NCBI GenBank assembly: GCA_016206805.1
Contig: JACQQX010000031.1
Span: 1-32,479, forward strand
Source of the DNA: Candidatus Omnitrophota bacterium
Lineage (GTDB): Bacteria > Omnitrophota > Gorgyraeia > 2-02-FULL-51-18
DNA: 32,479 nt
Direction of reading: 5' to 3'
Shown: positions 1-32,479 of the stretch, in pieces
Layout of the letters: each line of letters begins with the position of its first letter
How positions within the stretch are numbered: the first letter of the stretch is position 1
Made by a program: the position numbers and the translations under genes
The notes under the pieces: generated by a model
Database searches by the model: none
Seen by the model: the letters and a program-made list of their open reading frames with translations, nothing else
What the model was told of the DNA's origin: nothing

Positions 1-72
1 CGATAAGCCGGCCCCTAAAAGCACTAAAAGCTGTTGTTAATTCGAAAATAAGCCTTACTAATAGGAGAACTG

Positions 73-1494
73 ATGAAACACTTAAAAGCGTTGTTTGTTC
101 TCGCGCTGGCTCTGGGCTTTGCGGCCCCGGCCTTTGCCGAGACACAAAACGTTAAGATCAATGGATCGCTGGATGTTTACGCCATTGCCCGCGGCAATTA
201 TGACTTGGCCAGCGGCAATGACGTGGCTGCCGATCCTGCCGCCGGAGCATTTCCCGCCAGCGGAACCCTGCTTCACCGTTCGGATGGCGATGAGTTCATC
301 ATGAGCATCACGCAGTTGGGTATTGCCGCGGATCTCACCGATGGCGTGTCGACAGTCGTGAACTTGATCAATCAACGTGACTGGAATGCCGATACGTATG
401 GCACAGCCGGCACGGCCCAAACGGGCGCTGAAAACACTGGCGAGGAATTTGACGTTATCCTCGACCTGGCCTACGCGCAGATGAAGGAGATTTTCTACGC
501 TCCTTTAACTCTGACCATCGGTCGTCAGGACCTGCTTTTCGGCCGCGGTTTCATCGTTGGCTGGAATCCTCAGGATCCCACCACGGCAATTCAGGCGGAC
601 GAGTTCACCCAAGTGCAGTCTTTTGACGCGCTGCGCGCGACTCTGGATTTCAGCCCTTGGACAGTGGATTTTGTTTATTCCAAGATCACTGAAAACAACC
701 ACGGCCCGGAAGATGATCGCGATCTTTACGTCGCCTACACGACCTACAAATTCGCCGAATACAACGCCGTGGCGGATTTGTATTACACAGGTGATTTCGA
801 TCGCAGCGCGGGCAACATTTCGGGCGCGGTCGGCACGAGGTCACAGATAACCCATACTTTTGGTGTTCGCGGTCAGTTTGACCCGATCTCCCAAATGACC
901 CTGGGCGCTGAAATCGCTTATCAAGGCGGGGATTATTCCGTTTCCGCGTCAACCCCCAATCGCGATCGCACGGCATGGGGTTTGGATATTTTCGGAGAAT
1001 ACCGCTTTGAAGGCCCATGGAAACCAGTGGGCGGCATTCAATTTGTTTCCTTGTCCGGTGAAAATGATCTTTCCAGCGGGACAGGCGACTACAGCTCATG
1101 GAACGGCTCCTTCCGCGGACCGATCTATGGCTGGTACCATGATTACAAGGAAGTGTATTATTCAACCGCTCAGACCAATGACCAGGTAGCCGGACAGAAC
1201 CAGAACCACGTGTCCCTCTATGGTTCATTGAATCCGATGGATGACTTGAAGCTCACGGGCGCCTTCTGGCACTTCTGGAGCGACGAGGACATGCATACCA
1301 CCACGACAGATCCTAACACCGGATCCCTGTCGGATCACATCGGTGATGAAGTGGACTTGTCGGCTATTTATAGCTATACCGAAGATGTGACCTTTACGTT
1401 CATGGCCAACTGGTTTATTCCAGGGAGTTCGTATGACAGCGCGAACGATTCCACGGCCTCTGAGTTCGTCTCAGAAGTGAAGGTGGTTTTCTAA
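73..1494 (+). CDS. Secreted outer-membrane beta-barrel (alginate-export/porin-like) protein
   Basis: This 473-residue protein opens with a clear signal peptide: Lys at 2 and 5, a hydrophobic stretch to about residue 20, and an AFA-E cleavage site near residue 22. The remainder is rich in alternating polar/aromatic strands typical of a transmembrane beta-barrel. It contains a segment reading LTIGRQDLLFGRGFIVGWNPQ, which resembles alginate-export-type porins, and it ends in Phe (VKVVF), the usual barrel-assembly signal. An AGGAG ribosome site lies about 6 nt before the ATG. It is probably an outer-membrane pore or binding protein; the substrate cannot be told from sequence. It stands alone, followed by a strong terminator. 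The barrel call is firm, the alginate-export family assignment less so. Confidence 0.75.
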   Translation: MKHLKALFVLALALGFAAPAFAETQNVKINGSLDVYAIARGNYDLASGNDVAADPAAGAFPASGTLLHRSDGDEFIMSITQLGIAADLTDGVSTVVNLINQRDWNADTYGTAGTAQTGAENTGEEFDVILDLAYAQMKEIFYAPLTLTIGRQDLLFGRGFIVGWNPQDPTTAIQADEFTQVQSFDALRATLDFSPWTVDFVYSKITENNHGPEDDRDLYVAYTTYKFAEYNAVADLYYTGDFDRSAGNISGAVGTRSQITHTFGVRGQFDPISQMTLGAEIAYQGGDYSVSASTPNRDRTAWGLDIFGEYRFEGPWKPVGGIQFVSLSGENDLSSGTGDYSSWNGSFRGPIYGWYHDYKEVYYSTAQTNDQVAGQNQNHVSLYGSLNPMDDLKLTGAFWHFWSDEDMHTTTTDPNTGSLSDHIGDEVDLSAIYSYTEDVTFTFMANWFIPGSSYDSANDSTASEFVSEVKVVF

Positions 1495-1506
1495 AGTTAG
1501 TCGTAT

Positions 1507-1550
1507 AAAAAGCCCCCTTCTAGGTTAACCCCTGGGAGGGGGTTTTTCTT
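1507..1550 (+). terminator. Intrinsic terminator after the barrel protein
   Basis: The stem CCCCCTTC pairs with GGGAGGGGG across a roughly 13-nt loop and is followed by TTTTTCTTT. It begins 12 bp after the stop codon at 1494 and separates the barrel gene from the pilin cluster. Confidence 0.85.
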
Positions 1551-1611
1551 TACCCCATTTTATGGTATACTTCTAGTAAAGGATAGTAAGAATTAATTAA
1601 AATTGATTAAA

Positions 1612-2013
1612 ATGATAAGAAGCCAAAGAGGCGCCACTTTAATTGAGGTGATGATCGCTGTCTTTATCTTTTTGATAGGGATGGCATCGCTTTTGAGTGT
1701 TTTGATTCAGTCCATGCAGGCCGGCAAGAGAGCCGAGCACATATACACCGCTTACAATCTTGCCAAAAACCATATGGAGAGGCTAAAAAGCATGGATTAC
1801 AACTCTCTGGGGTCTGCCGCTGAATCAGCGGTCCTTATTGACGGTGAAGGGAATCCCGACGCCAATGGCCTCTATAGCCGTTCAACCACCGTAACCACCA
1901 GCTATAGCGGCAATGCCAACCTTACGTTGGTGGCGGTGTCCGTCCAATACACCATGCAAGGGGTTCAGGGCGCCGCTTCCCAGATTCAAAACGTGATTTA
2001 TAACGGCGGGTAG
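1612..2013 (+). CDS. Type IV pilus PilV-like minor prepilin
   Basis: This small protein of about 133 residues has a short leader ending in Gly, then ATLIEVMIAVFIFLIGMASL. That is the class III prepilin signature: cleavage after Gly, Glu at mature position 5, and a hydrophobic helix that both anchors the subunit and packs in the filament. The head after residue 60 is short, as in PilV/GspI-type minor pilins. I chose ATG 1612 (leader MIRSQRG). A TTG at 1603 would add three residues, and neither start has a well-placed ribosome site. It is first of three prepilin-like genes, with only 3 bp to the next, so it probably helps prime a type IV pilus or type II secretion pseudopilus. No pilus motor or secretin gene is in the window. 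Confidence 0.8.
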   Translation: MIRSQRGATLIEVMIAVFIFLIGMASLLSVLIQSMQAGKRAEHIYTAYNLAKNHMERLKSMDYNSLGSAAESAVLIDGEGNPDANGLYSRSTTVTTSYSGNANLTLVAVSVQYTMQGVQGAASQIQNVIYNGG

Positions 2014-2016
2014 ACG

Positions 2017-4032
2017 ATGAAGCGCATTAAAAAACACTCCGGTTTCGCGATTATCGAAGCGTTCATCGCTTTGACGGTGGGGACTATATTCCTGGGGTCG
2101 GTTGTGAGCACCTGGTATTACAGCTCAAAAGTGTGGCGCGAAGAAAATACGCAGTTTAACCTGCGGCTGGACGTGGAAAAGGCCATGGAGCGCATCAAAA
2201 ATGATGTGAGGCTTTCGGATTCAAACGGGATTTTATTTTACCCTCAAAATTCGGCCACTTATTCGGCTGTCAGTCTTCCGCGCGGCACAACGGACGCCAA
2301 CGGTTATCTGACATTTTCCGGCGGCGCCATTTCCTGGGACCAAACGATCATTTACCATATTTATACTGAGAACGGTTTGTCTCAACTGCGCAGAAGTATT
2401 TTTAATTCCTACAATGCCAGCTCCGCGGCGCGTCAGGTGCAATTGGAGGATCTGGTGGCCAACGGATCCGATGCCAACGCGACAACGATGATTTTATTGT
2501 CCAGCAACACGACGACTTTGGAAATCACGCCTCAGACGGCCACTTTTGACGGATACGCTTCCAGTGTCTCCAGAAGCGGAAGCACGAGCTTTGGCAGCGC
2601 GCGTCTGACGGCCGGGAATCATCAGGTTCGATTTGAAGTCACCGGAAAAAACACTTCTTCCAGCGGCTACGGCATCGGCATGGATTCCATTACCTTGAAC
2701 CCGAGCGGCGGGCCCCAAGAGGCCGAAGCGCTTTTGCCGCTCTATGCCAGTTCGGGCGCTTCCGGGACAGCCCAGGACATGTCTTCCTACGGCGCTTCCT
2801 GGGGCGGGAATTATCAGGTCCATTTTCCGGCTTCAGCGGTGGGCCATTACATGACTTTTGAAACCAATTATGACCAGTGGCTGGAATCCAATTTTTCCAA
2901 TATGACTTATTCCAACGCGCTGACGACCGGCACCAATCCTTATGTCACGCTTTCCAGCCGCCAGACGCAGGGCTTGTCGCCTTCATGGACGGCTGGCGCT
3001 CAAACGGGGGAGATTGGGGTGATGAACGACCCTTCGGCGGTAGGGCAAACCGTGCGCACCGTGATTGCCGGAGCTTTTATTATGCGATCGGGGCAGATGA
3101 TGCGCCTTAAATTTACGGCGGCAACCGACGCGGCGCTTACGATAGATGCCGCTACTTTCGGCCCCCGCGCGGCCGGAGCGGACGCCGCTTCTTTAGTGCT
3201 GCTTTATTTTGATAACGCTCCGGTGTTGGCCGGCGATACGGATCCGGAAGGCTCAACAGCCAGTCCCGGAGCCAATAGCAGCGTAACCATTCCGGCTGGT
3301 TACCATGTTTGGACCAATTGGTTTATTTATACGGTAACCGCCCCTTCGGCCGTGGATTATGTGGCCAGCGCTTACGTGAGCTCGGGAAGCGCTAGCGTGT
3401 GGACCACATCGCCGCCCACCACTCAATCCTATCGCGTGGATGGGAATCACGCGGCAACCGTGACGGGTTGGGATCTCTTGCCCGGCTATGCCACGAACAC
3501 CGCAACCTGTGCCGTGACGGAATTGGCGACCTGGCAGGATAGCGGTACGGCGACCTCTCAGGTGTACGACACCAAAATGACGGCCCCTGTTTTTAATCAA
3601 ATCTCCTGGTCTTCCAGCTTGCCGACGGGCGCCACGATTACCATGCGAGTGCGGGCCTCCGCCAACGCCGATATGTCCGGCGCAACGGCTTGGAGCGCGA
3701 TAGTGGGTTCTTTGATTTCACCCGCCTCTCTTTCGGGTGTCGCCAATCAACGCTATGTCCAATTTCAGGCAACCTTGCAGGCGGCGGCGCCTTATACTTT
3801 GTTTCCAACGCTGGATGATGTCAAAATCACCTGGCCCGGCCAAACCGCGATCGTGGAGTTGAGCGGGTATTACACCAGGGGTCCCGATTACGGTATTTTT
3901 AAAGTTTTAATTGACGGCGCGCAGCCCACGCGAGGATTGGAAATCAAGCTCAGCGCTTCCGGAAGTCAGCAGGACCGGACGTTCAATTTCTCATCCACGA
4001 GTGAGGTTAAAGCCATGAATACCGGAAGGTAG
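2017..4032 (+). CDS. Large PilW-like prepilin with beta-rich ectodomain
   Basis: The N-terminus has a prepilin signature: KKHSG, cleavage, then FAIIEAFIALTVGTIFLGSVV with Glu at mature position 5. A long helix (about residues 40-65) rich in charged residues follows, as in PilW/PilJ-type minor pilins. At 671 residues it is two to three times the usual PilW length. The extra mass is Ser/Thr/Gly-rich and looks like several beta-sandwich domains. One stretch near 195-235 (HQVRFEVTGKN, then GYGIGMDSITLNPSG) resembles carbohydrate-binding sandwiches of surface proteins. It is probably a filament-tip adhesin or specialised minor pilin. The pilin N-terminus is certain; the adhesin role is inferred from size and composition. 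Confidence 0.7.
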   Translation: MKRIKKHSGFAIIEAFIALTVGTIFLGSVVSTWYYSSKVWREENTQFNLRLDVEKAMERIKNDVRLSDSNGILFYPQNSATYSAVSLPRGTTDANGYLTFSGGAISWDQTIIYHIYTENGLSQLRRSIFNSYNASSAARQVQLEDLVANGSDANATTMILLSSNTTTLEITPQTATFDGYASSVSRSGSTSFGSARLTAGNHQVRFEVTGKNTSSSGYGIGMDSITLNPSGGPQEAEALLPLYASSGASGTAQDMSSYGASWGGNYQVHFPASAVGHYMTFETNYDQWLESNFSNMTYSNALTTGTNPYVTLSSRQTQGLSPSWTAGAQTGEIGVMNDPSAVGQTVRTVIAGAFIMRSGQMMRLKFTAATDAALTIDAATFGPRAAGADAASLVLLYFDNAPVLAGDTDPEGSTASPGANSSVTIPAGYHVWTNWFIYTVTAPSAVDYVASAYVSSGSASVWTTSPPTTQSYRVDGNHAATVTGWDLLPGYATNTATCAVTELATWQDSGTATSQVYDTKMTAPVFNQISWSSSLPTGATITMRVRASANADMSGATAWSAIVGSLISPASLSGVANQRYVQFQATLQAAAPYTLFPTLDDVKITWPGQTAIVELSGYYTRGPDYGIFKVLIDGAQPTRGLEIKLSASGSQQDRTFNFSSTSEVKAMNTGR

Positions 4033-4036
4033 GGAA

Positions 4037-5164
4037 GTGATGAATAATTCAAAAGGGACTGTATTTTTATCGACGATGATTGCCATGCTCCTGATGATTT
4101 TGACCGGAGAGGCGATGTATCTCATGGCGGATCAGGGCGTTTACGCGGTTAAGAGACTGCGTTTGGCCACCCAAGCCAAGCATCTGGCCGATTCAGGTCT
4201 TGCGATCGCCTTCGCGTCATTGGCCGGCAATTTTGTCACTAGCTCCACATGGAATGGCAGCATTTCCGGTTTTGGCGGTTATACGGCGACCGCTTCGACG
4301 TCCTCGGGACGGACATTGGTTGTCGCCACCGGAACCGTTCAGGGGGTGACGGTAACTTCCAGCGCTGAAGTCACGCCTCCGTCCGCTGATATCATGGATT
4401 ACAGTCTTGCCGGAAGCAATGTTGACTTTTACCTGGCCGCCTTTAACATGGTGACGGCCACCGGCAGTATCTATTCGGAAGGCAATATGACTTTGGATGC
4501 CAATGCCACCACCTCGGTCATTAGTTTGACGTCTCCTGGAAACGTGAATGCCGGCGGAACGATAACAGTCACCGGTTCCGGGCTGATCACGATGGGCACG
4601 GCCACCTCCAACGCGTCCCTGGCGTCTTATCCGACGGTTGACTTTGCTTATTATCAAAACTTGGCTCAGAACGGGGGAGGGACGTACGTAAATGGGGATG
4701 TCACTTATAACAGCTCTAACGCCATGCCTTCACCGGCGGGCGGCGTCATTTACGTCAACGGCAATGTTAGCATTACTTCAGACCAGACTTCGACGGCGGC
4801 GTTGATTGTCAATGGAAACTTAAGCATCAGTCGCGGCGCGACGACGATTGTGGCGCCGGCCAATCTGCCGGCCATCGTTACTCAGGGCGCGATTACCATC
4901 AGCGGGATCGGGGCCAACGCGGCTGATTTAACGGTTACAGGACTTATTTATTCCGGAAATGACTTTACCATCACCGGCAATCATCATAACATCATGGTTA
5001 CCTATGGCGCCATTATTGCCCGCGGCAATTTTGTCGGCAACTCCAGCGGTTTTTCCCAAAGCGCTCTGACAATTATTTATCCCACCACAACGCCCGCGTT
5101 TTCATTGAATGGAATTACCAGCGGCGGCAGCTCACAGATGGCCGTAGAAAGCTATAACCGGTAG
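4037..5164 (+). CDS. PilX-like pilus assembly protein with repeat-rich C-terminus
   Basis: The N-terminus is short and basic, followed by a hydrophobic helix (about 8-27) and a segment with ALLMILTGEAMYL-like spacing and KHLADSGLAIAFASL, typical of the PilX/PilW-associated N-terminal domain. From residue 120 the protein is made of short repeating beta turns (VNGDVTY, VNGNVSI, VNGNLSI, TITG), which suggests a right-handed beta-helix or solenoid. GTG at 4037 and ATG at 4040 are both in frame, with GGAAGGTAGGGA just upstream; the 4-bp gap to the preceding gene shows co-transcription. It is probably another component at the filament tip or base. No enzyme motif is seen, and no clear terminator follows. 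Confidence 0.65.
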   Translation: MMNNSKGTVFLSTMIAMLLMILTGEAMYLMADQGVYAVKRLRLATQAKHLADSGLAIAFASLAGNFVTSSTWNGSISGFGGYTATASTSSGRTLVVATGTVQGVTVTSSAEVTPPSADIMDYSLAGSNVDFYLAAFNMVTATGSIYSEGNMTLDANATTSVISLTSPGNVNAGGTITVTGSGLITMGTATSNASLASYPTVDFAYYQNLAQNGGGTYVNGDVTYNSSNAMPSPAGGVIYVNGNVSITSDQTSTAALIVNGNLSISRGATTIVAPANLPAIVTQGAITISGIGANAADLTVTGLIYSGNDFTITGNHHNIMVTYGAIIARGNFVGNSSGFSQSALTIIYPTTTPAFSLNGITSGGSSQMAVESYNR

Positions 5165-5254
5165 CTTTCCCCTCTATAATACTTAACATAAGATACATTA
5201 TGAGACATTAAGAGTGTGAGACTATCGAGCCCGACAGCCCTTGGTGGTTCTGGG

Positions 5255-5659
5255 TTATTTGGAGAGTTCGTTGATGGCGGACTGCGCTTCGGCTGAAGCG
5301 GATTGATCCTGGGTTAAAAAACATACCCCTACGTCGTAGGCATCGCGATGAGTCGGGTTTTCTTCAACCCGGACAACCCGGCCTAGAATGCCGTCTTTGC
5401 AAATCAGGGCGCGCTGCTCGATTTCCTTACAAATGCTCAGGGTGCGAATGTCCAGCGATAGCCAGACAATGCTGGAGAGGCTGGGCGGCGTGGTTTCGGT
5501 TTGGAAAAGAATCCCGGTTTGGCTGATATTTTGGGAAAAAGCTTTTGAAGAGCTGCCGGCGCGATTCGGGCTGCCGGAATCGAAGTTTTTAAATTTGAAA
5601 GATGTTTTATAAGGGATTCGAAAAAATTCTCTGCGATCCGACGCGGAATATGGGGTCAA
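5255..5659 (-). CDS. PilZ-domain protein, probable cyclic-di-GMP receptor
   Basis: The 134-residue protein is one PilZ domain. The N-terminal switch RREFFRIPYK supplies the RxxxR arginines that wrap cyclic di-GMP, and NISQTGILF about 50 residues later matches the (D/N)xSxxG motif. The two hallmarks are in normal order and spacing, so ligand binding is likely. It starts with TTG, supported by an AAGGA ribosome site 7 nt upstream. It lies 3'-to-3' with the pilin cluster, and PilZ proteins often control pili, motility or exopolysaccharide, so a link to pilus output is plausible but unproven. It is cut off from the upstream cold-shock gene by a hairpin. Confidence 0.85.
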   Translation of the reverse strand: MTPYSASDRREFFRIPYKTSFKFKNFDSGSPNRAGSSSKAFSQNISQTGILFQTETTPPSLSSIVWLSLDIRTLSICKEIEQRALICKDGILGRVVRVEENPTHRDAYDVGVCFLTQDQSASAEAQSAINELSK

Positions 5660-5678
5660 TTTTTTATCCTTGTTATAA

Positions 5679-5706
5679 GAACACGGCCCTTTATTGAGCC
5701 GTGCTC
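5679..5706 (-). terminator. Terminator-like hairpin after the cold-shock gene
   Basis: Inverted arms GAGCACGGC and GCCGTGTTC flank a 10-nt loop just downstream of the cold-shock stop codon on the - strand. The T-rich tail (TTATAAC) is weak, so termination may be partial and allow read-through into the PilZ gene. Confidence 0.55.
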
Positions 5707-5721
5707 TTACGGTGAGGTTCG

Positions 5722-5925
5722 CTAGCTTTTATGAACGTTCGCGGCTTGCTCACCCTTGGGCCCTTGGGTGATTTCAAACTCAACAGCTTGTCCTTCGTCC
5801 AGAGTCTTATAGCCCTCGCCTTGAATGGCGCTATGATGCACAAACACATCTTTGCCGCCGCCATCCGGCGTGATGAAACCGTAGCCCTTTTGATTGCTGA
5901 ACCACTTCACGATTCCTTTAGGCAT
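5722..5925 (-). CDS. Cold-shock domain protein (CspA family)
   Basis: This 67-residue protein is exactly the family length. It carries both nucleic-acid-binding motifs, KGYGFI (RNP1) and VFVHHSAI (RNP2), on a beta-barrel, and opens with the usual GIVKWF. Such proteins bind single-stranded RNA or DNA and melt RNA secondary structure in the cytoplasm, at low temperature or constitutively. An AAGGAG site sits about 10 nt before the ATG. It is monocistronic, bounded by hairpins on both sides. The copy cannot be assigned to a cold-induced or constitutive paralogue from sequence. Confidence 0.97.
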
Positions 5926-5952
5926 TCGCTATTTCTCCTTCTTTAATAAAAT

Positions 5953-5986
5953 AAAAAGCCATGGGCTTCAGGCTCATGGCTTTTTT
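5953..5986. terminator. Bidirectional terminator hairpin
   Basis: A perfect AAAAAGCCATG / CATGGCTTTTT stem carries T-runs on both strands. It lies beyond the stop of the nuclease-like gene at 6063 and closes that - strand cluster. It also falls 28 bp upstream of the cold-shock start codon, so it insulates the two units. Confidence 0.85.
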
Positions 5987-6062
5987 CGAGTGGATCGTTT
6001 GCTTAAAACATATTGATTTCATCGAATTTCACTATTAACGCTACCATGTTGGTCAGGTTTTG

Positions 6063-6746
6063 TCAATAATCATCCGATGGATTCTCATCGCGGCAAGTGG
6101 CGCAGGGCTTAAAACCGGCCGCGATGGCGTCCATGCGGGTTCTAAAATGCGCCAAATGCGCTTCCGGGATGCCTTCCAGCTCCGGCGAGGTCGGATAATA
6201 GTAGACTTTGGTGCTTTTTTCGCCTATAAATTCGCTTTTAAGATAAGGATTGTCCGGCTCCTCCCGCCAAAGGCCCTGTTTTTGGCGGCGGGCCTCCAAT
6301 TCCACCTGCCGGAAGCGCTCGGCATAACGGATATTGGGCGGCTCGACGCGCCGTTTGGCGTGACCGGCTTTTAAAAGCGCCTCGTTGACAAAGGTTCCAT
6401 CATCCAAAAAGACGTAACCCAGCAAATTGTTTCGTTCATCACGGATTTGCGCGCCCCACTCCACCTGGATTGTTTTTCCTTCAACAAGCGCTTTATTAAA
6501 GGAAAAAGACGCCTGACCATACTCCCGAACGAGCGGAATCATGCTTTGCATCGGCGGCGCTTGGATGCCGGCATAGCTTAGCGTTTGTCCGCCCGCCAGG
6601 CGCACCCGAGAGCCTTCCAGGACTTCTTTGACAACGGCCGCCTGCCGGTCATTTTGAGCCGCATGGGATAATGAGGAAAAAGCCAGAAGGCCGATGAGAA
6701 TGTTAAAACGAATGAGGAATCGGATTTTATTCTTCGAGGATATCAA
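6063..6746 (-). CDS. Secreted SNase-fold protein, probably not catalytic, with degraded Ada-like zinc module
   Basis: This 227-residue protein has a signal peptide (about 1-29, cleaved after SHA), then a staphylococcal-nuclease-like domain (about 36-160). The C-terminus (172-218) resembles the small Ada-type zinc module found after some thermonucleases: KVYYYPTSP, FRTRMDAIAAGFKPCATC. The fold is recognisable from LLGYVFLDDGTFVNEALLKAGHA and KQGLW. The residues matching nuclease Arg35, Asp40, Glu43 and Arg87 are instead Ser57, Gln62, Pro65 and Asn107, so nuclease activity is unlikely. The zinc module keeps its CxxC pair (215, 218) but lacks the usual first cysteine. The gene starts 20 bp inside the upstream ACT gene and ends its cluster. 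A binding or envelope role is the best guess. Confidence 0.75.
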   Translation of the reverse strand: MISSKNKIRFLIRFNILIGLLAFSSLSHAAQNDRQAAVVKEVLEGSRVRLAGGQTLSYAGIQAPPMQSMIPLVREYGQASFSFNKALVEGKTIQVEWGAQIRDERNNLLGYVFLDDGTFVNEALLKAGHAKRRVEPPNIRYAERFRQVELEARRQKQGLWREEPDNPYLKSEFIGEKSTKVYYYPTSPELEGIPEAHLAHFRTRMDAIAAGFKPCATCRDENPSDDY

Positions 6747-7119
6747 GCGTTTGTTCGGCGTCTTGCGTTTTAATCACAAAACAGCCGAATTCTTGATTTT
6801 TGGTGGCCGTGCAATAGGCGTATTCGATGTTGATGTCCGCGCGGAAAAGCTTTTTGGCGATCATCGCGATCGTGCCGGGCTTATTGTCAATTTCCAGAAC
6901 CACGACATCCTGAATGATGGTGTAAACTTCCTCCTCTTCCAGAATGACCAGCGCTTTGTTTGGGGAATCGACAATCAGGCGAACGATGGCGTGATCAACC
7001 GTGTCATGCACGGACATGGCAAAGATATTGATTTCCGCCTCCGCCAGAGCCGCGCAAATGCGCGAGAGGCGCCCGGGTTTATTTTCCATGAAAACAGAGA
7101 GCTGTTTTTCAATGGGCAT
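6727..7119 (-). CDS. Tandem ACT-domain protein
   Basis: This 130-residue protein is two ACT domains and nothing else. The first opens QLSVFMENKPGRLSRICAAL and the second VVLEIDNKPGTIAMIAKKL; NKPG turns followed by a helix are the ACT ligand-binding signature. Stand-alone ACT pairs sense amino acids or other small metabolites and usually regulate an enzyme by contact. No enzyme partner is obvious here: it lies 9 bp after a tautomerase gene and overlaps the next gene by 20 bp. The fold is certain; ligand and target are unknown. Confidence 0.9.
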   Translation of the reverse strand: MPIEKQLSVFMENKPGRLSRICAALAEAEINIFAMSVHDTVDHAIVRLIVDSPNKALVILEEEEVYTIIQDVVVLEIDNKPGTIAMIAKKLFRADINIEYAYCTATKNQEFGCFVIKTQDAEQTLDILEE

Positions 7120-7128
7120 GTTGAAAAG

Positions 7129-7308
7129 TTATCCCAGTAATTTCTCGCCGATGGCCCAATTTTCCCGGTCGACCTCGTCGATGACCAGGTACGTGGCGTT
7201 TTTGGGTTTGGAGGCGACGCGTTCCAAGGTTTCAGCGAATTCCTTGGCGATGGTTTCTTTTTGCGACCGCGTCAGCCTGCCGGCGACTTTTAAATTGATG
7301 TAGGGCAT
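7129..7308 (-). CDS. 4-oxalocrotonate tautomerase family protein
   Basis: The true start is the ATG at 7308, giving a 59-residue protein beginning Met-Pro-Tyr. After Met removal Pro1 becomes the amino-terminal general base that defines the tautomerase superfamily. A longer open frame exists upstream but would bury this proline inside the neighbouring gene. An AGGA site sits 9 nt before the ATG. Length and the motif LTRSQKETIAKEF match small 4-OT-type proteins, which form hexamers and shift keto/enol double bonds. The natural substrate is unknown, and no aromatic-degradation genes are nearby. Confidence 0.88.
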   Translation of the reverse strand: MPYINLKVAGRLTRSQKETIAKEFAETLERVASKPKNATYLVIDEVDRENWAIGEKLLG

Positions 7309-7318
7309 GAAAATCATC

Positions 7319-8131
7319 CTACTCTTTTTTGGTTCCGGAGACAAGGGGCTTGGAGGTGAACATTTTTGAGGTGATGGCCCGGATTTGCGGGTGAATGCGC
7401 CCGTTGGTGGCCAGCACATCCCCGCTTTTCAGGTGGTTATCCCTTCCCCATAGATCGGTGACCTCTCCCCCGGCTTCCCGGACCAAAAGATCGCCCGCGG
7501 CGATGTCCCAAATAGACAAATTGATCTCCCAGAAACCGTCAAACCGACCGGAGGCCAGATACGCCAAGTCTAGGGCCGCCGATCCGCCCCGCCGCATCCC
7601 CGCCGTATTCATCGCGATGGTTTCCAGGGACGCAAAATACTCTTTGAATCGGTTTCGGGCGCGAAAAGGAATGCCGGTCGCCATCATCGCGTCAGCCATT
7701 CGGGCTACCGGCGAAACCCGTATGGTTTTTCGATTCAAGCGGGCTCCTTTGCCCTTCTCGGCCGTGAAGAGCTCTTTGCGCAAAGGGTCGTAGATAACGC
7801 CGGCGTTCAACACCCCTTTTTCCATCACGGCGATGGAAACGGCGAACAGCGGGAATTGATGGATATAATTGGCCGTGCCGTCGAGCGGATCGATAATCCA
7901 AAGCAAATCCCCTCCGGCGGTGTTGCCGCTTTCTTCCGCTTGAAAAGCGGAGGAGGGAAATGATTTTCGAATCGTCCGGATAATCAGCTCCTCCGACGCT
8001 TTGTCGAGTTCCGTCACAAAGTCGTTTTTGGTTTTCACCCGGATCTGGCTATTTTTTAATCGGCCGTAAGAGGATAAAAGCAAGGCTCCGGCTTTTTCGG
8101 CGGCCTGGACGGCGGTGTCTAAAAGTTTCAT
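7319..8131 (-). CDS. suhB: Inositol monophosphatase family phosphatase (SuhB-like)
   Basis: At 270 residues this is normal length for the family. It has the metal-binding set: Glu66-Glu67 in AEES, Asp81 and Asp84 in WIIDPLDGT, and Asp209 in WDIAAGDLLVREAGG. These bind the Mg ions that hydrolyse phosphate monoesters such as myo-inositol 1-phosphate, and in related enzymes 3'-phosphoadenosine phosphate or fructose bisphosphate. The SuhB label is by family only. It overlaps the preceding HAD gene by 4 bp (ATGA), so the two phosphatases are translationally coupled and may work on the same sugar-phosphate pool. Confidence 0.9.
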   Translation of the reverse strand: MKLLDTAVQAAEKAGALLLSSYGRLKNSQIRVKTKNDFVTELDKASEELIIRTIRKSFPSSAFQAEESGNTAGGDLLWIIDPLDGTANYIHQFPLFAVSIAVMEKGVLNAGVIYDPLRKELFTAEKGKGARLNRKTIRVSPVARMADAMMATGIPFRARNRFKEYFASLETIAMNTAGMRRGGSAALDLAYLASGRFDGFWEINLSIWDIAAGDLLVREAGGEVTDLWGRDNHLKSGDVLATNGRIHPQIRAITSKMFTSKPLVSGTKKE

Positions 8132-8754
8132 AGGATGGCGAGCGCTTTCATTTGTTTCAGTAGCGCCCGAGTGTTGTTGTGATAAGTGAATGTTTCCAGT
8201 CCCAGTGACGAAGCGGCGGCCGTCAAATCCGGCCGATCATCGATATAAAAAATGTGTTCCGGATTGGCGCGGCAAGCGCGGATAGCTTTTTGATAAATGA
8301 ACTTATCGGGTTTCCGGCGTTTCGCCCGATACGAAAAAATCAGCGTTTGAAAGGCGCTAAACGCGTGAGGATAATGCCGGCGGAGGTGATCGATATGCAT
8401 GGAGTTGGTATTGGATATTAGAACCAATCGGTGTTTTTTTTGAAGTTTCTTAAGCAGCCGCAGTATTGGAAGATTCGGCTTAAAAATTCCATTCCAGATT
8501 TTTTTGAACGCCGCGTAGTTCACCTGTAGCCTCAGCGCTTTCCGAACGTTTTGATAAAACTGGATGGAGGAAATTTTCCCGCTGTCGTAAAGCGCTTCCA
8601 GGCCCGATTGGATAAAAAAATCCTCAATTTCACGAACGTTCAAATCCGATCGCTTGGCCAGGCGTTGAAAAGCCGGCGCAAAATCAAAATAAAAAAGCAC
8701 ATTCCCCAAATCAAATAAAACCGCTTTGATTTTAGAGGCTTTCGGCTTTGGCAT
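8128..8754 (-). CDS. HAD-superfamily phosphatase, YihX-like
   Basis: The protein keeps the HAD motifs: the nucleophile Asp15 in VLFDLGNVL, the motif II sequence SNTN, a Lys in RRKPDKF, and acidic motif IV IDDRPD. As in the E. coli YihX subgroup (alpha-glucose-1-phosphate phosphatase), motif I is DLGN, so the second Asp of the usual DxD is Gly. A sugar phosphate is therefore a reasonable substrate guess. I chose ATG 8754. The alternative ATG at 8763 overlaps the -10 box TATAATG and would lie outside a transcript starting near 8755. With the 8754 start the mRNA would be leaderless. It heads the five-gene cluster down to 6063. Confidence 0.8.
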   Translation of the reverse strand: MPKPKASKIKAVLFDLGNVLFYFDFAPAFQRLAKRSDLNVREIEDFFIQSGLEALYDSGKISSIQFYQNVRKALRLQVNYAAFKKIWNGIFKPNLPILRLLKKLQKKHRLVLISNTNSMHIDHLRRHYPHAFSAFQTLIFSYRAKRRKPDKFIYQKAIRACRANPEHIFYIDDRPDLTAAASSLGLETFTYHNNTRALLKQMKALAIL

Positions 8755-8776
8755 GGCACGCATTATAGCATATAAT
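8748..8776 (+). promoter_or_regulatory. Sigma-70-type promoter for the ABC exporter
   Basis: TTGGCA (8748-8753), a 17-bp spacer and TATAAT (8771-8776) give a near-consensus promoter. The expected transcription start is near 8783, only about 4 nt before the ATG at 8787, so the message would be essentially leaderless. No ribosome site could fit in that leader. Confidence 0.75.
8762..8767 (-). promoter_or_regulatory. -10 box for the HAD gene cluster
   Basis: A perfect TATAAT reads on the - strand from 8767 to 8762, 3 bp from the + strand -10 box. The expected start (about 8755) falls one base before the ATG at 8754. No good -35 is seen around 8785-8791, so recognition may rest on the -10 or be shared with the divergent promoter. 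Confidence 0.5.
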
Positions 8777-8786
8777 AAATGCGCTT

Positions 8787-9521
8787 ATGACTGCCGACGC
8801 GATCACCATTCAGGGTTTAGTGAAGTCTTACGGCGCTTTAAAAGCCGTTGATGGGATTGACTTGGCGGTTGCCGAGGGCGACTTTGTGGCTTTCCTGGGT
8901 CCCAACGGCGCCGGCAAGACAACCACCATCAATGCCATCACGGGGCTATCCAATTTCCAAAGCGGATCCGTCCGGGTGTTCGGAATGGATGTGGTCGCCG
9001 ATTACCGAAGGACCCGGCCCTTGATTGGTTTGTGTCCTCAGGAGTTTAATTTCGACCCCTTCCTTTCGATTCACAAGCTCCTGGTTTATCAGGCGGGTTA
9101 TTTTGGCGTCGCGCCCGCCGAGGCTTCCCATCGCGCCCAGGAGCTCTTGCGGTATTTTCGTCTGGGTGAAAAGCGCAATATTGATTTCCGAAAACTTTCC
9201 GGCGGCATGAAACGGCGGCTGCTTTTATGCCGGGCGCTGGTGCATGACCCTAAGATCTTGATTCTGGACGAGCCAACCGCGGGCGCGGATCTGGAGCTCA
9301 AATACCGTATCTGGGACTTCCTGACGGATTTAAACCGCAAGGGCAAAACCATTTTTCTCACGACGCATTACATGGAAGAAGCGGAGCGCTTGGCGAATAA
9401 AGTCACGATCATCCATCGCGGGAAAATCATTCATCAGGGCGATAAGGCGACGCTTTTGGGCAATCAGACGCTGGAGCAAAAGTATTTGGAATTGACCAAA
9501 GGCGCGGGCGAAGAGAGTTGA
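8787..9521 (+). CDS. ABC-2 type exporter, ATP-binding subunit
   Basis: This 244-residue ATPase has all the nucleotide-binding motifs: Walker A GPNGAGKTT, a Q-loop in GLCPQEFNFDP, signature LSGGMKRR, Walker B LILDEPTAG and the switch His in LTTHYMEEAERL. It resembles the YadG/NodI group that drives ABC-2 permeases. It pairs with the permease gene starting 1 bp after its stop. A dimer of each subunit would form the inner-membrane exporter; the substrate is unknown, with lipids, polysaccharide or drugs all possible. The 5' end abuts its own promoter with almost no leader. Confidence 0.93.
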   Translation: MTADAITIQGLVKSYGALKAVDGIDLAVAEGDFVAFLGPNGAGKTTTINAITGLSNFQSGSVRVFGMDVVADYRRTRPLIGLCPQEFNFDPFLSIHKLLVYQAGYFGVAPAEASHRAQELLRYFRLGEKRNIDFRKLSGGMKRRLLLCRALVHDPKILILDEPTAGADLELKYRIWDFLTDLNRKGKTIFLTTHYMEEAERLANKVTIIHRGKIIHQGDKATLLGNQTLEQKYLELTKGAGEES

Positions 9522-9522
9522 A

Positions 9523-10293
9523 GTGATCAAAAACTGGATTGGCTTGAAAACGCTGGTTCGTCGGGAGATTCTGCGGTTTTTTGTGGTTTTCTCGCAAACC
9601 CTGATTCCACCGCTCATTTCTTCGGCGCTTTTTATTTTTGTGTTCGGTTTTTCCATCGGCCGCAACTTGCGTTTGGAAGTGGCGGGAGTCAGTTATCTGC
9701 AGTTTCTGGTGCCGGGACTGGTGATGATGCACCTGATTGAAAGCCCCTACGCGAATACCTCCTCCTCTCTTTTCATGTCCCGCTGGCACAATATGATTCA
9801 GGAGCTTCTACTCTCCCCTCTCTCCTACTTTGAAATGGTCTTGGGGCTTTTGGCGGGGGGTGTCGTGCGCGGCTTGCTGGTGGGAACAGGGGTTTACGCG
9901 GTGTCGCTAGGCTTCACCCAGTTTAGTTTTTATAATCCCTGGATCGTTCTTTATTTCTTCGTTGTGGTGACGGTGATTTTTTCATGCCTTGGGCTGCTGG
10001 TGGGGTTGTGGGCGGAAGGATTTGAAAAGCTTTCGGTTTGGAGCACTTTTGTGATCACGCCGTTGATTTATTTTGGCGGCGTTTTTCACACACTCGATAT
10101 GGTTCCCGCGCCACTGCGCATCGTCACAAAGCTGAATCCTATTTTTTACCTGGTCAATGGTTTACGCTACGGCATGATAGGCGTCTCCGACACCAACATC
10201 GCCTTCAGCATGATTCTGGCCGCCACTCTAGCCATCTTCCTCTTCCTCGCCGTAGAAACTCTTTTTAGACGGGGCTACAAACTCCGAAGTTAA
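9523..10293 (+). CDS. ABC-2 type exporter, permease subunit (YadH-like)
   Basis: At 256 residues this equals the usual YadH length. About six hydrophobic helices follow a short cytoplasmic N-terminus that begins with an RREILRFF coupling segment. FLVPGLVMMHLIESPYANTSSSLF and the conserved SPLSYFEMVLG loop are typical of ABC-2 membrane proteins. It starts with GTG one base after the ATPase stop, so the pair is translationally coupled. It is the last gene of the unit; the next feature downstream is the structured repeat at 10325. Confidence 0.9.
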   Translation: MIKNWIGLKTLVRREILRFFVVFSQTLIPPLISSALFIFVFGFSIGRNLRLEVAGVSYLQFLVPGLVMMHLIESPYANTSSSLFMSRWHNMIQELLLSPLSYFEMVLGLLAGGVVRGLLVGTGVYAVSLGFTQFSFYNPWIVLYFFVVVTVIFSCLGLLVGLWAEGFEKLSVWSTFVITPLIYFGGVFHTLDMVPAPLRIVTKLNPIFYLVNGLRYGMIGVSDTNIAFSMILAATLAIFLFLAVETLFRRGYKLRS

Positions 10294-10324
10294 GTTATAT
10301 TACTTATCTATAAGCAGCCCACTC

Positions 10325-10481
10325 TGCCCCTGGGTTTGGTTTGCTCATCTAGCGGACATGCGATTCCCCCTGCGCGGGAATCGCATTCGATGACAACGCG
10401 CGTGGCTGGCGCACTGCGTGCGCCAGACCATGCCCACGCCGTTGTCAACGCCGCCAGATGAGCAAACCAAACCCAGGGGCA
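10325..10481. repeat. Structured repeat element, copy 1 (three-way-junction fold)
   Basis: A 109-bp core (10349-10457) matches the copy at 32328-32436 with about 8 differences. The outer arms 10325-10350 and 10456-10481 are perfect 26-bp inverted repeats. Inside are hairpin GCGATTCCC/GGGAATCGC (10360-10368 with 10376-10384) and a long arm: TGACAACG/CGTTGTCA (10391-10398 with 10440-10447), GCGTGG/CCACGC (10400-10405 with 10434-10439), and a 9-bp terminal hairpin (10406-10414 with 10418-10426). A 7-nt bulge (ACCATGC, 10427-10433) is conserved. It lies between the 3' ends of two convergent genes and has no T-tract. No known family is recognised. Confidence 0.85.
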
Positions 10482-10518
10482 AAGCCAAGTATCCTTTGCC
10501 TCCGTCATGCCTAGGTAT

Positions 10519-10597
10519 GTCATTTCGAGCGAAGCGAGAAATCCTTCTCTTACAAGCAAAAGAAAGATCTCTCGTCGCTATCGCTCCTCGAGATGAC
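10519..10597. repeat. Inverted pair of GTCATTTCGAG-type dispersed repeat
   Basis: The left arm (10519-10543) begins GTCATTTCGAGCGAAGCGAG. The right arm (10566-10597) is the same motif inverted, with a few inserted bases, ending GAGATGAC. The same motif recurs at 30641-30675 and 30824-30883 and, in a variant, at 27464-27498. Confidence 0.8.
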
Positions 10598-10640
10598 AGA
10601 TGAATTCATAAGTAGGTGAAACTGAACAAAAACTAAGAAC

Positions 10641-11990
10641 TTAAATCGCGGCGCAGCAGAGGATGCCTTTTAGGCGGTCTTTGGGGGCGCGGCGCCGGCT
10701 GAGGCATTGGATGAGGAGATCCGCGGGGGATTTTTTAAGCGCCAATAGTTCTTTGATCGGATCGAGATAGGGCGCCTCTTTCCCCAGGCCCTTTTCGGCT
10801 AGATGAACTAATTCCAATGCCAAGTCTAAAACCCGGCGATCTCCCGCATGAGCCTGAATTCCCAAGAGCGCCGCTTCCTCCGAAAGCTTTTGCCGTTCTT
10901 TGGCGCTGAGATGTGCGACGAGATGCCAAGCGGCTTTCCGGGCGCTCTTGTCATAAAAAATCCCCTTCAGTAGCGCTACCGCCGCCAATCCCAACTCCGT
11001 TTTCTGGCAATCCAGGCAGCGGATCTCAATATATTTCTTGAGACGCGCCTCCGTGAAAATGGTTGTCAAATGCAGTTCCCAGTCCGCTTCAGTAGCCTGC
11101 CAGCCTTCAAAACCCTTTTCCATAAATTGTTTAAAGGTGCGATTGCGGACGGCTATCCACTCATTGCCGCGGATAATAAAAAGCATCGGAACGCCAAGGG
11201 CCAATTCGACGTAATCTTTAAAGGCGCCGCCTTCTCTTAAAAACTGAGCGGGAATTCCTGTCCGCGAAGGATCCGTGTGATGCCAAATATGCAATCGTCG
11301 AGAGCGGTAGCGGCCAAGATGCCCGCGGCGCACCGGTGAATTGGCAAAGAGACCCGACAGAACCGGCGCCAAGCCGAAGGCCAGCCTTAGTTTTTCCATC
11401 GCGTCGGATTCGTCGGTGTAATCCACCGAGATTTGAACCGATGCCGTTTCTTTCATCATGGACGTGGTTAATCGTCCTTTGCGCTTCAGGTTTTCGCGCA
11501 TGATTTGATAGCGGGCTTTGGGAACCCATTCGATATCCTTGTCGGTGCTGAAAGGCTGCGCTCCGAGCCCCAGCCAGGTGATTCCCAGGGGCTCTGAAAC
11601 CATTTTGAGTTCTTTAAGATGCCGGCGCAGTTCGGCGGCGTTTTCATCCAGATTTCTAGCCTTCCAGCCGGAAAGCTCGATTTGGCCGCCCGGTTCCAGC
11701 GTGATGGAGCCGGCCTTTTTTTTAAGCGCGATGACATGGCCCCCCGATTCCACCGGTTCCCAGCCAAATTGCCGCGAAAGGGCCTGAAAAATCGCCAACA
11801 CCCCCCTCTCCCCGAAATAGGCGATGGCTTTTCCGGATTCTTGATAGATACCCACTTTTTCCCATTCGACGCCGACTTGGAGATCGGTGTCTTTTTTGCA
11901 TCCATCCAGAAAGGTCTCTTCCAGGGTTTCAAGGGTGAGGCGAGGCGTGTTATAATGTCTTTCTTTTGGAGGCTGGGTCATCATGCGCAT
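10641..11990 (-). CDS. gshA: Glutamate-cysteine ligase, plant/proteobacterial (GCS2) type
   Basis: This enzyme joins L-glutamate to L-cysteine using ATP, the first step of glutathione synthesis. At 449 residues it matches the class typified by plants and alphaproteobacteria. Recognisable blocks include VGVEWEKVGIY, LEPGGQIELSG, LGLGAQPFS with WVPKARYQIMRENL, MMKETASVQISVDY and NSPVRRG. In-frame ATGs occur at 11990, 11984 and 11981, none with a ribosome site. A -35-like TTGACT (12029-12024) with an ATAAAG-type -10 would start RNA only a few bases upstream. The first codons overlap those of the divergent gshB, an unusually tight head-to-head pair. Confidence 0.92.
   Translation of the reverse strand: MRMMTQPPKERHYNTPRLTLETLEETFLDGCKKDTDLQVGVEWEKVGIYQESGKAIAYFGERGVLAIFQALSRQFGWEPVESGGHVIALKKKAGSITLEPGGQIELSGWKARNLDENAAELRRHLKELKMVSEPLGITWLGLGAQPFSTDKDIEWVPKARYQIMRENLKRKGRLTTSMMKETASVQISVDYTDESDAMEKLRLAFGLAPVLSGLFANSPVRRGHLGRYRSRRLHIWHHTDPSRTGIPAQFLREGGAFKDYVELALGVPMLFIIRGNEWIAVRNRTFKQFMEKGFEGWQATEADWELHLTTIFTEARLKKYIEIRCLDCQKTELGLAAVALLKGIFYDKSARKAAWHLVAHLSAKERQKLSEEAALLGIQAHAGDRRVLDLALELVHLAEKGLGKEAPYLDPIKELLALKKSPADLLIQCLSRRRAPKDRLKGILCCAAI
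11948..11972 (+). promoter_or_regulatory. Extended -10 promoter and ribosome site of gshB
   Basis: TGTTATAAT (11948-11956) is a perfect extended -10 element; the -35 region is weak. RNA would start near 11963, leaving room for the GGAGG ribosome site (11968-11972), 10 nt before the ATG at 11983. All of it lies inside the first codons of gshA on the other strand. Confidence 0.65.
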
Positions 11991-12933
11991 TGCTTTTTTA
12001 CTTTATCCCACTCACACGATAAAAGTCAATGAAGACAGTTCTTTTTGGATCATGGTTGAGCTCCAAAGGAGGGGGCATGAGGTCTTTTACTTTGAGGATA
12101 AGGACCTTTTTTGGGCTTCTGGAGGCCCCCAGGCCTATTTAAGGCAGGCTCGGTTAGATACCCGAAAGGGGTACCTCCCCTCCCCTCGCCCGCCCCGTCC
12201 GGCCGCTTTGGCCGATTTTCAGGCCATTATTATCCGCAAAGAACCCCCTTTTGACGACCGCTACCGGCACGCGCTCCAGCTTTTGGCCCTCCTCAAAGAC
12301 AAGCTTTTTATCAATGATCCCGGCGGCATTCTGGCAGCCAATGAAAAGCTCTTTATCCTCGGTTTTGAGCGCTTTATCCCGGAAACCCTGGTAACGGCCG
12401 GCTATTGGGAGGCGCGCCAGTTCATGAAGGATCTTGGAGTTCCCATCGTAGTGAAGCCGCTGGACAATAAAGGCGGAAAAGGAATTTTTTTCACCACTTT
12501 TGCCGACCGCAATTTCCCTTCGCTTTTTGAAACCGCCACCGATTCGGGATTGAGGAAAGTCATGCTCCAGCGTTTTGTATCGGCGGATACCTATGGCGAT
12601 AAGCGGCTGTTTCTTCTGAGCGGCGAGATTTTAGGCGCTTTTATGCGGAAGCCTTCCCGCGAGGATTTTCGGGCCAATCTCAGCGTCGGCGCGACGATGC
12701 ACGACGCCGCTATAACCAAGCGCGATCAGGAAATAGTGGAAGCGATGCGGCCGTCTCTGGCGGAAAATGGCTTGATACTGGCGGGGCTGGATGTGATCGG
12801 AAAGTTTCTAACGGAAATCAATGTCACCAGTCCCGCCGGGATTCCCGAGATCAATCATTTTCACAAAACGCATCCCGAACGCCGGGTCGTTGATTTTATA
12901 GAGGCGAGGTCGGTTGGCCGCAAACACTTATAA
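11983..12933 (+). CDS. gshB: Glutathione synthase
   Basis: This ATP-grasp ligase adds glycine to gamma-glutamylcysteine to make glutathione. The 316 residues match the bacterial GshB family: RKEPPFD near 86, NDPGGILAANEKL, the ATP-binding VVKPLDNKGGKGIF, QRFVSADTYGDKRLFLLSGE, a conserved DFRANLSVGA, and the metal-binding end LDVIGKFLTEINVTSPAGIPEI. The gene has its own promoter and a strong GGAGG site. With the divergent gshA it completes the pathway in one locus. The 3' end overlaps the convergent ferredoxin gene by 38 bp, so both ends of gshB share DNA with neighbours. Confidence 0.95.
   Translation: MRIAFLLYPTHTIKVNEDSSFWIMVELQRRGHEVFYFEDKDLFWASGGPQAYLRQARLDTRKGYLPSPRPPRPAALADFQAIIIRKEPPFDDRYRHALQLLALLKDKLFINDPGGILAANEKLFILGFERFIPETLVTAGYWEARQFMKDLGVPIVVKPLDNKGGKGIFFTTFADRNFPSLFETATDSGLRKVMLQRFVSADTYGDKRLFLLSGEILGAFMRKPSREDFRANLSVGATMHDAAITKRDQEIVEAMRPSLAENGLILAGLDVIGKFLTEINVTSPAGIPEINHFHKTHPERRVVDFIEARSVGRKHL
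12001..12029 (-). promoter_or_regulatory. Probable gshA promoter inside the gshB coding region
   Basis: TTGACT (12029-12024, 5 of 6 to consensus) is followed 16-18 bp later by overlapping -10 candidates GATAAA and TAAAGT. The expected RNA start is about 11995, close to the first gshA ATG at 11990. The sequence doubles as codons 7-16 of gshB. Confidence 0.4.
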
Positions 12934-13252
12934 GAGTCACCTCCGGCGCGCGCTTGACCCCTTGATCATGTGCCAGCATTTCAATGGTATCCCACGGGCA
13001 ATGCTTGGCGCATAGCGCGCAGCCAATGCACCGCGCCAAATCCACTTCCACCACCTGTTTGACCTGAGTGAATTCCGCGCCGGGCACGATTTCAATGCAG
13101 TCCACGGGGCAAAATACGATGCAGGCTTCGCAGCCGGTGCAGCCGTTTTGGTCAATGACAGCCAGTTTCGGCGGTGTTTTCTTGCGCGGAGGCTTTGCGG
13201 CCCGCGCTTTGGCTATTTCTTGGGCTTTGTGCGAGGATTCGATACTCGACAT
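12896..13252 (-). CDS. 2x[4Fe-4S] ferredoxin-type protein
   Basis: The core holds two complete cluster motifs, CTGCEACIVFCP and CIGCALCAKHCP, each CxxCxxCxxxCP, about 35 residues apart. This is the 8Fe ferredoxin fold, which carries low-potential electrons. A basic, Ala/Pro/Lys-rich tail of about 28 residues precedes it and a short tail follows. There is no signal peptide, so it acts in the cytoplasm. It is the last gene of the respiratory run, 7 bp after the membrane protein gene. The acceptor or donor is not shown by the sequence. Its 3' end overlaps gshB tail to tail. Confidence 0.88.
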   Translation of the reverse strand: MSSIESSHKAQEIAKARAAKPPRKKTPPKLAVIDQNGCTGCEACIVFCPVDCIEIVPGAEFTQVKQVVEVDLARCIGCALCAKHCPWDTIEMLAHDQGVKRAPEVTLISVCGQPTSPL

Positions 13253-13259
13253 TTTTTTA

Positions 13260-13853
13260 TTATAACACTCCGTCCAGCCGGAGCCAATTTTCTGTATTGA
13301 AATTTTTTGGAAGATGGCTCAAATCCGCCGGTTCCACGCCGGCAATGTCCTGGCTTTTAAAATCCATCGAGCCGGCATTGTAAATGCCGAGAATTTCTTT
13401 TTTATCGTGAATAAATACGTTTTCGATCCATCGACCGTCGCGTAAAACTAGATGAACCAGGTGTCCTTTTTTCATCGTTTCAGGCAAGGATTTAAGGGTG
13501 TCCCGCCAGCGTGACTCCAAAAGCCGATCCTTTGGATCAACCAGAACGCTTCGGATCGGAAACAAGTGGCGCGCCTTTTCAAGTTCGGCCGCTTCCCGCG
13601 CCATGCGCGAATCCTCGTAAGCTTTATCGACTTTCGCGTACATGACGATAATCAGCGGAATTAAAAGCACAATCCAGCTGCCGAATACCGCCGTCACCCA
13701 AAGAATGGGAACGTCTTTTTGCTGCATGGGCCCCACATGCTGGGCGATAAAATTGGTCCAGAACGCGCAGGATACAAAAAACGAAGCGATGGTCAGGACA
13801 ATCCATCCGATCCACCACAATACCGTTTGAGAACTTTTAGAGTTTTTGGGCAT
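13260..13853 (-). CDS. Membrane protein of unknown function in the respiratory cluster
   Basis: This 197-residue protein has two transmembrane helices (about 12-33 and 50-71) joined by a short periplasmic or cytoplasmic loop. A charged helix (about 73-95, VDKAYEDSRMAREAAELEKARH) follows, then a soluble domain with beta-strand character (HLVHLVLRDGRWIENVFIHDKKEILGIYN). I do not recognise the family. It overlaps the CtaB-SCO fusion gene by 17 bp and is followed by the ferredoxin, so it is probably translated with them. An assembly or accessory role in oxidase or bc-complex function is a reasonable inference only. Confidence 0.7.
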   Translation of the reverse strand: MPKNSKSSQTVLWWIGWIVLTIASFFVSCAFWTNFIAQHVGPMQQKDVPILWVTAVFGSWIVLLIPLIIVMYAKVDKAYEDSRMAREAAELEKARHLFPIRSVLVDPKDRLLESRWRDTLKSLPETMKKGHLVHLVLRDGRWIENVFIHDKKEILGIYNAGSMDFKSQDIAGVEPADLSHLPKNFNTENWLRLDGVL

Positions 13854-15162
13854 CTCTCGCCAGCTTTTGCATGGCTTCCGGATCCGAAGAGTCGTAATAA
13901 CCGCGGATTTGTAAAGTCTGATCCACCAGGGCCAATCGAAGGCTGTGCATCCCGGGATCGTCGCTTGTGTTCACATAAAAACTTTTGAGGACTTCGTCAA
14001 TTATTGGTTTCTGGCCGGTGAGAAACAGCCACCGGTTGGGTTCTGGATTATAATTTTGGGAGTAGTTTTTGAGGACGGCCGGAGAATCGTATTCCGGGTC
14101 CACGCTGAAAGAAATAAGTTTCACGGACGGCGGAAGCTTCTTCTGAAGGCCTGAGATTTTCACATTCATCAATGGGCATTGTCCGGCGCATCGCGTGAAC
14201 ATGAAGCTGCCCACCCATGGTTTACCTTTGAGTTCATCGGAAGTCGTGGTTCGGCTATTTTGATCGACCAGATCAAATTTCTGAACTTGTCCGTATCGCG
14301 GCAGCGCTGTTGAGGCGCCGGGAAGCGTTCGGGCATCCGCCACCATAAAAATCAATAAACAGAGCAGATACAAAATGGACGCCGGCACCAGCATTTTGGG
14401 CTGGGCTAGCTTTGTGATAAACAGATAAATCGTAAACGCCAGAAATCCGGTACCGGCCAACAACGCCCCCGCGAAATAAAGATCCCCTGTCAGGCCGACC
14501 AGAGACGGAGAGACGCTGATCGGCACAAAAAGGGCCGAGTAAAGCGCGATCATCCACGCCGCGCGCTGGCCATCGGCATCTTGAGTCGCCATCATTTTGA
14601 GCCCGCTGGCGGTGTAATCCTCTTTATAAAGCCGGGCTATCGCTAAAAAATGAGGCAGCTGCCAAAAATAGAGAATGCCAAATAACGCCAAAGCGCGTTC
14701 ATTAAGGGCTTGTCCGGCGGCGGTCCATCCCATCACGATGGGGATCGCTCCCGGAATGGCTCCCACGAAAGTGTTGAGAGCGGTTTTGCGTTTCAAAGGG
14801 GTGTAGACAAAAAGATAAGCGCAGACGGTTAGTCCGCCCAATGCCATGGTCAGCGTGTTTACCCCGAAAAATAAGATGAACAACCCACCCACGATCAGCG
14901 TCAATCCAAAAAAAGCGGCCTCGAGCGATCCTAGGCGGCCGCTGGGCAATGGCCTATTTTTAGTGCGGCTCATCCGCGCATCAACGTCTTTTTCCAGAAC
15001 TTGATTGAGGGTATTGGCTCCTCCCCCCAAAAGCAAAGCGCCGCTCATAACCGCCAAGAGTTGCGGGGTAAGCGCCGGATGCCCCATCAGGTAACCCACG
15101 AGTGTGGTGATCGCTACGGTGACGGTCAGGCGAACTTTAGTGAGTTCGAGGTATTTAGTCAT
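13837..15162 (-). CDS. ctaB: Heme O synthase (CtaB) fused to a SCO-type copper chaperone
   Basis: Residues 1-275 form a UbiA-type prenyltransferase with about 8-9 helices. The prenyl-diphosphate site is NQVLEKDVDARM, with NRPLPSGR after it and YTPLKRKTALNTFVGAIPGAIPIVMGW, as in protoheme IX farnesyltransferase. After a linker, residues 290-441 are a thioredoxin-fold SCO1/SenC domain with Cu ligands Cys325, Cys329 (FTRCAGQCP) and His406 (MHSLRL). The fusion joins heme O synthesis with Cu-A delivery, two maturation steps of the same haem-copper oxidase. No stop or frameshift lies at the join. It overlaps ctaA by 8 bp. Confidence 0.9.
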   Translation of the reverse strand: MTKYLELTKVRLTVTVAITTLVGYLMGHPALTPQLLAVMSGALLLGGGANTLNQVLEKDVDARMSRTKNRPLPSGRLGSLEAAFFGLTLIVGGLFILFFGVNTLTMALGGLTVCAYLFVYTPLKRKTALNTFVGAIPGAIPIVMGWTAAGQALNERALALFGILYFWQLPHFLAIARLYKEDYTASGLKMMATQDADGQRAAWMIALYSALFVPISVSPSLVGLTGDLYFAGALLAGTGFLAFTIYLFITKLAQPKMLVPASILYLLCLLIFMVADARTLPGASTALPRYGQVQKFDLVDQNSRTTTSDELKGKPWVGSFMFTRCAGQCPLMNVKISGLQKKLPPSVKLISFSVDPEYDSPAVLKNYSQNYNPEPNRWLFLTGQKPIIDEVLKSFYVNTSDDPGMHSLRLALVDQTLQIRGYYDSSDPEAMQKLARDAQKL

Positions 15163-16015
15163 GGGCAGTAAGCCGGAATAATCGTAGTGTCAGAAGAACG
15201 CATGTGACCAAAATCAGGGCTCCCGTTGATTGATGGCCGGTGGTAAAAAGGACTTCCGCGAGCCTCGGAACCTCGGAAGGCTCCAAGCGATGGGTGTAGA
15301 TAAATGAACCCAGCCCCATAAAAATCTGCGCGAGCGCCAAACTGCCCAGAAAAAGCGAATGTCCTGTCAATTTTTCACGAATCCCATCCGCTTGAGAAAT
15401 GCGGCCGTTTAGAAGCAGCGCGTGCAGGACCACTAAAAATCCGACCACGATATGGGCGCTGACCGCTTTCATATTTCCCGAATGCCGGACGAGGGCCCCG
15501 AGGATTAATTGAATAAAAATAAAACCAACGGTTAGAACGGCCAATCTTTTGAGTTTGGGAGCGTCTTCAACAGAAATCCTTTCGGTAGTCAGCCATTCGG
15601 GAGAAGTAAAAAGCGCGATGGCGGCGATCAGGCTAAAAAAACTTTGAGCCAGGCAGGCGTGTAAGACCGAAATGGGCATCGGAAGCAGGTATTTGACGGT
15701 CAACGCGCCAAGAATAGCCTGAACGAGCACCGCTGCCACGGCAAGGCCCCCCAGCCATTTCACCCAAGACCGCTTTTCGGCCCTCAAAAGATAAAAAAGC
15801 AGGAAAAGGGTCAAAAGACCGACGCCGGCGGCGATCACGCGGTGCGTGTGTTCAAAACGAATTCCGCCGATCATCGGTGGGAAAAACTTGCCGTAAGAAA
15901 GCGGCCAGTCGGGAACGGAAAGTCCCGAGCCGGTGCTGGTGACAAGGCCCCCGGCTATGATGAGGACAAAAGTCGCCGCGGCGACCAATCGGGAATAAAG
16001 ATGCAGAGATCTCAA
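15155..16015 (-). CDS. ctaA: Heme A synthase (CtaA/COX15)
   Basis: This 286-residue polytopic membrane protein converts heme O to heme A. It has eight predicted helices in two similar halves. GGLVTSTGSGLSVPDWP is the family signature in the first loop. The catalytic and haem-ligand set is visible as Glu55 and His58 in FEHTHR, His119, His188 and His261. It overlaps the cupredoxin-like gene by 4 bp upstream and ctaB-SCO by 8 bp downstream, so the heme A pathway genes are translationally coupled. This implies an aa3- or caa3-type oxidase elsewhere in the genome. Confidence 0.94.
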   Translation of the reverse strand: MRSLHLYSRLVAAATFVLIIAGGLVTSTGSGLSVPDWPLSYGKFFPPMIGGIRFEHTHRVIAAGVGLLTLFLLFYLLRAEKRSWVKWLGGLAVAAVLVQAILGALTVKYLLPMPISVLHACLAQSFFSLIAAIALFTSPEWLTTERISVEDAPKLKRLAVLTVGFIFIQLILGALVRHSGNMKAVSAHIVVGFLVVLHALLLNGRISQADGIREKLTGHSLFLGSLALAQIFMGLGSFIYTHRLEPSEVPRLAEVLFTTGHQSTGALILVTCVLLTLRLFRLTAHD

Positions 16016-16710
16016 GGCTTAAACGTGAACGAGGTCTCCTGCTCCCCTTCAGCCACTGTCATGTTTTGCGTTTGAGCGCCGTATTTTTCATGCCAGGCTT
16101 CGAGAACATAATTGCCCGGGGGAAGATTTTTAATCTCAAACTTTCCTTCGTCATCCGTCACCGAGTAAAAGGGATGATCCAGGACGCCGGCATAGGCGGC
16201 CATCCAGGGATGGACCTCGCATTTGATTTTGACCATGACTTCCGGTTTGGAGAAGGATTTTTTGAGTTTCATGCCTTTAATGGGCATGCCCAGGTTAAAA
16301 CCCTGGCTTTGCGTGGGAAGCGAGTGCACATTGTGGAGCGTATCGTCGCTATTTAAAATCTCAAGCGTTTGGTTGACCTGAATGCCAAACACCTTTGGCT
16401 TGTATTCACAACCCACCTGATCAAATACCACGGATTCTTTGGGAGTTTCGAATTTGCCCTGCGCGCCCTCCTTGACATACACAAATACATTTTTCAAGGT
16501 GCCGTTGGAATTAACAATAACGGAGCTGGCTTCCAGACCCGCCGGATGCATCATTTTGCACTTGGGGTCAGCGTCCACCTTGATCTTCTCGGCGGCGGGG
16601 GCAGCCCCTTCAAAAAGGGCTTTACCGGTTACGGCGGCCTGGGCGGAACCTATCGCAAATGTCATTAAAAGGGAAAACAAAGCAGCTGAAAATAAAGATT
16701 TGGGTCGCAT
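16012..16710 (-). CDS. Periplasmic cupredoxin-like protein with C-terminal beta domain
   Basis: A signal peptide (1-26, cleaved after AQA) precedes a cupredoxin-like domain. Candidate copper ligands are His126 or His129 (TLHNVHS) and the Cys164-x2-His167-x2-Met170 block (CEVHPWM), the usual type I copper order. From about 178, SVTDDEGKFEIKNLPPGNYVLEAWH is a carboxypeptidase-regulatory-like beta sandwich. Such proteins are seen beside periplasmic electron carriers. Here it lies between the octahaem cytochrome and heme A synthase, so it may shuttle electrons or copper from the bc complex to the oxidase. AAGGAG precedes the ATG by about 10 nt. Confidence 0.78.
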   Translation of the reverse strand: MRPKSLFSAALFSLLMTFAIGSAQAAVTGKALFEGAAPAAEKIKVDADPKCKMMHPAGLEASSVIVNSNGTLKNVFVYVKEGAQGKFETPKESVVFDQVGCEYKPKVFGIQVNQTLEILNSDDTLHNVHSLPTQSQGFNLGMPIKGMKLKKSFSKPEVMVKIKCEVHPWMAAYAGVLDHPFYSVTDDEGKFEIKNLPPGNYVLEAWHEKYGAQTQNMTVAEGEQETSFTFKP

Positions 16711-16758
16711 TGATTTCTTCTCCTTGTGGATGCTTATAAGTGAATTTTACAGCGAACC

Positions 16759-19545
16759 TTAGGCTTTCGCAACACCATTTTCGTGGTAGAGATAGTCCCG
16801 TATGGCTTCGATTTGCGCCTGGGCATCTCCTCCGAGGATTTCCGTGAGGGGTGTCTGGCCGTCGACGAAAAAGGATGGCATCATGGTGCCCGCTTGAAGC
16901 GCTTCGGGGTTTTGAATCCAGGCTTTGACCCAGTTGGGCTTCAGCCGCTTTTTGGTTAAAGACAGGTCCGGCGCCAGGAAAGAGGCGCCCATCGCGGCCG
17001 ATGAAGCGTCCAGCTGGTGGCATTTGACGCATTGGAATTGGTTGAAAATGGTCTGGCCGGCCGCCAGTTTTTCGGGGGTTGTCTCAGGAACGGGGTGACC
17101 CTTATAGGAAGCCTCTTCATGAGAAAGATTGGCAAAATATTCCACCAAAGCCTGGGTGTCTTTTTCATTCAATCCAAACGTAGGCATGCGGTAAGTTAAC
17201 CAAGGACGGATCACCGTCGGCTGCCGCAGGAATTCGTGCAGCCACTTCTCCTGCACCTTGGCCCCTTCCCCGTCCAAAACGGGCGGCGCCGCGCCCGGAT
17301 CTTCGGTGAGTTCCCGAAGCGTGCCGTTTTTTCCGTCAAAGGTGTGGCAGCCGTTGCAATTAAACTGCGCCACCAAAAGCCGGCCCTCTTCAACGCGCTC
17401 TTCTTTTAAATCCAAACGTTTTCGCATTTGCAGCGGGACCTGCTCTTCAGTGAGGCTGAGGACGAAAGTAGTGAGCGACTCGATCTCGGCATCGGTGAAA
17501 TTAAACTGCGGCATGCGGAGTTTTTCATAATAAGAGCGGATCTTGCCCCGATCAAAGATCCGCGGATCTTTTAATTTTTGTTCAATAAAGGCTTCGCGGG
17601 AATGTTCGATGGGCACAAAGCCGAAGTCAAGCTGATGGATGTCTTTGCGGCCCTCGTTGGACAGGTCGGCGCCGATGGGTTTTTGGTCCTCAAAGCCTTT
17701 GATGGCGTGGCAGGTGAAGCAACCCTGATGGGCGATGGATTTCTTGCCCAAAAATTCAAGCCGTTCGTCAGCGTTCATCTGGTCAAGCTTTGCGCGGGCT
17801 TCCTGGGCTCGCATGGCGCCCTGAAAGGATTCTAAGATAAGACTGTCAACCACTTCCGGCATCACTTCGGGGATGCTGGTTTTTTCGAAAGACTCATTGC
17901 GCTGGGAAAGCAAATAGGCGGTGATATGCGCGGCTTCCGGATCGGATAGCCGAAGATTGGGCATGCGGGTATGGGATGAATAGTGCTTGGGGTCTTTGAT
18001 CCAGGTAAATAGCCAATCGGCGCCGACCTTGCTGCCCAGATTCGATAGTTCGGGCCCGAAGCTGTCGCCCTTGGCATCGCCCACGCTATGGCAGCCCAGA
18101 CAGCCCAGAGATTTGACGAGCTTCTCCCCTTCTTCGGGATTGCCGGGAATGGGCGCCGCCATTAAAGTGATGGGCTCAGAGTTTTTTACCAAATAAGCGG
18201 TGATAGCGGCGATCGCGGCGTTGTCGCGTTCCCTGTCGGCGGCGTCTTGATGATTGGACAGATGGAAAATTTGGGGCATTTGGGTGGAGGGCCGGAAAGC
18301 CTTGGGATCGTGCAGCCAGCGGGTAATCCAGTCTTCATCCACCTTGCCGGACAGATGCGTTAAGTCCGGGCCTACTTTCCAGCGCTCCTCGAAGCCGTTG
18401 ATTTTATGGCAATTGAAACAGCCGAACTTCGCGGCAAGACGCCGGCCTTCGTTCAAGTGGTCCGCCTGAGGCACTTCCACCACGTCATTGTGGCATTTGG
18501 CGCACGAGGCTTGGGCATGCTCCAAAGGAAGCATTTTTTGCTCCCATTTTTCCAGATCGTGCCAGCCGTATTTTTTCTTCCACTGCCTGGCTTCTTCGGG
18601 GCCGGATGGCGTATGGGCGGCGTCCGTGAAACTGACGGAATGACCGCTGCCGCTATGGCAAACGGTGCAGCCAAATTTCTCGACCGGATGCGGGGATTGG
18701 GAGCCCAGATAAAGATCCAGGTCCGGATGCGTGCGAAAAGGCTGCGGCATGTCTTCGAAACCTTTTTGGTCGATGCCCTGATGACAAGTCGTGCAGCGAT
18801 CCACTTTTTGAGTTTTGGCGAAGTGATAGTCGTCATACAAGTCTTCGAGGACAATCTGCTGGACCTGGAGAGACGGTTTTAAAAAGTCGAGCATGGGAGC
18901 GTTCAAAATATCCTTGGCCAGCGTCGGCTTGACGCGGTCCAGCTTCCCCTGCACCAGCCTTTTTTCGGCCAACAGCTTTTCGATTTCTTTTTTGACCTCT
19001 TTTTCTTTGGCGGAAAAGTCTTCCAGCTGAGCGGCCTTTTCATCCCTCAGTTTTTCGGCATCGTCCTGTTCTTTTTTAGCCGCGGCGACTTTGGGGCTTA
19101 TGGTTTGGAATTTTTTCTGAAATTCCTTGGCGCGCGGATCGTGATGAGTGCTGTATTCTTCAAAATAATACCGGTAGGAGTCCTGAAACTGTTTCTGGTC
19201 CTGGTAATGGGTTTTGGCTTGGGCGAAACGAACTTCAAGAGCCTCAAGCTCCTTGCGGGTTTTGGCCATCTCGGCGCGCTGTGATTTTCTTTCCATTTGC
19301 GTCTGCTTTAACCGCTCGGCCAGCGTCGCGAGCTGTTTTTTATCGACTTTCGCTTCCGCCTCCGCCAGCTCCTTTTTTGCCCGCTCTGTTTTAATGGCGA
19401 CAAATTTCTTCTGCCAGACTTTCCACTCGCGGGAATGGTCCATAAGGACGATGGCGACCAAAGACCCCAGCAATAAAAGGCTGATGATCGCAAACCACAT
19501 GAAAGTTTTGGCGATGCTGTAAAGAGTCGGCGTGGGTTTGGCCAT
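16759..19545 (-). CDS. Membrane-anchored octahaem cytochrome c with coiled-coil stalk
   Basis: The 928-residue protein has one N-terminal transmembrane helix (about 14-35), then a highly charged coiled coil (about 50-205). Eight CxxCH haem sites follow at Cys251, 293, 348, 376, 482, 609, 730 and 839. The last five lie in repeated modules with downstream Met-Pro motifs (near 423, 528, 678, 787, 889) that would give His/Met ligation, as in class I cytochromes c; the first three probably have bis-His ligation. It begins 2 bp after the cytochrome subunit-IV-like gene, so it is probably the periplasmic electron-accepting subunit of the bc complex, held off the membrane by the stalk. I do not recognise a named family of this full architecture. 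Confidence 0.88.
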   Translation of the reverse strand: MAKPTPTLYSIAKTFMWFAIISLLLLGSLVAIVLMDHSREWKVWQKKFVAIKTERAKKELAEAEAKVDKKQLATLAERLKQTQMERKSQRAEMAKTRKELEALEVRFAQAKTHYQDQKQFQDSYRYYFEEYSTHHDPRAKEFQKKFQTISPKVAAAKKEQDDAEKLRDEKAAQLEDFSAKEKEVKKEIEKLLAEKRLVQGKLDRVKPTLAKDILNAPMLDFLKPSLQVQQIVLEDLYDDYHFAKTQKVDRCTTCHQGIDQKGFEDMPQPFRTHPDLDLYLGSQSPHPVEKFGCTVCHSGSGHSVSFTDAAHTPSGPEEARQWKKKYGWHDLEKWEQKMLPLEHAQASCAKCHNDVVEVPQADHLNEGRRLAAKFGCFNCHKINGFEERWKVGPDLTHLSGKVDEDWITRWLHDPKAFRPSTQMPQIFHLSNHQDAADRERDNAAIAAITAYLVKNSEPITLMAAPIPGNPEEGEKLVKSLGCLGCHSVGDAKGDSFGPELSNLGSKVGADWLFTWIKDPKHYSSHTRMPNLRLSDPEAAHITAYLLSQRNESFEKTSIPEVMPEVVDSLILESFQGAMRAQEARAKLDQMNADERLEFLGKKSIAHQGCFTCHAIKGFEDQKPIGADLSNEGRKDIHQLDFGFVPIEHSREAFIEQKLKDPRIFDRGKIRSYYEKLRMPQFNFTDAEIESLTTFVLSLTEEQVPLQMRKRLDLKEERVEEGRLLVAQFNCNGCHTFDGKNGTLRELTEDPGAAPPVLDGEGAKVQEKWLHEFLRQPTVIRPWLTYRMPTFGLNEKDTQALVEYFANLSHEEASYKGHPVPETTPEKLAAGQTIFNQFQCVKCHQLDASSAAMGASFLAPDLSLTKKRLKPNWVKAWIQNPEALQAGTMMPSFFVDGQTPLTEILGGDAQAQIEAIRDYLYHENGVAKA

Positions 19546-19547
19546 GG

Positions 19548-20630
19548 CTAGATGTTGAAGAAGAACTCAGGAATGGCGACGATGTATTTGAGATTAAAGG
19601 CCCAGCGCAAATACATCTTGATGGGAAGCGAAAGCATCATTAAAAGCAAAAAGACCATGATTTGATAGCGCGCCGGCCCCAGCTTTTTATACACTTCCTT
19701 CAGTTTGGTGCGGGCTAAAATCAGCGGCGGAACGGCCAGATACAGCGCGGTTAGAAGTATGCCGGGCGCTTCGCGGATAAACCATTGCTTGGGCAGGCCG
19801 ATACCCAGCCATTTGATAAAAATGAGCTCCGAAAGGTTAACGTTGAGCAGCGGCACGACTTTGTGCGCATCCCAGGCTTCGAAGGGTCCGAAGAAGTTCC
19901 AGTTCGGACCGCGCAGGAACGTGCCCATGATGACCAAAAGCGTCCAAAGGATCCAGAAGCCAAACAGATACGTGACGATGACGGCTTTTCGGCCTTTAAA
20001 CGAATAATAGCCGGAGCCGGACGGATCGCGGTCAATATACGGAATCGCGCAAAGACCCAGAATAATCAACGTGGGCAAAAGAACGCCGGCTATCCACGGA
20101 TCAAAGTAAACGAGCATCTCCTGCAGTCCTAAAAAATACCAGGGCGCTTTGCTGGGGTTTGGCGACACGGTGGGATTGGCCGGTTCTTCCAAAGGGGCTT
20201 TCAAGAAGATGGACCATAACACCAGAATGACCGCGTAAGCCAGCGCCGTGACAAATTCGATAAAAATAAGATAAGGAAAGACCAGGACTTTTTCGTTGGT
20301 TTCGGTTTGTTCCACGGTGGGTTCCCCCCTTTCCACGCGCATGTCATTGATAACGGCTTTGCGCATGGCGTACCACGTGAAATAACCAAAAATAAAAATC
20401 AATCCCACGATGGGAACATTATCCGGCATGAAAACGATGCTGCGAAAATGCTTGTCGGTGAGCCCAAGGCCAAAAAAAGCCAGCGCGCCGATCAGAACAG
20501 CCAGGCTGACGGGTTTGGAAGTGGCTTGGCGGGGAAAAGTAACAAACAGCGCGAAAACAGCCGTAGCGGCCGAAAAAATCACCACCGGCGAAGAAATGGC
20601 ATTGACGAAATTCTTGAAGATATCAATCAT
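19548..20630 (-). CDS. Cytochrome b C-terminal (subunit IV-like) protein of the bc complex
   Basis: The likely start is the ATG at 20630 (MIDIFKNFVNAI), giving 360 residues. A longer reading frame runs back through a repeat into cytochrome b and is not protein-like. About nine hydrophobic segments are seen. The block PNPSKAPWYFLGLQEML is the quinol-site region of split cytochrome b subunit IV, with PWY in place of the classic PEWY, and it is followed by AIPYIDRDPSGSGYY. Extra helices at both ends make it longer than the 160-residue plant subunit IV. No ribosome site precedes the ATG, which directly abuts a short TTCGAA repeat. Confidence 0.85.
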   Translation of the reverse strand: MIDIFKNFVNAISSPVVIFSAATAVFALFVTFPRQATSKPVSLAVLIGALAFFGLGLTDKHFRSIVFMPDNVPIVGLIFIFGYFTWYAMRKAVINDMRVERGEPTVEQTETNEKVLVFPYLIFIEFVTALAYAVILVLWSIFLKAPLEEPANPTVSPNPSKAPWYFLGLQEMLVYFDPWIAGVLLPTLIILGLCAIPYIDRDPSGSGYYSFKGRKAVIVTYLFGFWILWTLLVIMGTFLRGPNWNFFGPFEAWDAHKVVPLLNVNLSELIFIKWLGIGLPKQWFIREAPGILLTALYLAVPPLILARTKLKEVYKKLGPARYQIMVFLLLMMLSLPIKMYLRWAFNLKYIVAIPEFFFNI

Positions 20631-20663
20631 CGTTTCGTATTTCGAATTTCGTGCTTCGAATTT
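20631..20663. repeat. Short TTCGAA-type repeat between cytochrome b genes
   Basis: On the - strand the motif AAATTCGAAGCACG is followed directly by AAATTCGAAATACG and then AAACG, two 14-bp near-copies. It fills the gap between the cytochrome b stop and the next start codon, so it forms the whole leader of the downstream gene. Confidence 0.7.
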
Positions 20664-20668
20664 ATCAT

Positions 20669-21460
20669 TTAAAGGGGTCCGCTGATTCCGCCGTCTTTTC
20701 GAATGCGCCAAAAATGCACGGACATGAGAATCACCACCGCCGTGGGAATCGCCACACAATGCAAAATATAAAACCGCAACAGCGCTCCCGCGCCGACAAA
20801 GCGACCGCCCAACAGCGCGAAGCGCACATCACTGCCGGAGTGAACCAGCTGAATATCTCCGAGCGCTAAAAGCGCCGCGCCCGGGCCTTCATGACCCAGG
20901 AAGGGCGTGGCCCTGGCCATATTGCTGCCGACGGTGATGGCCCACATCGCCAGCTGGTCCCAAGGTAAAAGATAGCCGGTGAAGCTCAGCAGCATGGTCA
21001 AAACTAAAAGGATGACGCCGATCACCCAGTTGAACTCGCGCGGCGGTTTATAAGAACCGGTCATGAACACCCGGAACATGTGCAGCCACACGGTGATGAT
21101 CATCGCGTGCGCTCCCCAGCGGTGCAGTTCGCGCATGATGCCAAACGGCACGTGTTCGCGCAGCGCCATAATGTCATTGTAAGCGTGTTCCACGGTCGGC
21201 CGGTAATAGAACATCAATAAGATCCCGCTAACCACCAGCGTCAAGAAAACAAAAAACGACAGCCCGCCCGCGCACCAGGTGAAACCAAACCGCGCCCCGG
21301 ATTTGCGCACCTTCACCGGGTGCAAATGAAAGAAAACGTTGGTCATTACCGAAAGCGCGCGGTCACGCTCAGAAGTGGAATACCCATGCCGAAACATGGA
21401 TTTATAAATCTGCGATTCTGTGATAATTTTGCCTAGATCAAACTTGGGTTTGTCGCTCAT
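20669..21460 (-). CDS. Cytochrome b6-type subunit of the bc complex
   Basis: The 263-residue, four-helix protein matches the N-terminal half of cytochrome b. Haem ligands are His113 and His127 in helix B ([20 protein letters not shown]) and His234 and His249 in helix D. The second pair is 15 apart (14 residues between), the b6f-type spacing rather than that of mitochondrial cytochrome b. [20 protein letters not shown] forms the quinol-site region. A 45-residue N-terminal extension precedes the core. It overlaps the Rieske gene by 4 bp (ATGA). With the subunit-IV-like protein it forms a split, menaquinol-type complex in the inner membrane. Confidence 0.93.
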
Positions 21461-21996
21461 AGCGTGAGAAAAGCCTCCGGATTATTCCATTCCCCTTTTT
21501 CCTGCTGGAACTTTTTGCTTTTATCGATGAGGATTTGCCCGTCTTCCGCGCGCATGATGCGGTAACGCTCCAGCGGCCGCGGCGCGGGGCCTTCAAAATT
21601 GATGCCTGATTTGTAAAAACCGCTGCCGTGGCAGGGGCATTTGAATTTGCTTTCGGTCGACAGCCAATTGGGCGTGCAGCCCAAATGCGTGCAAATCGTG
21701 GAAAGCGCGAACATTCCTTCGGCGGTGCGGATCAGCCAGACGCCGAACTTTTCCTTCCAGCGCTCATCCACCACGCCGATTTCATAATCATCGGGAAAGC
21801 CGGCTTTAAAAGAAGTGGGGGGTTCGAATACGACATTGGGGAAAAGATAGCGGAGAACAATCGAAAGAGCGCCGGTGGTCGCGGCGGCAAAACTGACCCA
21901 GGCCACTCCGGTCCAGGAAAGAAACGTGCGGCGGTCAATTTTTTGCGGCCCAGCCGGTGTTTGCGGCGCCGGGGGCGGCGTTTGGATTTCTGCCAT
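21457..21996 (-). CDS. Rieske iron-sulfur protein of the bc complex
   Basis: The 179-residue protein has a Pro-rich N-terminus, then a twin-arginine-like DRRTFLSW before a single hydrophobic helix (about 27-50), which serves as export signal and anchor. The [2Fe-2S] cluster is bound by Cys102 and His104 (CTHLGC) and Cys120 and His123 (CPCHGSGF); Cys107 and Cys122 would form the usual disulfide. It carries electrons from the quinol site to a c-type haem, here presumably on the octahaem protein. It is directly abutted by the HEAT-repeat gene upstream and overlaps cytochrome b downstream. Confidence 0.95.
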
Positions 21997-22848
21997 TTAT
22001 TGTTTGGTCCCGATGTAAGTGATCGCGTCCATCGCCGCCTGCCTTACTTTCAGATTTTTGTCGTCTTTGGCGATGGATTGTAGAATTTTAATCGACTCAG
22101 GCTTACGAATCAAGGCTAATCCTTTAAGCGCGTTGGTCATGATTTTTTCAATCTGGTCTTCCAGGAGCCTGAATTCGGTTTCAAGTGTCCCCCGGTCCAG
22201 CATTTGCGCGAGCATCCCTTCTCCGGCGGCGCTGCCCAGACGCGCCAAGCTCAGCGCGGCGTTCCATCGCACATCCGCCACGGGATCCGCCAGCAGTGGT
22301 TCCAAATTGGCGGCCGCGCTTTTATCCCCCAGCACTCCCATCGCATAGGCGCCCAATTGCCGCTCTTCCCAGCTTTCGGATTTTAGAAAGGGCGCGATGT
22401 GGCCGGCTGCCGCGCGGTCTTTGCGCATGCCCAGCGCCCATAACCCGTACAGCCTGACGTCCGGATAGGAATCATTCAGCGCTTCCATAAGGGCCTCCCC
22501 CGCTTCTTTATCCGGGAAATGGCTTAAAGCGATGGCCATGTAGCCGCGGGTTTTGCCGTCGTAACGCGAAGAATCTTTCAGTATCGCGATCGCTTCCCGC
22601 ATCACGCCCGGACTTTGCCGGTCTTTGCCGCGATTGAGTTCATTGGAAAATTCGTAGGCCTTCTGCCAGCGTTTTCCGGGAGAGCTGGTTTTTATTCCGG
22701 CGATCAGTGACTCGGGCGTTTCTTTTTCATGGGTGAGAATAACCACCGTGCAGAGCAAAACAGCCATTCCCACGGCGATGAGCAGCGGGAAAATAAAAAG
22801 TCCGAAAAAAAGCTTTCTGCCGGATCCGGCGGGTTTGGTTTCGGTCAT
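21997..22848 (-). CDS. Membrane-anchored HEAT-repeat protein
   Basis: This 283-residue protein has one N-terminal transmembrane helix (about 13-37) followed by a solenoid of roughly five or six HEAT/PBS-lyase-like helical repeats. Examples are EALMEALNDSYPDVRLYGLWALG, NLEPLLADPVADVRWNAALSLARLG and a final KVRQAAMDAITYIG. Such repeats bind other proteins. It has no catalytic motif. Because its stop codon ends exactly where the Rieske gene begins, it may be an assembly or docking factor for the bc complex; that function is inferred from position. It overlaps the MFS gene by 4 bp. Confidence 0.82.
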   Translation of the reverse strand: MTETKPAGSGRKLFFGLFIFPLLIAVGMAVLLCTVVILTHEKETPESLIAGIKTSSPGKRWQKAYEFSNELNRGKDRQSPGVMREAIAILKDSSRYDGKTRGYMAIALSHFPDKEAGEALMEALNDSYPDVRLYGLWALGMRKDRAAAGHIAPFLKSESWEERQLGAYAMGVLGDKSAAANLEPLLADPVADVRWNAALSLARLGSAAGEGMLAQMLDRGTLETEFRLLEDQIEKIMTNALKGLALIRKPESIKILQSIAKDDKNLKVRQAAMDAITYIGTKQ

Positions 22849-24032
22849 GATTCCTTTAAGCTGAGTCCAATGATAATGCTGGTCGATAAAATAAGCGCCG
22901 TGACCAGAAAGGGCATTCTAAACGAAAAGGCATATAAAAATCCACCCCAAGCGGGTCCAATCACCCGGCCCAATGCCGCGAGCCCCTGCGATCCGCCCAG
23001 CGTCGCTCCGATCCGCCGCGGGTCCGCTTTTTTGGAAATGAGGCTTGTGAGGGTGGGACCATTCAGGCTGGCGCCGATGGCCATGATCGACAGGTAAACG
23101 GTCAGTATGGGCGCTGAGGTGGCGAAAGGAATCAGGCCAAGTCCCGCAACCATGAGGATACTGCCCACCAAAAAAAGCCTCTCTTCGCGGAAGCGATGGA
23201 CGAGCAGGCGGATCAATCCTCCCTGAACGAGCACCGTGACAAGGCCCATGGCGACAAATTGCATCCCCACTTCTTTGGCGGTCAAGCCCAGCTCTGACTT
23301 GCAAAACAGCGGGAAACCGCTGTAGAGGCTGGACTGTCCCAGCGAAAAAAGAAATATGCTGAATAAAAGAAGCGGCAGGATGCCGTTGCCCCGCCCGAAC
23401 AGGGATGTCCAGAAGCGTTTTGTAAAGATGCTGATTTTTTCGATGCGCGTCGGATCCGGCCCTCGGGAAAGATCAACGGTTTCCGGCAGTTTAAAAAGAA
23501 CCAGCAAAAAACTCATCGCGGAAAGAAAAGCCGCGAAAAAACCGGGAAGCGCGTAATGGTCATGCACCATCAAAAGCAGCGCCGAAAGGGCCGGACCGAT
23601 CACAAAGCCTATGCCAAACGCGGCGCCGATCAACCCCATCCCCTTCGCCCTGTCCTCGGGACTGGTGACATCCGCCACGTAGGCTTGGGCGGTGGACACA
23701 TTGCCTCCCATGATGCCGGCTACCAATCGTGACACAAAAAGCATGGTGAGTGACTGGGAAAGCGCGAAAAGGATGTAGGCCACCAAAGCCCCGAAGGTGC
23801 TGAGCAGCATGATGGGACGCCGTCCGATGCGATCGGACAAGGCTCCCCAGATCGGAGAAAAAACAAGCTGGGCAAATGAAAAGATACTGTACAGAAGGCC
23901 GATCGTCACCGGGGAAGCATTGAATTTTGAGGCATAAAAAGGCAGAAGCGGGAGCACGATGCCAAAGCCGATAAGATCGACCAGAACCACCAGAAAAACC
24001 GTTCCGAGCGCTACTTTACGGTTTAAATTCAT
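22845..24032 (-). CDS. Major facilitator superfamily transporter (DHA1, TetA-like)
   Basis: This 395-residue protein has about 12 transmembrane helices. The loop 2-3 signature GALSDRIGRRPIML and the helix 5 antiporter motif GLIGAAFGIGFVIGPALSALL mark a drug:proton antiporter of the DHA1 group, closest in style to TetA-type efflux pumps. The cargo is unknown; one should not read antibiotic resistance from this alone. It is coupled by 4-bp overlaps to the helicase gene upstream and the HEAT gene downstream, so a single transcript may link DNA repair, transport and respiration genes. Confidence 0.9.
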   Translation of the reverse strand: MNLNRKVALGTVFLVVLVDLIGFGIVLPLLPFYASKFNASPVTIGLLYSIFSFAQLVFSPIWGALSDRIGRRPIMLLSTFGALVAYILFALSQSLTMLFVSRLVAGIMGGNVSTAQAYVADVTSPEDRAKGMGLIGAAFGIGFVIGPALSALLLMVHDHYALPGFFAAFLSAMSFLLVLFKLPETVDLSRGPDPTRIEKISIFTKRFWTSLFGRGNGILPLLLFSIFLFSLGQSSLYSGFPLFCKSELGLTAKEVGMQFVAMGLVTVLVQGGLIRLLVHRFREERLFLVGSILMVAGLGLIPFATSAPILTVYLSIMAIGASLNGPTLTSLISKKADPRRIGATLGGSQGLAALGRVIGPAWGGFLYAFSFRMPFLVTALILSTSIIIGLSLKES

Positions 24033-26068
24033 TCTTCGGGATCCAGATAGATGGTTTCTTCCGCGGAAGGCTCTTCCTCCACTTCCACCTCCACATAGGT
24101 ATCAGAGGGAAGCTCCGAAATGAAGACGGACGGGCGATTGATGACGGTGCCGGCGTTGAAGTCAAACCGCGTGATGGGATGCGTCATCACGAGCTCTTCT
24201 TTCGCGCGGGTGGCGGCCACGTAAAAAAGCCGGCGCTCCTCTTCCAGGCTCTCTTCATGTTCCATGGATTTAAAATGGGGAAATTGCCCTTCCGACAGGC
24301 CGATGATAAAAACGGCTCGCCACTCCAGGCCCTTGGCCTGGTGGATGGTGGAAAGGATGAGTTCATTTTTTTCGTCCTCCCCGCCCGATTTCAAAATAGT
24401 CTCACCTTTGAAACTTTCCCGCAACGTCACATCGGCTAAAAAATCTTTAAGGTTTTTATAAGTGTGGGCAAAATTCACCAGCTGCTTCAAATCCTCAATG
24501 CGGTCCTGGGCATTTTCAAAATTTAAAAGCACATGTTTTTGATAGCCTTGTTCCAGCACTTCTTCTAAAAGACCGTCCGGATGATCCGCCAGGTCCTCTT
24601 TGAGGAGGTTCTTCATGGTTTTTTTGAAATAAAAAAAGCCGTCACGCACCCGCGCCGGCAGATGGTCGCCAAAAGCGGGCGCCATGGCGGCCTCCAGGGG
24701 ATTTTTCTCTTTTCCGGCCAGTGTAAAGATGCGCTCGGCATATCCCGCCCCGATTCCGGACTGCAGCGTCAGCGCGCGGCTCCAGGCGATTTCATCGGCC
24801 GGGTTGTTCAATATCTTCAGGTAAGACAACGCGTCTTTGATATGGGCTTGTTCGAAAAAACGGATGCCGCCGCGGACCAGATACGAAATGCCCCGCCGGA
24901 CCAGCTCCAGTTCCAGCGAAGCGGCCTGGTAATGCGCGCGAAACAAAACGGCGATTTCGGATAGCTCGATGCCGGACTCTTCAAACTCCATGATGCGCTG
25001 GACGATGAACTGGGCTTCCTGCCGGGGATCGCGCACTTTCACCAATTGCGGCTTGGAGCCCTGCCCATGCACATGGCGCAGGGTTTTGGGAAACTGATGG
25101 ACGTTGTGTTTGATGCTTTCATTGGCCAGCGTCAGCACAGACCGGGTGGAACGGTAATTGGTTTCCAGTTTATGGATTTTAGCGCCTGGAAATGTCTCCG
25201 GGAATTCGAGGATATTTTTGATTTCCGCCGCGCGGAATGAATAAATCGACTGCGCGTCGTCCCCCACGACCAGCACGTTTTTGTGATGGCCGGACAAGAG
25301 GCGGATGATGTCGTGCTGCAGGCGGTTGGTGTCCTGGTATTCATCCACCAGCACGTACTGGAACTGACGGGTCAGCTTTTCGCGGATCTGCGGCGCCCGC
25401 TCCAAAAGCGCTATCCAGTAAATCAGGAGATCGTCGTAGTCGAGATTTTTAGTTTTTTTCTTTTTTTCCTCGTACAATATTTTAATTTTTTCAAAAGCCT
25501 GGTTGAATGGTAAAAGATAAGGCGCATTTTTGGCCAGCACCTCAGCGATGCTTTTTTTGGCGTTGGAGGCAAAGCTCAGATAAGAACCGACCACCGCCGG
25601 TTTCGGGAATTTCGCTTCGGGAAATTTGGCCGTGACTAACTTTATACAGGTTTTGATGAGGTCCCGGCTATCCTCCTCATCCAAAATGCCAAAATCATTG
25701 GAAAGGCCGATGGAGGCGCCGTACATCCTTAAAAGACGGTTCCCGATGTGGTGGAACGTGCCGCACCATAAGCCCTTGGACTGGGCCTTCAGCAGCATCT
25801 CCACGCGATTGCGCATCTCTCCGGCGGCTTTGTTGGTAAAGGTGACCAGCAGAATATTTTCAGGCCTCACACCCCGCTCCAGAAGGTAAGCCACGCGGTA
25901 AATCAGCGTGCGCGTTTTTCCGCTGCCCGCTCCCGCCAGCACCAGGCACGGCCCGTCCCCTTGAGTGACCACTTCCAGCTGCGAAGCGTTCAGCTCTTTG
26001 GCGTAATCAATGGTAAAAGCGCCCCCTGATAAACCGGGGGCGCTTTTTAAAACATATTTCTCCGGCAT
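24029..26068 (-). CDS. UvrD/PcrA-family superfamily 1 DNA helicase
   Basis: The 679-residue protein carries the SF1A motifs in order: LNASQLEVV (Q motif region), LVLAGAGSGKTRTL (Walker A), LVDEYQDTN (Walker B), VVGDDAQSIYSFR (III), ETNYRST (IV), LSTIHQAKGLEW (V) and RRLFYVAATRAKEEL (VI). It is a 3'-5' translocase acting in nucleotide-excision or replication repair. The C-terminus after about 640 is acidic and shorter than in PcrA. ATG 26068 is the only usual start before the Q motif, yet it lies upstream of a strong hairpin that occupies about codons 8-18. Confidence 0.92.
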   Translation of the reverse strand: MPEKYVLKSAPGLSGGAFTIDYAKELNASQLEVVTQGDGPCLVLAGAGSGKTRTLIYRVAYLLERGVRPENILLVTFTNKAAGEMRNRVEMLLKAQSKGLWCGTFHHIGNRLLRMYGASIGLSNDFGILDEEDSRDLIKTCIKLVTAKFPEAKFPKPAVVGSYLSFASNAKKSIAEVLAKNAPYLLPFNQAFEKIKILYEEKKKKTKNLDYDDLLIYWIALLERAPQIREKLTRQFQYVLVDEYQDTNRLQHDIIRLLSGHHKNVLVVGDDAQSIYSFRAAEIKNILEFPETFPGAKIHKLETNYRSTRSVLTLANESIKHNVHQFPKTLRHVHGQGSKPQLVKVRDPRQEAQFIVQRIMEFEESGIELSEIAVLFRAHYQAASLELELVRRGISYLVRGGIRFFEQAHIKDALSYLKILNNPADEIAWSRALTLQSGIGAGYAERIFTLAGKEKNPLEAAMAPAFGDHLPARVRDGFFYFKKTMKNLLKEDLADHPDGLLEEVLEQGYQKHVLLNFENAQDRIEDLKQLVNFAHTYKNLKDFLADVTLRESFKGETILKSGGEDEKNELILSTIHQAKGLEWRAVFIIGLSEGQFPHFKSMEHEESLEEERRLFYVAATRAKEELVMTHPITRFDFNAGTVINRPSVFISELPSDTYVEVEVEEEPSAEETIYLDPEE
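26015..26046. terminator. Strong hairpin with T-runs inside the helicase 5' coding region
   Basis: AAAAGCGCCCCC and GGGGGCGCTTTT form a perfect 12-bp stem with an 8-9 nt loop and T-runs on both strands, the form of an intrinsic terminator. On the - strand it follows the TIGR04073-family gene by about 35 bp, but falls within the first 18 codons of the helicase frame. It may reduce read-through into the helicase, MFS and respiratory genes. Confidence 0.75.
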
Positions 26069-26080
26069 GTTCCCAGGGTT

Positions 26081-26431
26081 TTACTGTTGGGTGGTGGAGG
26101 GCAGTACAAATTCGGGTTGAATGATCGGATCGCTGGGAATAATAAACGTCACGGTTTCAATGACACCGACCGCTGTCCGCGTCAAGGCCTTCCCCACTCC
26201 CTGCAGCGTGCCCCACGTCAGGCCGGCGATGAAGTTATGCCGGGCGTTCACCTCCGAGATGCTTTTGGGAATTTCAAGCCATCCGCAAAAGATATTTCCA
26301 AGTCCGCGTCCCAGCTTTCGCCCCATAATGCCGCCGACGTCAGGGGGCGGGGCGGGGTCCTGGTATTCCAGGGCAAAAGAAGCGGTGGATGTGGTCAGCA
26401 AAATCATCAGAGCTAAGACAGCTTTCCTCAT
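26081..26431 (-). CDS. Exosortase-system-associated protein, TIGR04073 family
   Basis: This 116-residue secreted protein has a signal peptide (1-20, cleaved after SFA). The conserved core is GRKLGRGLGNIFCGWLEIPKSI, then an AGLTWGTLQGVGKALTRTAVGVIETVTF block and a Pro-rich end. This is the pattern of the TIGR04073 family, which co-occurs with exosortase/PEP-CTERM systems but has no proven function. No exosortase or PEP-CTERM substrate is present in the window. It overlaps the bifunctional-nuclease gene by 4 bp upstream. Confidence 0.85.
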   Translation of the reverse strand: MRKAVLALMILLTTSTASFALEYQDPAPPPDVGGIMGRKLGRGLGNIFCGWLEIPKSISEVNARHNFIAGLTWGTLQGVGKALTRTAVGVIETVTFIIPSDPIIQPEFVLPSTTQQ

Positions 26432-27018
26432 GGTTTCTCCTCTTCGTCGTCCCCTTCCTCTTCATCATCTTCCCCGCCTTCTTCCTGATCAGGAAAATCC
26501 TGTCCGGGCTCGGGGTCCGTTTTTACAGGCGCTTCTTCGAGACTTTTGAAGAATTCTTCCGGCGTCATCGTTTTCAGCGAATTTTTAAACTTTTCAATCT
26601 CCTCATCCGTGATCTGGCCCTCAATTTGAGGGCATATTTTCAAAACTTTTTCATCGATGAAAATTGGGCAGCGAACGCGCACGGCCAGCGCCAGCGAATC
26701 CGAGGGCCGCGCGTCGATTTCAAGGACTTTTCCATTATGGCGGAGATGAATGATCGCGTAGTAGCTGTTCTCTTTGAGGTCGTTGATGACCACTTTTTCT
26801 ATCTTGGCCTGAACCGAAACCAGCAGGTTGACCACCAGGTCATGCGTGAGGGGCCTGGGAAATTTTTCGCCCTGCATTTCCAGCGCTATGGCGTTGCCCT
26901 CATTGACGCCTATCCAAATCGGCACGAGCCTTGTTTTTTCAATATCTTCCAGCACAACCACGTACTGCGGGAGCGGAAAAAGAGAGACGAGCGACGAGAT
27001 TTTGGCTTCTTTGATCAT
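26428..27018 (-). CDS. Bifunctional nuclease (BFN/DUF151) family protein
   Basis: Residues 1-140 match the BFN domain: VVVLEDIEKTRLVPIWIGVNEGNAIAL near the start and ARPSDSLALAVRVRCPIFIDEKVL near 100-120. Family members have been reported to cleave DNA and RNA, and many lie near stress or repair genes. The protein ends in a tail from about 165 that is almost entirely Asp, Glu, Gly and Pro (196 residues in all); such acidic tails often mimic nucleic acid or bind partners. It couples to the TIGR04073 gene and follows the thermonuclease by 21 bp. Confidence 0.88.
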   Translation of the reverse strand: MIKEAKISSLVSLFPLPQYVVVLEDIEKTRLVPIWIGVNEGNAIALEMQGEKFPRPLTHDLVVNLLVSVQAKIEKVVINDLKENSYYAIIHLRHNGKVLEIDARPSDSLALAVRVRCPIFIDEKVLKICPQIEGQITDEEIEKFKNSLKTMTPEEFFKSLEEAPVKTDPEPGQDFPDQEEGGEDDEEEGDDEEEKP

Positions 27019-27039
27019 ATTGGAAATTATTGTAACCGC

Positions 27040-27468
27040 TTACGGGGCGGCCCACAAGCCTTTTTGCAGTTTTTTGGCTTTTTCCTGGGCGGATTTGAGT
27101 TCGGGGTAGCGGCGGCGGTTGGGCGGGATGACGATGGCGCGGGCCAAACCTTCCTCTATCAGCCGCGCGTTCACAAAAGTCCCGTCTTTCAGGTAGACAT
27201 AGGCCAATGTCCGTCCGTATTTATCCTTTTTCTGGAGATCCGTCTCCAGCCGGACTTTTTGTCCCTCCAGAAAGGCCCTGGCGAAAAGCGTCGCTTCCGG
27301 GCCGTAAATCTCCACACGATCTTTCCACACCATGTTTTCGGGGGCATCCACGCCAATCAATCGGACTTTTTCGCCGCCTTCCAGCTCAAAGGTGTCTCCG
27401 TCAATCACCCAGCGCACAACCCCTTCCTCCGCCGCGAAGGCAAAAGAAATAAAAATAAGTCCCGTCAT
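27040..27468 (-). CDS. Secreted thermonuclease (staphylococcal nuclease family)
   Basis: The mature protein is a complete SNase domain with its catalytic residues: Arg and Asp in KVRLIGVDAPE, the adjacent Glu, and Arg in DKYGRTLAYVYLKDG. It should hydrolyse DNA and RNA in a calcium-dependent way outside the cytoplasm. The start is uncertain. ATG 27468 gives a short, uncharged signal peptide; the in-frame TTG at 27504 would add an Arg-containing n-region encoded by an inserted repeat and looks the better signal peptide. Longer starts (27540, 27555) lie inside the peptidase gene. The gene contrasts with the catalytically dead homologue at 6063-6746. Confidence 0.88.
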   Translation of the reverse strand: MTGLIFISFAFAAEEGVVRWVIDGDTFELEGGEKVRLIGVDAPENMVWKDRVEIYGPEATLFARAFLEGQKVRLETDLQKKDKYGRTLAYVYLKDGTFVNARLIEEGLARAIVIPPNRRRYPELKSAQEKAKKLQKGLWAAP

Positions 27469-27498
27469 TGCGAGCGAGCAAAGCGAGCGAAGCAATCT
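27464..27498. repeat. GTCATTGCGAG/GAAGCAATCT dispersed repeat
   Basis: The 35-bp sequence starts GTCATTGCGAGCGAGC and ends CGAAGCAATCT, a well-known form of dispersed bacterial intergenic repeat. It sits exactly between the M48 peptidase stop codon (27497-27499) and the thermonuclease start, supplying two bases of that stop and the ATG at 27468. Confidence 0.85.
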
Positions 27499-28579
27499 AA
27501 GCAATGCGTTTGATCCGGTTGGCGATCGAGGGATGGTCATGCAGCAAAAATTCAAGCCATGCCGGAGGCTCGGGATCCGAAAGGTTGCGCGAAGCCAGCT
27601 TTTGCATCATCGACCGGAATATTTCCTTTGAGGGAATGGTTCGAATGGCGTAGCGATCGGCCTCATATTCCATCAGACGGGAAACCGCGTTTTGAGCCGG
27701 CAGAATCGCCAGTCCCCCGATAAAACCTAAGAGCGCCAGTATCGGGAAAATGGCCAGGTCCGCCAGATGTTCCGCTTGGAAGGCGATCACAATGGTTCGC
27801 GACAGAAGATACAAGAGAAAAAATCCTCCGAACACGACGCAAAAATTAAAAACAAAATTCTTGGGAATATGCCGATGGATTTGATGGCCGACTTCATGGG
27901 CAACGACCATTTCGATTTCTTCGTCGGTGAAATGGCTCAGCAGGGTGTCTCCAAGGATGATGCGGCGGCTTTTTCCGATGCCGACCAGGGCCGCGTTGGC
28001 TTTGACGGTTTTCTGTGAAAAAGCGATTTCATCGATCCGCGGGATATTTAAACCGCATTTTTTGCAGAGGTTTTCAAGCCGCTCTTTTAAAGGGCCGTCC
28101 GGCAGAGGTTTTAACCGGTAGAAAATGGGAATCAGAACGGTCGGCAGGATGCGTGAGACAAAAAGCGTCAAAAAAAGCCAGCCAAACGCCGCGATAATCC
28201 ACCAAGTCCGGGGGAAAACCTGGATGATGACGAGCAATGCCCCGGTGACCAGGATAAAAAAACCGCCTGATAAAAATAGTTTCTTTATTTCATCCCCGAT
28301 CCACCCGGCAAGGGTTTGGCGGGAGAGCGCATGCTGTTTTTCGTGAAGGTGGCTTGACCAGAAGCGCAGCGGAAGCCCCACGATAACCAGGAGAAGATAA
28401 AAACCGGCCAAATACGGAAAGACATTGCCTCGGGACCAGCTTTTCAAATGAGCGGCCAGTCCTGAAAACTGCGCGAAAAAAAGAAACGCCAGGTTTAGAA
28501 AAAGATCCGCCAGAAAAAAGAGATTTTTTTCGCGCTGGTAGCGTTTAGCGCGGGACTCGACGACCTTATACTTCGACAA
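27497..28579 (-). CDS. M48-family zinc metallopeptidase, membrane-bound (STE24/HtpX-like)
   Basis: The protein of about 360 residues is a multi-spanning membrane protease with the zinc site HEVGH at about residues 228-232 and the third ligand in EYEADRYA about 75 residues later. Helices flank both. This is the STE24/CAAX-protease-like type, which degrades or processes membrane proteins. No ATG is available: the frame runs far back into the ParA-CBM48 gene, so a TTG at 28579 (MSKYKVVESRAKRY) is the likely start, overlapping that gene by 14 bp. The start is the least certain part. Confidence 0.82.
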   Translation of the reverse strand: MSKYKVVESRAKRYQREKNLFFLADLFLNLAFLFFAQFSGLAAHLKSWSRGNVFPYLAGFYLLLVIVGLPLRFWSSHLHEKQHALSRQTLAGWIGDEIKKLFLSGGFFILVTGALLVIIQVFPRTWWIIAAFGWLFLTLFVSRILPTVLIPIFYRLKPLPDGPLKERLENLCKKCGLNIPRIDEIAFSQKTVKANAALVGIGKSRRIILGDTLLSHFTDEEIEMVVAHEVGHQIHRHIPKNFVFNFCVVFGGFFLLYLLSRTIVIAFQAEHLADLAIFPILALLGFIGGLAILPAQNAVSRLMEYEADRYAIRTIPSKEIFRSMMQKLASRNLSDPEPPAWLEFLLHDHPSIANRIKRIA

Positions 28580-29642
28580 CGGAATCCGCGCCGCCGTAGG
28601 GATTGGGTTCGATTTGGTCGTTTGAAGGATCAGTGGTCCACTCGCCGTCGATGACAAATTTATAACGGTAGCGGCCCGGTTCCAGGAAAACTCTTTTTTG
28701 CCACAGTCCCTCCTCTTTTTGCCAGAGAAGGGAGTCGGTGGAAACAAGCCAGTTGTTAAAGTCGCCCACCAAATGAACTTCCTTTGCCCCGCCCGCTTTT
28801 ACCATAAAGTCCCGCAAGAAATTGGAAGGCAGCATCGTCTTTCCATTTTCTTCCTCAGGCAGCAGTGAGCGGCCGGCGGTTTTGGACAATATCTCCTGTG
28901 CCAGCAAAAGATAATCGATCGCCGGTCTGGATTTGGGCGCGTGTTTGACCAGCGAAACGCCTTTGGCCTGCGACTCTTTAACCGCGATGCCTTGGTGAAT
29001 CTGGCTGTTGAATAGATGACCCTGAAAAGTTTCACGGATTTTTTCAATCATATATTTGGCAAAGCGCGTGCGGGAATCCACAAGAGTGGCCAGCGCCGAA
29101 ACTTTGGGCGCGTAGCGCATTTTAAGGCGCAAGAGCTCAACCATGCTTAAAAGTTTTTTCACGCCCATCAGCGAAAAAGAGCCCAATTCCACCGGCACGA
29201 TCACCCAGTGGGCCGCCCGGAGCGCGTTAAACGTGAGGAACCCGAGGCTGGGCGGACAATCGATGAGAATGGTTTCGTAGGGAAATGACAGCATGCTGAG
29301 CGCTTCCCGGAGCCGCGACACGGACTCGTCTCGACTGGTAAACTCCTGCTCGATGGTGCTCAAAAGCACATGGGAAGGCGCCAAATCAAGGTTCTCGTCC
29401 ACCGGATAGATGACATTTTCCAAAAAAGGAACGTGTTTACCGGGCTTGGAGGTGAGGATATTGTAAATCGAGCTTTCCAGTTTTTCACTGGTGATTCCCA
29501 GGCCAAACGTGGCGTGCGCCTGCGGGTCCAGGTCAATCAGCAGGGTGCGTTTGCCAAGGGACGCCAGCGCGGCGGCAAGGTTAATCGCCGTCGTCGTCTT
29601 TCCGCAGCCCCCCTTTTGGTTGGATACGGCGATGATGAACAT
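28566..29642 (-). CDS. ParA-type ATPase fused to a CBM48 glycogen-binding domain
   Basis: Residues 1-255 are a ParA/MinD-family ATPase: deviant Walker A KGGCGKTT (10-17), switch LIDLDPQAHAT (35-45) and Walker B ILIDCPPSLGF. They normally form dynamic patterns on DNA to move cargo. Residues about 278-358 are a CBM48/AMPK-beta-type module. Glycogen-contact residues are visible: Trp298 (GDFNNW), Lys328 and Trp335 (YRYKFVIDGEW). The position of AMPK Asn150 is Ser354. So the ATPase may position a glycogen-like polymer or an enzyme bound to it. The gene follows the anchored beta-sandwich gene by 4 bp. Confidence 0.88.
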   Translation of the reverse strand: MFIIAVSNQKGGCGKTTTAINLAAALASLGKRTLLIDLDPQAHATFGLGITSEKLESSIYNILTSKPGKHVPFLENVIYPVDENLDLAPSHVLLSTIEQEFTSRDESVSRLREALSMLSFPYETILIDCPPSLGFLTFNALRAAHWVIVPVELGSFSLMGVKKLLSMVELLRLKMRYAPKVSALATLVDSRTRFAKYMIEKIRETFQGHLFNSQIHQGIAVKESQAKGVSLVKHAPKSRPAIDYLLLAQEILSKTAGRSLLPEEENGKTMLPSNFLRDFMVKAGGAKEVHLVGDFNNWLVSTDSLLWQKEEGLWQKRVFLEPGRYRYKFVIDGEWTTDPSNDQIEPNPYGGADSVVEV

Positions 29643-29646
29643 GCGG

Positions 29647-30402
29647 TCAGCCGGCGCTCGGAATGATTTGGATATCTTTTACGAAAAGGGTGTCACCCGG
29701 ACGATTTTCCGTGTCTTTGGAGCCGAATTCGAGGCGAATACTGGAAACGTTCCGGCTGTCGAAACCGCTTTCGGTTTCCATCAGCGTGATCTCGGCTTTT
29801 TGCCAGCGGGTGCTCAGGCCCGTGAACGGATGAAACTTGCCTTTGGTGAAAGCGGAAATATTGTTCTGGTCCTTGATGGCGACGGCGATATTCTCGCCCC
29901 CTTTATAACCGCGCGCCGAGAACACTATTTTTTTATGGGTGAGGTCAATGGGTTTATCAAACTGAAAGGTGGCGCGGGCAAACGGGGCCACCGAGCTATT
30001 GGTGAGCGTCAAGAGATTCGCGTCCTTGGCGCTGGAGAGCTTGGCCGCTCCCTCAAACTGAAAAAGGGAGGGTTTGATCTTGATGATCTCGCCAATGGCT
30101 TCCGGCGCCGCGACGGGGCCCTCCTGAGAAGGGGCCGGTTCTTGGTTGAAATAAAGGCTTTTATCGTCGATGACTTTGACGTCGATGAATATCCGCTTGG
30201 TTGAAAAAAGGCTGAAGGCCGTGATGAGGAACGCCAGTGACGCGATTAGCCAGGGAAAAACGGAGGCCAGCGTGGGTTTTTCGACAATTTTAACCAGCAC
30301 CGGTTCGCGGGAAGCCGGAAAATAAACATCGGCCAGATCATTTTGTGTGGGAGACGGCGTTTCTTTTTCGCGCGCTTTCAGCGCGTCGATGATTTTACTC
30401 AA
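29647..30402 (-). CDS. Single-pass membrane protein with carbohydrate-binding-like beta sandwich
   Basis: I chose the TTG at 30402: it overlaps the upstream stop by 4 bp (TTGA), has an AAGGA site 8 nt before it, and gives MSKIIDALKARE, a start style seen in GspB-like and chain-length-regulator proteins. A longer start at 30432 would overlap the upstream gene by 34 bp. A transmembrane helix lies near residues 47-68. The rest (about 95-250) is beta-rich with a galactose-binding-like pattern (ATFQFDKPIDLTHKKIVFSAR, RWQKAEITLM, VSSIRLEFG, TLFVKDIQI). It is probably the membrane partner of the ParA-CBM48 protein. The family is not recognised. Confidence 0.72.
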   Translation of the reverse strand: MSKIIDALKAREKETPSPTQNDLADVYFPASREPVLVKIVEKPTLASVFPWLIASLAFLITAFSLFSTKRIFIDVKVIDDKSLYFNQEPAPSQEGPVAAPEAIGEIIKIKPSLFQFEGAAKLSSAKDANLLTLTNSSVAPFARATFQFDKPIDLTHKKIVFSARGYKGGENIAVAIKDQNNISAFTKGKFHPFTGLSTRWQKAEITLMETESGFDSRNVSSIRLEFGSKDTENRPGDTLFVKDIQIIPSAG

Positions 30403-30626
30403 GAGAGGAATCCTTTTTCTTTCAAGGCGCATTCGGCCTCAAGAAACGCTTTTTTAAAAGCTTCTATATCCGCCAGCGCGATCGTCACACCCTGTCCCGT
30501 GGCGACTTTCCCCTCCCGGCCGTGAAGCGGCGCCCAAACGCGGATGTCCAGCCATTTCCCGCCCCGCAAGTCCTTCAAATCAAAGCGGATGTCCGATTGA
30601 TTGTGTGAAAAAGTGGAAAGTGTCAT
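30399..30626 (-). CDS. PC4/p15-like transcriptional coactivator domain protein
   Basis: The 75-residue protein matches the single-stranded-DNA-binding PC4/p15 fold: DIRFDLKDLRGGKWLDIRVWAPL, then GKVATGQGVTIALADIEAFKKAFLEAE, a four-strand sheet with a C-terminal helix. Bacterial members bind ssDNA and may act in transcription or DNA protection. It is the first gene of a three-gene unit that continues with the membrane protein and ParA-CBM48. Its leader contains the GTCATTTCGAG repeat at 30641-30675, 15 bp before the ATG; a GGGGGGCGGG run sits just before the start and may serve as ribosome site. Confidence 0.82.
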   Translation of the reverse strand: MTLSTFSHNQSDIRFDLKDLRGGKWLDIRVWAPLHGREGKVATGQGVTIALADIEAFKKAFLEAECALKEKGFLS

Positions 30627-30640
30627 ACCCGCCCCCCGCT

Positions 30641-30675
30641 GTCATTTCGAGGTCGCTGCGGCGACCGAGAAATCT
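30641..30675. repeat. GTCATTTCGAG dispersed repeat in the PC4 gene leader
   Basis: The sequence GTCATTTCGAGGTCGCTGCG is followed by GCGACCGAGAAATCT; GGTCGC and GCGACC make an internal hairpin. It is the third clear member of the family in this window. Confidence 0.75.
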
Positions 30676-30693
30676 CGCCCGAACTCACCTGAA

Positions 30694-30721
30694 ATTATAA
30701 CAAAGCAGGGAACAATCACAA
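30694..30721 (-). promoter_or_regulatory. Promoter of the PC4-membrane protein-ParA unit
   Basis: On the - strand TTGTGA (30721-30716) is followed 16 bp later by a perfect TATAAT (30699-30694). RNA would start near 30687, giving a leader of about 60 nt that contains the repeat at 30641-30675. Confidence 0.6.
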
Positions 30722-30735
30722 AGGAAATGTTAACC

Positions 30736-30831
30736 AATGTCATCTCGGTACCAATGTCATCTCGGTACCAATGCCATCTCGGCACCAATGTCATCTCGGT
30801 ACCAATGCCATCTCGGCACCAATGTCATCTC
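30736..30831. repeat. 17-bp tandem repeat array
   Basis: Five consecutive 17-bp units start at 30736, 30753, 30770, 30787 and 30804, in the order A A B A B. Unit A is AATGTCATCTCGGTACC; unit B has two T-to-C changes. The sixth unit (30821 on) runs into the dispersed repeat at 30824, so the array looks like an expansion of that repeat's end. Frames across it are not convincing genes. Confidence 0.85.
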
Positions 30832-30883
30832 GAGCGAAGCGAGAGATCTTTCATTCAGGATTTCTCACTTCGTTCGAAATGAC
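30824..30883. repeat. Inverted pair of GTCATYTCGARCGAAG repeat at the rmuC 3' end
   Basis: The left arm starts GTCATCTCGAGCGAAGCGAG (30824) and the right arm ends CGTTCGAAATGAC (30883); they pair along about 25 bp with a 10-nt loop. The right arm is inside the rmuC coding end and encodes its last ten residues. Confidence 0.85.
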
Positions 30884-32038
30884 ATTTTTTTTCGTATTCC
30901 CTATTTTTCTAATTTCTCCCTCGATGGGAATAGGCGCCGGGATGTCCTTGAATTGCCCGCCGAGGGATTTGGTTTTCTCCATCTGAGGCGTGACGCGTGT
31001 TTCCCAGGAGCCGATCGCGCTGTTCCAGCTGTCCTTGGCTTTCTGAATGGATGAGCCGACGCTTTGCATGTGTTCCATGAACTTGAAAAGCCGGTTGCCC
31101 AGCTCCTCCACGACGGTGGAAAGTTCGCGCGCGTTTTGGGCCAGCCGTTCCCGCTGCCAGCCGTGCCGGATGAGATAAACCAGCGGAAGAATGGTCATGG
31201 GGCTGGCCAGGATAACGCGCCGTGTATTGGCTTCCTGAAAAATAGAGGGGTTGGTGGCAAAGGCGGCGCGAATCGCGGCTTCGCTGGGAATAAACATGAT
31301 AACGAAAGGCACCTCCGGGTCTAATAACGACTGATATTCCTTACGGCCCAGCTTAATGAAGTTGTCGCGAATATTGGAAACCAGCTTCTCGTAATGCTCT
31401 TTTTGGATGGCCGGGTCATCGGTTTCTTGGGCTTGGAGGTACTCCCCCGCCACTTCTTTAGAGTCAACGATGAGGCGCTTGCCGCCGGGAAGCCGGATCA
31501 CAAAGTCCGGCCGCGAATCCGAATCAATGCCGTTGATGGTCACCTGCGTGTCAAAATCAATCCCCCGCACGAAGTCATTTTGTTCGAGGATTTCCTGAAG
31601 AACCCGCTCTCCCCATTTGCCGCGGATGCCCGAGCTTGTCGTGAGGGCGTTTTTAATCGAGGCGGCTTCGCGCTGGATGGATTGTCCGGCGTTCAACACT
31701 TGTTCGAGAGACTTGTCCAGCTTGCCATACAAAGCAAATCGCTCTTCTTCAAATTTTCTGACGATGCGCTGGGTGTCATCGAGCTTCGATTTCATTTCAG
31801 AGACCGAATGAACGATGGCCTGTTTGTGGGTATCCACGCTTTGTTCGGCTTCGGTGCGGACTTGCCTCAGATCCTTAATGGCGGTGGAAAGAAAAAGCTC
31901 GTTGGCGTTTTTTAAAGCGTCGGAGGCGAGGGACTTGAATTCGTGGGTGAGATGGCGGAACCGTCTCTGGCAAAAAAGATAACCCGCGAAGGCGCCGAGG
32001 ATTAAACCGATAAGCCCCGCCAGAAGAGCGGTGGTCAT
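30851..32038 (-). CDS. rmuC: DNA recombination protein RmuC
   Basis: This 395-residue protein has an N-terminal hydrophobic helix (about 3-22), a long coiled coil (about 30-130), and the RmuC nuclease-like domain (about 135-330) with GIRGKWGERVLQEILEQ, RPDFVIRLPGGKRLIVDSK and FVIMFIPSEAAIRAA. RmuC limits recombination at inverted repeats in bacteria where it has been studied. The C-terminus (VISNEVRNPE) is encoded by the dispersed repeat at 30824-30883, so the gene's original end has been replaced or extended. It follows rpsU by 8 bp and is probably read from the rpsU promoter. Confidence 0.93.
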   Translation of the reverse strand: MTTALLAGLIGLILGAFAGYLFCQRRFRHLTHEFKSLASDALKNANELFLSTAIKDLRQVRTEAEQSVDTHKQAIVHSVSEMKSKLDDTQRIVRKFEEERFALYGKLDKSLEQVLNAGQSIQREAASIKNALTTSSGIRGKWGERVLQEILEQNDFVRGIDFDTQVTINGIDSDSRPDFVIRLPGGKRLIVDSKEVAGEYLQAQETDDPAIQKEHYEKLVSNIRDNFIKLGRKEYQSLLDPEVPFVIMFIPSEAAIRAAFATNPSIFQEANTRRVILASPMTILPLVYLIRHGWQRERLAQNARELSTVVEELGNRLFKFMEHMQSVGSSIQKAKDSWNSAIGSWETRVTPQMEKTKSLGGQFKDIPAPIPIEGEIRKIGNTKKNVISNEVRNPE

Positions 32039-32046
32039 GGCGGAGG

Positions 32047-32223
32047 CTAGAACCGCTTGCGGTTGCGGCTGGAACGCGCCTTGCGGCGCTTGGCCTCGCT
32101 GGGTTTTTCGTAGTGTTTGCGGGCTTTGAGGACCTTGAGAATGCCTTCGCGCTCGATCTTCTTCTTGAAGCGGCGAAGCGCCTTCTCCAGGGGTTCGTTG
32201 GGGCCTACTTCGACTTTGGACAT
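32047..32223 (-). CDS. rpsU: 30S ribosomal protein S21
   Basis: The 58-residue protein begins MSKVEVGPNEPLEKALRRFK and ends in a dense basic tail (AKRRKARSSRNRKRF), the S21 pattern. It binds the 3' region of 16S rRNA near the anti-Shine-Dalgarno and helps initiate translation. The start is ATG 32223; a longer frame to 32274 runs through the promoter and would not be transcribed. The message would begin at or one base before the ATG. An S21-independent, leaderless start for this gene fits a role in tuning initiation, but that is inference. Confidence 0.95.
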   Translation of the reverse strand: MSKVEVGPNEPLEKALRRFKKKIEREGILKVLKARKHYEKPSEAKRRKARSSRNRKRF

Positions 32224-32230
32224 GTCCGGA

Positions 32231-32259
32231 ATTATAGCGGTTCTGCCATCGAGTGTCAA
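32231..32259 (-). promoter_or_regulatory. Consensus sigma-70 promoter of rpsU
   Basis: On the - strand TTGACA (32259-32254), a 17-bp spacer and TATAAT (32236-32231) match consensus at all twelve positions. The expected RNA start is about 32224, one base before the rpsU ATG at 32223, so no ribosome site can exist in the leader. Confidence 0.88.
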
Positions 32260-32307
32260 TTCGTATGAGTTCATCTTGAGTTCATGTTATGAATGCAATC
32301 GCCCGTT

Positions 32308-32457
32308 TGCTCCGGTAGGGCATCCTCCTGGCGGACATGCGATTCCCCCAGCGCGGGAATCGTACTCGATGACAACGTGCGTGGCTGGCGCGCGGCGCGC
32401 GCCAGACCATGCCCACGCCGTTGTCAACGCCGCCAGACAGGATACCCTACCGGAGCA
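32308..32457. repeat. Structured repeat element, copy 2
   Basis: The 109-bp core (32328-32436) matches copy 1 with about 8 substitutions and no indels. The outer arms (32308-32326 and 32439-32457) are complementary at 18 of 19 positions but unrelated in sequence to the copy 1 arms. The terminal hairpin of the long arm reads CTGGCGCGC/GCGCGCCAG where copy 1 has CTGGCGCAC/GTGCGCCAG, a compensated A-T to G-C change. It lies about 50 bp upstream of the rpsU -35 box. Confidence 0.85.
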
Positions 32458-32479
32458 CCGCATATCATCCCCTTATGTC

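Follow-up and report, generated by a model that had tools for sequence, protein, structure and literature searches.

The window analysed here (a stretch of 32,479 nucleotides) carries two copies of a palindromic element, both assigned to the minus strand. The first copy, of outer-stem class A, is located at 10322..10484 and is supported by 34-nt arms with 94% complementarity, a covariance model score of 184 bits and the strand tests given below, which mark the minus strand as the informative folded one. The second copy, of class B, lies at 32302..32462 and is supported by its fold and a score of 167 bits. Their common core of 110 nt (10349-10458 and 32328-32437) is of equal length in both and shows 93% identity, which bears out a preceding sequence-only reading that had described a repeated 109-bp core with about 93% identity. 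The element is, however, longer than that unit, and so is the inverted repeat that closes it: the left half of the outer arm P1 (10322..10355) pairs with the right half (10451..10484). Between them lie the hairpin P2 (10358..10386, minus strand), with 11 bp and a 7-nt loop, in which 7 of 11 pairs show double changes among 13 genomic copies, and the arm P3/P4 (10388..10450, minus strand) with a conserved internal loop, identified by folding and covariation.

Both window copies adopt the same branched hairpin, formed from a closing stem, a hairpin and a long bulged arm. This shared fold had been recognized earlier; the hairpin, then given as 9 bp, has 11 bp in copy 1 and 10 bp in copy 2. The DNA folds of the two copies reach z = -14.2 and -9.9, values attained by 0 of 200 shuffles, and the RNA fold of copy 2 has z = -9.1. 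The double change A-T to G-C proposed for the terminal arm is real (GCGCAC/GTGCGC versus GCGCGC/GCGCGC), but is only part of the evidence: copy 1 and copy 2 share no sequence in their outer arms, and still the two arms of each copy are complementary, CCCCTGGGTTTGGTTTGCTCAT pairing with its partner arm in copy 1 and GCTCCGGTAGGGCATCC with its own in copy 2. The unpaired ACCATGC (GCATGGT on the minus strand), located at 10427..10433 and 32406..32412, belongs to a bulge motif whose constant part, class-wide, is ACCNTGCCCGCTC. It had been called invariant, and is identical in the two window copies, whereas other copies in the genome vary (ACCGTGC in two copies; ACC.GGGCC in another class). At 10602..10618 the sequence GAATTCATAAGTAGGTG is, judging from the flanks, probably a leftover from the outer end of a partner element of class B/C; elsewhere such partners pair in inverted orientation with class A copies.

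In the genome of the window (a 1.39-Mb assembly), 19 core matches were obtained by BLAST and at least 27 copies by a covariance model of 13 copies, after removal of the antisense echoes of the palindrome; by their outer stem, these copies sort into three classes (A, B and C). Since many contigs begin or finish inside copies, this count is a minimum, and the element may thereby fragment metagenome assemblies. With at least 27 copies in one genome, chance is excluded. The covariance-model search proposed by the sequence-only reading yielded homologues in many genomes: the first model found them in 12 of 58 relatives (window genome not counted), and a second, core-only model matched 126 of 292 genomes belonging to the same class and, at E<=1e-6, 86 of 285 belonging to the phylum. 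Related genomes differ widely in copy number, with extremes of 0 and at least 25, values from the large scans being minima counted among the matches listed. A search of GTDB for an exact pattern of 25 fixed bases, with less than one chance match predicted there by an arithmetic estimate, gave at least 119 stretches from several phyla. According to the submitters' labels, in which binning errors are possible, Omnitrophota are the commonest, followed by Aminicenantes, Auribacterota, WOR-3, Ratteibacteria, 'Deltaproteobacteria', Actinomycetota and Patescibacteria. The core is thus found in many uncultured bacterial lineages. Viral contigs, scanned with one exact pattern, and plasmids and phages, searched with a single query each, gave no match.

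The family is absent from Rfam, in line with the earlier statement that it matches none of the riboswitch, REP, attC or terminator families: archetype copies gave nothing at E<=1 except a neighbouring tRNA, and the window copy gave only short-hairpin chance matches at E<=10, none of them credible. The open-licence literature on Omnitrophota repeats and dispersed RNA motifs held no description of the element, so that a repeat family present in several phyla appears here without a published account that we could find.

Members of the family are about 165-240 bp long and consist of a near-perfect inverted repeat around the conserved branched core. The shared parts are arranged successively as P1; P2 with ATTTCCCCNGCGNGGAAAT; GCTCG; P3; unpaired CTCGCTC; P4; unpaired ACCNTGCCCGCTCG; the other half of P3; ACG; and the other half of P1. 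The outer stem P1 is variable in sequence with its pairing kept. On the minus strand the conserved unpaired motifs are GAGCGGGCAUGG and, opposite to it, GAGCGAG. Copies of the window genome depart from CTCGCTC and carry GCGTGG at this place, paired with CCACGC. A pseudoknot between the P2 loop (CUCGCU) and GAGCGAG is possible; the pairing bases barely vary. GGCAUGG and CCUCGCUGG suggest an HDV-like ribozyme; this likeness was rejected as a coincidence, as the segment order does not fit and Rfam is silent. Unusual forms were also met: a class C copy of the window genome (L042, G000:C63:8907-9129) has its P2 hairpin enlarged by a long palindromic insertion of some 70 bases, one copy (L064, G011:C79) lacks the arm P3/P4 and keeps P1 and P2, and in two copies (L166 and L173) the conserved GCCCGCTCG motif is interrupted by a different repeat (CCTGCCTGCCTGCAGATAGG).

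Covariation was assessed at two levels. Among 13 copies of the window genome, 28 of 63 pairs have changed on both sides (99 cells, compared with 35.7 after shuffling), and G.U occurs in just four cells on the strand folded in the sequence-only reading. Among 63 distinct copies, double changes occur in 24 of 26 core pairs, with 427 cells against 134.6 in shuffled and at most 90 in slid controls; this alignment was fitted to the covariance model, so its counts are biased towards the model. Moreover, template switching at quasi-palindromes can also yield compensatory changes, which makes covariation alone weaker than it looks. The test of mispairs in the outer stem is independent of the model-fitted alignment, and its strand asymmetry is free of the weakness that template switching introduces.

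For this test the outer arms were aligned with a score that treats every mismatch alike. On the strand first read, the whole outer arms contain 111 A.C and 46 G.U mispairs; at P1 positions 9-20, next to the junction, the numbers are 76 and 7, with 26 genomes favouring the A.C excess and 2 the opposite (p 3e-6). The excess is gone farther out from the junction. An A.C mispair on that strand is a G.U pair on the other, which means that only the minus strand tolerates wobble. Folding energies also favour this strand, by a mean of 11 kcal/mol; the advantage is present in 92 of 95 copies, and in 43 of 46 genomes. The direction is unchanged when DNA energies are used (60 of 63 copies), and folding therefore does not distinguish RNA from single-stranded DNA. 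The asymmetry in P1 and the better folding together say that the functional folded form is that of the minus strand, be it RNA or single-stranded DNA; the informative strand is accordingly the reverse complement of the one folded at first. Five copies tested from the window genome have no mispairs at positions 9-20, so that the strand call there rests on folding energy and on the relatives. Here, wobble pairs confined to one strand distinguish a function of the single strand from mere maintenance of a palindrome. The earlier suggestion that folding is under selection is supported by the double changes in the core pairs and holds with three amendments, which concern the strand, the length and a resemblance to IS256 elements in one genome (G025).

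With respect to placement, the core begins a median of about 55 nt behind the preceding stop codon (simple ORF calls), and the neighbouring genes are varied and housekeeping. One copy (L053) is located directly behind a tRNA gene (Rfam tRNA match 1422-1494; core 1527-1641). At the one orthologous site examined, a copy in G093 behind a gene that we take from its sequence to be gapA is absent from the corresponding gap in the congener G043. In G025, 4 of 10 copies are flanked by perfect 9-bp repeats at near-constant offsets, a pattern shown by 0 of 90 mixed controls. The element ends in this genome are also similar to the terminal repeat carried by a resident transposase gene of the IS256 family (PF00872, 297 bits). 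Inverted doublets were found in G231 (several) and in the window genome (A + B/C pairs on C54 and C30). The copies of G231 have sharp ends, TTTAGCGGGTCC and ACCCGCTAAA; GTAG is present at one foot in some of them and absent from others. Insertion of the core into existing terminators was considered and rejected, since the stem is not followed by a T-run and the outer stems look homologous within lineages.

The explanation that we favour, and regard as reasonably probable, is a non-autonomous, REP/MITE-like mobile repeat family built around a strand-specific folded core, with ends and movers that differ by host. In the proposed sequence of events, a strand of the element would become single, and the minus-strand core would fold, either as RNA or as DNA in single-stranded form. 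The unpaired motifs would then be bound by a protein that the host or another transposon provides in trans, and a copy would be pasted elsewhere, usually just behind a gene. The dispersal, the presence or absence at an orthologous site, the strand-specific structure, the covariation and the inverted doublets of two genomes were all observed, as were the 9-bp target duplications and IS256-like ends of one genome. We infer that the folded core acts as the recognition signal and that different enzymes move the element in different hosts. The core motif and its strand offer a concrete handle for seeking the reader protein.

Several observations count against a mobile repeat. Target duplications were not seen in the window genome (G000), G093, G020, G117 or G076. 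Genes of the IS256 family (PF00872) are missing from the window genome and from most element-rich genomes, and IS256 as a general mover was rejected, as only G025 fits. PF01797 (Y1/RAYT) occurs in 24 of 26 genomes searched, both with and without the element, so an association with RAYT was likewise rejected; no RAYT gene adjoined a copy among the matches listed for both. Neither an autonomous version of the element nor a recurrent partner gene beside the copies was found. Finally, the conservation of unpaired motifs across very distant lineages is unusual for a passive MITE. A broader proposal, which we offer tentatively, is that uncultured bacteria harbour a previously undescribed and very widespread mobile nucleic-acid system. 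Its recognition unit would be a branched RNA or a folded single DNA strand, which a putative protein would have moved across several phyla while the end sequences were free to change.

The most serious rival, though a doubtful one, holds that the element is a functional structured RNA of the minus strand, either trans-acting or the RNA part of a ribonucleoprotein, which is multi-copy by chance and whose spread is secondary. It shares with the structured RNAs of Rfam a covarying three-way junction, conserved unpaired loop motifs and wobble pairs on one strand only, at about 7% in the inner P1 helix as in RNA helices, and it would account for the better folding of the minus strand. In contrast to these RNAs, it has no credible Rfam relative, is dispersed, and lies mostly antisense to genes: where the flanking genes are co-directional, the minus strand runs antisense to them 46 times against 17 (63 cases; p 3e-4; simple ORF calls). 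Inspection of the printed flanks by eye revealed neither a promoter-like sequence nor any other conservation beyond the stems, and the range in copy number between related genomes also speaks against this explanation.

It is improbable that the element is an ordinary MITE derived from an IS, with a passive central palindrome that template switching keeps perfect. The terminal repeats of G025, which resemble those of the resident IS256-family element, and its 9-bp duplications speak for this explanation, and such a derivation had been named beforehand as grounds for abandoning a structured function. In G025 the element indeed sits inside an apparent IS256-type miniature transposon, but this adds mobility and does not remove the conserved core, and these features were not seen in any other genome that was examined. 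In many lineages the same unpaired core motifs stand behind unrelated ends, the data already point to a core more conserved than the arms, and template switching predicts no strand asymmetry limited to the inner stem. We know of no MITEs that share a conserved branched core across lineages. Least probable of all is a double-stranded DNA site extruded as a protein-bound cruciform for chromosome organisation or replication, which would suit the intergenic placement and the fact that G.U is almost missing from P2 and from the four innermost pairs of P1, but which exposes both strands, so that G.U and A.C should be equally rare, and is already weakened by their roughly tenfold difference next to the junction.

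The mobile repeat family that we prefer can be compared with two known systems in which a folded strand is recognized. REP elements are recognized strand-specifically in single-stranded form with required unpaired bases (PMC8266576), REP/REPIN sequences form inverted doublets (PMC3116915), and repeats of the CGTC class often lack a flanking transposase (PMC3733652). The element resembles these RAYT (TnpA-REP) systems in being dispersed, intergenic, palindromic, strand-specific and arranged in inverted doublets. However, there are major differences: REP/REPIN units are single hairpins of 20-40 bp with a GTAG or CGTC tag, whereas the element is branched, 165-240 bp long and without a conserved tag at its foot (no conserved tetranucleotide was seen by eye outside P1 at the printed ends), and no flanking RAYT was seen among the matches listed. 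Its size, its branching and the lack of tag and flanking RAYT place it outside the REP/REPIN family. The integron attC site, a signal for recombination, is recognized in the form of a single folded strand that carries unpaired bases, and the element is similar in this respect. In contrast to attC, which keeps its outer boxes and varies inside, the element keeps the inside and varies the outer arms; by eye, the attC outer core sites (GTTRRRY / RYYYAAC) were not found, the outer arms differing between lineages. Its copies are scattered beside housekeeping genes and not in cassette arrays.

Other repeats were recorded as well. In G093 several copies of the three-way-junction element (L103-L110) are followed, to the right of the core, by another large palindromic repeat (GGCGGAACTTTCGGGCGATGCTGGAGCGACTTTATAAAATTTCGAT...), and the G043 site likewise lacks it. 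The window contains TCATTTCGAGCGAAGCGAGAAATC palindromic repeats at 10517-10547, 30822-30852 and 30857-30885, with similar ones beside several element copies elsewhere in the genome, and a tandem array at 30716-30849 with the 17-bp unit ACCAATGTCATCTCGGT.

Follow-up and report, generated by a model that had tools for sequence, protein, structure and literature searches.

The locus raises the question of what an eight-haem cytochrome c does when its gene stands directly beside those of a cytochrome b, and in particular whether it takes the place of cytochrome c1 or f in a complex III. The window, i.e., the whole stretch of 32,479 nucleotides analysed (contig JACQQX010000031.1 of Candidatus Omnitrophota assembly GCA_016206805.1), carries a cluster with the gene order HEAT-Rieske-petB-petD-octahaem. 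The genes of the cluster and its surroundings are as follows.

21997 to 22848, minus strand: HEAT-repeat protein with a membrane anchor, candidate for an extra subunit or an assembly factor (Pfam HEAT_2; linkage to loci with a stalked cytochrome)
21457 to 21996, minus strand: Rieske iron-sulfur subunit (Pfam; best PDB match 9rk3, i.e., Kustd1480, E 8.4e-45)
20669 to 21460, minus strand: cytochrome b6 (petB), 263 residues, putative haem cn Cys at residue 63 (Pfam; alignment to solved b6 chains)
19548 to 20630, minus strand: subunit IV (petD), 360 residues, Qo motif APWY, 8-9 predicted membrane helices (Pfam Cytochrom_B_C; relatives; motif)
16759 to 19545, minus strand: octahaem cytochrome c subunit, 928 residues (ORF; Pfam Cytochrom_C and Cytochrome_CBB3; 51 aligned relatives)
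16012 to 16710, minus strand: secreted cupredoxin-like protein, candidate electron acceptor (His126, Cys164, His167 and Met170 in 41 of 41)
15155 to 16015, minus strand: CtaA, haem A synthase, oxidase assembly (Pfam COX15-CtaA)
13837 to 15162, minus strand: CtaB-Sco fusion, oxidase assembly (Pfam UbiA and SCO1-SenC)

The preliminary description had placed the cytochrome straight after split cytochrome b genes, and this was borne out: petB and petD are separate, petD ends at 19548 and the octahaem gene starts at 19545, 2 nt on. The start of petD was set at the ATG at 20630, where relatives begin, the TTG start of a 403-residue ORF being spurious. Nine hydropathy peaks were noted in the petD product of the window at a threshold of 1.3, and eight in 40 of 55 petD ORFs at a threshold of 1.4. 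From residue 60 to the C terminus, the petB product aligned with b6 chains of known structure, in keeping with a four-helix cytochrome b separate from subunit IV. Its Cys63, conserved at all 39 stalked loci scored within the phylum, stood opposite a b6 Cys that we take to be the haem cn-binding residue.

A membrane helix, about 166 heptad-periodic helical residues and eight CxxCH sites were found in one 928-residue ORF with an ATG start codon. Thus, ORF, hydropathy and AlphaFold2 results and CxxCH counts agreed with the single protein described earlier, with its membrane anchor, coiled coil and eight haem sites; the length given for the coiled coil, about 155 residues, was adjusted to 166 (residues 40-205). 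The parts of the cytochrome are listed below.

19435 to 19515, minus strand: transmembrane helix, residues 11-37 (hydropathy; AlphaFold2)
18931 to 19428, minus strand: helical stalk, residues 40-205, predicted antiparallel hairpin (AlphaFold2; heptad period 3.50; near-invariant length)
19135 to 19146, minus strand: predicted hairpin turn, residues 134-137 (same in both AlphaFold2 models)
18781 to 18795, minus strand: haem 1 CxxCH, residue 251, probably bis-His (51 of 51 relatives; DNA position)
18655 to 18669, minus strand: haem 2 CxxCH, residue 293, probably bis-His (51 of 51 relatives; DNA position)
18490 to 18504, minus strand: haem 3 CxxCH, residue 348, probably bis-His (51 of 51 relatives; DNA position)
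18406 to 18420, minus strand: haem 4 CxxCH, residue 376, probably His/Met with Met423 (motif and Met-Pro in 51 of 51)
18088 to 18102, minus strand: haem 5 CxxCH, residue 482, probably His/Met with Met528 (motif and Met-Pro in 51 of 51; SoxX-like fold, Z 12.8)
17707 to 17721, minus strand: haem 6 CxxCH, residue 609, probably His/Met with Met678 (motif and Met-Pro in 51 of 51)
17344 to 17358, minus strand: haem 7 CxxCH, residue 730, probably His/Met with Met787 (motif and Met in 51 of 51, Pro in 50 of 51)
17017 to 17031, minus strand: haem 8 CxxCH, residue 839, probably His/Met with Met889 (motif and Pro in 51 of 51, Met in 48 of 51)

All eight CxxCH motifs were unchanged in the 51 aligned octahaem relatives, an alignment that leaves out L028 (1505 residues, large insertions) and L150 (same locus as L027). 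Genome-wide (1.39 Mb), the DNA pattern for CxxCH gave 86 matches as opposed to 26 for a reversed-pattern control, and more than four CxxCH motifs occurred close together in the octahaem ORF only. Exactly three further His residues (273, 286 and 311) were conserved in the same alignment, for haems 1-3, and Met-Pro followed haems 4-8, from which we infer that haems 1-3 are probably bis-His ligated and haems 4-8 probably lie in His/Met class I domains. Residues 458-550 matched SoxX by VIA-align (Z 12.8, 93 residues, 1.8 A). In a sequence search of the PDB the whole cytochrome gave c-domain matches only, and Foldseek searches with both AlphaFold2 models gave no match below E 0.001. Mean pLDDT was 78.1 in the first AlphaFold2 run and 84.8 in the second, in which the haem 1-3 region was modelled poorly (approximately 43-66 over residues 231-310). 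The hydropathy maximum of the anchor, at residues 16-34, fell within the helix modelled at 11-37.

Both AlphaFold2 runs folded the arm between membrane helix and haem part into an antiparallel hairpin with its turn at residues 134-137, so that the haem part should begin near the base of the arm. Helix breaks at 66-68, 89 and 134-137 were seen in the second model, in which mean pLDDT over the turn (residues 131-140) was 92. Mean hydrophobicity of the stalk in 48 stalked sequences peaked at a period of 3.50, a peak reached by none of 2000 column permutations; the signal in the window sequence alone was borderline (104 of 2000 permutations). Arm lengths were almost constant (approximately 95 and 70 residues) despite a mean pairwise identity of 27%, and a conserved patch was noted at residues 111-132, immediately before the turn. 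A mirror test of hydrophobic positions agreed with a turn centred on residue 135 (C=270, r 0.67), a weak result in that peaks recur every 7 residues, and covariation between the lengths of arms 1 and 2 gave no signal (r 0.03). One relative (L021) had 19 residues fewer in arm 1 only and three others had 11 more in arm 2 only, differences that would require shifts elsewhere in these proteins if the arms pair in register. Residues 89-176 matched helical structures by VIA-align with Z 11-12 (e.g., over 88 residues at 1.8 A in one case and, for a lengthened ROP, over 84 residues at 2.4 A), matches that according to the tool may reflect a common helix arrangement. As modelled, the stalk is probably an antiparallel hairpin.

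The association of the cytochrome with bc genes was evident from loci chosen by cytochrome sequence alone and not by gene context. Among 56 further loci, L021-L030 were taken and L031-L076, which matched one or two short c-domain stretches, were left out; L029 and L030, fragments at contig ends, stand outside the neighbour counts, and L090, whose one-haem ORF is of a different kind, was excluded. In each of the 49 distinct loci that could be tested, the octahaem gene adjoined petD/petB, the reverse of homologues lying always away from bc genes. The same gene order had been proposed as something to look for in other phyla, and the adjacency to cytochrome b proved fixed over several of them, octahaem relatives being found also in Kryptonia, acidobacterial and planctomycete MAGs. 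An unsplit cytochrome b gene immediately preceded the cytochrome gene in relatives with 5, 6 or 10 haems (17 of 17). Stalkless octahaem relatives occupied the same gene position as stalked ones. Within the phylum, an octahaem complex III was tallied from the match table in 43 of 285 sampled genomes.

Neither cytochrome c1 nor cytochrome f exceeded its cut-off in any of the 285 genomes, weak matches for cytochrome f lying mostly in ORFs of approximately 1350 residues, and no cytochrome c1 was detected in the genome of the window itself. COX1 of a haem-copper oxidase accompanied the octahaem-family cytochrome in 50 of 57 cytochrome-bearing genomes; the other 7, some of them incomplete, showed no COX1. 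Both were present in 50 genomes, the cytochrome only in 7, COX1 only in 7 (one below cut-off) and neither in 221 (Fisher p 3e-40, shared ancestry ignored). Coordinates compared by hand placed COX1 no more than 8.5 kb from the octahaem gene on one contig in 12 of the 50 genomes. In the genome of the window a COX2-COX1-COX3 cluster lies elsewhere, and its COX2 carries no fused cytochrome c.

Because of the bc adjacency, the absence of c1 and f and the co-occurrence with a haem-copper oxidase, all taken from sequence, the octahaem cytochrome is very likely the subunit through which electrons leave a b6-type Rieske/cytochrome b complex III, replacing c1 or f as had been suggested for this gene. 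In such a complex, quinol would be oxidised at a Qo site to which b6 and subunit IV both contribute, and one of its electrons would, by homology, be recycled via the b haems and haem cn. The other would pass to the Rieske centre, then to bis-His haems 1-3 beside the membrane and on to the five His/Met class I domains of haems 4-8, from which a cupredoxin, or directly the CuA site of an aa3-type oxidase, may be reduced. The hairpin would probably pack along or round the complex and hold the Rieske subunit and/or the HEAT partner; it would not carry haems across the periplasm. The complex may also form a supercomplex with the oxidase.

The role of the stalk admits other readings. A cytochrome that spans the periplasm, as the preliminary description had suggested, and reduces a partner in the outer membrane or outside the cell would suit the length of the stalk (166 residues) and eight haems that could form a wire, and an alginate-export-family outer-membrane gene is present at 73-1494, yet 15 kb off and outside the conserved cluster, in which no porin-cytochrome or outer-membrane gene was recognised. 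Since both models fold back and stalkless octahaem relatives share the gene order, this reading was rejected and is considered improbable, the oxidase co-occurrence also pointing to an inner-membrane acceptor. Less unlikely, although still doubtful, is that hairpin and HEAT protein form a docking arm of a III-IV supercomplex in which the eight haems replace soluble cytochrome c. The near-constant arm length at low identity, the patch before the turn, the COX2 without fused cytochrome c and the 12 genomes with COX1 close by are in keeping with this, as is the HEAT gene, which 35 of the 39 testable stalked loci, but 0 of the 17 stalkless ones, carry upstream of the Rieske gene. However, COX1 was not within 8.5 kb in the assemblies of the other 38 genomes, that of the window included, the HEAT gene was absent from Kryptonia-like stalked loci, and many loci have a neighbouring gene for a cupredoxin carrier (no more than 1 kb downstream at only 25 of the 48 octahaem loci). 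The stronger form of this proposal, with a dedicated periplasmic HEAT subunit and a branch-specific arm that places the eight-haem wire on the oxidase in a kind of supercomplex so far undescribed, appears more doubtful again.

Two further readings concern the complex as a whole. That it generates NAD(P)H through electron bifurcation, the activity proposed for Kuenenia complexes, is suggested by a Rieske subunit nearest to Kustd1480 of such a complex, but a scan of ten genes around the cluster showed no NAD(P) oxidoreductase gene, on which ground this was rejected as very improbable, and the neighbours are oxidase assembly genes. An octahaem catalytic enzyme of the HAO or nitrite reductase type, beside bc genes by chance, would share the number of haems; it was rejected in that no HAO/ONR family was among the Pfam or NCBIfam matches, and it is the least credible of all given that haems 4-8 resemble separate His/Met domains and that the cytochrome b adjacency is fixed over several phyla.

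Octahaem complex III is already known in other bacteria, and what is new is the wide lineage, the fixed-length arm and a possible extra subunit. In literature outside subscription papers, no report was found of a complex III from this phylum, nor of a HEAT gene with the stalked form, a near-invariant arm length or a subunit IV of 8-9 helices. The range of the complex, so far a small number of nitrogen-cycle bacteria, now takes in a phylum whose members mostly have small genomes, as well as Kryptonia, acidobacterial and planctomycete MAGs. Its c-type subunit is modular: the haems number 5, 6, 8 or 10 and the stalk is present or absent, but the membrane-proximal haem module and the order of the bc genes are constant across these variants. 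The HEAT protein offers a testable extra subunit and the hairpin a testable shape, and genomes such as these can be annotated as having complex III though searches for c1 or f find none.

Compared with cytochrome b6f and bc1, the complex shares the Rieske subunit and b6 fold, with a haem cn Cys as in b6f, but is without cytochrome f or c1 and has the Qo motif APWY, not PEWY; cytochrome b is split, as opposed to unsplit in bc1. In comparison with the Geobacter Ext operon, petB, petD and the cytochrome matched NCBIfam ExtP, ExtQ and ExtS, all below equivalog cut-offs, and the ExtQ and ExtS models left part of petD and of the cytochrome uncovered. In 2013, b6-type bc genes accompanied by one for an octahaem cytochrome were described for Nitrospina gracilis, Kuenenia and Methylomirabilis oxyfera, whose operons, going by that description, share the Rieske subunit, a split b6-type cytochrome b and one octahaem cytochrome as sole c-type subunit; the available parts of that article make no mention of a stalk or HEAT gene (PMC3578206). 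Of the complexes of these three organisms, the PDB search yielded only the Rieske domains of Kuenenia. The Rieske subunit of the window scored 155.9 bits against Kustd1480 (9rk3) and 84.3 bits against Kuste4569. As far as the accessible text describes it, the Kuenenia Kustd1480-1485 complex differs in its NAD(P) oxidoreductase and five-helix subunit IV (PMC12954380), as opposed to the ten scanned genes without such an oxidoreductase, the 8-9 predicted helices and the extra HEAT gene found here. The two nevertheless share a b6-like cytochrome b, a subunit-IV-like protein and a large, long-helix multihaem cytochrome c replacing f, which in Kuenenia (Kustd1485) was modelled in 2025 with long helices wrapped round the complex (PMC12954380).

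The densest CxxCH cluster of the genome, which is 87.6% complete, coincided with the octahaem cytochrome ORF. The features of this region discussed here are as follows:

16759-19545, minus strand, octahaem cytochrome ORF (928 residues)
19548-20630, petD, subunit IV (360 aa)
20669-21460, petB, cytochrome b6
21997-22848, HEAT-repeat protein encoded directly upstream of Rieske, with a single N-proximal membrane helix

The preliminary description of the octahaem protein (a membrane anchor, a coiled coil and eight haem sites, encoded after split cytochrome b genes) was correct in all its main points. A membrane helix at residues 11-37 of AlphaFold2 models, with a hydropathy peak at 16-34, preceded a helical stalk (residues 40-205), and all eight CxxCH motifs were invariant across 51 aligned octahaem relatives. 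In the alignment, a Met-Pro motif was noted after each of haems 4-8 (Met in 51, 51, 51, 51 and 48 of 51, respectively) and exactly three other histidines were conserved, His273, His286 and His311 (51, 51 and 49 of 51), which are candidate second ligands of haems 1-3. We infer that haems 1-3 are bis-His haems beside the membrane and that haems 4-8 belong to five His/Met class I domains.

The gene order in the cluster was HEAT-repeat protein, Rieske, petB, petD, octahaem cytochrome, cupredoxin-like protein, CtaA and CtaB-Sco, with the octahaem cytochrome starting 2 nt past the end of petD and the true petD start at 20630 as opposed to the TTG of the longest ORF. The CtaB-Sco gene (13837-15162) is a single ORF fusing CtaB (UbiA) and Sco domains; matching ORFs in several relatives were split or fused in other ways. 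Elsewhere in the window, an alginate-export-family gene is followed at 2017-5164 by a pair of long ORFs, of 671 and 375 aa, that had no Pfam hit.

Since relatives were gathered by cytochrome sequence alone, adjacency to b genes was not built into the sample. Forty-nine of 52 eight-haem ORFs followed petD or petB, and the other three (L081, L115 and L138) start so close to the end of a contig (2, 132 and 232 nt away) that they stood outside the adjacency count. With L150 and L027 counted once as the same locus, the octahaem gene of L021, which is additional to the 52 ORFs, also following petD, and petD of L024 present and masked by a spurious ORF, the octahaem gene adjoined petD or petB in 49/49 testable distinct loci; five truncated copies agreed (L010, L084, L086, L091 and L167). 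A search for the gene order in other phyla had been proposed; the loci with this adjacency included those of Kryptonia (L022, L023), of MAGs carrying the label Acidobacteria or Terriglobia (L021, L024, L025), of one MAG assigned to Deferribacteres by its label (L026) and of a Pirellulales MAG (L028). The octahaem homologue in the latter (L028 6696-11213) comprised 1505 aa and was greatly enlarged by insertions. Stalkless relatives with 5, 6 and 10 haems were noted within the phylum (12, 3 and 2, respectively; L088, L089, L169-L183), each preceded by a cytochrome b that is unsplit (504-635 aa; 17/17) and sharing the membrane-proximal part of the window's protein, about residues 225-400. Ten-haem and octahaem systems coexisted in two genomes, G133 and G169, and in G126 the octahaem system was accompanied by a six-haem one.

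Stalk hydrophobicity averaged over 48 stalked sequences had a period of 3.50 residues, a signal reached by 0 of 2000 permutations, and mean pairwise identity was 27% for the stalk as opposed to 49-56% for the haem parts. Stalk length was nearly constant: 44 of the 48 had 93-96 + 69-73 residues, and the remaining four were L021 (76 + 70) and L160, L163 and L165 (95 + 81). AlphaFold2 was run with 23 sequences (mean pLDDT 78.1) and again with 55 (84.8); both runs placed a turn at residues 134-137 between long helices and, from secondary structure, confidence and fold matches, the stalk is predicted to form an antiparallel hairpin. Beyond the base of the arm, residues 111-132, directly before the turn, ranked with its most conserved parts (identity 0.39 compared with 0.21-0.24 around them; rank 6 of 134 sliding blocks, with the maximum starting at 114), which suggests a contact near the stalk tip. 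Octahaem relatives that have no stalk (L024, L025 and L026, first haem at residue 82-108) kept the gene order; the stalk is therefore an insertion, dispensable for haem placement, which speaks against the earlier reading of the stalk as reach across the periplasm. Packing along or round the complex would fit better than reach, as modelled for Kustd1485, the large multihaem cytochrome c of a Kuenenia complex, the long helices of which wrap halfway round the complex according to part of the account in PMC12954380.

By hand count, 35 of the 39 stalked loci whose upstream sequence was long enough had the HEAT gene; it was missing from L022, L023, L028 and L168, and found upstream of Rieske in 0/17 testable stalkless loci; two of the stalkless loci, L089 and L180, had weak HEAT matches far downstream. 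Within this phylum, the encoded protein is a candidate for a subunit of the stalked form or for a factor in its assembly. A petB cysteine aligned with the haem cn-binding Cys of solved b6 chains. This residue occurred in 39/39 scored stalked loci of the phylum, plus L028, and in neither the three Kryptonia-like loci (L022, L023 and L168; Gly at this position) nor the 20 stalkless loci (Gly, Arg or Tyr). Histidines at petB residues 45 and 47, before the first helix, were conserved in 63/66 and 58/66; Kuenenia models have an extra haem b on a cytochrome b His at the dimer interface, which may be another position. Canonical b6f subunit IV has three membrane helices. The window's subunit IV has long extra stretches at both ends and 8-9 predicted membrane helices, as opposed to the five modelled for Kuenenia in the available text of PMC12954380. 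The Qo motif was APWY rather than PEWY in 51/52 petD ORFs of stalked loci, in petD of L021 and in 19/19 scored stalkless loci; according to the relevant portion of PMC9162462, the second position differs with the redox potential and the type of quinone.

Among 285 genomes of the phylum, the cytochrome family occurred in 57, COX1 in 57 (56 over cut-off) and both in 50 (Fisher p 3e-40, which overstates the association because the genomes are related). Octahaem genomes numbered 43, i.e., 41 with a near full-length match in an open frame of at least 870 aa and two with broken copies (G007 and G071). Coordinates compared by hand showed COX1 and the octahaem gene on the same contig, no more than 8.5 kb apart, in 12 of the 50 (G060, G069, G071, G072, G088, G092, G098, G107, G133, G157, G233 and G259). 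The window's genome has a COX2-COX1-COX3 cluster, with COX1 on a different contig from the octahaem gene and COX2 free of fused cytochrome c. Cytochrome c1 was found in 0/285 genomes and cytochrome f in 0/285 over cut-off; weak sub-threshold cytochrome f matches appeared in 152/285, mostly within ORFs of ~1350 aa. The cupredoxin-like gene begins 48 nt downstream of the octahaem gene. Of 48 octahaem loci with sufficient room, 25 had such a gene no more than 1 kb downstream. Its secreted product kept His126, Cys164, His167 and Met170 in 41/41, the residue set of type 1 copper sites. We conclude from these sequence comparisons that the octahaem protein is very probably the electron-output subunit of complex III, from which electrons would reach an oxidase directly or via a cupredoxin.

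The window's Rieske matched Kustd1480 (9rk3), the Rieske of the Kuenenia complex, with E 8.4e-45; scores were far lower for Kuste4569, at 84.3 bits, and for other b6f Rieske proteins, at 56.8 bits or less. Multihaem cytochromes have been proposed as early Rieske acceptors (PMC5317091, in part). In Nitrospina gracilis, an atypical octahaem cytochrome is the sole c subunit beside a b/b6-type bc operon, and the same octahaem bc operon occurs in Kuenenia and Methylomirabilis oxyfera, as stated in sections of PMC3578206 (2013). Kuenenia complexes combine a b6-like b, a five-helix subunit IV and hexa- or octahaem cytochromes replacing f, as outlined in excerpts of PMC12954380 (2025). Because such systems have already been reported, the octahaem bc complex is of a known kind, the octahaem proteins being compared by description only, and some of its features here are lineage-specific.
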